DNA of 47,503 nt from positions 42,604 through 90,106 of the forward strand of contig CACYKF010000007.1 of NCBI GenBank assembly GCA_902774905.1, given 5' to 3'. The notes under the pieces are model-generated. The model saw only the letters and a list, made by a program, of their open reading frames with translations, was not told where the DNA came from and ran no database searches. Positions 1 through 47,503 of the stretch are shown here, one piece after another. This DNA comes from an uncultured bacterium. Lineage in GTDB: Bacteria > Cyanobacteriota > Vampirovibrionia > Gastranaerophilales > Gastranaerophilaceae. Made by a program: the position numbers and the translations under genes. Positions within the stretch are counted from its first letter, which is position 1, and the number at the start of each line of letters is the position of its first letter.

Positions 1-2
1 AC

Positions 3-46
3 GCCCACCATTAAAAAGAACCTTATAGGTTCTTTTTTTTGTGGGC
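3..46. terminator. Bidirectional terminator-like hairpin at the left edge
   Basis: Arms AAAGAACC and GGTTCTTT enclose a 4-nt TTAT loop and run into T8. An outer GCCCAC/GTGGGC pair (3-8 with 41-46) flanks the stem. It probably ends a plus-strand gene lying left of the window, but it is near symmetric and could act both ways. Confidence 0.7.
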
Positions 47-60
47 AAAAAGACTCGAAT

Positions 61-89
61 GTTAAAATTATTCGTTGAATAATTTTAAC
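61..89 (-). terminator. Terminator hairpin for the lipoprotein gene
   Basis: A perfect 12-bp inverted repeat, GTTAAAATTATT / AATAATTTTAAC, closes a 5-nt CGTTG loop. Read on the minus strand it lies 37 nt past the lipoprotein stop codon, and a short T run (TTTTT) follows about 10 nt later. The delayed T tract makes it a weaker terminator than the hairpin at 3-46. Confidence 0.5.
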
Positions 90-125
90 CTCGTCAGCCA
101 GTATATAGAATAAAAATACTACAAA

Positions 126-1013
126 CTAATTATTATTACCTATTCTTTTTAGAGTATCATGACGGTGAATACGCCTTGCAATATAAATTAAGAACAATAT
201 TCCTGCCAAGAACAGAAAACCTATCGCAAAACCGCTATACACTACATACTGAAGTTTAATCTCAACAGGTTTATCGGTATTTAAATTCCATACATATACA
301 CCGTTTTCGATTTTCTGAGCATTATTATAAGAAGCAAAAGATGGTAATGTAATCGTAAATCTTGAACCAAGTTTGTTTAAGTCAAACAACTTGTAGTCAT
401 CTTTAACTTCTATTTCTTCGGTTTTATAATTTTTAATTGGAGTGTCACTTATCAGATTTTGGTCGAAATTTTCTATAAAATCAGCCCTACCTGTATCAAT
501 ATCCATGTTATTTACAGGATTTTCTACGCTGTCACCATACTTTTGCAAGTATTCCGGTATCAAGCCTGATGCACTTTTATTATTCTTTTTTATGTCTTTG
601 ACATAAAGAACCTTATTTTTCTGACCTGCAATGTTATAAACCATGTGAATATTGTATGAAGTAACAAAAAAGTTATGGTTTATATCAATAAATCTTCCTG
701 ACGGGAGTTTTGTCACAAAACCGAGTGATGATAAATCCAAATCCTGTTTTGCGAGGTTTTTAACTTTTTTAACAGCGGTCACATTTATCTTTTTATAAGT
801 AGATTCATCATTAATTGAGTAATCTTTACCGGTAAATCGCCTGATATTAGCATTCATAGTTGCAATCTCAAGCGGTCTTGCATTTTTATCCGATGTCATA
901 CGCACTTCAATCTGCGCAGATTTATTATTATTTATGGTAAGATTTGAATCAATTTTTGCACATCCTGATATAAACGGCACCAAAAATAATAAAGTTATAA
1001 ATAATTTTTTCAT
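126..1013 (-). CDS. Membrane lipoprotein, possibly DUF3153/LppM-like
   Basis: 295 residues. The N-terminus is a lipoprotein signal: MKK, a hydrophobic stretch, then lipobox FISGC with the acceptor Cys at residue 18. A mostly beta-type polar domain follows (about 19-255). A single hydrophobic helix near residues 257-282 ends in a basic RRIHRH tail, so the protein looks anchored at both ends. Lipid anchor, beta-rich body and C-terminal helix match the layout of LppM/DUF3153 proteins of cyanobacteria and actinobacteria, but I recognise this by layout and not by a diagnostic motif. An AAGGGG ribosome binding site sits 7-8 nt before the ATG. It is monocistronic and divergent from the rRNA methyltransferase. 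The biochemical role is unknown. Confidence 0.6.
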   Translation of the reverse strand: MKKLFITLLFLVPFISGCAKIDSNLTINNNKSAQIEVRMTSDKNARPLEIATMNANIRRFTGKDYSINDESTYKKINVTAVKKVKNLAKQDLDLSSLGFVTKLPSGRFIDINHNFFVTSYNIHMVYNIAGQKNKVLYVKDIKKNNKSASGLIPEYLQKYGDSVENPVNNMDIDTGRADFIENFDQNLISDTPIKNYKTEEIEVKDDYKLFDLNKLGSRFTITLPSFASYNNAQKIENGVYVWNLNTDKPVEIKLQYVVYSGFAIGFLFLAGILFLIYIARRIHRHDTLKRIGNNN

Positions 1014-1075
1014 AAATACCCCTTAAAACTAAATACATAATACCATGACTAAAAAATTTTGTTAATATTTATTCA

Positions 1076-1084
1076 TGATAAAAT
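1076..1084 (+). promoter_or_regulatory. TG-extended -10, leaderless promoter of rlmD
   Basis: TG-A-TAAAAT ends exactly 6 nt before the ATG at 1091, so the expected start of transcription falls on the start codon. No Shine-Dalgarno is present. Identical spacing is seen before the genes at 42145 and 45031. Confidence 0.5.
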
Positions 1085-1090
1085 TTTTGT

Positions 1091-2437
1091 ATGAATACAG
1101 GCGAAATTTATGATGTACAAATTGAAAAACTCTCAAGCACAGGTGCCGGTATTGCACGAATTGACGGTTTTGTTGTTTTTGTGGCTAATGTCTGTCCACA
1201 GGATAAAGTAAAAATAAAAATTACTAAAGTAAATAAAAATTTTGCAAACGGAGAGATTGTAGAAATTACTGAACCGTCAAAATATCGAGTCAACCAGTTT
1301 TGCCCAATGCAAAAAATATGCGGAGCATGTCAAATCCAATTTATAGATTATGATTATCAACTTGAGATTAAGCGTGAAATAGTAAAAGATGCACTACAAA
1401 AAATCGGCAATATTGATATTGAGATACCAAAAGTTATACCAAGTCCCGATATTAAGAACTACAGGCATAAAATTCAGTATCCGATTTCACAGACAAAAAA
1501 TTCAAAGAGGATACTTGCAGGATATTATAAACCATCAACACACGAAATTGTTAATATAAAATATTGTCCTATTCAGCCTGAAATTTGCGACAAAATAATC
1601 AATTTTATTAGAGATAATGCACAAGAATTAAATATAAGCGGATACAATGAAAAAAATCACACAGGAATTTTAAGACATGTTGTAATCCGACATTCCGTAA
1701 AAAATCAAAATTGTCTTGTAACTTTTGTCTTAAACGGGGATTTAACGACAAATATTAATACACTTGCTCAAAAATTATATGACAGTTTTGAACAGGTTAT
1801 CGGAGTTTGTGTTAATGTCAATACAAAGCGTACAAATGTTATATTAGGAAATAAAACACAATGCGTATGCGGTCAGAATTATATAGAAGAAAATATGTGC
1901 GGTAATACTTTTCGCATAGGAACAGAAACATTTTTTCAGGTAAACCCCAAAAGCGCACAAAATATTTTCAACTATATTAAAGATTTTATTAAGGTAAATT
2001 ACCATAAACCTGTTATATTAGATGCCTATGCTGGAATAAGCGCTATAGGAATTTGTTTATCTGATGTAGCAGAAAAAGTTGTCAGTATTGAAGAAAATCT
2101 AAAATCAGTAGAACTTGCAAAAGATACAGCCAAATTAAATAAAATACCAAATATTGAAATTAACGGCGGAGATGCAGGTGAATTTTTCAAAAAACAAGAA
2201 CAAAAATTTGATATTGTTATTCTTGACCCCCCAAGAAAAGGATGCACACCGGAGTCTATATCTTATGCAAGGAAACTGTGCAAAGGTCATATTATTTATG
2301 TTTCATGCAATCCGGCTACCCTTGCAAGGGATTTAAAAATTCTTAAAGATAAAGGTTGCACTATCACATCTGTTCAACCGTTTGACATGTTTTGTCATAC
2401 TTATCACATTGAAAATGTTGCTATTATTAAAGTTTAG
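1091..2437 (+). CDS. rlmD: 23S rRNA (uracil-5-)-methyltransferase, RlmD/RlmCD (RumA) family
   Basis: 448 residues, normal for the family. It transfers a methyl group from S-adenosylmethionine to C5 of a uridine in 23S rRNA. An N-terminal TRAM domain (about 1-60) is followed by the [4Fe-4S] cysteines C71, C77 and C80 (CPMQKICGAC) with C159 as the fourth ligand. The C-terminal Rossmann domain shows the substrate-pocket motif ETFFQVNP, the SAM loop LDAYAGISAIG, the ILDPPRKG motif, and VSCNPATLARD, which carries the nucleophilic Cys. Which uridine is modified (U1939, U747 or both) cannot be read from sequence. The gene appears leaderless. Its stop codon interlocks with that of the convergent gene (4-bp overlap). 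Confidence 0.9.
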   Translation: MNTGEIYDVQIEKLSSTGAGIARIDGFVVFVANVCPQDKVKIKITKVNKNFANGEIVEITEPSKYRVNQFCPMQKICGACQIQFIDYDYQLEIKREIVKDALQKIGNIDIEIPKVIPSPDIKNYRHKIQYPISQTKNSKRILAGYYKPSTHEIVNIKYCPIQPEICDKIINFIRDNAQELNISGYNEKNHTGILRHVVIRHSVKNQNCLVTFVLNGDLTTNINTLAQKLYDSFEQVIGVCVNVNTKRTNVILGNKTQCVCGQNYIEENMCGNTFRIGTETFFQVNPKSAQNIFNYIKDFIKVNYHKPVILDAYAGISAIGICLSDVAEKVVSIEENLKSVELAKDTAKLNKIPNIEINGGDAGEFFKKQEQKFDIVILDPPRKGCTPESISYARKLCKGHIIYVSCNPATLARDLKILKDKGCTITSVQPFDMFCHTYHIENVAIIKV

Positions 2438-3690
2438 TCTTTTAAGGCAAATTTATCTAATGTCTGCCTTAAATCTCCCAAAACTTCAACTATGCGCTCA
2501 GAATCTTTTTCTTTCCAATCAATAAGTTTTGATTTTATTTCCCTTTTTGCTTCTTTGATTTCTTTTGGAGTTATTGTTTTATCTTCCCTAAACTGATATG
2601 ACGGAGAATTTTTAATAGATGCAACTACCTGTTCATCTTTTAATAGTTCTTTTGATATCTGCGTATAATAACTCGGAAGAGCCTTTTGAATGCTCTTTGC
2701 ATAGTTAAGAATCAAATGAGAATATGCCTTACTGATTTCTACAGGTAATTTTTCTGCATCTTTAATTTTTAAATCCGTATTAAAAGCATTTACAAACAAA
2801 GGTTGCGAAATAAATTGGACAAGCCTTTTCTGTATTTCTTTAAAATTGTTTGCAATCAAATAGCCTGATGATCCTTTCGGATGATGTTCAGGGTTCATAT
2901 CAACATGGAGTTTTTTCATCTTTCTTACGGGTTCATAAACATATTTATGTTCAATTTCCTTGGCATCTTTATATTTTGGCCCGTATAAAAAGATAACTTC
3001 ACAGTCCTGACGACCTTCTTTCATCCCTTTTTCTTTTGTAGAAATAAACCTCATTTGCCAATCAGCATAAGTAGATTCTCTTGGTCTGGAAATTTCTGCT
3101 CTTTGCATATATTCACCCAAAGGTGCCAATGATTCGGTTGTTACGCCTTCCTGCCTTATTTCCAAATCAGGAAATTTTATAATACTACCATTTTTGTTTT
3201 TTACGAAATCTCCTGTTTCTTTGTCAAGTTTACGAAGCGGTGACAGAATCCAACCTTCTTCTTTCATTTCTTCAAGAAATTTTTTAAATGCCATTATATC
3301 CTGCTGATCTTGCCAATATACTGTTCCACGAATTATGTCCTGTGCGTTCCCTTGCCTTTCATATTTATCAAGAACAGATTTTTTCTTTTTTAAAGGGCAG
3401 GCAGAATTGTATGCTTCATCATACTCAAAACCATAAACCTTTAACTTATCAACAACTCGTTTTAATGTGCCATGAAACTCTTTTGCTTTAGTAATCAAAC
3501 CGGGTTCTGCGCTGTCATAGCCTCTCCCCAAAGCATCCATAAAAAATGAATTATCAAACTTTGGCGGTCTTGCACAAAAAGAAACCGTATCAGCATTTAA
3601 TTGCGGCTTTATGCGAAGTCCATTTCGTTGTACCTGCATTGTATTGTAATTATTATAATAACTTCTTTGGGGTATAGATGTAATTAACAT
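2434..3690 (-). CDS. Unknown protein with RelA/SpoT-synthetase-like motifs
   Basis: 418 residues. No assigned family, but the order of motifs resembles a RelA/SpoT nucleotidyltransferase fold: a basic KKKKSVLDKY stretch (101-110, compare R-x-K-S-x-x-K), DIIRGTVYW (118-126, compare D-[IL]-x-G-x-R), TYADWQMRFI (207-216, compare G-Y-R-x-x-H), then EVIFLYGPKYKDAKEIEH (231-248, compare E-[VI]-Q-x-[RH]-T followed by AK..H). The last block especially resembles small alarmone-synthetase or toxSAS-type proteins. The usual glycine after D118 is an Ile, so catalysis is uncertain. The N-terminal 40 residues look disordered and the C-terminal 150 are helical. An AAGGA ribosome binding site precedes the ATG. 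It is monocistronic, with no adjacent antitoxin-like small gene. It could be a (p)ppGpp synthetase, a tRNA-pyrophosphorylating toxin, or a degenerate relative. Confidence 0.4.
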   Translation of the reverse strand: MLITSIPQRSYYNNYNTMQVQRNGLRIKPQLNADTVSFCARPPKFDNSFFMDALGRGYDSAEPGLITKAKEFHGTLKRVVDKLKVYGFEYDEAYNSACPLKKKKSVLDKYERQGNAQDIIRGTVYWQDQQDIMAFKKFLEEMKEEGWILSPLRKLDKETGDFVKNKNGSIIKFPDLEIRQEGVTTESLAPLGEYMQRAEISRPRESTYADWQMRFISTKEKGMKEGRQDCEVIFLYGPKYKDAKEIEHKYVYEPVRKMKKLHVDMNPEHHPKGSSGYLIANNFKEIQKRLVQFISQPLFVNAFNTDLKIKDAEKLPVEISKAYSHLILNYAKSIQKALPSYYTQISKELLKDEQVVASIKNSPSYQFREDKTITPKEIKEAKREIKSKLIDWKEKDSERIVEVLGDLRQTLDKFALKD

Positions 3691-3787
3691 ATAAAATCCT
3701 TTTTCTTCAAAATCTATAAAGCATGTGAATATTAAAAATTGCTATTATAAAAAAAATAAAAGTATTATTTTAACAATAGTTTACATG

Positions 3788-5440
3788 CTATTTCGCTAAA
3801 AGCGATTTTGCGAATTCAACGGATTGTTCGTTTATATCTCCGCCTGCAAGTTCTGCAATTGCTTTGACACGATTTTCACCAGTTAAAACATAGACTTCTA
3901 CTTTTGTCTCATCTTGTTGAGATTTTCTGACATAAAAATGTTTATCCGCTTTGGAAGCAATAATCGGCTGATGTGTAATAACAATAACCTGATGCGATTT
4001 TGAAAGTTGTTCGATTTCCTCAGCAACACTTTGAGCGGCATGTCCCGAAATTCCTGTATCAATTTCATCAAAAATAACCGTATCAATATCGTCATTTTGT
4101 GCAAATATTGATTTTATGGCAAGCATAACTCTTGAAATTTCACCACCTGAGGCTACTTTTGCAAGAGGTTTTAAATCTTCGGAAACATTTGTGGAAATCA
4201 TAAATTCAACATCATCAATACCATCACTGCACAAAGATTTTTCGGTTATAGAAATAGAAAATCTGGTTTTTGGCAGTTCTAAAAGTGTTAATTTATCCTG
4301 TATAAGCGAAGATAACACGGCTGCATAGTTCTTTCTGAATTCACTTATCTCTTGCGCAATTTTATATAAGTGCGCTTTCATTTGATCTATTTTTAATTCT
4401 AACTCCTCAATATTTTTTGTAGAATATTCAATCTTTGAAAGTTCCTCATTTGCATTGTTATAAGCAAGCAATACACCTGCCAAATCTCCGCCGTATTTGC
4501 GTTTTAATTTATCAAGGATAAAAAGTCTTTCCTGAATATCATTAAGTCTTTGAGTGTCATTATCAAGATTTTGCGAATAATCTCTTAAAAAAGAAGAAAT
4601 CTCACGCAGATTTTCGCTCACTCCGTTAAAATCAGAGCAAATATCTTCAAGTTTAGGGTCAAAAGCTGATGCTTTTGTTAAATCTGTTTTTATTTTAGCC
4701 AATGCTTCTAAAATTGAGCCATCATCACCATTTATTGCCCAATATGAACCACCCGTCAACTCTTTTAATTTTTCAGCATTCATCAATACTTCAAGTTCAC
4801 TTTCGAGTTCTTTGTCTTCTGTTTCAGAAATTATTTGAGCCTGTTCAATTTCATCAATTTGAAATTTTAAGAATTCAATTTGAGATTCAGTCGCATTAGC
4901 ACTTGTTTTAGCAATTTCAAGTTGTTTGACCAAATCAATGTACTTGCTAAAATCTATCCTGTACTCCTGCAACATTTCCCCGTAAAACTCTTTTGCATAA
5001 GAATCAAGAAGGTTTATATGGTATTGCGGTTGTAAAAAGGTATAAGTTTGGTGCTGTGAATGTATATCCACAAACAATGTGCGAAGATTTTTTAAAAGTT
5101 CCTGATTGACAAGAGTTCCGTTAATTCTTGAACGCACACCGTTTTGTGTAATTTCTTTTGAAATTTCGATTTCAGAACCCAAATCATCAATACCGTTTTG
5201 AGAAAAAAGTTCTTTAAATGAATTGTGAGAAGATTCAAGCGTAACCTCAATTATTGCTTTATCACAACCTGTTTTAATAACTTCTTTTGAAACTCTGTTT
5301 GAAAAGACCAAATCAATTGCATTAAGTAAGATACTCTTACCGGCACCTGTTTCACCGGTAATGACATTTAAGCCATCATCAAAATTGGCGCAGAGTTCAT
5401 CAATAAGTATATAATTTTTTAGCCGTAACTGTTTAATCAT
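3788..5440 (-). CDS. recN: DNA repair ATPase RecN
   Basis: 550 residues, typical for RecN, an SMC-like ATPase acting in double-strand-break repair. Walker A GETGAGKS is at residues 29-36 directly after the conserved first strands (MIKQLRLKNYILIDEL). A long helical coiled-coil arm (about 150-370) follows. The C-terminal half-ATPase carries the ABC signature SGGEISRVMLA and Walker B VIFDEIDTGISG, then the H-loop VITHQPIIAS. The start lies 4-6 nt after the stop of the upstream SEC-C gene with little ribosome binding site of its own, so the two are probably co-transcribed and translationally coupled. Confidence 0.95.
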   Translation of the reverse strand: MIKQLRLKNYILIDELCANFDDGLNVITGETGAGKSILLNAIDLVFSNRVSKEVIKTGCDKAIIEVTLESSHNSFKELFSQNGIDDLGSEIEISKEITQNGVRSRINGTLVNQELLKNLRTLFVDIHSQHQTYTFLQPQYHINLLDSYAKEFYGEMLQEYRIDFSKYIDLVKQLEIAKTSANATESQIEFLKFQIDEIEQAQIISETEDKELESELEVLMNAEKLKELTGGSYWAINGDDGSILEALAKIKTDLTKASAFDPKLEDICSDFNGVSENLREISSFLRDYSQNLDNDTQRLNDIQERLFILDKLKRKYGGDLAGVLLAYNNANEELSKIEYSTKNIEELELKIDQMKAHLYKIAQEISEFRKNYAAVLSSLIQDKLTLLELPKTRFSISITEKSLCSDGIDDVEFMISTNVSEDLKPLAKVASGGEISRVMLAIKSIFAQNDDIDTVIFDEIDTGISGHAAQSVAEEIEQLSKSHQVIVITHQPIIASKADKHFYVRKSQQDETKVEVYVLTGENRVKAIAELAGGDINEQSVEFAKSLLAK

Positions 5441-5446
5441 AGGGTT

Positions 5447-6742
5447 TTATAAATTTGCACCACAACATTTTTTGAATTTTTTACCGCTGCCGCAAGGACA
5501 AGGATCGTTCCTGCCTATTTTTTGAGATAAATCTATTTCAGGTTTATTTTCTTCATCTTCAATTATACCAAGTGTGCTTGAAAATGCGTTTGAACGGTAC
5601 AAAACGGTAGTAGATGACATAATTTTATTGGTCAAATACCTTCTTTTGTATTTTCGCAATAAGTCATCTAATGTCAAATTTTTACCTAAAACTGCATTTA
5701 CAATTTCCATAAAGTTTTTGTGTTTTTCCGCTACAGTTCTTATCAAATTTGCACTATATTTGTCATTTCTCAAAAAATATTTTATACATTCATCATAATT
5801 CGTTATTTTTGTATAATCTTTAACTTCAAATATTTTATTGAATGTTCCATAGAAAGGAACTGCATAAAGCCCTAATTCTTTATCGTAAATAATACCAACA
5901 TCATATTCTTCTTGGTGAGATGAAAAACCGCCTAAAGAATTTTCCAAAAAATTGTCATAAGAATTGTTAAATTCCTGAACATTAAAATATTTATACTCTT
6001 TAGGTTCAGTTATAAGTTTTTCGTAATCGGACTTTTTACCTTCTTCTGCAAAATCATTAAAAATACCAATTAATTCATCTGCATTTTTATTGGTCGTAAC
6101 AATTTCTGTCTTCCCGTCAAAAAATTCGGTAAACTTATCATATATATCCGCAACATCTTTTTCAATCTCTTTTTGTTTTTCGGGATTATCAAGATAAACG
6201 AGTTCAGGATTTTCTATTATTTTAGCAACTGCAAAACGATAAGCATCATTTTTTCTTGTTGACGGTAATACCCCAGAAATTTCGAGTAAATAATCATCAC
6301 CATCAATTTTTACAATTCTTGCAATAATATAACTGCCGACGCCGATCCCCCTAAATGCAGTCATTTTCATTAAAGAAGTAACCATATAGCGTTTTTCATT
6401 GACAATATTTAAAAAGTCAAATCCTGTTTTGGTGACTCTTTTGATTTCAAAAACCGAAGATATTGAATCTTGCATCGCTTCAACAATCTTTTTTGATTCT
6501 TTATCAAGATTTTTATTATTTTCCAGATACAATTCCGGAATACTTTTAAAATCTTCGCCTATATTTCTTTCAAGAATATAACTAAAACATGCAGACTGAA
6601 AAGAGATACCGCTTGTTGAAGTTTGACCTATTGTACGCAAATATTCATTAAAATCATCTTTTATATCCTGATGTACCTGAATAAAATCAGCAATATTTCT
6701 TATAACTGAATTTATGGATTCGGTTTTTTCCTGTATATTCAT
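5447..6742 (-). CDS. SEC-C motif protein of unknown function
   Basis: 431 residues. The only recognisable element is the C-terminal SEC-C zinc motif, [20 protein letters not shown] (about 410-429). It is the four-ligand C-P-C-G-S-G-x-K-[FY]-K-x-C-C form also found at the end of SecA and many uncharacterised proteins, where it binds zinc and in SecA contacts SecB and ribosomes. The rest is mixed alpha/beta with many Glu/Lys, without signal peptide or membrane helix, so a cytoplasmic protein is expected. An AAAGGGG ribosome binding site lies 7 nt before the ATG. It is the first gene of a two-gene unit with recN; whether that pairing is functional is unknown. Confidence 0.7.
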
Positions 6743-6829
6743 ATTATTCCCCTTTGTCTGTATAGTTTTAGAATATATCTAATTTATTAAAATCACAAAT
6801 ATATTAAGAAATTAAAAAAATTATGTCAA

Positions 6830-7327
6830 TTAGTCAGTCAGTTTGAAATCACCGTTTTTCTTTATATGTTCAACAAGTCCACCATCATTAAGAAGTTTAA
6901 TCATAACAGGCGGAAGCGGCTCAATTTGGATTATAGCACCATTTGTCAAATCAGTGATAATCCCTTTTTCAACATCAAGTTCAAGTTCATCTCCGTCATC
7001 AATCGCATCAGTGTCACACTCAATTGCTAAAAGTCCGATATTTATGGCATTACGGTAAAATATTCTGGCAAAGGACTTTGCCAAAACAGCACCAACACCC
7101 GCAATTTTCATAATACGAGGGGCATGTTCTCTTGATGAACCTAACCCAAAATTATTACCTGCTACAACAAAATCACCTTTTTTCATTCTTGAAGCAAATG
7201 TTTCATCAGCATCCTCAAGTACATGCTTTGCAAACTCATTTAAGTCTGAGCGCAAATGATACAATCTCCCCGGTGCAATATGGTCAGTTGAAATATTATC
7301 TCCAAATTTAAAAGCCTTTCCCTTCAT
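6830..7327 (-). CDS. leuD: 3-isopropylmalate dehydratase small subunit (LeuD-type swivel subunit)
   Basis: 165 residues, the short 'LeuD2/archaeal' size. The aconitase-superfamily swivel domain shows GDNISTDHIAPGR, where the substrate-gate loop begins, and the conserved NFGLGSSREHAP (about 60-71), followed by VLAKSFARIFYRNAINIG. In leucine synthesis it partners LeuC to convert 2- to 3-isopropylmalate. The STDHI wording is closer to aconitase than the usual DTDVI of LeuD, so homoaconitase, 2,3-dimethylmalate dehydratase or another hydro-lyase small subunit is possible. There is no leuC, leuA or leuB in the window, so it is separated from its partner. An AAAGGAG ribosome binding site precedes the ATG; the gene stands alone, divergent from the gene at 7398. 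Confidence 0.75.
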   Translation of the reverse strand: MKGKAFKFGDNISTDHIAPGRLYHLRSDLNEFAKHVLEDADETFASRMKKGDFVVAGNNFGLGSSREHAPRIMKIAGVGAVLAKSFARIFYRNAINIGLLAIECDTDAIDDGDELELDVEKGIITDLTNGAIIQIEPLPPVMIKLLNDGGLVEHIKKNGDFKLTD

Positions 7328-7370
7328 AAAATACTCCTTTTTCTTTATACTACCGCAAAAATAAAAACTA

Positions 7371-7379
7371 TGCTATAAT
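7371..7379 (+). promoter_or_regulatory. TG-extended -10 promoter
   Basis: TG-C-TATAAT is a perfect extended -10. It lies 18 nt upstream of the ATG of the histidine-phosphatase-fold gene, leaving room for that gene's AGAGG ribosome binding site. Confidence 0.6.
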
Positions 7380-7397
7380 ATTAAAAGAGGTAAAAAT

Positions 7398-8015
7398 ATG
7401 TATTTTAACAGAAGATGTAAAATTACATTTGTCAGCCATGGTGCTACAATATATTCAGAAGAAGGAAGATTTTCGGATAACCCTAACTATCCGCCTTTGT
7501 CGGATTTAGGCGTTGAAGAAACAGAAAATGTAGTTCAGTATCTTAAAGACAGAGGAATAAAAAATGATGTAATATATTCTTCTCCATCAGTAAGAACTCA
7601 ACAAACTGCAGAAATAGTTGCAAAACTTTTTAAACAAGAATTTGAAACCGTTGAGGACTTAACCTCTCGTAAATGCGGCGAGTGGAACGGATTAACTTAC
7701 TCTCAGATTTTAGATAAGTATCCTGATGGCATATCTCAGGTACTTGCAAACCTTGAAAGCGGAGATGCAGGTGAAAGTACGCCTGATTTTATAAAAAGAA
7801 TTAAATCTGTTATTGATGACTTGGTTGAAAAAAATAACGGAAACCGAATTATAATTGTTACTCATCCTGATGTTATACAGGCTGCAATTTGTGGAGCATT
7901 GGATATATCTGCAGACAAATTACTAAAAATTTATATAAGAACAGGAAGTGTAACACAAATAAGTTACTTTGAAAATTGGGCAAGTCTTGTATATTGTGAC
8001 CATGTTCCGTTGTAA
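7398..8015 (+). CDS. Histidine phosphatase (phosphoglycerate-mutase-like) family protein with altered RHG motif
   Basis: 205 residues, normal for the branch that includes CobC/GpmB-type phosphatases. The fold is clear: FVSHG (11-15) with phospho-acceptor H14, SSPSVRTQQTAEIV (61-74) with phosphate-binding R66, GEWNG (94-98) with candidate acid E95, and VTHPD (154-158) with the second His H156. The first motif is SHG, not RHG: the arginine that normally contacts phosphate is Ser13. Activity may therefore be weak, altered or lost. The substrate cannot be predicted; alpha-ribazole phosphatase or a general sugar phosphatase are family possibilities, but no cobalamin genes are nearby. AGAGG precedes the ATG. 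Monocistronic. Confidence 0.8.
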   Translation: MYFNRRCKITFVSHGATIYSEEGRFSDNPNYPPLSDLGVEETENVVQYLKDRGIKNDVIYSSPSVRTQQTAEIVAKLFKQEFETVEDLTSRKCGEWNGLTYSQILDKYPDGISQVLANLESGDAGESTPDFIKRIKSVIDDLVEKNNGNRIIIVTHPDVIQAAICGALDISADKLLKIYIRTGSVTQISYFENWASLVYCDHVPL

Positions 8016-8046
8016 ATTTTAATGTTATTATAATAAATTATTAATC

Positions 8047-8081
8047 AAAAAACGGGTATGAATATTTCACACCCGTTTTTT
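8047..8081. terminator. Bidirectional terminator between convergent genes
   Basis: AAAAAACGGGT pairs with ACCCGTTTTTT. After one mismatch an inner TGAA/TTCA extends the stem around a TAT loop. A and T tracts on both sides allow termination of both the phosphatase gene (plus) and the SLH gene (minus). Confidence 0.85.
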
Positions 8082-8097
8082 AGAAGTATTTTCACCT

Positions 8098-10062
8098 CTA
8101 TTCGTTACAACCAAAGGCGATTGTTATGTGTTCTCTTGGGTTGACTGCAGAGATTTTGTAACCTCTCGGATCAACAAGATATGCAAATTCATCCCCTGTA
8201 GTTTGGAATAAGCCCATTGTACCTGATACTGCGGTTCTTGTTACATCAACCGGTGCTTTGACTGTTTCATACAAGCCGTCGCCAAGACTTCTTGCTGCCG
8301 CCCCGAATTGACCTGAAAAACCGTGACCTAATACATAACCGGCATCATTTGTTACATTTTCGGCAGCGTTACCGACATTAGTCAATATACCGCCTGCAGT
8401 TCTGCCTACAATACCTATAAGTGAACCTGTCCATGTAAACGGCATTTGTACTAATCTTGCAACAGGGTTAAGATTTTTCTGTTTATTTACCTGAGCCTGT
8501 AAAATTTGTTTTGGCAATTTAGTTTTGCATTTGCCGTTTGTAATACTTGTAAACGCAAGTTTTAGGGCTCCTTTGTTGCATCCTGACGGTCTGATAACTT
8601 CAACGACCTGACCTGTTACCGTTGAGCCGCAAGGATATTTAACACCATTGATGGTTACATCTTCCAAAGTGTTTGCTCTGAAATACTGACCGACATGAGA
8701 TGATTTTGCATTAACCTGGTCAATCATAGACAATTTTAATGTAGGAATTTTAACTATTTCTTCCTGTTCAAGTAATGCTTTCTTTTCTATCGGACATGCA
8801 GGGCAAATGTTGTTTGCTGTCATCGGGTTCTTGTCATAACCAAGTGCAACTCTTGTATTTTGCATCATTGAAGCAATTTCTGCTCTTGTTGCATCACGAT
8901 TCGGCATAATCATATTTGGATTTGGACTGTCGCTTAAAGCACCGTTTTGAAGCGATTTTGCAACAGGTATTCTTGCCCAATTAGGAACTTTATTCCCATC
9001 AGCATATTTACTTAAAATCTGGTCTGCTTTGCAAGAATCTATATCACAAGTCATACCTTTTGAAATTGAGGTCAGTGCTTCAACTCTTGTAACAGGGTTG
9101 TGAGGCTTGAACGTGTGATTAGGATACCCTCTTAGCAAGTCTTCGTTAACGGCTTTTGCGATAGCAGGATTTGCCCAATTGCTTGTCGAAACATCAGAGA
9201 ATTTTGATGTTGTATGTCCGTCAGGGCACATATTAAACCCTTTAACAAGCATTGTCGCAAATTCGGCACGGGAAATGTTTTTGTTTGGTTTAAACATTCC
9301 GTCAGGATAGCCGACAACAACATTGTTAATCGCTAACTTGTCAATATCACAAGATGCCCAATAACTGTTCGGAACATCAGGAAACATTCCGCCTGTGAAT
9401 GCAGGAGCAGCAGCACCAGTTATATTTTCCTTAATGGTATAAGGGACTAAAGACTTTTTTACTGCATTAATTGAGTTTGCTGATTTGAAATCAATCGGGC
9501 AACCTTTATTTTCGCCCATATTTACACTAACACCATTGTTACATCTCGGTAACTCATTCAAACAAGGCATAGATGCAGCCGCACCTGTGATTTGGCTTTC
9601 AGTTTGAGTTGAAATTGTTGTTCCTGATATTTCAGAACTCAATCTTGATGCAGGACAACCTTTCATTGCGGTTTCAGTTGAAAAAATTGAGTTTGCAGGT
9701 TCTCCTACATAGTTGTTAGTACCGTAAATTGCCTGCGGATAGCCATAAACCTGTTTCATTTGTGAACTGTCAGGCTTTCCAGATTGAGGACACAACGCTG
9801 TTGACGGGACAGCAGGTTTTTCACAACTGATTTCGTCATTACATGGTGTTTTTACAGGACATGCTTTTTTCTTTTTGCAACCGCAATCCGCTTTTGCACG
9901 TTTGCATTTATTACATTGCGGTTTTGCACAGTCAGATGGCCCTGTCACAACAGGCAAAGCCTCATTTTGTGTACACGGGCAGGCAGCCATTGCACTATTC
10001 AAGGAACATGTTGCTATTCCAACAGCAATCGCCGCTGCCGCAGTTAGTTTTTTAATTGACAT
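8098..10062 (-). CDS. Secreted SLH-domain protein with Cys-rich N-terminus
   Basis: 654 residues. I place the start at 10062, where MSIKKLTAAAAIAV begins, because AGGAGG lies 5-8 nt upstream; an in-frame ATG 14 codons earlier has no such site. A Sec signal ends at NSAMA (about residue 26). Next is a Cys/Lys-rich segment (28-90, repeated C-x-x-C and CGCKKKKAC patterns). Three SLH repeats follow at about 226-278, 287-337 and 352-403; they show the FPDVP..YWA, GYPDGMFKPN and [ST]RAE pattern, the third being weakest. The C-terminal 200 residues contain a beta-type domain and a Gly/Ala-rich region with TGQVV and GRTAGGIL. SLH domains tether proteins to cell-wall polymers, or to peptidoglycan in cyanobacteria-type outer membrane proteins. 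A structural envelope role is inferred; the C-terminal domain is not recognised. Confidence 0.8.
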   Translation of the reverse strand: MSIKKLTAAAAIAVGIATCSLNSAMAACPCTQNEALPVVTGPSDCAKPQCNKCKRAKADCGCKKKKACPVKTPCNDEISCEKPAVPSTALCPQSGKPDSSQMKQVYGYPQAIYGTNNYVGEPANSIFSTETAMKGCPASRLSSEISGTTISTQTESQITGAAASMPCLNELPRCNNGVSVNMGENKGCPIDFKSANSINAVKKSLVPYTIKENITGAAAPAFTGGMFPDVPNSYWASCDIDKLAINNVVVGYPDGMFKPNKNISRAEFATMLVKGFNMCPDGHTTSKFSDVSTSNWANPAIAKAVNEDLLRGYPNHTFKPHNPVTRVEALTSISKGMTCDIDSCKADQILSKYADGNKVPNWARIPVAKSLQNGALSDSPNPNMIMPNRDATRAEIASMMQNTRVALGYDKNPMTANNICPACPIEKKALLEQEEIVKIPTLKLSMIDQVNAKSSHVGQYFRANTLEDVTINGVKYPCGSTVTGQVVEVIRPSGCNKGALKLAFTSITNGKCKTKLPKQILQAQVNKQKNLNPVARLVQMPFTWTGSLIGIVGRTAGGILTNVGNAAENVTNDAGYVLGHGFSGQFGAAARSLGDGLYETVKAPVDVTRTAVSGTMGLFQTTGDEFAYLVDPRGYKISAVNPREHITIAFGCNE

Positions 10063-10194
10063 TTTTAACCTCCTTGTGTTGTTCAAGTTTTTGTTTGATA
10101 ACAAAAACCTTTAAAAAACGAACTCATAGAAGATTATTTATATTTGATTGCATTAAAACATTAGCAATTTATACAGTCTGATAGGGTAGTTTGT

Positions 10195-11088
10195 TTAGTA
10201 TCTGCTTTCTAATACTCCGTCGTTTAACAGCCCGATAGCGCCTATCGGAACGGTAACTTTTGTTTTGTCATGAGTAATTTGATATCCGCCATAGACAGGG
10301 ATATTTAGTTCCTGTGCGATTTCATTAAATAGTTTATCAAGTTGCTCTTTGTATTCGTCGATACCTAAAAAGTCACCCAATACTATGGCACAAACATTTT
10401 GCTTAAATTTATCAATATTCAAAAGTTGTCTGAAAGAACGGTCTATTTTATAAACAGGTTCATTCAAATCTTCCGCAAAAAATATAAAATTTTCATCTGG
10501 AATAAAATCTAATCCGCATAACGAACAAACAGTTGCAAGATTTCCGCCCCAAATAATCCCTCTTGCATCACCGCATTTATAAGTTTTTAGTTCAGGCGCA
10601 GTTATAGTAATATTGTTACTTTCGAGTGTATTCCAAAAATTTGAAACCGTAAATTCATCAATTTCATCAGGCTGAAAATCACCTTTTGGCATTGGAGCAG
10701 AAAAAGTTATCAGCCCTGACCTTTTGAAAAACATCAGCGATAGTGCCGTAATATCAGAATATCCACTGAAAATTTTCGGGTTATTACTTATTAGTTCGTA
10801 ATTAATTTTATTAACTAATCTTATTGCACCATACCCGCCTCTTGCGCAAAATATTGCATTTACTTCTTTATCTTCGAAGGCATTGTGTAAATCTTCAAGA
10901 CGGTCATTGTCACTTCCTGCAAGGTATCTTTCAGATTTGAAAATATTTTTTCCTAACTTGATTTTATACCCCAAACTTTCAAAATATTTGACAGAATTTA
11001 GGATTTTATCTTCTTCAACATTTCCTGCCGGCGCAATTATTGCTATTGTATCACCATTTTTGAGTTTATTTGGTTTAATTATGTTCAT
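10195..11088 (-). CDS. LD-carboxypeptidase, peptidase family S66 (LdcA/MccF type)
   Basis: 297 residues, normal length. S66 serine peptidases remove the terminal D-Ala from L,D-linked murein tetrapeptides during peptidoglycan recycling; MccF relatives cleave microcin C. The N-terminal Rossmann-like part begins GDTIAIIAPAGNV, and FCARGGYGAIRLV (80-92) is conserved. The triad is visible: nucleophile S111 in GYSDIT, E206 in FFAED and H273 in YQITHDKTKVTVPIG. There is no signal peptide, which fits cytosolic murein recycling. AAAGGA precedes the ATG. The gene diverges from dnaX across a 43-bp gap holding one symmetric promoter box. LdcA function is more likely than MccF, as no microcin genes are near. 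Confidence 0.85.
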   Translation of the reverse strand: MNIIKPNKLKNGDTIAIIAPAGNVEEDKILNSVKYFESLGYKIKLGKNIFKSERYLAGSDNDRLEDLHNAFEDKEVNAIFCARGGYGAIRLVNKINYELISNNPKIFSGYSDITALSLMFFKRSGLITFSAPMPKGDFQPDEIDEFTVSNFWNTLESNNITITAPELKTYKCGDARGIIWGGNLATVCSLCGLDFIPDENFIFFAEDLNEPVYKIDRSFRQLLNIDKFKQNVCAIVLGDFLGIDEYKEQLDKLFNEIAQELNIPVYGGYQITHDKTKVTVPIGAIGLLNDGVLESRY

Positions 11089-11113
11089 AATCTGTCCTTT
11101 TTAATAAATTCTT

Positions 11114-11125
11114 TGTTATAATAAC
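11114..11125. promoter_or_regulatory. Symmetric bidirectional -10 element between ldcA-like gene and dnaX
   Basis: GTTATAATAAC (11115-11125) is an 11-bp near-perfect palindrome. On the plus strand it is TG-T-TATAAT ending 9 nt before the dnaX ATG; on the minus strand it gives a TTATAAC-type -10 upstream of the S66 gene. One melted region could serve both directions. Confidence 0.5.
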
Positions 11126-11131
11126 ATTATC

Positions 11132-12979
11132 ATGAATAAAAGTTATGTACCTTTATACAGAAAATACAGACCGCAGAAATTGGAAGAAATTGTCGGACAA
11201 TCTCATGTCAAAAAGGCTTTAACTAACGCTATTGAATCCGACAGAATTTCTCATGCGTATCTTTTTACGGGTCCTCGTGGTACAGGTAAAACTTCTACTG
11301 CGCGTATTTTTGCAAAATCTTTAAACTGCGAAAAAGGTCCTACAATTTCGCCTTGTAATGAATGTGAGAATTGTACAAATATAACAAAATCCATACCTAT
11401 AGATGTGATTGAAATTGACGCGGCAAGTAACCGTTCGGTCAGCGATGCCGAAGAAATTATCCAAAATGTAGCGATGGCACCTGTTCATAGCCGCTACAAA
11501 ATCTACATTATAGACGAAGTCCACATGCTCACTCCGACTGCGTTCAATGCTTTGTTAAAGACACTTGAAGAACCGCCCGCGAATGTTATTTTTATTCTTG
11601 CTACAACAGAAGTGCATAAAGTTCTTGATACCATAAAAAGCCGCTGCCAAAGATTTGATTTTAAGCGCATTACAACAGATGATATTTCTAAACATTTAAG
11701 ATTTATTTCTGACAGTGAAAAAATTAATATAACAGATGATGCACTTAATTATATTGCTTCAAATTCTGCAGGCGGAATGAGAGATTCTATCGCATTGTTA
11801 GATCAGTTAAGTGTTCTGAATTCATCAAAAGAAGCAATTGATGTTGATGATATAAACAGACTTTTAGGCAGATTATCTTTTGATGATTTGACAAAATTAT
11901 TTGAATGTGTAATTAAATCCGATTCAAATTCCGCACTCGAAGTTTTGAATAATATTTATAATCAGGGCAATGAACCAAGTCAGATATTATCAAATTTTTT
12001 GGAATATTTAAGAAATGCGTTAATTCTGAAATCTGCTGATTCAAAGTTACTCACGGGAGTTATTCAATTAAATGATGAACAGATTAAAAAATTATCCGGT
12101 TATTTAAACGATATTGAAACACATCAAATTGTGTCATTGATTGACAAATGCAGTTCTTATGTAAAAGAATTGAAATTGACCACAAACCCAAAATTGTGGC
12201 TTGATGTTGCAATTTTGGATATGGCAAATTTAACGGAAAATACAAAACTTGAAGATTTGCAGAACAGATTGCAGCAACTTGAATCAGGGCATATTGTAAA
12301 ACCTGCGCATGTTTATAATACTCCCCCAATGCCTGTAAATAAAATTGCAGAGAAAAAGGAAGAAGCAAAAACTGCGAAACAAGAGCCTGCTGCTCAGGTC
12401 ACTGCCTCTCCTAAAGAGGAACCCGAAATAACTCAACCCGTTAAAAATGCTTCCTCGAAATCAGATAATACGGAATTAAAAAATTTATGGATTAAATTTT
12501 TGGATAATATTCAGACTTTTGCATCAAGAGCAATATTAAAACAGTATGCAAAGCCTGTTAAACTGACACAAGAAGAAGTTATTATTGCAATAAAAAGTGA
12601 CAGTTGGCTAAATCGTTTCAGAGATGAAGCGGACAGAATGGCTCTTTTAGAATCCGCTTCAGTTGCCGTTTTAGGTACAAAGCCTAAAATTGTTTTGCGC
12701 AAACCAAATGCAGATGATGACAAATTGTCAGTAGAAAGTTTACCATCCGAACCTGAACCCGCGACTAAAAAAAAATTAATTCCTGACAAAAATGAACCGA
12801 AAGAAGTTGTAGAAGATGCAATTGAACAGGTTGAGCGAATTGAAATAACAACTTCTGATATAAATACTTCTTCAGATAAAGTTTCACAGAATCATTCTGC
12901 ACAAAGAGAAGATGCCGGTTTTCATTCTGATAATGTAAATATGGTTATTGACCTTTTTGACGGCAAAATTATTGAATAA
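11132..12979 (+). CDS. dnaX: DNA polymerase III subunits gamma and tau
   Basis: 615 residues. DnaX is the ATPase of the clamp-loader and, in its tau form, links polymerases to the helicase. Walker A GPRGTGKT is at 47-54, the zinc module at C66, C75, C78 and C81, Walker B IIDEVHML at about 126-133 with TTEVHKVLDTIKSRCQ after it. The linker (about 400-450) is Lys/Glu/Pro-rich. The extreme C-terminus VNMVIDLFDGKIIE resembles the conserved last peptide of many tau subunits. A run of nine A (12767-12775, codons 546-548) could yield a shortened form by slippage. The mRNA leader is about 2-3 nt with no ribosome binding site. Its stop is immediately adjacent to the typA stop on the other strand (no intergenic base). 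Confidence 0.95.
   Translation: MNKSYVPLYRKYRPQKLEEIVGQSHVKKALTNAIESDRISHAYLFTGPRGTGKTSTARIFAKSLNCEKGPTISPCNECENCTNITKSIPIDVIEIDAASNRSVSDAEEIIQNVAMAPVHSRYKIYIIDEVHMLTPTAFNALLKTLEEPPANVIFILATTEVHKVLDTIKSRCQRFDFKRITTDDISKHLRFISDSEKINITDDALNYIASNSAGGMRDSIALLDQLSVLNSSKEAIDVDDINRLLGRLSFDDLTKLFECVIKSDSNSALEVLNNIYNQGNEPSQILSNFLEYLRNALILKSADSKLLTGVIQLNDEQIKKLSGYLNDIETHQIVSLIDKCSSYVKELKLTTNPKLWLDVAILDMANLTENTKLEDLQNRLQQLESGHIVKPAHVYNTPPMPVNKIAEKKEEAKTAKQEPAAQVTASPKEEPEITQPVKNASSKSDNTELKNLWIKFLDNIQTFASRAILKQYAKPVKLTQEEVIIAIKSDSWLNRFRDEADRMALLESASVAVLGTKPKIVLRKPNADDDKLSVESLPSEPEPATKKKLIPDKNEPKEVVEDAIEQVERIEITTSDINTSSDKVSQNHSAQREDAGFHSDNVNMVIDLFDGKIIE
12767..12775 (+). other. A9 slippage-prone tract in dnaX
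   Basis: Nine consecutive A bases form AAA AAA AAA in frame at codons 546-548. A -1 shift reads ATT AAT TCC TGA and stops after three codons; a +1 shift reads AAT TAA and stops at once. Either would remove the last 64-67 residues including the conserved terminal peptide. Confidence 0.4.
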
Positions 12980-14773
12980 TTAATTATAAATCTTTCTGTT
13001 TAAGTCGGCTTTGCGAAGTCTTATATTTTCAGGTGTAATTTCTACAAGTTCATCATCAGTGATATATTCTAACGCTTCTTCAAGCGATAAAATTCTTGGA
13101 GCCTGCAAAGTAACCATAACATCAGCCGTAGAACTTCTCATGTTTGTTAATTTTTTGGTTTTGCAAATATTTACAACAATATCCTGAGGTCTGTTGCCTT
13201 CACCAATAATCATTCCGCGATAAACTTTTGTTTTAGGAGTTACAAAAAATACCCCTCTGTCCTCAAATTGAGCAAGAGCATAAGGTATTGCCTCTCCCTG
13301 TTCGTGAGCGATTATAGAACCGCATCTTTGACGGCTGATATCTCCTGCATAAGGTCTGTAATGAAGGAAAGTATGATACATTATCCCTTCACCTCTTGTC
13401 ATTCTTATAAACTCATTTCTGAACCCGATTAATCCTCTTGCAGGAATGTGAAAGGTCAAATGAGTTCTGCCTTTTGCGGACTTCATATCTTTCATTTCGC
13501 CTTTACGGTTTGAAAGTCTTTCTATCGCTGAGCCTGCATATTCATCAGGGACATCTACTATTAAATTTTCATAAGGTTCACACTGTTCACCGTTTATAGT
13601 TTTAAATATAACTTCAGGTTTTGATACTGCAAATTCATACCCTTCACGGCGCATAGTTTCAATAAGAATACTCAAATGAAGTTCGCCACGACCTGAAACC
13701 TTAAAACAGTCTGTTGAATCTGTATCTTCAACTCTTAAACTTACATTTTTTTCAAGTTCGGTGTAAAGTCTTTTTCTTAATTGTCTTGAAGTAACAAACT
13801 TACCTTCCTGACCTGCAAACGGACTGTCATTAACAGAAAAATTCATCTGTAAAGTTGGTTCATCAACTTTAATTAAGGGCAAAGCCTGAGGATTTTCGCT
13901 ATCGCATAATGTTTCTCCGATTTGAATATCACTAAAGCCTGCAATTCCGACAATATCTCCCGCTTTTGCTTCCTGAATTTCAATTCTTCCTAAATCGTGG
14001 AAGCCGAATAATTTTGTTATCTTTCCTTTTGATTGAGTTCCGTCAGCCTGAATCCAACAAACAGTATCCTGACTGTGAACAACCCCTTGTGCAATTCTGC
14101 CGATTACTATTCTTCCGACATATTCGTTATAATCTAATGTTGTTGCTCTGAATTGGAACGGTTTTGTTGAATCTCCTTCAGGGGCGGAAATATTTTCTAA
14201 AATGCAATCTAAAAGAGGAACCATGTCTTTTGGTTCGTCTTCAAGTTCTTTTATTGCAAAACCGTTTAAACTGCTTGCAAAAATGAACGGGAAATCTATT
14301 AAATCTGCTCTGTCCGTAAGTTCAGTAAACAAATCAAAAACTTTGTCCAATGCTGTTAACGGTTCAGCGGCAGGTTTATCTATCTTATTTATTACAACAA
14401 TAATTTTCAACCCTAATTCAAGTGCTTTAGATAGTACAAATCTTGTTTGCGGCATTGGACCTTCCGCAGCATCAACGATTAAAAGAGCACCATCAACCAT
14501 ACCCAATACTCGCTCAACTTCACCGCCGAAGTCTGCGTGTCCCGGAGTGTCAACAACATTGATTTTTGTCCCTTTATAATCAATTGCAATGTTTTTGGAA
14601 AGAATTGTTATTCCTCTTTCTCTTTCCAAATCATTTGAATCCAAAACTCGTTCTTCAACATGCTGATTTTCTCTGAAAACTCCTGCCTGTTTTAACAGAC
14701 AATCAACAAGTGTAGTTTTGCCGTGGTCAACATGCGCTATTATTGCTATATTTCTTATATTATTTTCTGTCAT
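12980..14773 (-). CDS. typA: Ribosome-associated GTPase TypA/BipA
   Basis: 597 residues from the preferred start MTENNIRNIAIIAHVDHG, which matches the family N-terminus and has GCGGA about 4 nt upstream; an in-frame ATG at 14785 would add four residues but has no ribosome binding site. TypA is a translational GTPase that binds the 70S ribosome and aids large-subunit assembly and stress growth. G1 AHVDHGKT is at 13-20, the switch region RERGITI follows, G3 is DTPGHADFGGEV and G4 NKIDKP. EF-G-like domains II, III and V follow, then the TypA-specific C-terminal domain (RNEFIRMTRGEG, HYRPYAGDI). A 17-bp palindrome overlaps the predicted transcription start. The gene is convergent with dnaX with zero spacing. 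Confidence 0.95.
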   Translation of the reverse strand: MTENNIRNIAIIAHVDHGKTTLVDCLLKQAGVFRENQHVEERVLDSNDLERERGITILSKNIAIDYKGTKINVVDTPGHADFGGEVERVLGMVDGALLIVDAAEGPMPQTRFVLSKALELGLKIIVVINKIDKPAAEPLTALDKVFDLFTELTDRADLIDFPFIFASSLNGFAIKELEDEPKDMVPLLDCILENISAPEGDSTKPFQFRATTLDYNEYVGRIVIGRIAQGVVHSQDTVCWIQADGTQSKGKITKLFGFHDLGRIEIQEAKAGDIVGIAGFSDIQIGETLCDSENPQALPLIKVDEPTLQMNFSVNDSPFAGQEGKFVTSRQLRKRLYTELEKNVSLRVEDTDSTDCFKVSGRGELHLSILIETMRREGYEFAVSKPEVIFKTINGEQCEPYENLIVDVPDEYAGSAIERLSNRKGEMKDMKSAKGRTHLTFHIPARGLIGFRNEFIRMTRGEGIMYHTFLHYRPYAGDISRQRCGSIIAHEQGEAIPYALAQFEDRGVFFVTPKTKVYRGMIIGEGNRPQDIVVNICKTKKLTNMRSSTADVMVTLQAPRILSLEEALEYITDDELVEITPENIRLRKADLNRKIYN

Positions 14774-14798
14774 AATTTCCGCCATTCATAAATTGTTT

Positions 14799-14815
14799 AG
14801 TGTAAATTTTACACT
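14799..14815. promoter_or_regulatory. 17-bp palindrome at the typA transcription start (candidate operator)
   Basis: AGTGTAAA-T-TTTACACT has perfect 8-bp arms. It spans roughly -4 to +13 of the start predicted from the promoter at 14819-14847, the classic place for a repressor site. As RNA it would be a weak hairpin without a T run, so it is not a good terminator. Confidence 0.45.
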
Positions 14816-14818
14816 TAT

Positions 14819-14847
14819 ATAATAATATGGTAAATTTTTATTTTCAA
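14819..14847 (-). promoter_or_regulatory. typA promoter
   Basis: On the minus strand TTGAAA (14847-14842), a 17-nt spacer and TATTAT (14824-14819) make a good sigma-70-type promoter, 46 nt or more upstream of the chosen typA ATG. Confidence 0.6.
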
Positions 14848-14853
14848 TATATT

Positions 14854-16245
14854 TTATGAATTTGATGTTTTACTGTCGTGATATGCAATAATAGAACAGG
14901 AAAGACAAATTATACCAAACAAAATACCAAATAGCATTGTAGTGTGATAAGACTGTAAAAATGCACTTTGTTCTCCGTTTATTGCAAAGTGATTTCTGAA
15001 ACTTTCAAATAGCGTAATTGTAATTGCAACACCTAATATGTTTCCTAAATTTCTTGATAGAGATAAAATTCCGCTTGCGACCCCGAGTTCATTTGTTTTA
15101 ACACTTGTGATAATAGCATTGTTAGACGGGGATTGGAAAAGTCCGTTACCTATGCCCATGATGACAGATGCCAAAACAATTTGCCACATTTGTGTTTTTA
15201 GTCCGAAAGTCGTAAAAATTAAAAGTGCAACTATATAAACAGACGGACCGATTCTTGTCAAAATTTTGCTCCCATGAAGCCCTGAGTATGCACCGGCAAA
15301 AGGGGCAACAGTTGCAGATGCAACTGAATAAGGCAAAATTAAAAGTCCTGTCGTAAAAGCATCATATTTTAGTATTCCCTGCAAAAATAACGGCAATAAT
15401 ATTGCATTTGTAAACATTGTCATATAAGACATCATCACTGCAATATTTCCAAACGTGAACGGTTTGATTTTAAACATTTTAAAGTTTATCATCGGGTAAG
15501 ATATTTTTTTATCTCTAAAATAGAATAATCCGCCAAATAGCAATGTTAAGATGCCAAGCATAATTATTTGGAGCGATTTCCAACCCCAACTGTGCCCCTG
15601 CGAAATAGCAAGTAAAAGTGACAAAAGTGAAATTCCAAAATATAAAAAGCCTTTATAGTCAAATTTCAGTTCTTTTCGTCTTATATATGACGGCACCATT
15701 TTTAGCGCAAAATAACCGCAAATTAGCGAAACAGGAATTGACGGAACAAATATGGTTCGCCAGCCGAAATAGTTTATCATCAAACCTCCGACTGCAGGTC
15801 CTAACATCCCTCCTATTGCGACAAGTGAACCGTTTATTCCGAGTGCTTTTCCTCTGTTTTTCCCGTGGAATAGTGTTGCAATAACGGCAGGACCGTTTGC
15901 CATCATAATTGATGCACCTAAAGCCTCAATGCATCTTGATATGATTATCAGACCAAAATTTGGAGAAATTGTGCATAATATTGCGCCGAGAGCAAATGTA
16001 AAAAATCCTGTCGCATAAACCTTATTTTTAGGGTAAAGGTCGCCGATTTTGCCAAAGAATGGCAAAAATACAGTCATAACAAGCATATATGCAATAATTA
16101 TCCATTGGACTTGCGTCAGTGTTATATTAAGTCCCTGCGAAATCGGATAGAGTGCAAGTTGGACTGTTGTTGAGTCGAGCATCCCTAAAAAATTTCCCAA
16201 GATAATTATTATACAAATAAACCATTTTACTGAAATGTTTTTCAT
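14854..16245 (-). CDS. MFS transporter, DHA2 (EmrB/QacA) type
   Basis: 463 residues with about 13-14 hydrophobic helices, as in the 14-helix DHA2 drug:H+ antiporters. TM1 carries the DHA2 signature LDSTTVQLALYPI; the loop after TM2 has motif A FGKIGDLYPKNKVY; the Arg/Gly pattern SRCIEALGASIMMANGPA marks TM4, and a Gly-rich motif C-like GINGSLVAIGGMLGPAVGG marks TM5. This points to proton-driven efflux from the inner membrane; the substrate is unknown. TG-T-TAAAAT ends 9 nt before the ATG and there is no ribosome binding site, so the mRNA is nearly leaderless, as for dnaX. No regulator gene adjoins it. It could equally export a metabolite. Confidence 0.85.
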   Translation of the reverse strand: MKNISVKWFICIIIILGNFLGMLDSTTVQLALYPISQGLNITLTQVQWIIIAYMLVMTVFLPFFGKIGDLYPKNKVYATGFFTFALGAILCTISPNFGLIIISRCIEALGASIMMANGPAVIATLFHGKNRGKALGINGSLVAIGGMLGPAVGGLMINYFGWRTIFVPSIPVSLICGYFALKMVPSYIRRKELKFDYKGFLYFGISLLSLLLAISQGHSWGWKSLQIIMLGILTLLFGGLFYFRDKKISYPMINFKMFKIKPFTFGNIAVMMSYMTMFTNAILLPLFLQGILKYDAFTTGLLILPYSVASATVAPFAGAYSGLHGSKILTRIGPSVYIVALLIFTTFGLKTQMWQIVLASVIMGIGNGLFQSPSNNAIITSVKTNELGVASGILSLSRNLGNILGVAITITLFESFRNHFAINGEQSAFLQSYHTTMLFGILFGIICLSCSIIAYHDSKTSNS

Positions 16246-16355
16246 GACAGTAATATTTTAACATAAAAGAAACCGTAAAATGAAGGAGAATCGAGTGTCC
16301 TGAATTGTCACTATCAGTAACTTGTCATAGTAAAAATACAAAAATTTGTAAAAGT

Positions 16356-16384
16356 CTATTCACAATTAACCATTCACTATTCAC
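16356..16384. repeat. Short CTATTCAC-type intergenic repeat
   Basis: CTATTCACAATT (16356-16367) is followed by CACTATTCAC (16375-16384). The same 12-mer recurs at 31065-31076 in another intergenic space. The rest of the 218-bp gap holds the promoter at 16413-16441 and nothing else I recognise. Confidence 0.35.
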
Positions 16385-16412
16385 ATTTGTTTATCACAAA
16401 TTGTTAATTATA

Positions 16413-16441
16413 TTGAATGATTGTCGCTAATGTGTTATAAT
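16413..16441 (+). promoter_or_regulatory. Promoter of the prepilin-S74 operon
   Basis: TTGAAT (16413-16418), a 17-nt spacer and TATAAT (16436-16441), with an extended TG-T directly before the -10. It lies about 40 nt upstream of the first gene's ATG. Confidence 0.7.
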
Positions 16442-16481
16442 ATAATGTATAGTATAAGCATTTTTGGAGTTATTTTTGAGG

Positions 16482-18281
16482 ATGAAATCAGGGATTAGGG
16501 CATTTTCTTTAACAGAGTTACTGATAGTACTCGTTGTAATTGCTCTTTTGTTTGCGGCAATGGCTCCTATTGTAACAAAAAGACATATCGCCGAAACTCA
16601 TGAAACCGAATCCATCTGGAATTTTGTAACGGGTGATGCCGAGAAAAATGCTTATTTTGACCCCGGAAATGAAACATGGACTTCAAGCGTTTATATGGGT
16701 ATGGTGCCTACGACCGCAGATAATAATGCAGGGAAACTTGTTATTGATAATGGCAGTATTTCTTATGGAGGAAAAACTTACTATCCCCCTCAAATGCAGT
16801 TTAGATTTTCAAAGAACCCTCAACAACAAGGCAGAGGTTTAAATTCTGCCGTTCTATATTTTGATGGGTCTGATATTGTATTTGGTTCGTCTTTATCTCC
16901 ATATAGTTGTGAATATGCAACGATATACGGTCTTTCTAATTTGGAATCAGACATAAAAGCATTTTCATTATCAATATTGGGTAATAATGCAATGGGGCAG
17001 GCAAAAATTAGTGCTAAAGGTGGGGGTTCAAATCAACAGTATATTACTGCTGTCGGTCACAGAGCATTAAATAAACTCGGAACGGCAAATTCATCAAATA
17101 CTGTGAACGGCATCTATATTGGCTCAGGTGCGGGTGCAGGCGGTGCGGAGATTGATGCTGCGCCTACTGACAATGTTGTAATCGGTTACGGAGCGATGAA
17201 CAAAGAAGGTTCTGCTGGTTCTCACAATGTATTTTTAGGCGCACATACAGGAAACGGCTTCAATTCGACATCTGCATCATATAACACAATTGTCGGGTCT
17301 GTTTTCCCGGGAACAAGTGCTTCTTATAACACAATTGTCGGTTACGGGGTTTATACAAATGGTGACCCTGCCGTAAAAGCAATGACCGCAATCGGTTACG
17401 GTGCATGTAATTCAATTTCTGGAGCCAATAACGGTTCAAGAGTTTGTTTAGGCTACAATTCTGGGTATTCAACCAATAATACCCCATCTGTTTTTAATAC
17501 AGATTCAGGCGAGCATATTTTTATAGGCGGTAAGCCTCAATCCAATAATACAAGAGGTTTTTCAGGTCGTTCAATACTTGAAGTTCATAACAATACAATA
17601 AATTCTCAAACATACGGAAATGTTGTTATAAATTCAAATCTTGTTGTAAGGGGGAATTTTTATCCGGCTGATGAAAACGGCAAAGTTTCTTATAATGTCT
17701 TTACCGATACTCAATCCGGCGGTGCGGAAACAGCATATTACCGTTGCAGTAATGACGCATATCAAAGTATCTTAAACTATAATAATTATGTTTGTAAAGA
17801 ACTGACACCATCAAACCCAAAATCTGTTAATATGCTGATAAAAGGCGGTAATTGTTCAACTTCTGACGGGTACCCGAACGGCAACGGCTGCGCAAATGTC
17901 GTATCTTCTGACAGACGATTAAAAACTGCGATAACACTGAACAATGACGGTCTTAACAAAATCTTAAAACTCAGACCTTATAATTATACTTATAAAGATG
18001 ATGAAAAAACTCCTCAGGTTGGTGTTATAGCGCAAGACCTGCAAAAAGTGTTTCCTGATGCGGTATCAAAAGATAAGAAAGGGTATCTGAAGATTAGAAT
18101 TGAAGATATGTTTTATGCACTTGTCAATGCAGTAAAAGAACTTGCACAGAAACTTGAAGATATATCATCAAAAATTGTTAAGGCTAACAGTGATATATTG
18201 AGCATAAAGAAAGAACATCAGGATATAAATAAACAAATTTTGGTGTTAGAAAAACGAATAAAAAAACTTGAAAGGAAATAG
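16482..18281 (+). CDS. Prepilin-like protein with tail-fibre repeats and C-terminal S74 self-cleaving chaperone (paralogue A)
   Basis: 599 residues from the ATG at 16482; an in-frame TTG 18 nt earlier is less likely because the only GGAG lies between them. The leader MKSGIRA is followed by FSLTELLIVL, a type IV prepilin cleavage and methylation signal with Glu at +5 and a hydrophobic helix ending APIVTKR; residue -1 is Ala, not Gly. The middle (about 60-400) has loose repeats such as NVVIGYGAM, NTIVGYGVY and MTAIGYGAC, resembling YadA-head or tail-fibre beta repeats, then ILEVHN and NLVVRGNF. The C-terminal S74 domain begins at S476 in SDRRLK and contains VGVIAQDLQKVFPDAV, then a terminal coiled coil. 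In phage fibres this domain promotes trimerisation and then cuts itself off before the Ser, here releasing 124 residues. First gene of an operon with paralogue B, 6 nt apart. Surface fibre or adhesin is inferred. Confidence 0.8.
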   Translation: MKSGIRAFSLTELLIVLVVIALLFAAMAPIVTKRHIAETHETESIWNFVTGDAEKNAYFDPGNETWTSSVYMGMVPTTADNNAGKLVIDNGSISYGGKTYYPPQMQFRFSKNPQQQGRGLNSAVLYFDGSDIVFGSSLSPYSCEYATIYGLSNLESDIKAFSLSILGNNAMGQAKISAKGGGSNQQYITAVGHRALNKLGTANSSNTVNGIYIGSGAGAGGAEIDAAPTDNVVIGYGAMNKEGSAGSHNVFLGAHTGNGFNSTSASYNTIVGSVFPGTSASYNTIVGYGVYTNGDPAVKAMTAIGYGACNSISGANNGSRVCLGYNSGYSTNNTPSVFNTDSGEHIFIGGKPQSNNTRGFSGRSILEVHNNTINSQTYGNVVINSNLVVRGNFYPADENGKVSYNVFTDTQSGGAETAYYRCSNDAYQSILNYNNYVCKELTPSNPKSVNMLIKGGNCSTSDGYPNGNGCANVVSSDRRLKTAITLNNDGLNKILKLRPYNYTYKDDEKTPQVGVIAQDLQKVFPDAVSKDKKGYLKIRIEDMFYALVNAVKELAQKLEDISSKIVKANSDILSIKKEHQDINKQILVLEKRIKKLERK

Positions 18282-18287
18282 GATTAA

Positions 18288-20426
18288 ATGAAAGCGGTAA
18301 AAACTAAACTGATAACCGCATTTACACTTGCGGAACTTATGGTCATAATGGCGGTTATGACTGTGGTTCTTGCTGCTGTTGCTCCTATTTTCACATCAAG
18401 ATACTCAAATATTGCGCTTGATAATGTTTGGGGCTCTGTAGGGGCAAGTAATATGAATGATATTTATACTGATGCTCCGATTCGTTCTATGCTTCAGCAA
18501 ACCTTAATCGGTATTACACCGATTGATTTAGAAGATATTAGAAGAACATATCAGCCGTATTCAAAACTTATTATCCGCTCAGGAAATAAAATTGGCGGTA
18601 ACAAACTTCAAAAACAGATTGAATTTAGATATAATGGTACAAAGTATGGCTATTTGTTCGCAGGCAATTCTAATCTTTTATTGGGAAGTAATTATAACAA
18701 TTTAAGTTTTACTTATGTTCAGCCTGATTTAAATGATATTACCGCAATGAAAATCGGTAGCGGCGCAATGGGGAATACTGCTCTTGGCAGAAATGCTTTA
18801 GATTCTCTTACATCTGGTATATATAATACTGCATTCGGATTTGAGGCTTTGAAAAGTTTAACAACAGGCAGCGCAAATACTGCACTTGGTGTCGGGGCTG
18901 GTTCAAGTCTTACGACAGGCATTGGTAATGTATTTGTCGGTCGTAATTCTTATAATGCTGCAACCGGTGATTATAATACTATTATCGGCAATAATACTAC
19001 ATCAAAATCAAGTACAAGTAATTATACAACAGCAATCGGAAATAATATCAATGTCAAGGGGGATTACAATGTCGCAATAGGTGACAGTTCCAATGCAGGC
19101 GGATATTATAACACCGCAATAGGTTATGGCGCATTACTTTCAGCAAATCCGACAGGTGATTCATATTCAAATTTCAAATACAATACAGCAATCGGTTATA
19201 ATGCTTGTAAAGGTATAGGTTCTTCATCTCAATATACAACATGTATTGGCGGTTATGGTGTTGATACTTCTGCCATGGGTTCTACCGCACAATCATTTTT
19301 TACTGATTCAAAAGAACGTGTTCTTATCGGCAGGCCAACTTCTGCATTTAACGGAGCGGCAACTTTAGAAGTTCATAATCTTACATCAGCAGGCAGCAAA
19401 TACCCGTATCCGAACGGTATCAGCGGAGCACCCAATTTAGGTGATTCATCAGTTGTGGTAAACGGCAATTTGATAGTCAGAGGTCAGACATATATGGTTG
19501 GGCGTTCCCCATTTCCTATGACACCCTCTGCATCTGTAAATACTTATGCAAATACTATTTCTTTAATGGGATATAAGTTATACAAAGAATCTGCTCTGAC
19601 GCATAAGCCATTGATTGGTTATGACGGAAGCGAATTTACCCAAAGAATTAAAAATGCCCAAAGTTATATGCGTGAGGCATATACAGGCAGAGAACATTGT
19701 ATTTGTAATTACTCTTGCTCAAATTCGACTAAAGATTATGCCGGAGGTTCAGGTTATTCAGGGCGAGACTCTTATGATTGGTCATACTTGGCATTTAAAA
19801 ATTACAACAATATCATAGATAATTCTTTTGGCGGTTACAATTATTTTTGGGGGCACTCACCCCACAAATGCGGATCTTCTTATAATGATACCGCTTATAC
19901 CTCTGCCAATATAGAACTTGATGGAGGTCATAATCTTACTGACGGGGGAACAAATTCTGTTGCTACACAGTTGATTACGGGGGGATCTTGTTGCCCTATA
20001 CTTACTCCTGTAGGTATAAGGCGAACTGATGACTTATCAGCAGGTGTAACAAGTGATTTACGGCTTAAAAATGTTGGTCAGCCATTTGAAAAAGGATTAG
20101 AATTTTTATCTAAACTAAAAGTTTATAATTTTACTTTTAAAAATGATAAACAAAAAGTTCATCAGGTAGGTGTTATCGCTCAGGACTTAAAACGCATATT
20201 CCCTGATTCCGTTTCAAAAGACGAGAAGGGATATTATAAAATACGCAGAGATGAAATGTTTTATTCTGCCGTAAATTCTGTTAAGGAATTATATGAGAAA
20301 ATTTCTGATTTAGCAAAAAGGGTTGTAACTGATGTTGAGCGAATTGTCATTCTGAAAAAAGAAAATAAAATGTTGAAAGATAAATTAATTATGTTATCAA
20401 AAGAACTTGATAATTTAGAGAAGTAA
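18288..20426 (+). CDS. Prepilin-like protein with tail-fibre repeats and C-terminal S74 self-cleaving chaperone (paralogue B)
   Basis: 712 residues, the longest of the three. Leader MKAVKTKLITA precedes FTLAELMVIMAV (Glu +5, Ala at -1) and the helix ends APIFTSR. The repeats are the clearest of the family (about 160-340): TALGRNAL, TAFGFEAL, TALGVGAG, TAIGNNI, VAIGDSS, TAIGYGAL, TAIGYNAC, about 14-22 residues apart, much like YadA-type head repeats. The block RVLIGRP, ATLEVHN, SVVVNGNLIVRGQTY is shared with both paralogues. Unique to this copy is a segment of about 150 residues (430-580) rich in Cys, Tyr and Gly (HCICNYSC, SCCP). S589 of SDLRLK starts the S74 domain (VGVIAQDLKRIFPDSV) plus coiled coil; 124 residues would be released. 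Translated with paralogue A, ending at a strong terminator. Confidence 0.8.
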   Translation: MKAVKTKLITAFTLAELMVIMAVMTVVLAAVAPIFTSRYSNIALDNVWGSVGASNMNDIYTDAPIRSMLQQTLIGITPIDLEDIRRTYQPYSKLIIRSGNKIGGNKLQKQIEFRYNGTKYGYLFAGNSNLLLGSNYNNLSFTYVQPDLNDITAMKIGSGAMGNTALGRNALDSLTSGIYNTAFGFEALKSLTTGSANTALGVGAGSSLTTGIGNVFVGRNSYNAATGDYNTIIGNNTTSKSSTSNYTTAIGNNINVKGDYNVAIGDSSNAGGYYNTAIGYGALLSANPTGDSYSNFKYNTAIGYNACKGIGSSSQYTTCIGGYGVDTSAMGSTAQSFFTDSKERVLIGRPTSAFNGAATLEVHNLTSAGSKYPYPNGISGAPNLGDSSVVVNGNLIVRGQTYMVGRSPFPMTPSASVNTYANTISLMGYKLYKESALTHKPLIGYDGSEFTQRIKNAQSYMREAYTGREHCICNYSCSNSTKDYAGGSGYSGRDSYDWSYLAFKNYNNIIDNSFGGYNYFWGHSPHKCGSSYNDTAYTSANIELDGGHNLTDGGTNSVATQLITGGSCCPILTPVGIRRTDDLSAGVTSDLRLKNVGQPFEKGLEFLSKLKVYNFTFKNDKQKVHQVGVIAQDLKRIFPDSVSKDEKGYYKIRRDEMFYSAVNSVKELYEKISDLAKRVVTDVERIVILKKENKMLKDKLIMLSKELDNLEK

Positions 20427-20450
20427 AAAGGCGGGAATTAACCCGCCTTT
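20427..20450. terminator. Terminator after the prepilin-S74 operon
   Basis: AAAGGCGGG and CCCGCCTTT form a perfect 9-bp GC-rich stem around AATTAA. It begins directly after the paralogue B stop and also lies at the 3' end of the convergent 174-residue gene, so it is probably bidirectional. Confidence 0.85.
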
Positions 20451-20455
20451 TAAAT

Positions 20456-20980
20456 TTATACATCATTTTGTTTATTTGCTCTGTGATTATATTCTTGTTC
20501 GTACTGCCCCTCTTTAAAGGCATGCTTTCTTTCAATTGCAACAAGTGTCCCTACTGCAGCAAGCCCGAGCAAGCCTAATAGTTTCTGTCTGCCTGATGTT
20601 TTAGCAAGTTTTTCGCAACCGGTTTTAAACAAATTTGCTAATCCTTTTGCACCTTTTGCAATATATTTTTTAATTCCGCTATTTGATTTTGCTGCTTTTT
20701 CAAAAATTTCAACACAATCTTTATATACGCTTGCAATTTTTGACAAACTCTTGTTCAAGCCTGTGTTCCAATTAAAACATTTTCCTTTTGTTGCGCAATT
20801 AATTGCCTTGTACCCTGCATAAGTTGCTACTCCGAGTGCACCTGTTTCTAATGTCGCTCTTGCACTGTTTACTGCTCTGTGTGCGGTGCAATCTAACCTG
20901 TTGCCAAAAGATCCTTTTGAAGAATCAAACATTGTGAAAATAACAGGAGAATTCCCGTAACCTGTGTAAATGTTACTCAT
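20456..20980 (-). CDS. Small unknown protein with two hydrophobic segments
   Basis: 174 residues from the ATG at 20980, which has GGTAGG about 6 nt upstream; an ATG six codons earlier lacks a site. I do not recognise a family. The sequence starts MSNIYTGYGNSP without a Sec signal and has a moderately hydrophobic Ala/Gly stretch (about 45-62, GALGVATYAGYKAI), a basic amphipathic helical middle with four Cys overall, and a hydrophobic helix near 139-157 (LLGLLGLAAVGTLVAI) followed by a charged tail. It could be a small membrane-associated protein. It sits between the prepilin-S74 operon and metK, convergent with the operon; a link to the fibres is only positional. Confidence 0.55.
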   Translation of the reverse strand: MSNIYTGYGNSPVIFTMFDSSKGSFGNRLDCTAHRAVNSARATLETGALGVATYAGYKAINCATKGKCFNWNTGLNKSLSKIASVYKDCVEIFEKAAKSNSGIKKYIAKGAKGLANLFKTGCEKLAKTSGRQKLLGLLGLAAVGTLVAIERKHAFKEGQYEQEYNHRANKQNDV

Positions 20981-21093
20981 AAATAACCTACCTTTCATTA
21001 ACCATTAGTAACCTACATAACCTATACTTCTATAAAGTATTTTTATTTGTAAAAATTGATATATAGATTATTTATGAGTTTACATTTTGCAAC

Positions 21094-21127
21094 AAAAAGC
21101 GGTATGGCTTTAACCACACCGCTTTTT
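21094..21127 (-). terminator. metK terminator
   Basis: AAAAAGCGGT and ACCGCTTTTT pair; after an A/C mismatch an inner TGG/CCA closes a CTTTAA loop. It lies 25 nt beyond the metK stop with a T5 run in metK's direction. Confidence 0.85.
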
Positions 21128-21151
21128 AATAATATTTTATTAAAATATTTA

Positions 21152-22426
21152 TTATATACAACCTAATCCGCAGGAAGTCGCTCTTTGTTTAAGTTCTTCT
21201 GCTTTGTCTGTCAATTCCCATGGAACATTTATATCAGTTCTGCCCATGTGACCATAAGCAGCAAGTAACTGATAGAACTTACCGCCGTTTTTCTTTGGCA
21301 GATTTCTTAAATCAAATTTATTGATAATTCCTGCAGGTGTAAGGTCAAATGTCTTTGAAACAAGCGCAGAAAGTTCTTCATCAGAAATTTTACCTGTTCC
21401 GAATGTATCAACCATAATTGACAAAGGCTCAGCAACACCTATTGCATAAGCAAGTTCAATTTCGCATTTTTCAGCCAATCCTGATGCGACAATATTTTTA
21501 GCAACATAACGAGATGCATAAGCAGCAGAACGGTCAACTTTCGTTGGGTCTTTTCCTGAAAATGCTCCGCCACCATGTCTTGAATATCCGCCATAAGTGT
21601 CAACTATAATTTTTCTTCCTGTTAAACCTGAATCGCCCTGAGGTCCGCCGATTACGAATCTCCCTGACGGATTAATTAAAATGATTGTATCGGCATCAGG
21701 TTTTATGTCACAAGACTCAAATACATAGTCGATAACAAGTCTTTTAAGATCATTTTTGATTATTTCCTGTACTTTTTCATTGTCAGCAATTCCGTTTATG
21801 CTTGGGTTATGCTGAGTTGATAATAGGACAGTGTGTATTCTAAACGGTTTACCGTCTTTGTATTCAACAGTTACTTGTGATTTCCCGTCAGGTCTTAAAT
21901 AATCAACAAGTCCTTGTTTTCTGACCTGAGCAAGTCTGTACGATAATTTATGCGCCAAACTGATTGGTAAAGGCATAAGTTCAGGTGTTTCGTTGCAAGC
22001 ATAACCAAACATAATACCTTGGTCACCTGCGCCAAGTTCTTCGGTTTCAATAATAGATGTATCTGCATTATTAGAACGAGATTCAAATGCCTTATTGACA
22101 CCGTTACCAATATCTGTAGATTGTTCGTCAATGCTTGTTAATACTGCACAAGTATCGGCATCAAATCCGCCGGAACAAGTCCCTGTATAACCAATATTTC
22201 TAATAGTATTTCTTACAACTTCAGGAATATCTACATAGCAATCTGCAGTAATTTCACCGCAAATTAAAGCCATACCGGTTGTCACTGTTGTTTCTGCCGC
22301 AACTCTTGAACGGTTATCTTTTGATAAAAATTCATCTAAGATTGCATCAGAAATCTGATCACATACTTTGTCAGGGTGTCCTTCTGTTACGGACTCAGAG
22401 GTAAATAAAAAGTTTTTTCCACTCAT
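21152..22426 (-). CDS. metK: S-adenosylmethionine synthetase
   Basis: 424 residues, slightly longer than the usual 380-400. MetK makes S-adenosylmethionine from methionine and ATP as a cytosolic tetramer. The sequence starts [23 protein letters not shown] (ATP-binding region near the N-terminus). The signature [12 protein letters not shown] is at about 130-141, the P-loop-like [17 protein letters not shown] at about 280-296, and [21 protein letters not shown] marks the middle domain. A TAAGGAG ribosome binding site is 8 nt before the ATG and can pair with an upstream loop (see 22435-22481), suggesting translational control. It is monocistronic, placed between the two sets of prepilin-S74 genes; no functional link to them is evident. 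Confidence 0.95.
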
Positions 22427-22434
22427 TTTTCATT

Positions 22435-22481
22435 CTCCTTAATTTCTATCTGCCGGTAAGGTTTTTAATTCCGACCCGGCA
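22435..22481 (-). promoter_or_regulatory. metK leader: candidate H-type pseudoknot covering the ribosome binding site
   Basis: Read on the minus strand, TGCCGG (22481-22476) pairs with CCGGCA (22456-22451) as a 6-bp stem with a 19-nt loop. The last five loop bases, CCTTA (22461-22457), are complementary to TAAGG (22441-22437) of the metK Shine-Dalgarno. Stems would stack with no gap; the crossing loops are 14 nt and 9 nt, the latter A-rich. This matches the compact riboswitch layout of SAM-II, SAM-V and preQ1-I, but I do not recognise their conserved bases. Confidence 0.4.
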
Positions 22482-22512
22482 CTACGCTACTTTTTATATA
22501 GTGTAATATAAA

Positions 22513-22540
22513 CGCTTAATTTATTCAAATAAATTAAGTG
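22513..22540 (-). terminator. AT-rich hairpin downstream of prepilin-S74 paralogue C
   Basis: CTTAATTTATT and AATAAATTAAG are perfect 11-bp arms around a 2-nt loop, with one further C-G pair beyond a G-T wobble. It lies 29 nt past the paralogue C stop. With no G/C core and only a weak T stretch it is a poor terminator; it might be a dyad binding site near the metK promoter. Confidence 0.35.
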
Positions 22541-22568
22541 TTATTACAAAGTTTTATTAAAAATCAAA

Positions 22569-24362
22569 TTATTTATTTTTCAATTTGTTAACTCTTGCTG
22601 TCAGCAAATCTACCTGTGTTTTGAGTTTAGAATTCTCTTTTTCTGCTTCTGTTATTTCTTTTTCAAGAGAAATAATACTTTTGGTTAATGAAACAATTTT
22701 TTCGTTTAATTCTTTAATTGAATTAATAACAGCATAAAACATTTCATCAAGTTTAATTTTAAGAAAACCGTCGTCACCTTTAAAGACCGAATTAGGAAAT
22801 ACTTTTTCTAAATCTTGGGCTATTACACCGACATGACGCTTTTGTTTTTTGTCGTTTTTAAATTTGTAGTTATAAACTTTTAATTGTTTTATTTTATCTA
22901 ATCCGTTAGTATTTTTTGATAAAATATTTTTTAATCTTCTGTCACTTGTTATAGGTTCAAGTGTGGCACATTCTCCTGCATTAGAAAAATTATAAGTAAT
23001 TTGATTTGCGGCACAACTTACATCTTTATTTGTGCCAAATATATTATTTTGATAATAAAACGGGTATAATATATTCCCTATTGTAAAATATGTTTTGCCT
23101 CTCACAATCAGATTCCCGTTAATTATTGTTGTTGCATTTGACTGAATTACGGGGTTATTAATCAGTTTGTTATTCCCATAACCTCCGGAATTATGAATTT
23201 CCAAAACTGCATCTCCACCATATCTTCCTGAAGATTTCCAAGTACTGTCAGTCAAAGAATTATTTTTATTATTAAGGTTTGGATTAGAACCAATGTATGT
23301 TCTTGGCGTAGCATCATTTTTATCAAACGCAAGTTCTGTGTTTACAGGAGTATTAGAAGCAGGTCCTGAATTTGCACCAATACATGTTTTATAGGACTGT
23401 CCTGTAATCCCTGCGCATGCATTGTATCCTATTGCAGTATTGTACCCACCTGTTGTAAGGGCTCCTAACGCTCCTGAACCAATTGCAACATTATATTTAC
23501 CTGATGTAACACTACTTAATGCTTTATAGCCGACAGCAACATTATATTGGAAATCTCTGCTACCCTCACAAGTAGGACACTCATCTCCAAAACCTGTGTA
23601 TGCACCGATAAGTGTGTTATAATCACCTGTCAATGACTGCGAATGATAACCTATGAGCGTACTAAAACGAGTTTCTGCTTCACTGCCTGCGTCATAACCG
23701 ATAAAAGTATTATTGTATCCGGCAAGGTTAGCATATCCGGTTCTTGCCCCAATTGCGGTGTTATCGTCGCCCGAATATGTATTTGGCAATGAATCGTTAC
23801 CAAAAGCGGTATTATTATCTGCTTTTGAATTAATATCATTATAATCTTTTATTCCATTCATTGCATTAAAACCAAAAGCAACATTGTTGCTCGGATATGT
23901 TGTATCGCTTTCTTTTCTTTGAAGCATAGGGAAATTAGCCCCAAACAGCAAGTTTGTATTATCTGCAATAAATGTAGCAGCTAATTGTCCCGGGTCATTA
24001 AAATCATTTCTGCCATATCGCAGTTGTAATTGACGCTGTATAAGATTATTTGCAACATAACCGGAGCGAATAATAACTTTAGATAACGGAGTATAAGATG
24101 ATTTAATATCATTTTCGGAATCAGGGGTGGTACCTATATATATACCACCTAAATAATTGTCGGAAATCGGTTTGTAATATGTATTCATTGGTCCTGCCAT
24201 GTAATTACGGCTTGACCACATCCAAAATTCCTGTTTTGCTGCTGAATTTCTTCTGCGTTTTGTTACAAAAGGTGCAAAAGCGGCAAACAATATCGTAAGT
24301 ACCAAAAGTACAATCATAACTTCTGCAAGTGTAAATGCAGGTTTTTTCTTTGTTCGTGTCAT
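22569..24362 (-). CDS. Prepilin-like protein with tail-fibre repeats and C-terminal S74 self-cleaving chaperone (paralogue C)
   Basis: 597 residues. I choose the ATG at 24362 (MTRTKKKPA|FTLAEVM) because GGGAG lies 5 nt upstream and the leader then has prepilin length; the open frame begins 27 codons earlier without such support. Glu at +5, Ala at -1, hydrophobic helix ending APFVTKRRR. Repeats (about 150-350) include VAFGFNAM, TAFGNDSL, TAIGARTGY, TFIGYDAG, TLIGYHSQ, VAIGSGAL and TAIGYNAC. The block TYIGSNP, AVLEIHNSGGYG, TTIINGNLIVRGKTYF matches paralogues A and B. The S74 domain starts at S473 in SDRRLK with HVGVIAQDLEKVFPNSV, and ends in a coiled coil; 125 residues would be released. It is transcribed alone, opposite in direction to A and B. 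Confidence 0.8.
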   Translation of the reverse strand: MTRTKKKPAFTLAEVMIVLLVLTILFAAFAPFVTKRRRNSAAKQEFWMWSSRNYMAGPMNTYYKPISDNYLGGIYIGTTPDSENDIKSSYTPLSKVIIRSGYVANNLIQRQLQLRYGRNDFNDPGQLAATFIADNTNLLFGANFPMLQRKESDTTYPSNNVAFGFNAMNGIKDYNDINSKADNNTAFGNDSLPNTYSGDDNTAIGARTGYANLAGYNNTFIGYDAGSEAETRFSTLIGYHSQSLTGDYNTLIGAYTGFGDECPTCEGSRDFQYNVAVGYKALSSVTSGKYNVAIGSGALGALTTGGYNTAIGYNACAGITGQSYKTCIGANSGPASNTPVNTELAFDKNDATPRTYIGSNPNLNNKNNSLTDSTWKSSGRYGGDAVLEIHNSGGYGNNKLINNPVIQSNATTIINGNLIVRGKTYFTIGNILYPFYYQNNIFGTNKDVSCAANQITYNFSNAGECATLEPITSDRRLKNILSKNTNGLDKIKQLKVYNYKFKNDKKQKRHVGVIAQDLEKVFPNSVFKGDDGFLKIKLDEMFYAVINSIKELNEKIVSLTKSIISLEKEITEAEKENSKLKTQVDLLTARVNKLKNK

Positions 24363-24495
24363 CAGTACTCCCATATCCGCTGTATAGTTATTATTATAAC
24401 ACATTTTATTCTCTATTTCAATTATTACAATAATGCGTAACATATTTTATTTTTGTGATAATCTTTTAATATAAACAGTTAAAAGAGGAAGAAAT

Positions 24496-27138
24496 ATGAC
24501 TACAACAATTCAGGATTTACCTACCGTTTACAATGCTAAAGAAACCGAAGAAAGTATTTATAAATTTTGGGAAGACAATGGATTTTTTAAAGCAGATGCT
24601 CACAGTCAAAAAGAACCTTATTCTATTGTAATACCACCTCCAAATGTAACAGGTGTATTACACATGGGACATGCATTAGACGAGACATTACAGGATATTC
24701 TTATTCGTTATCACAGAATGAGCGGTTTTGAGACACTTTGGGTCCCGGGAACCGATCATGCAGGGATTGCAACTCAAAATGTTGTTGAAAAACAATTAAG
24801 AGAACAAGGACTTTCAAGATATGATTTAGGTCGCGATAAGTTTTTAGAAAAAACTTGGGAATGGGCAAATGCACACAAATCAAGAATTTTAGATCAATGC
24901 AAACGGCTTGGTGCTTCTTTTGACAGAACAAGAGAAAGGTTTACTTTTGATAAAGGTTGTTCTGATGCTGTAAAAGAAGTATTCGTTCGCCTTTATGAAA
25001 AAGGACTGATTTATAAAGGTAAATATATCGTCAATTGGTGTCCTCGATGCCGCAGTGCAATTTCTGATGTAGAAACAGAATATGCAACAGAACAAGGACA
25101 TTTGTGGGAAATTTCTTACCCTTTAAAAAATGAATCAGGAGCAATAATTGTTGCAACAACAAGACCTGAAACAATTTTTGGGGATGTTGCAATCGCAGTT
25201 CACCCTGATGATAAAAAATATTCGGAATTAGTAGGCAAAACGGTTGTTGTTCCGCTCTCAGGCAGGGAAATTCCAATTATTGCAGATGAATATGTTGACA
25301 GAAATTTTGGGACAGGTGCGGTAAAAATTACTCCTGCTCATGACCCTAACGACTACGAAGTAGGCAAACGCCACGGCTTAAAACCGATTTGGGTTATTGA
25401 TGAAGAAGCAAAAATGATTGCATGCGGAGAAGTTCCACATAAATATCACGGACTTGACAGATATGAAGCAAGAAAAGCGATAATTGGTGATTTATCATAT
25501 CAAAATTTCTTGTTAAGAACAAAAGACCATGAACATAATGTCGGAAAATGTCAGCGCTGCGGAACTACTATTGAGCCGTTACTTTCGGAACAATGGTTTG
25601 TAAAAATGAAACCTTTAGCGCAAGAAGCAATTAAGGCAGTTCATGACGGCAGAATAAAATTTATACCTGAAAGATGGGAAAAGAATTATTTAGGCTGGAT
25701 GGAGAATATTAGAGATTGGTGTATTTCCCGTCAATTGTGGTGGGGACATCAAATTCCTGCATACCATAATAAAAAAACAGGCGAAATGATTGTTGCAAAA
25801 GAAAATCCGAATCCAGAACTTTGGGAACAGGAAACGGATGTTCTTGATACTTGGTTTTCATCGGGTTTGTGGCCGTTTAGTACGATGGGATGGCCTAATA
25901 CAGACAGTGATGATTTTAAAAAATTCTACCCGACAACAACTCTTGTAACAGGTTTTGATATTATTTTCTTCTGGGTTGCAAGAATGATTACGATGGGACT
26001 TGAATTTACCGGTAAAGCGCCGTTTTCTACCGTATATATTCACGGTTTAATCCGTGATGAAAAAGGTCAAAAGATGTCAAAATCAAAAGGTAACACAATA
26101 GATCCTGTCGTAATTATTGATAAATACGGGTGTGATGCTTTGAGGTTTACAATGACTTCGCTTTGCACTTATGGTGGTCAGGATATAAAAATAAGCGATG
26201 AACGCTTTGAATACGGCAGAAATTTTGCGAATAAAATCTGGAACGCATCAAGATTTGTACTGATGAATCTTGAAGGTGTTGATAACAATGAAATTGACTT
26301 TAATACCCTGACTATTGCTGATAAATGGATATTAGACAAATTAAACAGTGTCGCAAAAGAAGTCAATGAAGATATCAAAAATTACAGAATCGGTGAAACC
26401 GCACATGTTCTTTATGATTTCTTCTGGAATTCATATTGTGACTGGTATGTTGAAATTGCAAAAATTCAGTTGCAAAATTCTGAACTTAAACTTAATACTC
26501 AAAGAGTGTTAAGATATGTTCTTGATATGGCACTAAGACTTTTACATCCTATTATGCCACATATTACTGAAAAAGTATGGCAATTGATACCAAAATCTAC
26601 GGATATAAAGGCTATTATGCTTGCACCTTATCCTGTTTATGATGAATCATTAGCATACCCTAAAGAATCAAAGGAAATGGAACTTGTATTTGAAACAATT
26701 TCGTCATTGAGGAATGTCAGACAAAGTTTCAATATCCCGCTTTCATTAAACTTTGATATTGAAATTCATGCCTCTGCGGATGAAAAGCCGATATTCAAAG
26801 AAATTGAAAGTTATGTAAAGCGTATGGCAAAGGTTGAAAATATTACCTATGTTGATGGTGAAGTTAACGCTAAAAAATCTGCAAGTGCTGTTGTTTCGGC
26901 ATCAAAAATAGTTATTCCGCTTGAAAATCTTATTGATTTTGAACAGGAAATTGCACGCCAGAACAAAAAACTTGAAAAACTTTCAGGTGAAAGAAAATCC
27001 TTAGAAGGCAGAATAAATAATCCTAAATTTGTTTCTAATGCGCCGGCAGAACTTGTAGAGCAAACAAATGCGCGAATTGCAGAAATAAAAATGCAGGAAA
27101 ATTCTATAAATGAACTAATTTCTTCTTTAAAGGATTAA
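24496..27138 (+). CDS. valS: Valyl-tRNA synthetase
   Basis: 880 residues, normal length. Class I synthetase charging tRNA-Val. HIGH-type motif HMGH is at 56-59 in PPPNVTGVLHMGHAL, the CP1 editing domain (about 190-330) shows ATTRPETIFGD and GTGAVKITPAHDPND, and KMSKS at about 526-530 (GQKMSKSKGN) completes the active site. The C-terminus (about 815-880) is the ValRS coiled-coil arm, rich in Lys and Glu. AGAGGAAG precedes the ATG and a GATAAT-type extended -10 lies about 25-35 nt further upstream; there is no room for a T-box leader. It ends at a strong bidirectional terminator. Confidence 0.97.
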   Translation: MTTTIQDLPTVYNAKETEESIYKFWEDNGFFKADAHSQKEPYSIVIPPPNVTGVLHMGHALDETLQDILIRYHRMSGFETLWVPGTDHAGIATQNVVEKQLREQGLSRYDLGRDKFLEKTWEWANAHKSRILDQCKRLGASFDRTRERFTFDKGCSDAVKEVFVRLYEKGLIYKGKYIVNWCPRCRSAISDVETEYATEQGHLWEISYPLKNESGAIIVATTRPETIFGDVAIAVHPDDKKYSELVGKTVVVPLSGREIPIIADEYVDRNFGTGAVKITPAHDPNDYEVGKRHGLKPIWVIDEEAKMIACGEVPHKYHGLDRYEARKAIIGDLSYQNFLLRTKDHEHNVGKCQRCGTTIEPLLSEQWFVKMKPLAQEAIKAVHDGRIKFIPERWEKNYLGWMENIRDWCISRQLWWGHQIPAYHNKKTGEMIVAKENPNPELWEQETDVLDTWFSSGLWPFSTMGWPNTDSDDFKKFYPTTTLVTGFDIIFFWVARMITMGLEFTGKAPFSTVYIHGLIRDEKGQKMSKSKGNTIDPVVIIDKYGCDALRFTMTSLCTYGGQDIKISDERFEYGRNFANKIWNASRFVLMNLEGVDNNEIDFNTLTIADKWILDKLNSVAKEVNEDIKNYRIGETAHVLYDFFWNSYCDWYVEIAKIQLQNSELKLNTQRVLRYVLDMALRLLHPIMPHITEKVWQLIPKSTDIKAIMLAPYPVYDESLAYPKESKEMELVFETISSLRNVRQSFNIPLSLNFDIEIHASADEKPIFKEIESYVKRMAKVENITYVDGEVNAKKSASAVVSASKIVIPLENLIDFEQEIARQNKKLEKLSGERKSLEGRINNPKFVSNAPAELVEQTNARIAEIKMQENSINELISSLKD

Positions 27139-27160
27139 TTGTATCTGAGTTAAAGTAAAC

Positions 27161-27198
27161 ACAAAGAAAAACAGGCATTATTGCCTGTTTTTCTTTGT
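27161..27198. terminator. Bidirectional terminator between valS and the 711-residue gene
   Basis: A perfect 17-bp stem (27161-27177 with 27182-27198; core AACAGGCA/TGCCTGTT) closes a TTAT loop. A-rich and T-rich stem ends serve as U tracts in both directions. Confidence 0.9.
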
Positions 27199-27215
27199 AG
27201 TATTGATATTTAACT

Positions 27216-29351
27216 TTATCCGTTTTGGTCGAATTTCATTGTCCTTTCTATGTTTTTATTCATTACTCCCTTAATAACATCATATTCTGTTTGGAGGGCG
27301 GAATGCTCTGTATCAATATTTTTGAGCTGAAGGTCAAACATACTGTCTTTTTGTTTAATATCATTCATTGCTCTGTTATATTTTGCTTCTGCTTTTGAAA
27401 CCGCAGAAGAGTTATCTGTTTCTTCATAAATATTAGAACAAGATTTGTAGTCCATTGATACCCAGTTTTGAGAAAGGTCAACCTGTTCCATAGATACAAG
27501 CCCGCTTTCAAATGCGTATTCAAGCCATTCTTGTGATTTTGCAAGTCCGTTTTCTAAAACTTTGTATCCTTTTTGCATTCTGTTGAATAAGTTTGTCAGC
27601 CACTGCGCTTTTGCATCGGCATTCCCAACATTTGCAGGATCATTTTTATCAACCCATGCATATTTCGGCTCCCCGAGGACATCAAGCATCAAATCTGCCA
27701 TATATGATTCTAAAACGCTTTTCATATATGAGTTTACTCCGTTCCTTGTCAATCCTTTTACCTTTATCATCTCATTGTAATCAACAAGACAATTTGCTTC
27801 TGTAGGGATTGAAACTGAAACTCCATAAACTCCAAAACCTGCGATTGCATCATTATACCCTTGTAATGTCGGGTTACTTTGGTGTCCGTTGGCATAATCA
27901 TAGTAGTTAAATGCACCTTCGGTATCAAGTACATATTGAAGATATTGCTCTGTTAATTGTTTGTATACTGATTCTTTTGTTGAATTCGCTCCAATAGAAA
28001 CTTTACATACATAATAATCTTTTTCATGACTTGGGTCATCTTCATATATATTTACATATCTGTACTGAACCTCACCGCCGTTAACATTTGCATAAATTTG
28101 ATCAATAACAGATGCTGTAACAGACGGATTATTTATAAAATTATATTCTGTAACCGAACTTACATTTGGTAGTATCATAGAAGAATCACTTGAAGTGATT
28201 TCGTTATGTTTACCAATAATTTTTTGGTAATCATATTCTTTTAATATTGTAGTTCCGTCTGTATCATATATAATACGGTGTTCAGGTTCACTCAAAACAT
28301 CTGCATTAAATGAAATTGTAAATGTTGGAGAACCACCAAAAGTATAAGAGTTTCCTTTGTTATAAGTTTGCGTATTGCCGTTATAATCAATATAAGTTCC
28401 GGTTGAAGTTGTTGGAGTCTTAGGAATTTTAGTTTCTTCAGATGACAAACCTGCATATCCCGGACGAACTGAACTATCTGTCAATGAACTTACTTTTTTA
28501 CGAAGTAATACTTCGTATGTTTTATTCAGATAGTTTTTACCGGTCGGGTTATTACCTGTAAGGTAGTTCAATGCAAACTTTGCTCCGCCATCTTCTGAGT
28601 CAGAAATTATACCACTATTTGCTGATAAATTACCGGCAAGCAGTTCTCTTTTTACAGTTGCAGCATCCGGTAACTTTGCTATTGCGTTTGAAACATTTTC
28701 TTCGTTTATGTCACTGTTTGTGTTGTCTAAAATTTCCTGACGTAATTCAGGCGCAGCATTTTTGTATAAAGAAAGCACTTCAGTATAGTAATTTTGTGCA
28801 GCCTGTTCATAGTTTAGTCTTTCAATCGAAGCGTCTTCACTTAAAGAATTGAGATAAAGTTGTTTCAAATCTTCATTTGACATTCCGCTAAACAAATTTC
28901 CAAGATACTGGTATGACCCCGTACCATAAAAATCCTGAATTTTCTTTGTTAAATTACCGCTTGTTTCATCAAAGAATGTTGTTTCCCATTCAAGACCATG
29001 TGCTTTCAAAAATCCTTCAAGATTATTACTTGTATTTTTAAATATTGCGGCATCTTCTTCGCTTACCATAATCATTCCGGCAGAATTTACAATGCCGTAT
29101 TGAGTGTTATATTGACTGTATTGAGTTAATGCGTTAAATGTCAATGCCTGCTTTTGTGCTAAACCGTCTGTTCCTACATTAGAAAACATCATTTGGGCAT
29201 TATTTAAAGCAGAAACATATTCATCGCTTGCCTGCGCACTTTGAGTTGCAAGGCGCATTTTAGCGTTGTTAATGGTCTGCGAGCGCAGTTCATTGTCTGC
29301 GAGTCTTGCAGTTATGGTCAGTAATCTTGCTTGTGATGCTGCCAATCCCAT
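27216..29351 (-). CDS. Unknown large protein with MGLAASQARLL N-terminus
   Basis: 711 residues, family not assigned. There is no Sec signal. The N-terminal 120 residues are helical and Ala/Gln/Asn-rich (MGLAASQARLLTITARLADN, then NNAKMRLATQSAQASDEYVSAL), a style I associate with uncharacterised proteins of gut Melainabacteria and some anaerobes. The middle is Asn/Ser/Tyr-rich and low in hydrophobic segments, like an extracellular protein. Near residues 575-600 (AWVDKNDPANVGNADAKAQWLTNLFNRM) and at the C-terminus (about 655-711) it becomes helical again, ending in a likely coiled coil. AAAGGA lies about 10 nt before the ATG. It could be a secreted or filament-associated protein exported without a classical signal; this is inference. 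Confidence 0.5.
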   Translation of the reverse strand: MGLAASQARLLTITARLADNELRSQTINNAKMRLATQSAQASDEYVSALNNAQMMFSNVGTDGLAQKQALTFNALTQYSQYNTQYGIVNSAGMIMVSEEDAAIFKNTSNNLEGFLKAHGLEWETTFFDETSGNLTKKIQDFYGTGSYQYLGNLFSGMSNEDLKQLYLNSLSEDASIERLNYEQAAQNYYTEVLSLYKNAAPELRQEILDNTNSDINEENVSNAIAKLPDAATVKRELLAGNLSANSGIISDSEDGGAKFALNYLTGNNPTGKNYLNKTYEVLLRKKVSSLTDSSVRPGYAGLSSEETKIPKTPTTSTGTYIDYNGNTQTYNKGNSYTFGGSPTFTISFNADVLSEPEHRIIYDTDGTTILKEYDYQKIIGKHNEITSSDSSMILPNVSSVTEYNFINNPSVTASVIDQIYANVNGGEVQYRYVNIYEDDPSHEKDYYVCKVSIGANSTKESVYKQLTEQYLQYVLDTEGAFNYYDYANGHQSNPTLQGYNDAIAGFGVYGVSVSIPTEANCLVDYNEMIKVKGLTRNGVNSYMKSVLESYMADLMLDVLGEPKYAWVDKNDPANVGNADAKAQWLTNLFNRMQKGYKVLENGLAKSQEWLEYAFESGLVSMEQVDLSQNWVSMDYKSCSNIYEETDNSSAVSKAEAKYNRAMNDIKQKDSMFDLQLKNIDTEHSALQTEYDVIKGVMNKNIERTMKFDQNG

Positions 29352-29522
29352 TTTAATACAGTCCTTTCAATTTTCCTTATAGTTTTATTATTCTTTTTGT
29401 CGGCTATATTTACTGAAATCTTTAATATTTTATATCTTTTGTTAATATTTTGTTACAATTAATAGTTAATTTTGTATCAGTTGAATGATGACAAATTTTG
29501 TTATCTCATTAAAAATATCTAT

Positions 29523-30002
29523 ATGAAGAAAATATTTATACTATTTTTCTTATTATTTTTTGGTTTTTGTAATACCATGGCGCAGCAACCTACACTGTTA
29601 ACCGGCTCTGTTACAATGGTCCCAAAGTCTTTTTACGGGACATGGAGAGTTACATCACAAAGAGTTGATAAAAATTCTGATATTTTTAAGGAAAAAAGTT
29701 TGGATATGTGGAACTTATCATGCACAGGCAGCGTCATAACTTTATATAACATGTTTAATGGTGCAAAAGCAGAAATTAATGTTGAGGATTCTGATCAAAG
29801 GCATGTTATTTTTACCAAAAACGGGAATTACGGTAAGAAAAAACTGACAGATAAAGCCGATATATATATTGATGGCGATTATTTTGAAGGTTACGATTAC
29901 ATTAGAATAGATACTTATGTTGGTGGTAAAATAGTAAAAACCGAATCCGCAAAGTATAAAATTAAAGGAGAAAAAATCGGAGGCGGTATAGTACAAGATT
30001 AG
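29523..30002 (+). CDS. Small secreted or periplasmic unknown protein
   Basis: 159 residues from the ATG at 29523; the open frame starts 17 codons earlier, but only this start gives a proper Sec signal, MKKIFILFFLLFFGFCNTMA, with cleavage expected before QQP. The Cys in FGFC lacks a good lipobox. The mature part of about 139 residues is beta-rich: FYGTWRVTSQRV near its start, then alternating polar strands (SLDMWNLSCTGSVITLYN, DIYIDGDYFEGYDYIRIDTY), suggestive of a small lipocalin-like or beta-sandwich domain, though I recognise no family. There is no clear ribosome binding site. It lies 21 nt upstream of trxB and is probably co-transcribed; an envelope redox role is possible but unsupported by motifs. 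Confidence 0.55.
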   Translation: MKKIFILFFLLFFGFCNTMAQQPTLLTGSVTMVPKSFYGTWRVTSQRVDKNSDIFKEKSLDMWNLSCTGSVITLYNMFNGAKAEINVEDSDQRHVIFTKNGNYGKKKLTDKADIYIDGDYFEGYDYIRIDTYVGGKIVKTESAKYKIKGEKIGGGIVQD

Positions 30003-30023
30003 GGGAAGTGAGGATTATACATA

Positions 30024-30962
30024 ATGGAAACTTATGATTTTGATGTAGTAATTTTAGGGGGCGGTCCTGCGGGTTTTAGTGCCGCATTATACAGTGCAAG
30101 AGGGGCTGCAAGTACTGCAATAATTGATGTGAGCATGTTAGGCGGCCAGCCGTCAAATTATCTTGAACTTGAAAATTATCCGGGAATGAAAAAAATTGGC
30201 GGATTTGATTTGATGGAAAAATTTGAAGAACATGCCGATATGTTTGGGGTTCAAAAATTTCCTATGCAGGAAATTGAATCAGTTGATTTAGTTTCAAATC
30301 CAAAAGTTATAACAACAAAAGAAGGTATTTTCAAAGCAAAATCAGTTATTATTGCAACAGGTGCAAAACCAATGAAACTTGGAGTTAAAGGTGAAGTTGA
30401 ATACATTGGCAGAGGGGTTAGTTACTGTGCGGTTTGTGACGGTTCGTTTTATCAGGACAAAGTTGTCGCAGTTGTCGGAGGAGGAAATTCTGCAGTTGAA
30501 GAAGCAATGTATTTAACAAAATTTGCGTCAAAAGTTTATATTATCCACCGCAGAAACGAACTTCGTGCGGATAAAATTATTCAGGAAAGAGCATTCAAAA
30601 ACGATAAAATTGAATTTGTCTGGGATAGCGTAGTAGAAGAAGTTTGCGGAGAAGATTTGGTTACTCACCTTGTTATTAAAAATGTAAAAACAAATAATGT
30701 TACAAATTTAAAAACTGACGGCGTATTCCCATATATCGGAATGTTACCAAATGTAGACAATATTAACGGGCAAATTGAACAGGATGCAAGAGGATTTATC
30801 TTGACTGACGAAACAATGAAAACATCTTTAGAGGGTGTTTATGCCGTCGGTGATGTCCGTAATACTCCATTAAGACAGGTTATTACTGCGGCATCTGACG
30901 GCGCTGTCGGGGCGGTTTATGCCACAAAATATGTTCAGGCACTAAAAGAAGTTGCCGTCTAA
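30024..30962 (+). CDS. trxB: Thioredoxin-disulfide reductase
   Basis: 312 residues, normal length. TrxB uses NADPH and FAD to reduce thioredoxin. The FAD site GGGPAGFSAA is at 12-21, the redox-active pair C135/C138 lies in CAVCDG, the NADPH site GGGNSAVEEA is followed by HRRNELRADK (the HRRxxxR pattern that reads the 2'-phosphate of NADPH), and the second FAD motif AVGDVRNTPLRQVITAASDGA is near the C-terminus. GAGG lies about 10 nt before the ATG. It is the second gene after the small secreted protein. No thioredoxin gene is in the window. Confidence 0.95.
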   Translation: METYDFDVVILGGGPAGFSAALYSARGAASTAIIDVSMLGGQPSNYLELENYPGMKKIGGFDLMEKFEEHADMFGVQKFPMQEIESVDLVSNPKVITTKEGIFKAKSVIIATGAKPMKLGVKGEVEYIGRGVSYCAVCDGSFYQDKVVAVVGGGNSAVEEAMYLTKFASKVYIIHRRNELRADKIIQERAFKNDKIEFVWDSVVEEVCGEDLVTHLVIKNVKTNNVTNLKTDGVFPYIGMLPNVDNINGQIEQDARGFILTDETMKTSLEGVYAVGDVRNTPLRQVITAASDGAVGAVYATKYVQALKEVAV

Positions 30963-30994
30963 AATAATAACGCGGGTAATAAAACTACCTTTAA

Positions 30995-31079
30995 GTGAAT
31001 AGTGTTTTAAGTGGGTTGTGATACGGATTTAAAGGTTGCAAAATGTGCGAAGCACCGATAAGGACTATTCACAATTCAC
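30995..31079. repeat. Inverted GTGAATAGT / ACTATTCAC repeat between trxB and nusB
   Basis: Arms GTGAATAGT (30995-31003) and ACTATTCAC (31064-31072) are perfect 9-bp complements about 60 nt apart; the right arm continues into AATTCAC and contains the 12-mer shared with 16356-16367. No T run follows, so it is not an obvious terminator. Confidence 0.35.
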
Positions 31080-31092
31080 TTTTTGCTATTTA

Positions 31093-31752
31093 CTATTTAA
31101 TCCCGTTATCAACAATGACTTTTGCTAAAATTCCGTTGACAAATGATGCAGAATCGTCTGTTGAATATTTTTTGGCAAGTTCAACTGCTTCATCTACAAC
31201 AACTTTCATTGGAGATTCTTTTATAAATAAAAGTTCACAAATTGAAATACGCAAAATGTCTTTGTCCATTTTGACTAATCTGTCAAAATCCCAGCCTTTT
31301 GCATATTCTCTGATAATTTGATCAATTTTGTCACTGTTATCTCTGTAGGTTTGTGCAATTTTTACCGCAAAATCTTTAACTTCCGGCTGTGAATCAAGTG
31401 CGGTAAATTCAGCAATCTCAAGTCCTAAAATGGCTTTTTCCGCAACATCAATCATTGAGTCAATTTTTTCAACCATTTCAGATGTCATTACCATCGGAAC
31501 TGCAATGTTTGATGCACCCATTGGTCTGTTAAGATTAGTATCGTGTTCTGCTTCGTAGTCTTCAATTCTGTTTTTCATATCAATAAGTGCGCCTAAAGAT
31601 GTTTTCAATTCTTCATTTGAACTGCTTATTAAAAGTCTTATTGATTTAATTATAATGTCATCCATATTTTCTTTTGTGTAATTTGAAATTTTTTCATCAA
31701 ACTGTGAAAATAATATGAACGCTAATTCTCTTGCTGCTCTGCGGGCTTGCAT
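31093..31752 (-). CDS. nusB: Transcription antitermination factor NusB
   Basis: 219 residues, clearly longer than the usual 130-165. NusB with NusE (S10) binds boxA RNA and promotes rRNA antitermination. The N-terminal start RRAARELAFILFSQFDEK (4-21) and the C-terminal core WDFDRLVKMDKDILRISICELLF with VVVDEAVELAKKYSTDDSASFVNGIL are both diagnostic. Between them about 70 extra residues (roughly 30-100) replace the short loop of typical NusB; they are polar with a helical pattern and an isolated Asn/Pro/Met-rich turn. The last residues overlap no other gene. The upstream region carries a degenerate REP-like repeat. Function is confident; the insert is unexplained. Confidence 0.88.
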   Translation of the reverse strand: MQARRAARELAFILFSQFDEKISNYTKENMDDIIIKSIRLLISSSNEELKTSLGALIDMKNRIEDYEAEHDTNLNRPMGASNIAVPMVMTSEMVEKIDSMIDVAEKAILGLEIAEFTALDSQPEVKDFAVKIAQTYRDNSDKIDQIIREYAKGWDFDRLVKMDKDILRISICELLFIKESPMKVVVDEAVELAKKYSTDDSASFVNGILAKVIVDNGIK

Positions 31753-31773
31753 AATTTATACCTCTTTCTGTAT

Positions 31774-31816
31774 TGTCTGAAATTGCGAACCATATCAGGC
31801 GTGACAATCCAGCCTT
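31774..31816. repeat. Degenerate copy of the 46-kb REP-like repeat
   Basis: TGTC, then ATTGCGA, then AGGCGTGACAATCCAGCC occur in the same order and spacing as in the first, most divergent unit of the array (46174-46214). A single dispersed, decayed copy between nusB and the radical SAM gene. Confidence 0.55.
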
Positions 31817-31902
31817 TCATTATATATACTAAATCTTATCATAAACAAAATAAACTTTAAACTTTCATGTTATAATTATTTTGCAAATTTTGGAGTCATA
31901 AT

Positions 31903-33441
31903 TTGAATAATCCGTCTGAAAAATTTTTATACGAGCGAAATATAAATAAAAATTACGATTTTAATATGTGGTTTGTTTTCCCCGGCCCTGAGTCGTTTGC
32001 ACTGTCATCATTGGGATATTTGTGGCTTTATCGTGCAATTGATATGATGAACGATGTTAATATTGAACGGGTTTATTCGGATTCAAAAACCACACAAATT
32101 ATGCGGGATAAGGTTGATTTAATCGGCTTTTCTTTCACTTTTGATATGGATTTTATTCATATATTATCATTTCTTGATAAAAATAAATTCCCGTTCAAAT
32201 CATCTGACAGAAGCGAAGATATACCTTTAATTTTTGCCGGTGGTCCTGTTGTTACATCAAACCCTGAACCGTATAAAAATATTTTTGATTTTTTGGTAAT
32301 TGGAGATGGTGAAGATATAAATCTTGATGTTGTCAGATTTTGCGTTGAAAATAAAAAACTCACAAAATCGCAAAAACTTGAACAACTTTCAAAGATTAAC
32401 GGCATATATGTTCCCAAAATAAATGATAAGGTTGTTAAAGCAACAAAAACGCTTTCTGAATGTATTTATACTCCGATAATCAGTGAAAATGCGTTTTTCA
32501 AAAATACATTTATACTCGAAGTCGAAAGAGGATGCGCAAATCGGTGCGGTTTTTGTCTTGCATCATATATGAATATGCCGATTCGCTTTGTTGATTATGA
32601 AAAAATTATTGAAACCATAGATTTAGGGCTCAAATATACAAACAAAATTGCCCTGTTAGGCGCACAAATCACTGCACATCCTGATTTTAATAAAATTTGC
32701 ACTTATGTCGGAGAAAAAATTAAAAATGGTGAAAAAATTGAAATGGGAATTTCATCTTTAAGAGTGGATTCATTCACACCTGAAATAGTCCAAACTCTTG
32801 TTGATGCGGGACAAAAGAACCTTACTCTCGCAATTGAAGCAGGGAGCGAAAGGTTAAGACGGGTAATAAATAAACACTTAACGGAAGAACAAATATTTAA
32901 AGCAGTTGAGGTTGCAAAAAATTGCGGACTTAAAGGAATAAAATTTTACGGAATGATAGGTCTGCCGACTGAAACATGGGAAGATATTGAAGAACTTGTA
33001 AATTTATCAAAACGAATTAAGGAAAAGTTTAAAGGTTTTAACATTTCGTTTGGCTTTTCAACATTTGTACCAAAGGCAAATACTCCGTTTCAGTGGTTTG
33101 GCAGAGAGGATGAAAAAACACTTGAGAAAAAATCCGATTATTTGCGCAAAGAGTTGCATAAACTTGGAATTCAGGCGCTAATATCAAGCGCAAAATGGGA
33201 TTATTGGCAGGCTTTGCTTTCGAGAGGAGATGAGAATTTAACAGATTTTATAATTGAAGTTTACAGACAGGGCGGAAAACTCGGCGCATTCAAAAAAAGT
33301 GCTAAAAATTTGAAAATTGATACAGATTATTATGTTACCCAAAATTATGACTATGACAAGATTTTGCCGTGGGATTTTATTGAAACAAAACCGGGTAAAG
33401 AGTTTTTAATAAAAGAGTGCGAACGACTTATTAATCTTTAA
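31903..33441 (+). CDS. Radical SAM protein with N-terminal B12-binding-like domain
   Basis: 512 residues. The start is TTG, supported by GGAG 7 nt upstream; no ATG fits as well. The N-terminal 200 residues resemble a cobalamin-binding Rossmann domain (VDLIGFSFTFDMDFIHIL, then FAGGPVVTSNPEPY, FLVIGDGE), seen in TIGR03960-like and other B12-dependent radical SAM proteins, but I see no clear D-x-H-x-x-G motif. The radical SAM cluster motif C-N-R-C-G-F-C (RGCANRCGFCLASY, about 207-220) binds the [4Fe-4S] cluster; SAM-binding elements LLGAQITAHPDF, LTLAIEAGSERLRRVINK and KFYGMIGLPTETWEDI follow. The substrate is unknown; tRNA, rRNA or small-molecule modification are all possible. Monocistronic. 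Confidence 0.75.
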   Translation: MNNPSEKFLYERNINKNYDFNMWFVFPGPESFALSSLGYLWLYRAIDMMNDVNIERVYSDSKTTQIMRDKVDLIGFSFTFDMDFIHILSFLDKNKFPFKSSDRSEDIPLIFAGGPVVTSNPEPYKNIFDFLVIGDGEDINLDVVRFCVENKKLTKSQKLEQLSKINGIYVPKINDKVVKATKTLSECIYTPIISENAFFKNTFILEVERGCANRCGFCLASYMNMPIRFVDYEKIIETIDLGLKYTNKIALLGAQITAHPDFNKICTYVGEKIKNGEKIEMGISSLRVDSFTPEIVQTLVDAGQKNLTLAIEAGSERLRRVINKHLTEEQIFKAVEVAKNCGLKGIKFYGMIGLPTETWEDIEELVNLSKRIKEKFKGFNISFGFSTFVPKANTPFQWFGREDEKTLEKKSDYLRKELHKLGIQALISSAKWDYWQALLSRGDENLTDFIIEVYRQGGKLGAFKKSAKNLKIDTDYYVTQNYDYDKILPWDFIETKPGKEFLIKECERLINL

Positions 33442-33507
33442 CAAAGTAGCAAAAAATTTTAATTTTGTGTTTTATAATCTTATGGTCAGGATATCGTAAA
33501 GATATAT

Positions 33508-33537
33508 GAAATTTGTATATACTAATTTACAAATTTC
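33508..33537. other. Inverted repeat, possible weak terminator
   Basis: GAAATTTGTA and TACAAATTTC are perfect 10-bp arms around a 10-nt loop, 67 nt beyond the radical SAM gene. No T run follows, so termination is uncertain. Confidence 0.35.
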
Positions 33538-33545
33538 AAGACGAC

Positions 33546-33554
33546 TGATATAAT
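33546..33554 (+). promoter_or_regulatory. TG-extended -10 promoter of the 250-residue gene
   Basis: TG-A-TATAAT matches the extended -10 consensus. It predicts a 5' leader of about 57 nt that contains the hairpin at 33566-33591. Confidence 0.55.
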
Positions 33555-33565
33555 CTATAGTTGTT

Positions 33566-33591
33566 ATTCTGAGGACTTCAATCCGAAGAAT
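33566..33591 (+). repeat. REP-like hairpin with tandem GA mismatches in a 5' leader
   Basis: ATTCT-GA-GGA, loop CTTCAA, TCC-GA-AGAAT: two perfectly paired blocks separated by symmetric GA/GA positions, typical of sheared tandem G-A pairs in RNA. Sequences of this kind (ATTCTGAG...CGAAGAAT) occur as dispersed repeats in many genomes. It lies between promoter and ribosome binding site of the gene at 33618. Confidence 0.5.
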
Positions 33592-33617
33592 ATAAAAGAA
33601 TAAAAGGGGTTAAAAAG

Positions 33618-34370
33618 ATGAAAGTAGAAGCGGTCAGTAATTTAGGTTTTAAAAGTAATAACTTTTCGTTTGCTGAAAAGCAAAGAGTGCTTGATAATGT
33701 GCCTGCGGAGAGTTCAAGCAGAGCATCTGATTTGGCAAAAGTGCCTGTAATAGTGTTGCTTGCGATGAATCCAGCGACACTAAACAGTAAAATTCCTACA
33801 ATGCCTGAAGCGGATAATCCGAATAAAGTTGTAATGCTTGCCCCTGAAACAAAATCAGCAGAAAAATCAACTTATGTAATCGCACCTGAAGTACAGCAGA
33901 CAAGACCTAAATATGCTCCTTATGGTTGGACACATTTAAGACACGGTAAAATTCAGTATGTTGAGAATATAAAAGTTAATAATTATAAAGATATGGATTT
34001 AGTTTTTTTTACCCCCGAGAGTGAGAAAAAAATAAACAATGAAGTTTCAGAAATTTTTATAATAATGAAAAATCAGAAAGGATGTAAAAACATTATTCCC
34101 CACCCTCCTAAAATAGTAAAAATAGTATACCACAATATAGGTAAGGATAAAGAATATTGTAGTGTATTGACAGAGGGATACTTAGTTAATGATGATGGCG
34201 ATGCTATTGGATATGCATATAGTGAATTAAAAATTGATGATGACACTGCAAACAAAATTTTAGCCTTCAGATTAGATAAAACAGAGTGGAAAAATGAGAC
34301 CGGCATTGAGTTTGAGACTACGACAAGTAAAGCAATGTCTGAACCTAAAATTGAATATTTCAAAGATTAA
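33618..34370 (+). CDS. Unknown 250-residue protein
   Basis: I do not recognise a family. There is no Sec signal or long membrane helix; a mildly hydrophobic stretch VPVIVLLAMNPATL (about 44-57) is too short and interrupted for a confident transmembrane segment. Residues 1-90 are Ser/Pro/Ala-rich and probably disordered. Residues 95-250 look like a folded alpha/beta domain, with regular strands (KIQYVENIKV, IVKIVYHNIG, YCSVLTEGYLV) and a final helix-strand pair. AAGGGG sits 8 nt before the ATG. The 5' leader contains a REP-like hairpin. It is followed 93 nt later by the 1068-residue gene in the same direction; co-expression is possible but a separate promoter cannot be excluded. Confidence 0.5.
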   Translation: MKVEAVSNLGFKSNNFSFAEKQRVLDNVPAESSSRASDLAKVPVIVLLAMNPATLNSKIPTMPEADNPNKVVMLAPETKSAEKSTYVIAPEVQQTRPKYAPYGWTHLRHGKIQYVENIKVNNYKDMDLVFFTPESEKKINNEVSEIFIIMKNQKGCKNIIPHPPKIVKIVYHNIGKDKEYCSVLTEGYLVNDDGDAIGYAYSELKIDDDTANKILAFRLDKTEWKNETGIEFETTTSKAMSEPKIEYFKD

Positions 34371-34463
34371 ATGTAAAGTTATGTAAACATATAGCGCATT
34401 GATGAAATCAAAATTTTTTCTATTTTTTTATATTCATGAGCACTAATATACGAGATAAGTGAT

Positions 34464-37400
34464 ATGGCTTTAGATGGCGATTTAATCAGAAAACAAAATA
34501 TTAATACCCAAGGTGTTGGTGAAACTACGACAACTCCTGAGACTACTGTTGCACCATCTCCTGCACCTACGCCTATTCCAGTTGTGACGACATCTACCAG
34601 TGAAGTTAAGAAACAAACTCCAATATCTGATGAAGCTCGTGCGCAAGCAGAAGAAGAAGCACAAGAGACAAGACAAGCACGTGCAGCAGCGCATAGTGCT
34701 GATGTAGGTGCTGTTGCTGTTGTAAAATTAAAAAATTCTATTATTGATTTTTTAAAGAATAAAGGTAAAGAAGGTACTGATACCGAGATATATGAGTATC
34801 TGCGAGAACTAAAAAATACACAAAAAATAAATAATGAAGAATTGCAATTATTAGCAGAATACGAAAAGTCAATTGAAGACGGGACATTTAAGCCCGACCC
34901 CCAAAAACAAGTTGACGGGACTCGCACAACTGCATCTGAACAAAAAACACCTGCTTCAAAAAATGTTATTGATGAAAAATATGTTGATATATTAAAGGAT
35001 GAAAATGCAACTCCTGAGCAGAAAGTAAAAAACTTACTTTCTGAGTATTATGCTAAAAATGACCCTGAATTTTCAAAATTATCAAAGGAAGAACAAGAAA
35101 AGTTTATTGAACAAAAAATTAAAGATGATATATCAAAACTAAACCCTGATAATGCAAATTTATCTGATAAAGATATTAAAAAGTCTTATATGAAGATTGC
35201 ACTCCTAATTGTAGAAGCTGAAAAAGATAACACTCATTTGGATGACTTGCTTAGTAAACCAGCCAATGAAATAAATAATTTGGTTAATAAAGGTAAAAAA
35301 GAAATCTTTGCATTATTTATTGAAAAATTGCGAAATGAAAAACCTGAAGAAGTATTTAGAGATTCAATAAGGATGTATCTTTCCGTTACTGACGAAAATT
35401 TTGCCTCTAAAAGTAAAAATGAACAAAGTAAAATTGTTGAAGATACAAAAGAAAAATTTAGTAATTATTTTAACCTAAAAGGTACAACTCCTGAAACAAA
35501 GGAAAAATTGAAAAATATAGGTATTAATGTCCTACAATACCTATCTGACAATAATATTAGCATTGAAGAATTTTCAAAAATGTCTGAGAACGATAAAGAT
35601 ATAATCTTATATGATGCTTTTAATAACAAAAGAATATATAACAACTTAGACGTAAAAACGAGAAAAATAGTTGATAATTATTCAACTTTAAGATCGTCTT
35701 GTTTGGCTTTAGGTGACGGGGAACACACTTATGGCGAAGTTTATGAATACTTAGATAAATTGAATAAAAATAACGAATTATCAGATGAAGAATTAGCTCT
35801 TTATAATCAATTAAAAGAAGATATTAAAAATAACGTATTTGATGCTAATGAAAAAGTCTCATTTAAAAGTAATATTATTAAGGCATTATTGTCTTCGGAT
35901 GTTGAAAGTAATGATGCTATATCTGTAACTAATTCTCTTGAAGAATACATAAAAGATACATTAAAAGAAATAAAACCCAATACAGATTTAAGTGACGAGC
36001 AAATAAGTGATTTAATTGCCGCAGCTAATAATGATGCTGATGTAGATCAGACCAATATTATAATTAAAGCCTTTAAAGATGCAGGCTGGTCTGATGAAAA
36101 TATTCAAAATATCCTTGATAGAATTAATATAGAAAAAGTAGTTTCTCATAGCGATGATAGTCAGGGTGTTGGTACAGCAGCGTTGTCAGATTTTGTGAAT
36201 ACTTATAGTTCCCAAGAAAGAATTAACAAGGTTGCACACATTGTTGAAAATATAATGCAAAATAGAAGTGACCAGTTTGGCACTGATTATTTGATAAATT
36301 TGAATAATGATAGAAATAGGGTGTTTACTGATGCGGCTACCCGAGGTATTAATAACGATGCATCTCGTAGTAATGAGCGTAAGTTAAGTATATATACGAT
36401 GGCCTTTGCCAATTCGGCCCCAGAGCGTAGGTCGGTAATCGCTCAAAGTTCTATTGAAACAGCCTCAAAAGAGCAAAAATTGTACTATGGCAGTGAATAT
36501 GCACAAATTAAGGATTCTTATGTAACGCAGGGATTAGCAGCCGCTACTTATAATGAAACTGACAGTCAAGTAAAATCACAGTTAAATTCCTATGTAAGTT
36601 ATGCCATTAAAAACAACGGTTATAGTGCGGATGAGGTGAAGAATATCAATACTGCTCGTGAAACAGGTCAAACTTCTTATGAAAGAAATGCATCTTCAAC
36701 CGACAGCACAAATTCTTCATCAAAAACTTCTCAATCAGCAACAAATCCGGTAAATAATAATTCAAGTTCAACAAGCAAAACTTCGACTGCTTCATCTGCA
36801 AGCAGTACAAAAGTCAATATCTCTCCGGCAAATTCCAATACTGTTTCTCAGATGAAAGCACAACTTGCCCAACTTCAGTATGAACATTCTATCGCATTGA
36901 GAGATAAAGCACTTGACGGGTTACAAAATATAATTGATAAAATTCAAAATGACCAGCAGGTCAGAGCGCAAAAACAGGCAGAACTTGCAGCAAAAGAAGC
37001 AAAAACAGACGCAGAAATTTCTCAGTCTATAAAAGAAGCCGAAACAAAAAGTGCTCAAGAACAGAAAAAAGCAGAAGAACAAGTTGCAAAAGAAACTCTT
37101 GCCCAAATTGAAGAACAGGAACAACTTGAAAAGAAATATAATATTTCTATTGAAAAAATTAACAAACTCAAAAGTGCTGCTCGCAACGGCGATTTAACAA
37201 CGATTTATACAGAATTAGGCACAATAAGTGCAGATGCTCAAAAACATTTTGTTCAGTATCTTTCAAAAAAAGATACCGCAACGATAATCGGCTTTATACG
37301 CAACCGCTCTACAGATAAATCTTTGATAAGAGAATTATGCCGTCTTAACCCGGGACTTATCAAATCACTTGATGCAAGTATGCTTATGGATTGTGGGATT

Positions 37401-37670
37401 GCAAAAGCCGATATAATCAAATATTCTGACTCTCATCAATTAGCAGTGCTGATGTATGATTTAGCAAAAGTCGGAAATACTCGCGAACTTAAATTGTTCT
37501 ATGAAGCATTGGGCGATGATGCTCCTAATGTTGCTTCGAACATTTCGCAACCTGTTCCTGGTGATGACAGGTACTTTGCAAATTTGTATCGCAATATGAG
37601 CACTGCAAGCAGTAAAGTTGCGATGAGATATGATATTGATAAAAAAGTTCCACGAGAACTTTGGGGCTAA
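34464..37670 (+). CDS. Large unknown protein with internal repeats and coiled coil
   Basis: 1068 residues, no signal peptide, no recognised domain. A Thr/Pro-rich start (20-50) and an Ala/Glu helix (55-85) precede a charged alpha-helical region with internal duplications: 105-145 (TDTEIYEYLRELK...NNEELQLL) matches 422-462 (TYGEVYEYLDKLN...SDEELALY) at 13 of 41 positions, and 195-226 resembles 305-336. Residues about 735-800 are Ser/Thr/Asn-rich and probably disordered; 800-895 is a Gln/Glu/Ala/Lys coiled coil; 895-1068 is a separate helical C-terminal domain (INKLKSAARNGDLTTIYTELG onward). The ribosome binding site is poor. Composition changes along the gene suggest modular assembly. A structural or secreted scaffold is possible; no function is claimed. 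Confidence 0.5.
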   Translation: MALDGDLIRKQNINTQGVGETTTTPETTVAPSPAPTPIPVVTTSTSEVKKQTPISDEARAQAEEEAQETRQARAAAHSADVGAVAVVKLKNSIIDFLKNKGKEGTDTEIYEYLRELKNTQKINNEELQLLAEYEKSIEDGTFKPDPQKQVDGTRTTASEQKTPASKNVIDEKYVDILKDENATPEQKVKNLLSEYYAKNDPEFSKLSKEEQEKFIEQKIKDDISKLNPDNANLSDKDIKKSYMKIALLIVEAEKDNTHLDDLLSKPANEINNLVNKGKKEIFALFIEKLRNEKPEEVFRDSIRMYLSVTDENFASKSKNEQSKIVEDTKEKFSNYFNLKGTTPETKEKLKNIGINVLQYLSDNNISIEEFSKMSENDKDIILYDAFNNKRIYNNLDVKTRKIVDNYSTLRSSCLALGDGEHTYGEVYEYLDKLNKNNELSDEELALYNQLKEDIKNNVFDANEKVSFKSNIIKALLSSDVESNDAISVTNSLEEYIKDTLKEIKPNTDLSDEQISDLIAAANNDADVDQTNIIIKAFKDAGWSDENIQNILDRINIEKVVSHSDDSQGVGTAALSDFVNTYSSQERINKVAHIVENIMQNRSDQFGTDYLINLNNDRNRVFTDAATRGINNDASRSNERKLSIYTMAFANSAPERRSVIAQSSIETASKEQKLYYGSEYAQIKDSYVTQGLAAATYNETDSQVKSQLNSYVSYAIKNNGYSADEVKNINTARETGQTSYERNASSTDSTNSSSKTSQSATNPVNNNSSSTSKTSTASSASSTKVNISPANSNTVSQMKAQLAQLQYEHSIALRDKALDGLQNIIDKIQNDQQVRAQKQAELAAKEAKTDAEISQSIKEAETKSAQEQKKAEEQVAKETLAQIEEQEQLEKKYNISIEKINKLKSAARNGDLTTIYTELGTISADAQKHFVQYLSKKDTATIIGFIRNRSTDKSLIRELCRLNPGLIKSLDASMLMDCGIAKADIIKYSDSHQLAVLMYDLAKVGNTRELKLFYEALGDDAPNVASNISQPVPGDDRYFANLYRNMSTASSKVAMRYDIDKKVPRELWG

Positions 37671-37768
37671 TTGCTTGATTTTATAATTCTTTTGTAGTGT
37701 AATTATTATACAGGGCGGAAGATTTTTAATATTTACCCCCCGAGTCCACTTGAAAGAAGCCAATTTAA

Positions 37769-38635
37769 TTGACTATTACAAAAGAAATTACATTAGCGAA
37801 ATATGCGGGTTTTTGTTACGGTGTAAAACGCGCTGTTGATACTGTAAAAAAAATTAAATTAGAAAACCCCGATAAAAATGTTTATGTGTTAGGTGAACTT
37901 ATTCACAATTCACAGGTTATTGAGGAATTAAAGTCTTTTGGTGTGGTTTCGCTTGATAGTTTGCCTGATAAGGGCGAAGGAATTTGTGTTATAAGAAGTC
38001 ATGGAGAAAGCCCAAAGACATTTGAAAAAATAAAAAATGCAGGTTTTGAAGTCTATGATTTAACCTGTCCTGATGTAAAAAAAGTTCAGCAAAAAGCAAT
38101 TGAACTTGTAAAAGATGGATATTATCTTGTTATTGTCGGCAAAGAAGAACACCCTGAAGTCAGCGCAATAAGGGCAAATGCTTTAATGTATGGTGATAAG
38201 GTTATTGTAGCAGACTGCGTTGCAGAATTAAATAAGTACAAATCTGAATTAAAAGAACATAAACATATAGGAGTTGTTGTTCAGACAACTCAAACTTTGA
38301 CAACTTTAAATCCGATTATTGAATATTTAACATCAATTTCTAAAGAGTTAAAAATTGCAAATACAATTTGCCCAAGCACCTCAAAGCGTCAGGCAGAAGC
38401 AAAAGAACTTGCGCAAAATAATGATTTAATGATAATAGTAGGTTCTAAAAATAGTGCAAATACGACACATTTGGCTGATATTGCAAGAGAACTTACTAAA
38501 ACAATTCATATTGAGACGGCTGATGAACTTTCTCAATATGCAAATATAATTGAAAAATCTGTAAAAATCGGAGTAACGGCAGGTGCTTCTACTCCGCAAG
38601 TGATAATAGATAATGTAGTTAAAATGCTGAAATAA
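37769..38635 (+). CDS. ispH: 4-hydroxy-3-methylbut-2-enyl diphosphate reductase
   Basis: 288 residues, normal length. IspH is the last MEP-pathway enzyme; it makes IPP and DMAPP with an oxygen-sensitive iron-sulfur cluster. The three cluster cysteines are C16 (GFCYGVKRAV), C100 (DLTCPDVKKVQ) and C201 (NTICPSTSKRQ). Substrate-binding His H46 (GELIHN), H78 (RSHGE) and H128 with E130 (EEHPEV) are all present. The start is TTG; a GAAG about 8 nt upstream is the only ribosome binding site candidate. It is 21 nt upstream of the S1 gene and likely co-transcribed; in several phyla IspH and S1 are neighbours or even fused. No other MEP genes are in the window. Confidence 0.95.
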   Translation: MTITKEITLAKYAGFCYGVKRAVDTVKKIKLENPDKNVYVLGELIHNSQVIEELKSFGVVSLDSLPDKGEGICVIRSHGESPKTFEKIKNAGFEVYDLTCPDVKKVQQKAIELVKDGYYLVIVGKEEHPEVSAIRANALMYGDKVIVADCVAELNKYKSELKEHKHIGVVVQTTQTLTTLNPIIEYLTSISKELKIANTICPSTSKRQAEAKELAQNNDLMIIVGSKNSANTTHLADIARELTKTIHIETADELSQYANIIEKSVKIGVTAGASTPQVIIDNVVKMLK

Positions 38636-38656
38636 AAAGAAAAGGAGAAAATTAAA

Positions 38657-39739
38657 ATGACAACAGCAACATTAGACGAATTTGAAAAATTACTTGAAGA
38701 AAGTTTTTCAAAATCACACGCAGTAGCAGACATTGTAGAAGGTACAGTGTTGAAAAAAGAAAAAGACGGATATTTGGTAAGTGTTCATGGTACTAAAACC
38801 GAAGCATTTTTACCTGAAAAAGAATTACCTTCATCAGAAGACAGTTCACTTGAAATCGGTGATGTAAAAGAATTTTATGTTCTTAAAGAAGAATCAGATG
38901 AAGAAGGTATGTTATTGTCACTTAAAAGACTTGCATTTGCTCAGGCATGGGCTCAACTTAATGATGCAAAAGTTCAGGGTGATACTATTCTTGCAAAAGT
39001 AGTTAATGTAGTAAAAGGCGGTGTATTGGTTGATATCGCTGATTTAAAAGGTTTCATTCCGTCATCACAGTTAAGAACCGGTACTCCGTTTGATGGTTTG
39101 TTAGACCAAAAAATTGAAGTTAAAGTTTTAGAAGCAGATCCTAAGAAAAACAAACTTATCTTATCTCAAAGACAGGCTATCGCTGAACAAAGAGATCAGG
39201 TTGTTGATAATATTCTTTCAACTCTTGAAGAAGATATGGTTGTAAAAGGTGAAGTCGTAAGAATTGCAGATTTTGGTGCATTTATTGATATCAATGGTAT
39301 TGACGGCTTGCTACCGATTTCCGAAATTTCTTGGTCAAGAATTAAACACCCGTCAGATGTAATTTCTTTAGGCGAAACTTTGGAAGTTAAAATTATCAAA
39401 ATTGATAACGAATTAAAAAGAATTTCACTTTCATTAAAGAGAATGGGTGAAGATCCATGGCAACAGATTGAAGGTCAATTCAGCGAAGGTCAGGTTATTA
39501 CAGGTACAGTAAATAAAGTTACCGGTTTTGGTGCATTTATTAACATCTTCCCTGGAGTTGAAGCATTGTTACCTGTTTCTGAAATGGCTGAAGAAAATGT
39601 TAATCCGTTTAACAGATTCAAAGTTGGCGACAGTGTAGAAGTTCTTATAAAGAAATTCACTCCGCAAGAACACAGAATTGCTTTGAGCATCAAAGATATA
39701 GGCAAAGAACCTTCTGAAACTGAAGAAACTGCTGAATAA
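38657..39739 (+). CDS. rpsA: 30S ribosomal protein S1 (four S1 domains)
   Basis: 360 residues. S1 binds mRNA at the 30S platform. Four S1 OB-folds are visible at about 22-95, 108-172, 192-262 and 278-348, fewer than the six of E. coli and like the shorter S1 of Firmicutes and cyanobacteria. The third and fourth have the strongest motif (GEVVRIADFGAFIDING.DGLLPISEIS; GTVNKVTGFGAFINIFPGVEALLPVSEM). A short acidic tail ends TEETAE. AAAGGAG sits about 8 nt before the ATG. It follows ispH closely. Short S1 proteins can be hard to tell from general RNA-binding S1 proteins, but the domain count and context favour RpsA. A long inverted repeat lies 21 nt downstream. Confidence 0.88.
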   Translation: MTTATLDEFEKLLEESFSKSHAVADIVEGTVLKKEKDGYLVSVHGTKTEAFLPEKELPSSEDSSLEIGDVKEFYVLKEESDEEGMLLSLKRLAFAQAWAQLNDAKVQGDTILAKVVNVVKGGVLVDIADLKGFIPSSQLRTGTPFDGLLDQKIEVKVLEADPKKNKLILSQRQAIAEQRDQVVDNILSTLEEDMVVKGEVVRIADFGAFIDINGIDGLLPISEISWSRIKHPSDVISLGETLEVKIIKIDNELKRISLSLKRMGEDPWQQIEGQFSEGQVITGTVNKVTGFGAFINIFPGVEALLPVSEMAEENVNPFNRFKVGDSVEVLIKKFTPQEHRIALSIKDIGKEPSETEETAE

Positions 39740-39760
39740 TATAATTTAACATAAAAATAT

Positions 39761-39886
39761 AGAACCGTTTTTGAATATTCTGAAACAGTCCGGTTGTTCC
39801 ACCGACACATAAAGACTAACTTGACATATTCATTGTCAGTTTTCATTATAAAAGTAAGAATGACAAATACGGTTCTTATTTTTTAT
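39761..39886 (+). other. Structured element with 23-nt imperfect inverted ends after rpsA (small RNA, branched terminator or MITE)
   Basis: AGAACCGT (39761-39768) pairs with ACGGTTCT (39869-39876). The complementarity continues imperfectly for about 23 nt and the right end runs into a T-rich stretch (TTATTTTTTAT). Inside are small hairpins CGG...CCG and TGACA...TGTCA. It fills most of the rpsA-PBP1A gap. Confidence 0.45.
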
Positions 39887-39918
39887 TTATAATTTTGACA
39901 TATTAATTTTATTTTTCA

Positions 39919-39927
39919 TGATATAAT
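39919..39927 (+). promoter_or_regulatory. TG-extended -10 promoter of the PBP1A gene
   Basis: TG-A-TATAAT is a perfect extended -10. A TTGACA at 39895-39900 is 21 nt away, too far for a standard -35. It gives a leader of about 20 nt with AGGGAGAG before the ATG. Confidence 0.65.
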
Positions 39928-39955
39928 ATTCTCACTTGATTAGGGAGAGAATAAC

Positions 39956-42109
39956 ATGTCAAGGTCGTATGAATCATATAAAAAACAAAGAGCAGAACAA
40001 ACTCCGGCAAGAGAGCGAAAAAGAATAAATAAGCCAAACAATTTTTTTAATTATTTAAAAATGTTTGTGATTGTTTGTTCTGCACTTGCAATAGCGGGGT
40101 TTATCGCTTTTAATCTTTATTTATCATCTCTCCCTCCTATTGAAAATTTAAGAGATTTCAGACCAAACATCGTTACAAAATTTTATTCAAGTGATGGAGA
40201 AATTATAAAAACATTTACCGCCTATACATATGATAAAGTAGAACTCAAAGATGTACCTGACGATTTAAAAAATGCAATTATTGCAACTGAAGATAAAAAC
40301 TTCTATCATCACAAAGGATATGACATTTTCGGAATTATTCGTTCTTCACTTCAAAATGTTATGGCTATGCACACAGTTCAGGGGGCAAGCACAATTACCC
40401 AGCAACTTGCAAGAATTTTGTTTTTATCAAACGAGCGAACACTTATAAGAAAAGTCAAAGAACTTGAAGTCGCAACAAGAATAGAAAGAACTATTTCTAA
40501 AGATAAGATTTTGGAAATGTATCTTAATAATGTATATCTTGGCGCAGGTTCTTACGGAGTTTCAGGCGCGGCAAAGACTTATTTTAACAAAAAATTAAAT
40601 CAACTTACTCTGCCTGAACTTGCACTTATTGCAGGGCTACCACAGGCACCGTCAGTTTATAATCCGTATAACAATAAAGATTTGGCTAAACAAAGACGCA
40701 ATCAAGTCTTAAAAAGAATGTTAGCAATGAAATACATTACAAAAGAGCAGTATGAAAAGGCGATAGATGCGGAAATAAAACTCAGTGATATACCTCAATT
40801 ATACACAGCAAACAAAGCACCATATTTTAGCGACTATGTGATGCAAGAACTTGAAAAACTCGGATTTCACGAAACAGAAGTTATCCATGGCGGTTATAAA
40901 GTTATAACAACACTTGATGCTAAAGCACAGGAAAAAGCAAATGAAGCGATACTTGCAAATATGAAAGCCTATGGGTTAACAAGCAAATCACAACAGGCTG
41001 CAGTATTTTCATTCAGTCCTGTTGACGGGAAAATATTAGTCTATGCAGGAGGGAAAAATTACGGGGAATCACAATATGACAGAGTTACACAGGCTATAAG
41101 ACCTCCCGGGTCGGCATTTAAACCGATAGTTTATGCAGCGGCTATGGAAAAAGGATTTTCACCTAACGACATAGTTGACGATAGTCCGGTTACACTTGCA
41201 AAATGGTCTCCAAGAAACTACGGTAACAAATACCGCGGGAAAATACCTTTGTATAAGGCATTGATGGTATCCTCAAATGTCTGTGCTGCAAGAATAATCA
41301 GAGAAGTAGGTGTCCATTCGGTTATACAACTTGCAAGAGTTTTGGGTATAACTACTCCGCTTGAAAAAGACTACACTATTTCACTCGGGTCAAACGGGGT
41401 TAAACTGTTTGAGTTTGTAAGAGCATATGGAGCATTTGCAAACGGAGGATATGTAGTTGAGCCTTACGCAATCGAAAGAGTAGAAGACTCAAGAGGGAGA
41501 GTGCTATATCGCGCATCAGGTACAAAATCTTCTCATCAGTTGAGTTCAAACACGGCTGCAGAAATGACTGCAATGATGAAAACCGTAATTACAAACGGCA
41601 CAGGCAAGGGGGCAAATATCGGCAAACCTGCAGCAGGTAAAACAGGGACAACAGATGATTATAGGGATGCTTATTTTGTCGGATATACCCCAAATATTGT
41701 AACAGGCGTTTGGGTTGGAGATGATAACAACAAACAAATGCACGGACTAACAGGGGGCACAATTCCTGCTAAAATATGGAAAGACATAATGATTGTCGCA
41801 AGCGAAAAATACGGTGCAAAAGATTTTGACTACCCTGAAATTGTTCTTAGTGACAAAGGTAAACCAATTGATGCCGATGATGAACAGAATGCTGAAAGTG
41901 AGACAACAAAGACACAAGATGAAGAAGCACTTTTAAAAGAAGCAAATGAACTTAAAGAAAGAGCACTTGAATCAGTTAAAAATTCATCACAAAATCAGAA
42001 TACAAATCCTGTCACAACAACGGATATAAATAACAGTTTCAAGAAAAATCAGGCTCCGGTGCCAAAATCTGAACAAATACCGATTGCCGTTCCTGAAAGT
42101 TTGAGATAA
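39956..42109 (+). CDS. Class A penicillin-binding protein (PBP1A-type glycosyltransferase/transpeptidase)
   Basis: 717 residues. A basic cytoplasmic tail and one membrane helix (about 35-56) anchor it. The GT51 glycosyltransferase domain has catalytic E112 in IIATEDKNFYHHKG and the motifs GASTITQQLAR and YLGAGSYGVSGAAKTYF. The transpeptidase domain has nucleophile S386 in PPGSAFKP (S-x-x-K), SSN at 439-441 and KTG at 562-564 (AGKTGTTDDYRDA). It polymerises lipid II and cross-links glycan strands in the periplasm. The C-terminal 90 residues are acidic then Gln/Asn/Pro-rich and likely disordered. AGGGAGAG precedes the ATG. No divergent elongasome genes are nearby; the symbol is left open because paralogues (ponA, mrcA, pbpF) cannot be told apart here. 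Confidence 0.93.
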   Translation: MSRSYESYKKQRAEQTPARERKRINKPNNFFNYLKMFVIVCSALAIAGFIAFNLYLSSLPPIENLRDFRPNIVTKFYSSDGEIIKTFTAYTYDKVELKDVPDDLKNAIIATEDKNFYHHKGYDIFGIIRSSLQNVMAMHTVQGASTITQQLARILFLSNERTLIRKVKELEVATRIERTISKDKILEMYLNNVYLGAGSYGVSGAAKTYFNKKLNQLTLPELALIAGLPQAPSVYNPYNNKDLAKQRRNQVLKRMLAMKYITKEQYEKAIDAEIKLSDIPQLYTANKAPYFSDYVMQELEKLGFHETEVIHGGYKVITTLDAKAQEKANEAILANMKAYGLTSKSQQAAVFSFSPVDGKILVYAGGKNYGESQYDRVTQAIRPPGSAFKPIVYAAAMEKGFSPNDIVDDSPVTLAKWSPRNYGNKYRGKIPLYKALMVSSNVCAARIIREVGVHSVIQLARVLGITTPLEKDYTISLGSNGVKLFEFVRAYGAFANGGYVVEPYAIERVEDSRGRVLYRASGTKSSHQLSSNTAAEMTAMMKTVITNGTGKGANIGKPAAGKTGTTDDYRDAYFVGYTPNIVTGVWVGDDNNKQMHGLTGGTIPAKIWKDIMIVASEKYGAKDFDYPEIVLSDKGKPIDADDEQNAESETTKTQDEEALLKEANELKERALESVKNSSQNQNTNPVTTTDINNSFKKNQAPVPKSEQIPIAVPESLR

Positions 42110-42129
42110 TTTCAAAATTAATATTATTG

Positions 42130-42138
42130 TGATATTCT
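42130..42138 (+). promoter_or_regulatory. TG-extended -10, leaderless promoter of ribE
   Basis: TG-A-TATTCT ends exactly 6 nt before the ribE ATG, the geometry seen at 1091 and 45031. The 35-nt gap from the PBP gene leaves no room for an FMN riboswitch. Confidence 0.45.
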
Positions 42139-42144
42139 TATAAT

Positions 42145-42792
42145 ATGTTTACGGGTATTGTGGAAGAAACAGGAACAATAAAAAGTTTTAATGCACTTTC
42201 AAACGGTGCAAAACTTGTGATTGAATGTAAAAAGATATTATCAGATATCAATATCGGCGACAGTATTTGTGTAAACGGTGTTTGCCAAACTGTAATTGAA
42301 TATACAGATTCATCTTTTACGGTTATGTTAAGTGACGAAACTTTAAATATAACAAATTTTTCTTCCGCAAAACAAGGCGATTATGTAAATCTTGAGCGGG
42401 CATTAACACTTAATACAAGACTTGGCGGTCATATAGTAAGCGGTCATACAGACTGTATCGGCAAACTTATTTCTGTCGAAGAATTATCTGATTTCTACAA
42501 TTTGAGATTTGAAATACCTTTTGAAATGACAAGATATGTTGTATATAAAGGCTCAATCACAGTAAACGGAATAAGTCTTACCGTAGCGGAAATACAAAAT
42601 AATATATTTACCGTAGCCGTTATCCCACATACATATAAAAATACAGTATTGAAATATTTAAAACAGGGCGACAGTGTAAATATAGAAACGGATATTTTGG
42701 CAAAATATGTTGAAAAATTGCTTGGATTAAATGATAATAAAACAAATAGCAATATCAGTATGGAATTTTTGAAAGAAAACGGGTTTGTGTAA
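42145..42792 (+). CDS. ribE: Riboflavin synthase, alpha subunit
   Basis: 215 residues, normal length. It dismutates two molecules of 6,7-dimethyl-8-ribityllumazine to riboflavin. Two homologous lumazine-binding barrels are visible: MFTGIVEETGTI starts the first, with GDSICVNGVCQTV and LNTRLGGHIVSGHTD linking to the second, which repeats GSITVNGISLTVAEI and HTYKNTVL. The gene has no ribosome binding site and appears leaderless. Its TAA overlaps the ATG of ribBA (TAATG), so translation is coupled. ribD and ribH, the other pathway genes, are not in the window; in many genomes they form one operon with these, so the set is split here. The symbol ribC is used for the same enzyme in E. coli. Confidence 0.95.
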   Translation: MFTGIVEETGTIKSFNALSNGAKLVIECKKILSDINIGDSICVNGVCQTVIEYTDSSFTVMLSDETLNITNFSSAKQGDYVNLERALTLNTRLGGHIVSGHTDCIGKLISVEELSDFYNLRFEIPFEMTRYVVYKGSITVNGISLTVAEIQNNIFTVAVIPHTYKNTVLKYLKQGDSVNIETDILAKYVEKLLGLNDNKTNSNISMEFLKENGFV

Positions 42793-44003
42793 TGGAAGAA
42801 AAATTCAGATTTGACAGTATAGAAGATGCAATAGAAGATTTTAAAGCAGGTAAACCTATTATCGTTGCGGATGATGAGGACAGAGAAAACGAGGGCGATG
42901 TCATAGTTTCAGCCCAAATGGTTACTCCGGAAATAGTAAACTTTTTAGCATCAGAAGTCAGAGGATTAATTTGTTTAGCCATTTCACCTGATATAGCGCG
43001 CAAACTTGAACTTCCTCAAATGGTTGATCAAAATACGGAAGAAATGAAAACAGCATTTACAGTAAGTATTGATGCTGATGAAAAATATGGGGTAACAACT
43101 GGAATTTCGGCTTATGACAGAGCAAAGACAGTTGAAGTAGCAATAGCACCTGATGCAATTCCGTCAGATTTACGCAGACCGGGGCATTTATTTCCATGCG
43201 TTGCAAAACAGGGCGGAGTTTTGGAAAGAACAGGGCATACAGAAGCAGTTGTTGATTTGGCAAAAATCTGTGGACACCCTAGCGCAGGGTTGATGTGCGA
43301 AGTAATGGCTCCTGACGGACACATGGCAAGACGCGATTATTTGAGAGAATTTGCAGACAGATACGATTTAAAATTTATTACTGTTGCACAACTAATAGCG
43401 TACAGATTAAATTCAGAACAACTTGTAACAAGAGAGGCTGAAGCAGATTTACCAACAAAATATGGTGATTTTAAACTTATCGGATACAAAAATCAATTAA
43501 ACGGTCACGAACATGTTGCCCTTGTAAAAGATGACGGGAGTGACAAAATTCCCGCAGTCAGAGTGCATAGTATGTGTTTGACAGGGGATATTTTTCACAG
43601 TTTAAAATGTGACTGCAATTCACAATTACATAATGCTTTAAGATATATTGAAGATTACGGCAAAGGCGCAGTGGTGTATCTGACAGACCACGAAGGCAGA
43701 GGAATAGGGCTTTGCAACAAAATTAAGGCATATAAATTACAGGAACAGGGACAGGATACTATTGAAGCAAACATTTCATTAGGCTTTAAGTCAGATTTAA
43801 GAGATTACGGCACCGGGGCGCAAATTATTCGTGACTTAGGCTACAAAGAATTTAATTTGATAACAAACAATCCTAAAAAAGTCATCGGTTTAGAGGGTTA
43901 CGGATTAAAAATAAACGATATAATAAAAGTAGAATCGGAAGTTACTCCGTATAATAAAAGATATCTTGAAACAAAAAAAGAAAGAATGCACCACACATTA
44001 TAA
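42792..44003 (+). CDS. ribBA: Bifunctional 3,4-dihydroxy-2-butanone 4-phosphate synthase / GTP cyclohydrolase II
   Basis: 403 residues, standard for the fused RibBA. The N-terminal domain (about 1-205) makes dihydroxybutanone phosphate from ribulose 5-phosphate and shows DDEDRENEGD (metal/substrate loop) and RPGHLFPC with HTEAVVDL. The C-terminal domain (about 210-403) opens GTP; zinc cysteines are in SMCLTGDIFHSLKCDCNSQL, and DHEGRGIGL carries the catalytic residues. Both halves keep their key residues, so both activities are expected, feeding the two branches of the riboflavin pathway. Start ATG overlaps the ribE stop by one base. The GNAT gene follows 10 nt later in the same unit. Confidence 0.96.
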   Translation: MEEKFRFDSIEDAIEDFKAGKPIIVADDEDRENEGDVIVSAQMVTPEIVNFLASEVRGLICLAISPDIARKLELPQMVDQNTEEMKTAFTVSIDADEKYGVTTGISAYDRAKTVEVAIAPDAIPSDLRRPGHLFPCVAKQGGVLERTGHTEAVVDLAKICGHPSAGLMCEVMAPDGHMARRDYLREFADRYDLKFITVAQLIAYRLNSEQLVTREAEADLPTKYGDFKLIGYKNQLNGHEHVALVKDDGSDKIPAVRVHSMCLTGDIFHSLKCDCNSQLHNALRYIEDYGKGAVVYLTDHEGRGIGLCNKIKAYKLQEQGQDTIEANISLGFKSDLRDYGTGAQIIRDLGYKEFNLITNNPKKVIGLEGYGLKINDIIKVESEVTPYNKRYLETKKERMHHTL

Positions 44004-44013
44004 GGAGATTTTG

Positions 44014-44991
44014 ATGTATAGCGCAAAACTTATTACGCCGGAAGATTACGAAAATTTTGAAATAATCTATGATGATTTTTGTTCAAAAGCAAAAATTGAA
44101 TATAATTTTGAACTTGAGCCGATAGATTATGACGGTTTTTTGGATTCTGTTGAAAGAGGGTTTATAGAATGTATTGTGTTATATGATAATCACCAATTGG
44201 TAGGTTTTTTAGTTTATACAACGGCAATTTCTGAAGCAATTGAATTAAATATTATCCATTGCACGGAACAGGAAAATTACCTTGAACATGCAAGAGAATT
44301 ACTTTTAAAATTTCTCGAATTAACAAGACAAATAAGAAAACAAAAAATTGTCTGCTATCCGATGCTTGGAAACCAAAAAACTCTTATAGGTACTGTTGTA
44401 AGAGAAGGATTCCAGTTTGTCGGAATTGAAGTTTTGCGTTTCAAAATGAACGGGACAGAATCAAAAGAATTATTTTCAAGAGCAAGAATGGTTGAATTGC
44501 CACCAAATTACAGAGTTGCAAGATGGGATAACAGATACTTTGATGATGCAGTAAGAGTAATTCAGGAATCGTTTAAAGACAGTTCGGATGCTTTATTTGA
44601 TCCAAGATTCAGGACAATAGCAGGTTGTAGCGATATAATTTCAAAGGTGGTAAATGATGTATATGCAAAATTTTTACCCGAAGCAACAAGTGTGTTGTTG
44701 TACAATGAACAACCTGTCGGTTTTTCGTTTATGAATATTACAAACAATTCTATTGTAAATATACCGCTTGTAGGAGTAACAGAAGCACATCAGGGCAAAG
44801 GGTTATCAACACTAATGCTTAAACGCTCAATGGATGAAATTTTAAATAACAGAGTTATGTCAAATGTAACTGAGATAAACACAACAACAGAAACTAACAA
44901 TCTTCAGGCATTGAGATTATATAAAAATTTAGGATTTTTGGAAGATTACAGTTATCCTCAGGCGTATTTACCGATATCGAATTTGAAATAG
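44014..44991 (+). CDS. GNAT-family N-acetyltransferase
   Basis: 325 residues from the ATG at 44014, chosen because AAGGAG lies 7-8 nt upstream; an in-frame ATG 16 codons earlier lies inside ribBA without a site. Two GNAT-like halves are apparent: an N-terminal degenerate one (about 20-150, LVGFLVYTTAI) and a C-terminal one (about 165-320) with the acetyl-CoA motif A HQGKGLST at about 260 (compare Q-x-x-G-x-[GA]) and NNLQALRLYKNLGF, the usual motif B end. Tandem layouts of this kind occur in mycothiol-synthase-like and other two-domain GNATs. The substrate is unknown. It is probably co-transcribed with ribE-ribBA by proximity, without evidence for a role in flavin synthesis. Confidence 0.8.
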   Translation: MYSAKLITPEDYENFEIIYDDFCSKAKIEYNFELEPIDYDGFLDSVERGFIECIVLYDNHQLVGFLVYTTAISEAIELNIIHCTEQENYLEHARELLLKFLELTRQIRKQKIVCYPMLGNQKTLIGTVVREGFQFVGIEVLRFKMNGTESKELFSRARMVELPPNYRVARWDNRYFDDAVRVIQESFKDSSDALFDPRFRTIAGCSDIISKVVNDVYAKFLPEATSVLLYNEQPVGFSFMNITNNSIVNIPLVGVTEAHQGKGLSTLMLKRSMDEILNNRVMSNVTEINTTTETNNLQALRLYKNLGFLEDYSYPQAYLPISNLK

Positions 44992-45015
44992 ACATATAGA
45001 CATTTTTGGAAAAAT

Positions 45016-45024
45016 TGTTAAAAT
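45016..45024 (+). promoter_or_regulatory. TG-extended -10, leaderless promoter of the 370-residue gene
   Basis: TG-T-TAAAAT ends exactly 6 nt before the ATG at 45031 and no Shine-Dalgarno is present. Confidence 0.5.
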
Positions 45025-45030
45025 TGTTTT

Positions 45031-46143
45031 ATGGCAGACTTTAATATAGGTCAATTTAACAATAACGCTTTAAGACAGCAGCAAATAAGACAGGCTGCGA
45101 TTAGTCAGCGTGCCGGTTCAGCGCCTGCTCCACAGGCACCGCAGACACCTGCAACTCCAAAGCCTGTAGTCCCTGAACCACAATTAGCACAAGCACAAAA
45201 TTTGCAGATGAATACATTAAAAAGCCTTGACCGTGCTATTTATGCAAAAGACCTTATGGGGGTACCGAAAAACATAAATGAATTTATTTATATGATGCAG
45301 AGAGGTTTGAATACAGGGCAATTTAACGCTATGTTTGCCTCTCAACTTGCGGCGCAGAGAAATTCAATTTCTCAACTTCAGGCTCAAATTTTGGCACAAT
45401 TACAGGGGCTTGATTTTACAAATATGACTGAAATTGTTAATAAACAAATGTCAACGCAACTTCAGGCATCATTAAAAAATCTTGAAATACTGTCTAACGG
45501 AATGATTAACCTGAACCAAATTGCCCAAATGATTCAGACAAACGGAAAAGATGCACTTACAAAAATAATTATGACAATGACACAGGCTTCACAAATGGGT
45601 ATTAATGACCTTACACAGTTGAAAGAAATGGCAAAACTAATTAACCAAAGTATTGCAATAGCCTCAGAAAATGACCCGACAAAAACAATGAAACTGCTTT
45701 TAATGTTGTATCTGCCATGGTTGCCGTTAAAAGAGGGTGTCGATTTTGAACTTGAAGTTACTCAAAAAGAAGGTGCAAGCGAAAGTGACAGCATATTGAC
45801 AGTAACAATTACTACAATAAATTATGGAACTGTTGTCGCGACATTATATTTGGAAACCTCAAATTCGGTTCAGGTTGCAATTCAATGCGGAGAAAACTTC
45901 CCTAAAGAAGAACTTGATAATCGTTTAGATAGCGATAAAAAGCACTATTCTGTTGATACTCTGACCTCTTATGAAGTAAAAAAAGACTTTAAACCAACAT
46001 CAGATAAGGCAAAAGCAAGCGTAAACATGAGTCAGACAACAGAAATCAACCCTTATCTGCTTTTGACAGCACATTCAATAATAAAACATGTTATAGATAT
46101 TGATAATAATGCCTCTATCGGCATAACAAGTCATGTGGATTAG
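45031..46143 (+). CDS. Unknown Gln/Pro-rich protein, C-terminal domain FliK-like in style
   Basis: 370 residues, unassigned. No signal peptide. The N-terminal 60 residues are Gln/Ala/Pro-rich and disordered (RQQQIRQAAIS, PAPQAPQTPATPKP). Residues about 65-225 are helical and rich in Gln, Asn and Met, with regular heptad-like spacing. From about 226 there is a beta-type domain that begins LLLMLYLPWLPLKEGVDFELEV and continues with alternating strands (SILTVTITTINYGTVVATLYLE). Disorder, helices, then a compact C-terminal beta domain with W-x-P-L is reminiscent of flagellar hook-length or type III needle-length proteins (FliK/SctP), but no flagellar or type III gene is nearby, so this is only a structural hint. 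Leaderless start; ends before the repeat array. Confidence 0.5.
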   Translation: MADFNIGQFNNNALRQQQIRQAAISQRAGSAPAPQAPQTPATPKPVVPEPQLAQAQNLQMNTLKSLDRAIYAKDLMGVPKNINEFIYMMQRGLNTGQFNAMFASQLAAQRNSISQLQAQILAQLQGLDFTNMTEIVNKQMSTQLQASLKNLEILSNGMINLNQIAQMIQTNGKDALTKIIMTMTQASQMGINDLTQLKEMAKLINQSIAIASENDPTKTMKLLLMLYLPWLPLKEGVDFELEVTQKEGASESDSILTVTITTINYGTVVATLYLETSNSVQVAIQCGENFPKEELDNRLDSDKKHYSVDTLTSYEVKKDFKPTSDKAKASVNMSQTTEINPYLLLTAHSIIKHVIDIDNNASIGITSHVD

Positions 46144-46170
46144 GGGTAAATATAAAAGCAATCCGGTAAT

Positions 46171-46377
46171 ACCATGTCATTGCGAGCCCGTTAGGGCGCG
46201 ACAATCCAGCCGTCACATCATGTCGTTGCAAGCGAAGCGAAGCAATCAAGCCGTAGCACCATGTCATTGCGAGCGAAGCGAAGCAATCCAGCCGTAGCAC
46301 CATGTCATTGCGAGCGAAGCGAAGCAATCCAGCCGTAGCACCATGTCATTGCGAGCGAAGCGAAGCAATCCAGCCGT
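46171..46377. repeat. Array of five REP-like units with a 41-bp period
   Basis: Units start near 46171 (divergent), 46217, 46257, 46298 and 46339. Units 3 and 4 are identical over 41 bp, and unit 5 is identical until its end. The core ATTGCGAGCGAAGCGAAGCA, followed by AT, is an imperfect palindrome. The first unit instead has GCCC/GGGC arms, a stronger hairpin. This core is a widespread intergenic repeat in bacteria. Adjacent to the terminator at 46394. Confidence 0.9.
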
Positions 46378-46393
46378 TTTATTTATTAATATA

Positions 46394-46426
46394 AAAAAAC
46401 GGGACTTTGTGAAAGTCCCGTTTTTT
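46394..46426. terminator. Bidirectional terminator between the 370- and 207-residue genes
   Basis: AAAAAACGGGACTTT and AAAGTCCCGTTTTTT form a perfect 15-bp stem around GTG, with A and T tracts at both ends. Confidence 0.92.
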
Positions 46427-46482
46427 GTAAATTATATCCCTTGCCTTTAAATCGTATTCCTTTATTGATTTTCCTGACTTGA

Positions 46483-47106
46483 TTAACCCTGTCCGCCGGT
46501 GTAGTTTGGTGTAAGCATTTTGACATCTGCTTGTTCCATCTTCTGACATGCTTCGTAATCTGCTTTTGCGACTTGAATTTGAGATTCCAAAGTGTCTTTT
46601 TCAAGTTGCAATGAATCTTCTTCGTCTTTGAGAGGTTCAAGGAACTGATCCCTCATCATTTCATATTTATTTTCAATTTGGCTTTTCATAAATGCCATTT
46701 GCTGATCAACTTGCGCAGTTGAAGTAGATAACTGTTGATTCATTGTATTCATTGCATTAGATATAATCTGAGATTGCGCTGCAACTTGTTCGCTTGTAAT
46801 ATTCGATTTCCCACCTTCTTTTACATCTTTCTGATACTGTGCAATTATTGCTTGAGCATCACTGAACTCTTTAGATTGACCTAATGCATTATACATGGAT
46901 TGCTGATATAGACCTTTTGTTGCATTACCATTATTAGTTAAATCCTGCAACTCGCGTTTCATATTGCGGTCTAACATTTTTTCCATGTTGGCAACATCTC
47001 GGGTAGCGCGTCTCAGTTTTGACTGAATACGCATCATACGAGCTTGTAAGGATCTGTATCTCGATCCCGCAGCCAATTTTCCGTATGCGCCTAATAAGAA
47101 ACCCAT
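46483..47106 (-). CDS. Unknown coiled-coil protein with MGFLLGAYGKL N-terminus
   Basis: 207 residues, no assigned family. After a short hydrophobic MGFLLGAYGKLAAG start, almost the whole chain is polar helix: about 15-60 is Arg/Met/Lys-rich (RYRSLQARMMRIQSKLRRATR), 60-100 contains an Asn/Gly-rich break, and 100-190 has strong coiled-coil character (Gln, Glu, Lys heptads). It ends in a short Pro/Gly tail. The N-terminal MGF/MGL style and helix recall the 711-residue protein at 27216, so both may belong to one export or filament system; this is weak. AAGGA lies about 4 nt before the ATG. It is monocistronic and ends at the shared terminator. Confidence 0.5.
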   Translation of the reverse strand: MGFLLGAYGKLAAGSRYRSLQARMMRIQSKLRRATRDVANMEKMLDRNMKRELQDLTNNGNATKGLYQQSMYNALGQSKEFSDAQAIIAQYQKDVKEGGKSNITSEQVAAQSQIISNAMNTMNQQLSTSTAQVDQQMAFMKSQIENKYEMMRDQFLEPLKDEEDSLQLEKDTLESQIQVAKADYEACQKMEQADVKMLTPNYTGGQG

Positions 47107-47503
47107 TGTCCTTGTATCCTTGTGTTAGTGTCCTCGTATTTATATAAAAAATTTTTGTTTTCAATAATTGCCTTTTTAGTTGCTTTTTGTTAAGAAATGT
47201 TACAAAAATAGAATATAATATTTTATATAACAAGGCGCAAACAAAGCAATGACAAAGATTTTAGAATTATAAACAATCGTGAGATGCAAAAAAAAAATAA
47301 GAAAATTGCAACTCACAGGCACTGCTCAAGCAAAAACTAACAACATAAAATTTCTGTGCATGTAAAGCAATTAGTTACATAAAAAATATTATCCGAATAT
47401 CTCACTAAGATATTCTTAATATGTTCATTTCTTTCTCTTTTATTGCGAGTAAAAGAGAAAGAAACAGAACCAAAGAAAGAGAAAAACGCAAAGGTACAAT
47501 ACC
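47107..47503. other. 397-bp non-coding right end with two hairpins
   Basis: I see no gene with support. It contains the upstream region of the 207-residue gene, an A10 tract near 47288, and two perfect inverted repeats: GAATATCT/AGATATTC (47395-47402 with 47408-47415) and CTTTCTCTTTTA/TAAAAGAGAAAG (47431-47442 with 47450-47461). The second is followed by purine-rich low-complexity sequence running off the window. Confidence 0.5.

Follow-up and report, generated by a model that had tools for sequence, protein, structure and literature searches.

The three genes A, B and C described here probably encode prepilin-type fibre proteins that carry a self-removing S74 trimerisation chaperone at the C-terminus. 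They lie within one analysed stretch of 47,503 nucleotides (the window), and each protein very probably cuts off its own S74 domain. Self-cleavage by S74 domains is well studied in phages, in MYRF and in one bacterial predator. In A, B and C the S74 domain sits on prepilin-led proteins. The features on which this reading is based are collected in Table 1.

Table 1. Features of genes A, B and C, numbered from the first letter of the window; a slash marks the prepilin cut.
Feature	Position	Strand	Remarks
Gene A, prepilin-leader/repeat/S74 protein, 599 aa	16482..18281	+	ORF opens at TTG 16464; ATG 16482 preferred
Prepilin leader of A, MKSGIRA/FSLTELLIVLVVIALLFAAMAP	16482..16574	+	TIGR02532 17.7 bits, over cut-off 16.3; N_methyl 23.3 bits, also over cut-off (whole-genome scan)
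Five short N-[TVYL]-x-x-G repeats in A, spaced 15-25 aa apart	17103..17393	+	
S74/ICA core of A, ~75 residues	17907..18131	+	Pfam PF13884 3e-17; AlphaFold pLDDT 89; best fold MyRF ICA Z 8.4
Predicted nucleophile Ser of A, cut expected directly before	17907..17909	+	Equivalent to T5 Ser1264, endoNF S911, MyRF S587
Predicted catalytic Lys of A (Ser+5)	17922..17924	+	Equivalent to T5 Lys1269, endoNF K916, MyRF K592
C-terminal coiled-coil helix of A, length-variable part of release fragment	18132..18278	+	
Gene B, 712 aa, architecture as in A plus insert upstream of Ser	18288..20426	+	Starts 6 bp after A
Prepilin leader of B, KLITA/FTLAELMVIM...	18288..18386	+	N_methyl scores 16 bits and stays under the cut-off; Phe and Glu5 do not vary in the alignment
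S74/ICA domain and coiled coil of B, 124 aa	20052..20423	+	Ser 20052-20054, Lys 20067-20069
Gene C, 597 aa, architecture as in A and B	22569..24362	-	Convergent to A-B
Prepilin leader of C, KKKPA/FTLAEVMIVLLVLTILFAAFAP	24261..24362	-	Pfam N_methyl reaches 21.3 bits (cut-off 21.2)
N-[TVYL]-x-x-G repeats in C, mostly 17 or 23-31 aa apart	23421..23951	-	Similar to the phage tail-spike family PHROG 4636
S74/ICA domain and coiled coil of C, 125 aa	22572..22946	-	Ser 22944-22946, Lys 22929-22931

The total lengths given for the three proteins in an earlier note on this DNA hold if A begins at its ATG and C at the internal ATG 24362. B is longer than the other two because of the insert upstream of its Ser. 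Promoter-like sites lie directly upstream of the starts of A and C (16413-16441 and 24421-24393), such sites being no commoner here than in shuffled sequence. The neighbours are housekeeping genes, namely dnaX, typA and metK, recognised by reading the sequence, and a valyl-type class I tRNA synthetase. A, B and C carry the only S74 domains of the whole genome, and a protein search with C matched only these three, revealing in this genome no paralogue that shares the fibre body and lacks S74. Within the window's genus they form three ortholog groups, and other species of the genus carry three S74 genes in the same arrangement. Several further proteins were seen in the window. Between B and metK lies a 180-aa protein without a Pfam match (20456-20998, minus strand), and two large proteins, of 711 aa (27216-29351, minus strand) and 1068 aa (34464-37670, plus strand), likewise lack one. 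A 668-aa protein with S-layer homology domains (8098-10104, minus strand) is in the style of SLH outer-membrane proteins and fits a two-membrane cell.

Pfam, a profile search of the PDB and the predicted fold all identify the C-terminus of each of the three proteins as a Peptidase_S74 domain (intramolecular chaperone, ICA). The Pfam profile PF13884 matched A, B and C with E-values of 3e-17, 4e-13 and 1e-17 and with scores of 62.9, 49.8 and 64.6 bits against a curated cut-off of 22. A profile built from 100 relatives matched the MyRF ICA (2e-14), a phage tail fibre (9e-14) and a long-tail-fibre distal subunit (9e-11) in the PDB, as well as the GA-1 neck appendage (6e-7) and the T5 L-shaped fibre (7e-7). 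AlphaFold modelled the last 154 residues of A with a mean pLDDT of 89, and the best structural match of this model is again the MyRF ICA (Z 8.4, rmsd 3.3 over 108 residues). Endosialidase F (endoNF) follows at Z 6.1; the chaperones of endosialidase F, GA-1 and T5 rank below MyRF, interspersed with unrelated long-helix matches, and Foldseek gave MyRF, GA-1 and endosialidase F as top ranks. An identity as trimeric autotransporter adhesins was rejected: a Pfam scan with E up to 1 found no YadA_anchor match, and the C-terminus consists of S74 and coiled coil.

The catalytic pair of the domain is strictly kept. The motif reads SDRRLK in A, SDLRLK in B and SDRRLK in C, with Lys at Ser+5 in all three, and the invariance of both residues noted earlier extends to 162 of 162 domains of relatives. 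The set is made up of distinct S74 C-termini. Nearly all belong to one bacterial family, in which 71 of 146 sampled genomes contain S74 domains, and a few come from bacteria further removed. In an alignment of 100 sequences with a mean column identity of 23%, Ser and Lys are the only invariant columns. The loci were collected by the Pfam profile, from which dyad loss should not have hidden family members. Members without the dyad are unlikely to have been missed because the scores lie mostly far above the cut-off. Viral relatives, which were fetched by a motif excluding the dyad, show both residues in 104 of 104 cases. MyRF S587/K592 is the equivalent of endosialidase S911/K916 (PMC8326128).

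At the codon level the nucleophile is less uniform, being TCN in 144 sequences and AGY in 18. The tree demands at least eight switches between these classes, and every such switch must go via another residue or a double change. In one species group (G000, RUG13741, RUG12313, RGIG4922, G262 and G335) B and C both use AGY for this Ser while A uses TCN, through parallel change or else through gene conversion. Purifying selection acts on the S74 core, with dN/dS of ~0.02-0.22 among genus orthologues where dS is unsaturated and measurable.

Taken across these sequences and the known mutants, the invariance of the dyad is best explained by selection for cutting. The dyad is needed for cutting and not for folding or oligomerisation, because dyad mutants of T5 and MYRF fold or oligomerise uncut. 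The T5 S1264A protein folds and crystallises with its chaperone attached, uncut, and loses the ability to compete with infection (PMC4690869). The MYRF Lys mutant K583A keeps oligomerisation and loses cutting (PMC3742443). Since the known dyad mutants lose cutting and keep folding or oligomerisation, an invariant dyad points to self-cleavage. Moreover, self-cleavage is proven for a bacterial chromosomal S74 protein, Bd3182 of Bdellovibrio, which is cut at S782 and blocked by S782A (PMC10769870). The fragment predicted to be released from A, B and C is basic, with a mass of 14.4-14.6 kDa and a pI of 9.5-9.8.

The length of this fragment tells a different story. Recounting from Ser to stop gave 124, 124 and 125 residues in A, B and C, exactly as reported before, and this constancy had been taken as a sign of self-cleavage. 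Among the 162 domains, however, the shortest distance is 73 and the longest 176 residues (median 126, s.d. 14), with the dyad constant throughout; length constancy was therefore rejected as evidence for cutting. A conserved Asn opens the long helix; in the 142 sequences that could be anchored on it, its distance from Ser is 74 residues in 119 and 73-75 in 136. The coiled coil after this Asn spans 19 to 102 residues and holds nearly all the length variation, and in a single genome the Ser-to-stop lengths of paralogues can lie as much as 35 residues apart. All 47 copies in the window's genus measure 124-128 residues, and if three non-genus copies are drawn at random, their lengths lie within one residue of each other in only 0.75% of cases. 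The agreement within the genus is thus not due to chance. A, B and C are nearly equal because a fixed core (74±1) is followed by a variable coiled-coil tail inherited within one genus; as read from these comparisons, the cause of the equal lengths is common descent, with no constraint on fragment length. The earlier conclusion that self-cleavage is retained and under selection survives by way of the dyad, the purifying selection and the dyad-mutant literature, and fails as a deduction from constant length.

At the other end of the proteins stands a class III prepilin leader, a feature that the earlier note leaves unmentioned and that weighs most for the function. Its Phe+1 and Glu+5 are invariant in 51 aligned sequences, and the residue at -1 to the cut is A or G in 121 of 124. 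Of 134 complete relatives at least 125 have the motif; among the nine that did not pass the filter, several (e.g. L060 and L082) carry it all the same. TIGR02532 lies over its cut-off in A and C and was not reported for B, in which the leader is weakest. A second family of the order has three prepilin-led S74 genes as well, while in S74 proteins from other families of the phylum no prepilin leader was seen where the N-terminus was complete. Viral S74 relatives gave nine regex matches, none of which was a hydrophobic prepilin helix on reading. The genome encodes an assembly machinery in a secretin-PilB-PilC cluster (PilB 3e-125, secretin 5e-41, with an adjoining PilC-like gene), a prepilin peptidase PilD with a clear A24_N domain (8e-35), two PilT-like ATPase matches and a total of 26 N_methyl-type matches. 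One large Cys-rich prepilin-led protein (L151, contig C7 37313-40381, open frame 718 aa) lies 4-5 kb outside the window start, and the genome-wide S74 scan found no match there. Some genomes of other genera in the family (G020, G188 and G338) contain 11-12 S74 domains, which suggests a local expansion of the fibre repertoire.

Between leader and S74 domain lies a body of N-[TVYL]-x-x-G repeats, often 17 residues apart, with similarity to phage tail-spike families. A phmmer search of this body against the PDB gave one weak match. The full-length monomer model, which is of low confidence (pLDDT 63), has an N-terminal helix of just 23 residues and lacks a globular pilin domain predicted with confidence; searching with this poor-quality model for the fold of the repeat body returned only S74 matches. 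The case for incorporation into a pilus is weakened by the short helix and the lack of a confident pilin head in this low-confidence monomer.

Several other explanations deserve consideration. The narrow range of 124-128 residues in all 47 genus copies might mean that fragment length is itself selected, for instance because the released piece has a function of its own. This is highly improbable given that lengths elsewhere run from 73 to 176 residues with the dyad unchanged, and that paralogues within single genomes lie up to 35 residues apart. The S74 domain might instead be kept solely as a trimerisation chaperone in a lineage where cutting no longer occurs. Such a state is compatible with the length argument, which offers nothing against it, and the upstream Arg sensor of the phage mechanism is not conserved. 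In the absence of cutting, however, the dyad should drift, and it is instead found in every one of the 162 domains despite the codon-class switches, although T5 and MYRF dyad mutants fold or oligomerise; loss of cutting is thus considered quite unlikely.

According to a published InterPro survey (PMC8179133), S74 would be a displayed peptidase, a protease module borne by a modular pilin and directed at other proteins. The closest relatives in fold and sequence are, however, self-cutting intramolecular chaperones and not proteases of other substrates; the chain around Ser runs on into the fibre, and the position preceding Ser is unconstrained, with 16 residue types occurring. No S74 protein is known to cut in trans, and a displayed peptidase appears very unlikely. 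Alternatively, the genes could be remnants of prophage tail fibres and not genes of the cell, as body and S74 domain resemble phage tail fibres and 325 phage records match part of C. This origin is scarcely tenable in view of the housekeeping flanks (dnaX, typA, metK and the valS-type gene), the shared arrangement of three S74 genes in other species of the genus, the low dN/dS and the viral relatives without a prepilin leader. Over the peptidase reading, the evidence favours a self-trimming chaperone.

For the self-trimming chaperone, the following course of events is proposed. A, B and C would be inserted into the inner membrane by their class III leaders and processed by PilD, exposing the repeat-rich fibre outside the cytoplasm. 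Three chains would then trimerise via the C-terminal coiled coil, and a trimer is indeed very likely; the fibre would fold thereafter. Folding of the trimer would bring Ser beside Lys(+5), and Ser would attack the bond preceding itself. The basic fragment of ~14.4-14.6 kDa would be shed, and the trimeric fibre would stay anchored by its N-terminal helices. The fibre might finally be presented by type IV pilus or type II-type machinery as an adhesin; an adhesive function has about even chances, and presentation by a pilus is a tentative proposal. The phage T5 mechanism uses an Arg of the neighbouring chain upstream of Ser (PMC4690869), whereas no upstream Arg is conserved among the relatives of A, B and C, and a phage-like Arg sensor was rejected on this ground. 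The trigger may be more like that of MyRF, with no stalk contact with the reaction centre, because Arg is absent from the 40 residues before Ser in 66 of 161 sequences. The missing Arg is not fatal to cleavage, since MyRF cleaves without stalk contacts.

The proposed proteins share features with several known systems. Endosialidase F and T5 pb1 have the same Ser-Lys dyad at +5, a C-terminal trimeric coiled coil and a cut before Ser, whereas the released coil is longer in the bacterial than in the viral set, the median Ser-to-stop length being 126 residues against 97. MYRF ICA offers the closest solved fold, in a membrane-anchored S74 protein that does not need stalk contacts. Its anchor is C-terminal to the cut and the N-terminal part is freed, whereas the N-terminal anchor of A, B and C would mean that only the chaperone is freed. 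The S74 subgroup of Bdellovibrio MAT fibres (Bd3182, PMC10769870) likewise comprises fibre proteins encoded on a bacterial chromosome, with an SDxxxK motif in a C-terminal S74 domain. Bdellovibrio MATs have a signal peptide followed by a conserved ~130-aa beta-rich domain, whereas A, B and C have a prepilin-type leader and a body of short N-T-x-x-G repeats. CofB and TcpB, homotrimeric minor pilins, resemble the proposed proteins as trimeric modular pilins at the pilus tip (PMC8179133). At the domain level, the modular type IV pilins with an S74 module are the same, with a prepilin N-terminus and a C-terminal S74. CofB and TcpB themselves are not known to have an S74 domain or to cleave themselves.

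The combination of prepilin N-terminus and S74 (IPR012902-IPR030392) ranks among the most frequent modular-pilin architectures in a published survey, which predicted the module to be a peptidase (Raynaud et al. 2021, PMC8179133). That survey did no S74 work; the present analysis adds the reading as a self-removing chaperone, the repeats between the modules and the conserved three-gene cluster. No paper testing the self-trimming-chaperone reading of this architecture was found in literature searches. It is conceivable, if doubtful, that with the help of a phage-type chaperone a type IV pilus or pseudopilus here receives an adhesive tip that is homotrimeric and self-trimmed, in which case S74 would be a removable tool of assembly, absent from the mature filament, and would not be a displayed peptidase. 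If the domain removes itself, the published class of 'peptidase' pilins needs to be read anew.

Follow-up and report, generated by a model that had tools for sequence, protein, structure and literature searches.

The metK gene of gut Gastranaerophilales, which encodes S-adenosylmethionine (SAM) synthetase, is preceded by an element that is almost certainly a real cis-regulatory RNA without an Rfam family, and that very probably controls metK translation through the Shine-Dalgarno sequence. By analogy with other metK leaders, it is probably a SAM-type riboswitch; in its likely form, it would be a compact H-type pseudoknot that turns translation OFF, presumably upon sensing SAM, resembling the SAM/SAH riboswitch without being a member of that class. 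With somewhat less assurance, we favor an undescribed, independent class of SAM riboswitch with a core of ~45 nt, which would have arisen in gut Gastranaerophilales and in which the Shine-Dalgarno strand would form one half of a ligand-gated helix, while GUYGG(A) and AUU would make up a new SAM pocket. The kind of riboswitch is known, and the class appears new.

The element was recognized in a 47,503-nt stretch of genomic DNA from an uncultured bacterium, the whole of which is called the window here. On the minus strand, the metK leader reads TGCCGG-GTCGGAATTAAAAA-CCTTA-CCGGCA-GATAGAAAT-TAAGGAG (Table 1). A preliminary description of this site had proposed a 6-bp stem whose loop ends in a CCTTA that directly abuts the 3′ stem strand and complements TAAGG of the metK Shine-Dalgarno sequence, with crossing loops of 14 and 9 nt, and the leader sequence bears out each of these features. 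A coaxial geometry of 6+5 bp arose in 32 of 40,000 dinucleotide shuffles of the leader, and a relaxed version of 5+4 bp in 917 of 40,000; as such arrangements do occur in shuffles, the single sequence is only suggestive and the comparative evidence decides. By plain single-strand folding, with a program blind to pseudoknots, the leader has no exceptional stability (z = -1.28). The window belongs to the Candidatus Gastranaerophilales: of the ten named proteins closest to its MetK (L002 to L011, 79 to 86% identity), several come from metagenome-assembled genomes of that name.

Table 1. Features of metK and its leader in the window.
Feature	Position	Strand	Remarks
metK, S-adenosylmethionine synthetase	21152..22426	(-)	three S-AdoMet synthetase domains
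Whole motif in metK leader	22481-22437	(-)	GC stem, CCUUA at loop end, UAAGG in Shine-Dalgarno
P1 5′ strand TGCCGG	22476..22481	(-)	inner 5 nt form the conserved core; covariation
Loop 1 GTCGGAATTAAAAA	22462..22475	(-)	GUYGG, then A, then A-rich part of variable length
Putative P2 5′ strand CCTTA	22457..22461	(-)	CTTA kept in 142/142
P1 3′ strand CCGGCA	22451..22456	(-)	pairs with TGCCGG; covariation
Loop 3/linker GATAGAAAT	22442..22450	(-)	A-rich
Putative P2 3′ strand TAAGG	22437..22441	(-)	overlaps Shine-Dalgarno
AUUAAGGA	22443-22436	(-)	same in 142/142 unique sequences
metK Shine-Dalgarno AAGGAG	22435..22440	(-)	leader sequence
Proposed promoter TTGAAT (22528-22523), 17 nt, TACACT (22505-22500)	22500..22528	(-)	by eye

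An initial set of 95 unique motif sequences (116 copies) was extended by 60 further loci to 142 unique sequences (176 copies). Counting outward from the inner GG/CC pairs of P1, which do not vary, pairs 1, 2 and 3 are standard in 142, 142 and 135 of the 142 sequences (419 of 426 cells together), exceeding all 2000 shuffles, whose maxima were 139, 135 and 114. Pair 1 occurs as CG or UA, pair 2 as CG, GC, UA or UG, and pair 3 as GC, AU, UA or GU; illustrative examples are the stem variants GCGG/CCGC (L147, L189), UCGG/CCGA (L193, L198, L202) and CUGG/CCAG (L182, L211). Further out, pairs 4 to 6 do no better than chance, and the sixth pair of the window leader (T-A), paired in 67/142 and thus no more often than after shuffling, is unconserved. 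An alignment of 52 rows (A2), which omits long-linker members and in which MAFFT misaligned L209, has 98.9% of P1 cells paired and two-sided changes in 3 of 5 pairs; shifting the partner by 1 to 3 columns reduces the paired cells to 12 to 58%, and RNAalifold recovers the stem unaided. On a tree of MetK proteins (137 rows), the three variable pairs changed at least 2, at least 5 and at least 20 times. P1 is therefore real: the lack of covariation among related metK leaders that would have spoken against the preliminary description does not apply to this stem, for which compensatory changes were found.

The second helix, P2, calls for a different kind of argument. CUUA, which abuts the 3′ strand of P1, is unchanged in 142/142 sequences, and so is AUUAAGGA; this invariance is partly imposed by the regular expression used for the motif, which requires CTTA and TTAAGG. 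Forty loci picked by covariance-model score instead (L172 to L211) all have both CTTA and TTAAGG, as do 60 of 60 further model-chosen loci, with the caveat that strongly altered P2 variants could escape a model that has learned from such sequences. In L204, a contig end cuts the leader just before P1, and the remainder of the motif is present. The P2 strands are complementary but invariant at every position, so that among the 142 sequences there is zero covariation and support for P2 comes from conservation and geometry. We consider this pairing, and with it the masking of the Shine-Dalgarno sequence, supported but not proven. A fifth pair (C-G) would be limited to the 97/142 sequences that have C as the loop base, and the conserved core, as read from the sequences, is a 5-bp P1 plus a predicted 4-bp P2. 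UUAAGG occurs in 0/23 motif-less metK leaders of the lineage (UAAGG in 4/23) and in 2 of 27 window genes, metK among them; being this rare, AUUAAGG departs from the ordinary ribosome site here. In the 2-Mb genome, AATTAAGGAG has 10 occurrences and its reversed control 15.

Conservation extends to bases outside the two stems. Loop 1 begins with GUYGG in 142/142 sequences, followed by A in 141 and G in one, whereas the rest of the loop differs in base identity and in total length (9 to 15 nt) right beside the unchanged CUUA; with regard to the U:A.U triples of the major-groove triplex around SAM in SAM-II/SAM-V, most members have UU within loop 1, and L209 is without a U after GUCGG. The Y of GUYGG and the base before CUUA combine as C/C in 87, U/A in 35, U/C in 10 and C/A in 10 of the 142, a correlation that a tertiary contact might produce, but tree-corrected pairs reach only a median p of 0.125, and this suggestive signal was given no weight. 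From their invariance, GUYGG and AUU look like parts of a ligand pocket. They also bear on the idea of a constitutive or temperature-sensitive structure that merely adjusts how well metK is translated or how stable its mRNA is: a weak P2 across the Shine-Dalgarno sequence could conceivably melt with temperature, yet a 4-bp, A/U-rich helix would require neither the invariant GUYGG loop nor AUU. Gut hosts are, moreover, near-isothermal, and we regard such a thermosensor as very unlikely.

Loop 3, which links P1 to the Shine-Dalgarno sequence, has 8 to 17 nt in most members, 8 nt being the minimum, and reaches up to 87 nt. Longer linkers are present in 26/142 sequences, and nearly all of the 25 inserts inspected fold into a hairpin with an A-rich tail behind it. 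This minimum length, the long linkers and the variation of loop 1 beside CUUA count in favor of P2. Such hairpin inserts were seen in L003, L142 to L149, L179, L180, L184 to L186, L192 and L201, as well as in L316 to L318, L320, L321 and L323 to L326; in one group, the stem of the insert itself seems to covary (GGAU/AUCC, GGGUU/AACCC).

As for the level of control, the best -10 match in 95 relatives peaks 20 to 24 nt before P1, which would place the mRNA start some 10 nt before P1; the promoter proposed for the window leader, from which the mRNA would start about 12 nt before P1, was not called by a consensus promoter scan. A scan of the leader found no terminator, and this, together with a pseudoknot predicted to cover AAGG, points to an action on translation. 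The leader thus shows what is generally expected of a translational riboswitch, namely, a conserved structured leader at one gene, a complement to the Shine-Dalgarno sequence and no terminator. With a plausible promoter just upstream, P1 might alternatively be viewed as DNA, that is, as an inverted repeat GCCGG-N19-CCGGC serving as the operator of a metK repressor. We give this reading hardly any credence: the half-site spacing varies (loop 1 plus CUUA, 13 to 19 nt), the half-sites change into different complementary pairs around an asymmetric, strictly conserved loop, and the linker accepts hairpin inserts. By eye, an A/T-rich inverted repeat, CTTAATTTATT-TGAA-TAAATTAAG, follows the upstream gene at 22513-22540 and overlaps the proposed -35 element.

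Within its genus, the motif pattern is present in 45/46 genomes and the reversed control pattern in none; the single genome without the motif likewise yields no metK. A covariance model built from 32 sequences (R1) has matches at E up to 0.1 in 168/239 family genomes and 29/41 genera. Those in genus g36 (E 0.02 to 0.04) and in G063 (E 2.6e-4, preceding another gene) we ascribe to chance, which leaves about 27 to 28 of the 41 sampled genera as real. In an order sample, 204/286 genomes match, with only four, weak matches outside the family (E 0.013 to 0.068). With a broader model (R2), 142/289 genomes of a class sample match at E 0.01 and 132/386 of a phylum sample at E 0.001, all of them, among the matches listed, in the same family. 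The three samples overlap, and stricter filters make the large ones lose weak matches; across order, class and phylum samples, no convincing match was found outside one Gastranaerophilales family. Spread by viruses was considered and discarded: a loose pattern occurs in 87 viral-contig stretches, and rescoring of 80 loci with R2 left one match (E 0.04).

The motif is tied to one gene as strictly as it is to one family. Each of the 95 initial sequences lies before metK, as established by script for 94 of them and by reading for L007, and the same holds for 60/60 further loci. Second matches in 27 family genomes and 2 genomes of other families were considered, and seven places were read. Two, L214 and L215, are contig ends of the same genome (G101), both with a metK leader; L212, before a gene resembling a sugar-phosphate etherase by eye (E 2.6e-4), and L213, L217, L218 and L219 look like chance. 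Not counted was a degenerate second leader copy (L141 1040-1083, contig G045:C4) which has neither a Shine-Dalgarno sequence nor metK. In L007 (1444-1510), the leader is followed by a metK with ~20 extra N-terminal residues. Of the 137 rows of the MetK tree, 37 fill less than half of the MetK columns. On this tree, most of the family sample carries the motif, while the earliest-branching group is without it; its presence changed at least six times with the cut leaders L091 and L204 as unknown, and eight times with both as absent. Allowing for weakly supported forks, the pattern is in keeping with an early gain and some later losses, such as those in L012/L166/L168, L169 and L170. Some of the 23 motif-less metK leaders in and near the lineage are nested inside the motif-bearing clade, and there the element is dispensable.

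The preliminary description had been unable to match a known class, and this holds against Rfam 15: there are no gathering matches in the window or in 18 divergent members, and a search relaxed to E 10 brings up nothing beyond families at chance level, both for the window leader and for seven divergent members. Specifically, models RF01727, RF00521 and RF01826 give no match in that relaxed search or, at gathering cut-offs, in the 18 loci. One lax score, to the L31-Coriobacteria leader (RF03128; 16.1 bits, below the cut-off of 33; E 2.4), falls on exactly this site. As RF03128 is a ribosomal-protein leader, and since protein-bound leaders, too, have a stem with an invariant loop at the Shine-Dalgarno sequence, one might suppose that a protein, either MetK or another RNA-binding regulator, locks the pseudoknot in place of a small ligand. 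We rate this as improbable; the score is at chance, did not recur in seven other members, and metK is no ribosomal protein gene. Nor are we aware of any MetK binding to the leader of its own mRNA. In the literature searched, with subscription papers and preprints mostly outside its scope, we found no regulatory RNA of Gastranaerophilales/Melainabacteria, and nothing on the metK motif in work on SAM-VII, metK candidate riboswitches or new-RNA surveys; the available part of a 50-genome survey (PMC11109978) does not mention metK.

Among named riboswitches, SAM/SAH (RF01727) comes closest. According to the accessible portions of two papers, it is a conserved element right upstream of Rhodobacterales metK (PMC2864571) and an H-type pseudoknot with a P1 hairpin, a Shine-Dalgarno sequence in the pseudoknot helix, coaxial stacking and a variable linker (PMC7367207). 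Both are single-lineage elements directly upstream of metK with, on our reading of P2, much the same layout, including an AUU (A43-U44-U45 in SAM/SAH) before the Shine-Dalgarno strand. However, in SAM/SAH, the same excerpts show the pseudoknot strand set apart from P1 by U23 and three loop-proximal pairs, whereas here P2 would abut P1, and the core sequence here is GUYGG(A)...CUUA. SAM-II and SAM-V are H-type pseudoknots, as our candidate would be. SAM-V, as described in part of PMC6061858, is translational and occludes the Shine-Dalgarno sequence in a 2-bp P2a extension, whereas here that sequence would lie in P2 itself. SAM-Chlorobi (RF01724) is another lineage-specific conserved RNA at metK, but it is also found at ahcY and, according to PMC2864571, gave no sign of binding SAM or SAH when probed in-line in preliminary work; linkage to metK is therefore no proof of a SAM sensor. 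The metK motif has no Rfam match to it. The preQ1-I riboswitch (RF00522) is a similarly tiny H-type pseudoknot with an A-rich third loop. It differs in that it serves different genes and has bases between P1 and P2, where the metK motif would have none, and there is no Rfam match.

SAM is our best guess for the ligand since MetK makes SAM and since SAM/SAH, in the portions of its literature available, shares the layout at metK elsewhere. Of the SAM-responsive pseudoknot put forward in the preliminary description, the conserved RNA able to form an H-type pseudoknot at the ribosome binding site of metK, the covariation of P1 and the strict linkage to metK stand, while ligand, pocket and direction of control are proposed from gene context and analogy. 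According to this proposal, the P1 hairpin would form after transcription and leave the Shine-Dalgarno sequence free. Abundant SAM, or SAM and SAH alike, would then bind a pocket made of GUYGG(A) in loop 1, AUU and the P1/P2 junction, stabilizing a weak P2 of 4 to 5 bp (CUUA with UAAG) stacked on P1; the stabilized P2 would hide AAGG from the ribosome, and less MetK would be synthesized. Short leaders that use SAM to mask a Shine-Dalgarno sequence have been described for SAM/SAH, SAM-V and SAM-VI in the sections available of PMC7367207, PMC6061858 and PMC6914780. Because SAM is inferred solely from the gene, the same switch might respond to another ligand of the pathway, such as methionine, SAH alone or a SAM-derived polyamine, and a spermidine riboswitch has been reported as a close variant of a SAM aptamer (PMC10853860, in part). 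We nevertheless think this unlikely, given that metK, the enzyme of which makes SAM directly, is the only gene to which the motif is linked, and that SAM/SAH and SAM-VI, both of them switches in metK leaders, respond to SAM or SAM/SAH, as far as the excerpts of these sources go.

SAM control has already been solved by several unrelated RNA folds. If our reading of the metK leader as a SAM riboswitch is true, a further fold of about the size of SAM/SAH would be a case of convergent aptamer evolution in a relative of the Cyanobacteria that is mostly uncultured, and would provide a very small natural SAM sensor usable for engineering. Within the literature searched, the metK motif would be the first regulatory RNA found for the order.

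Several neighboring observations deserve mention. Two Peptidase_S74 (endosialidase chaperone) proteins are encoded near metK (18288-20426, plus strand; 22569-24443, minus strand), the latter also with a weak N-terminal methylation motif. SAM-I (RF00162) is found neither in the window nor in genome G000; its 9 copies are spread over 7 of 78 family genomes, and the loci of eight were read without one of them being at metK. These eight (L220 to L227, from G021, G072, G056, G104, G086, G118 and G108) score 55 to 64 bits against a cut-off of 44.4 and have no methionine genes downstream. They are followed instead by two protein kinds without a Pfam match and by an N-formylglutamate amidohydrolase (Pfam FGase, 2.2e-41, L220), in a mobile-looking neighborhood, with three copies in G021.
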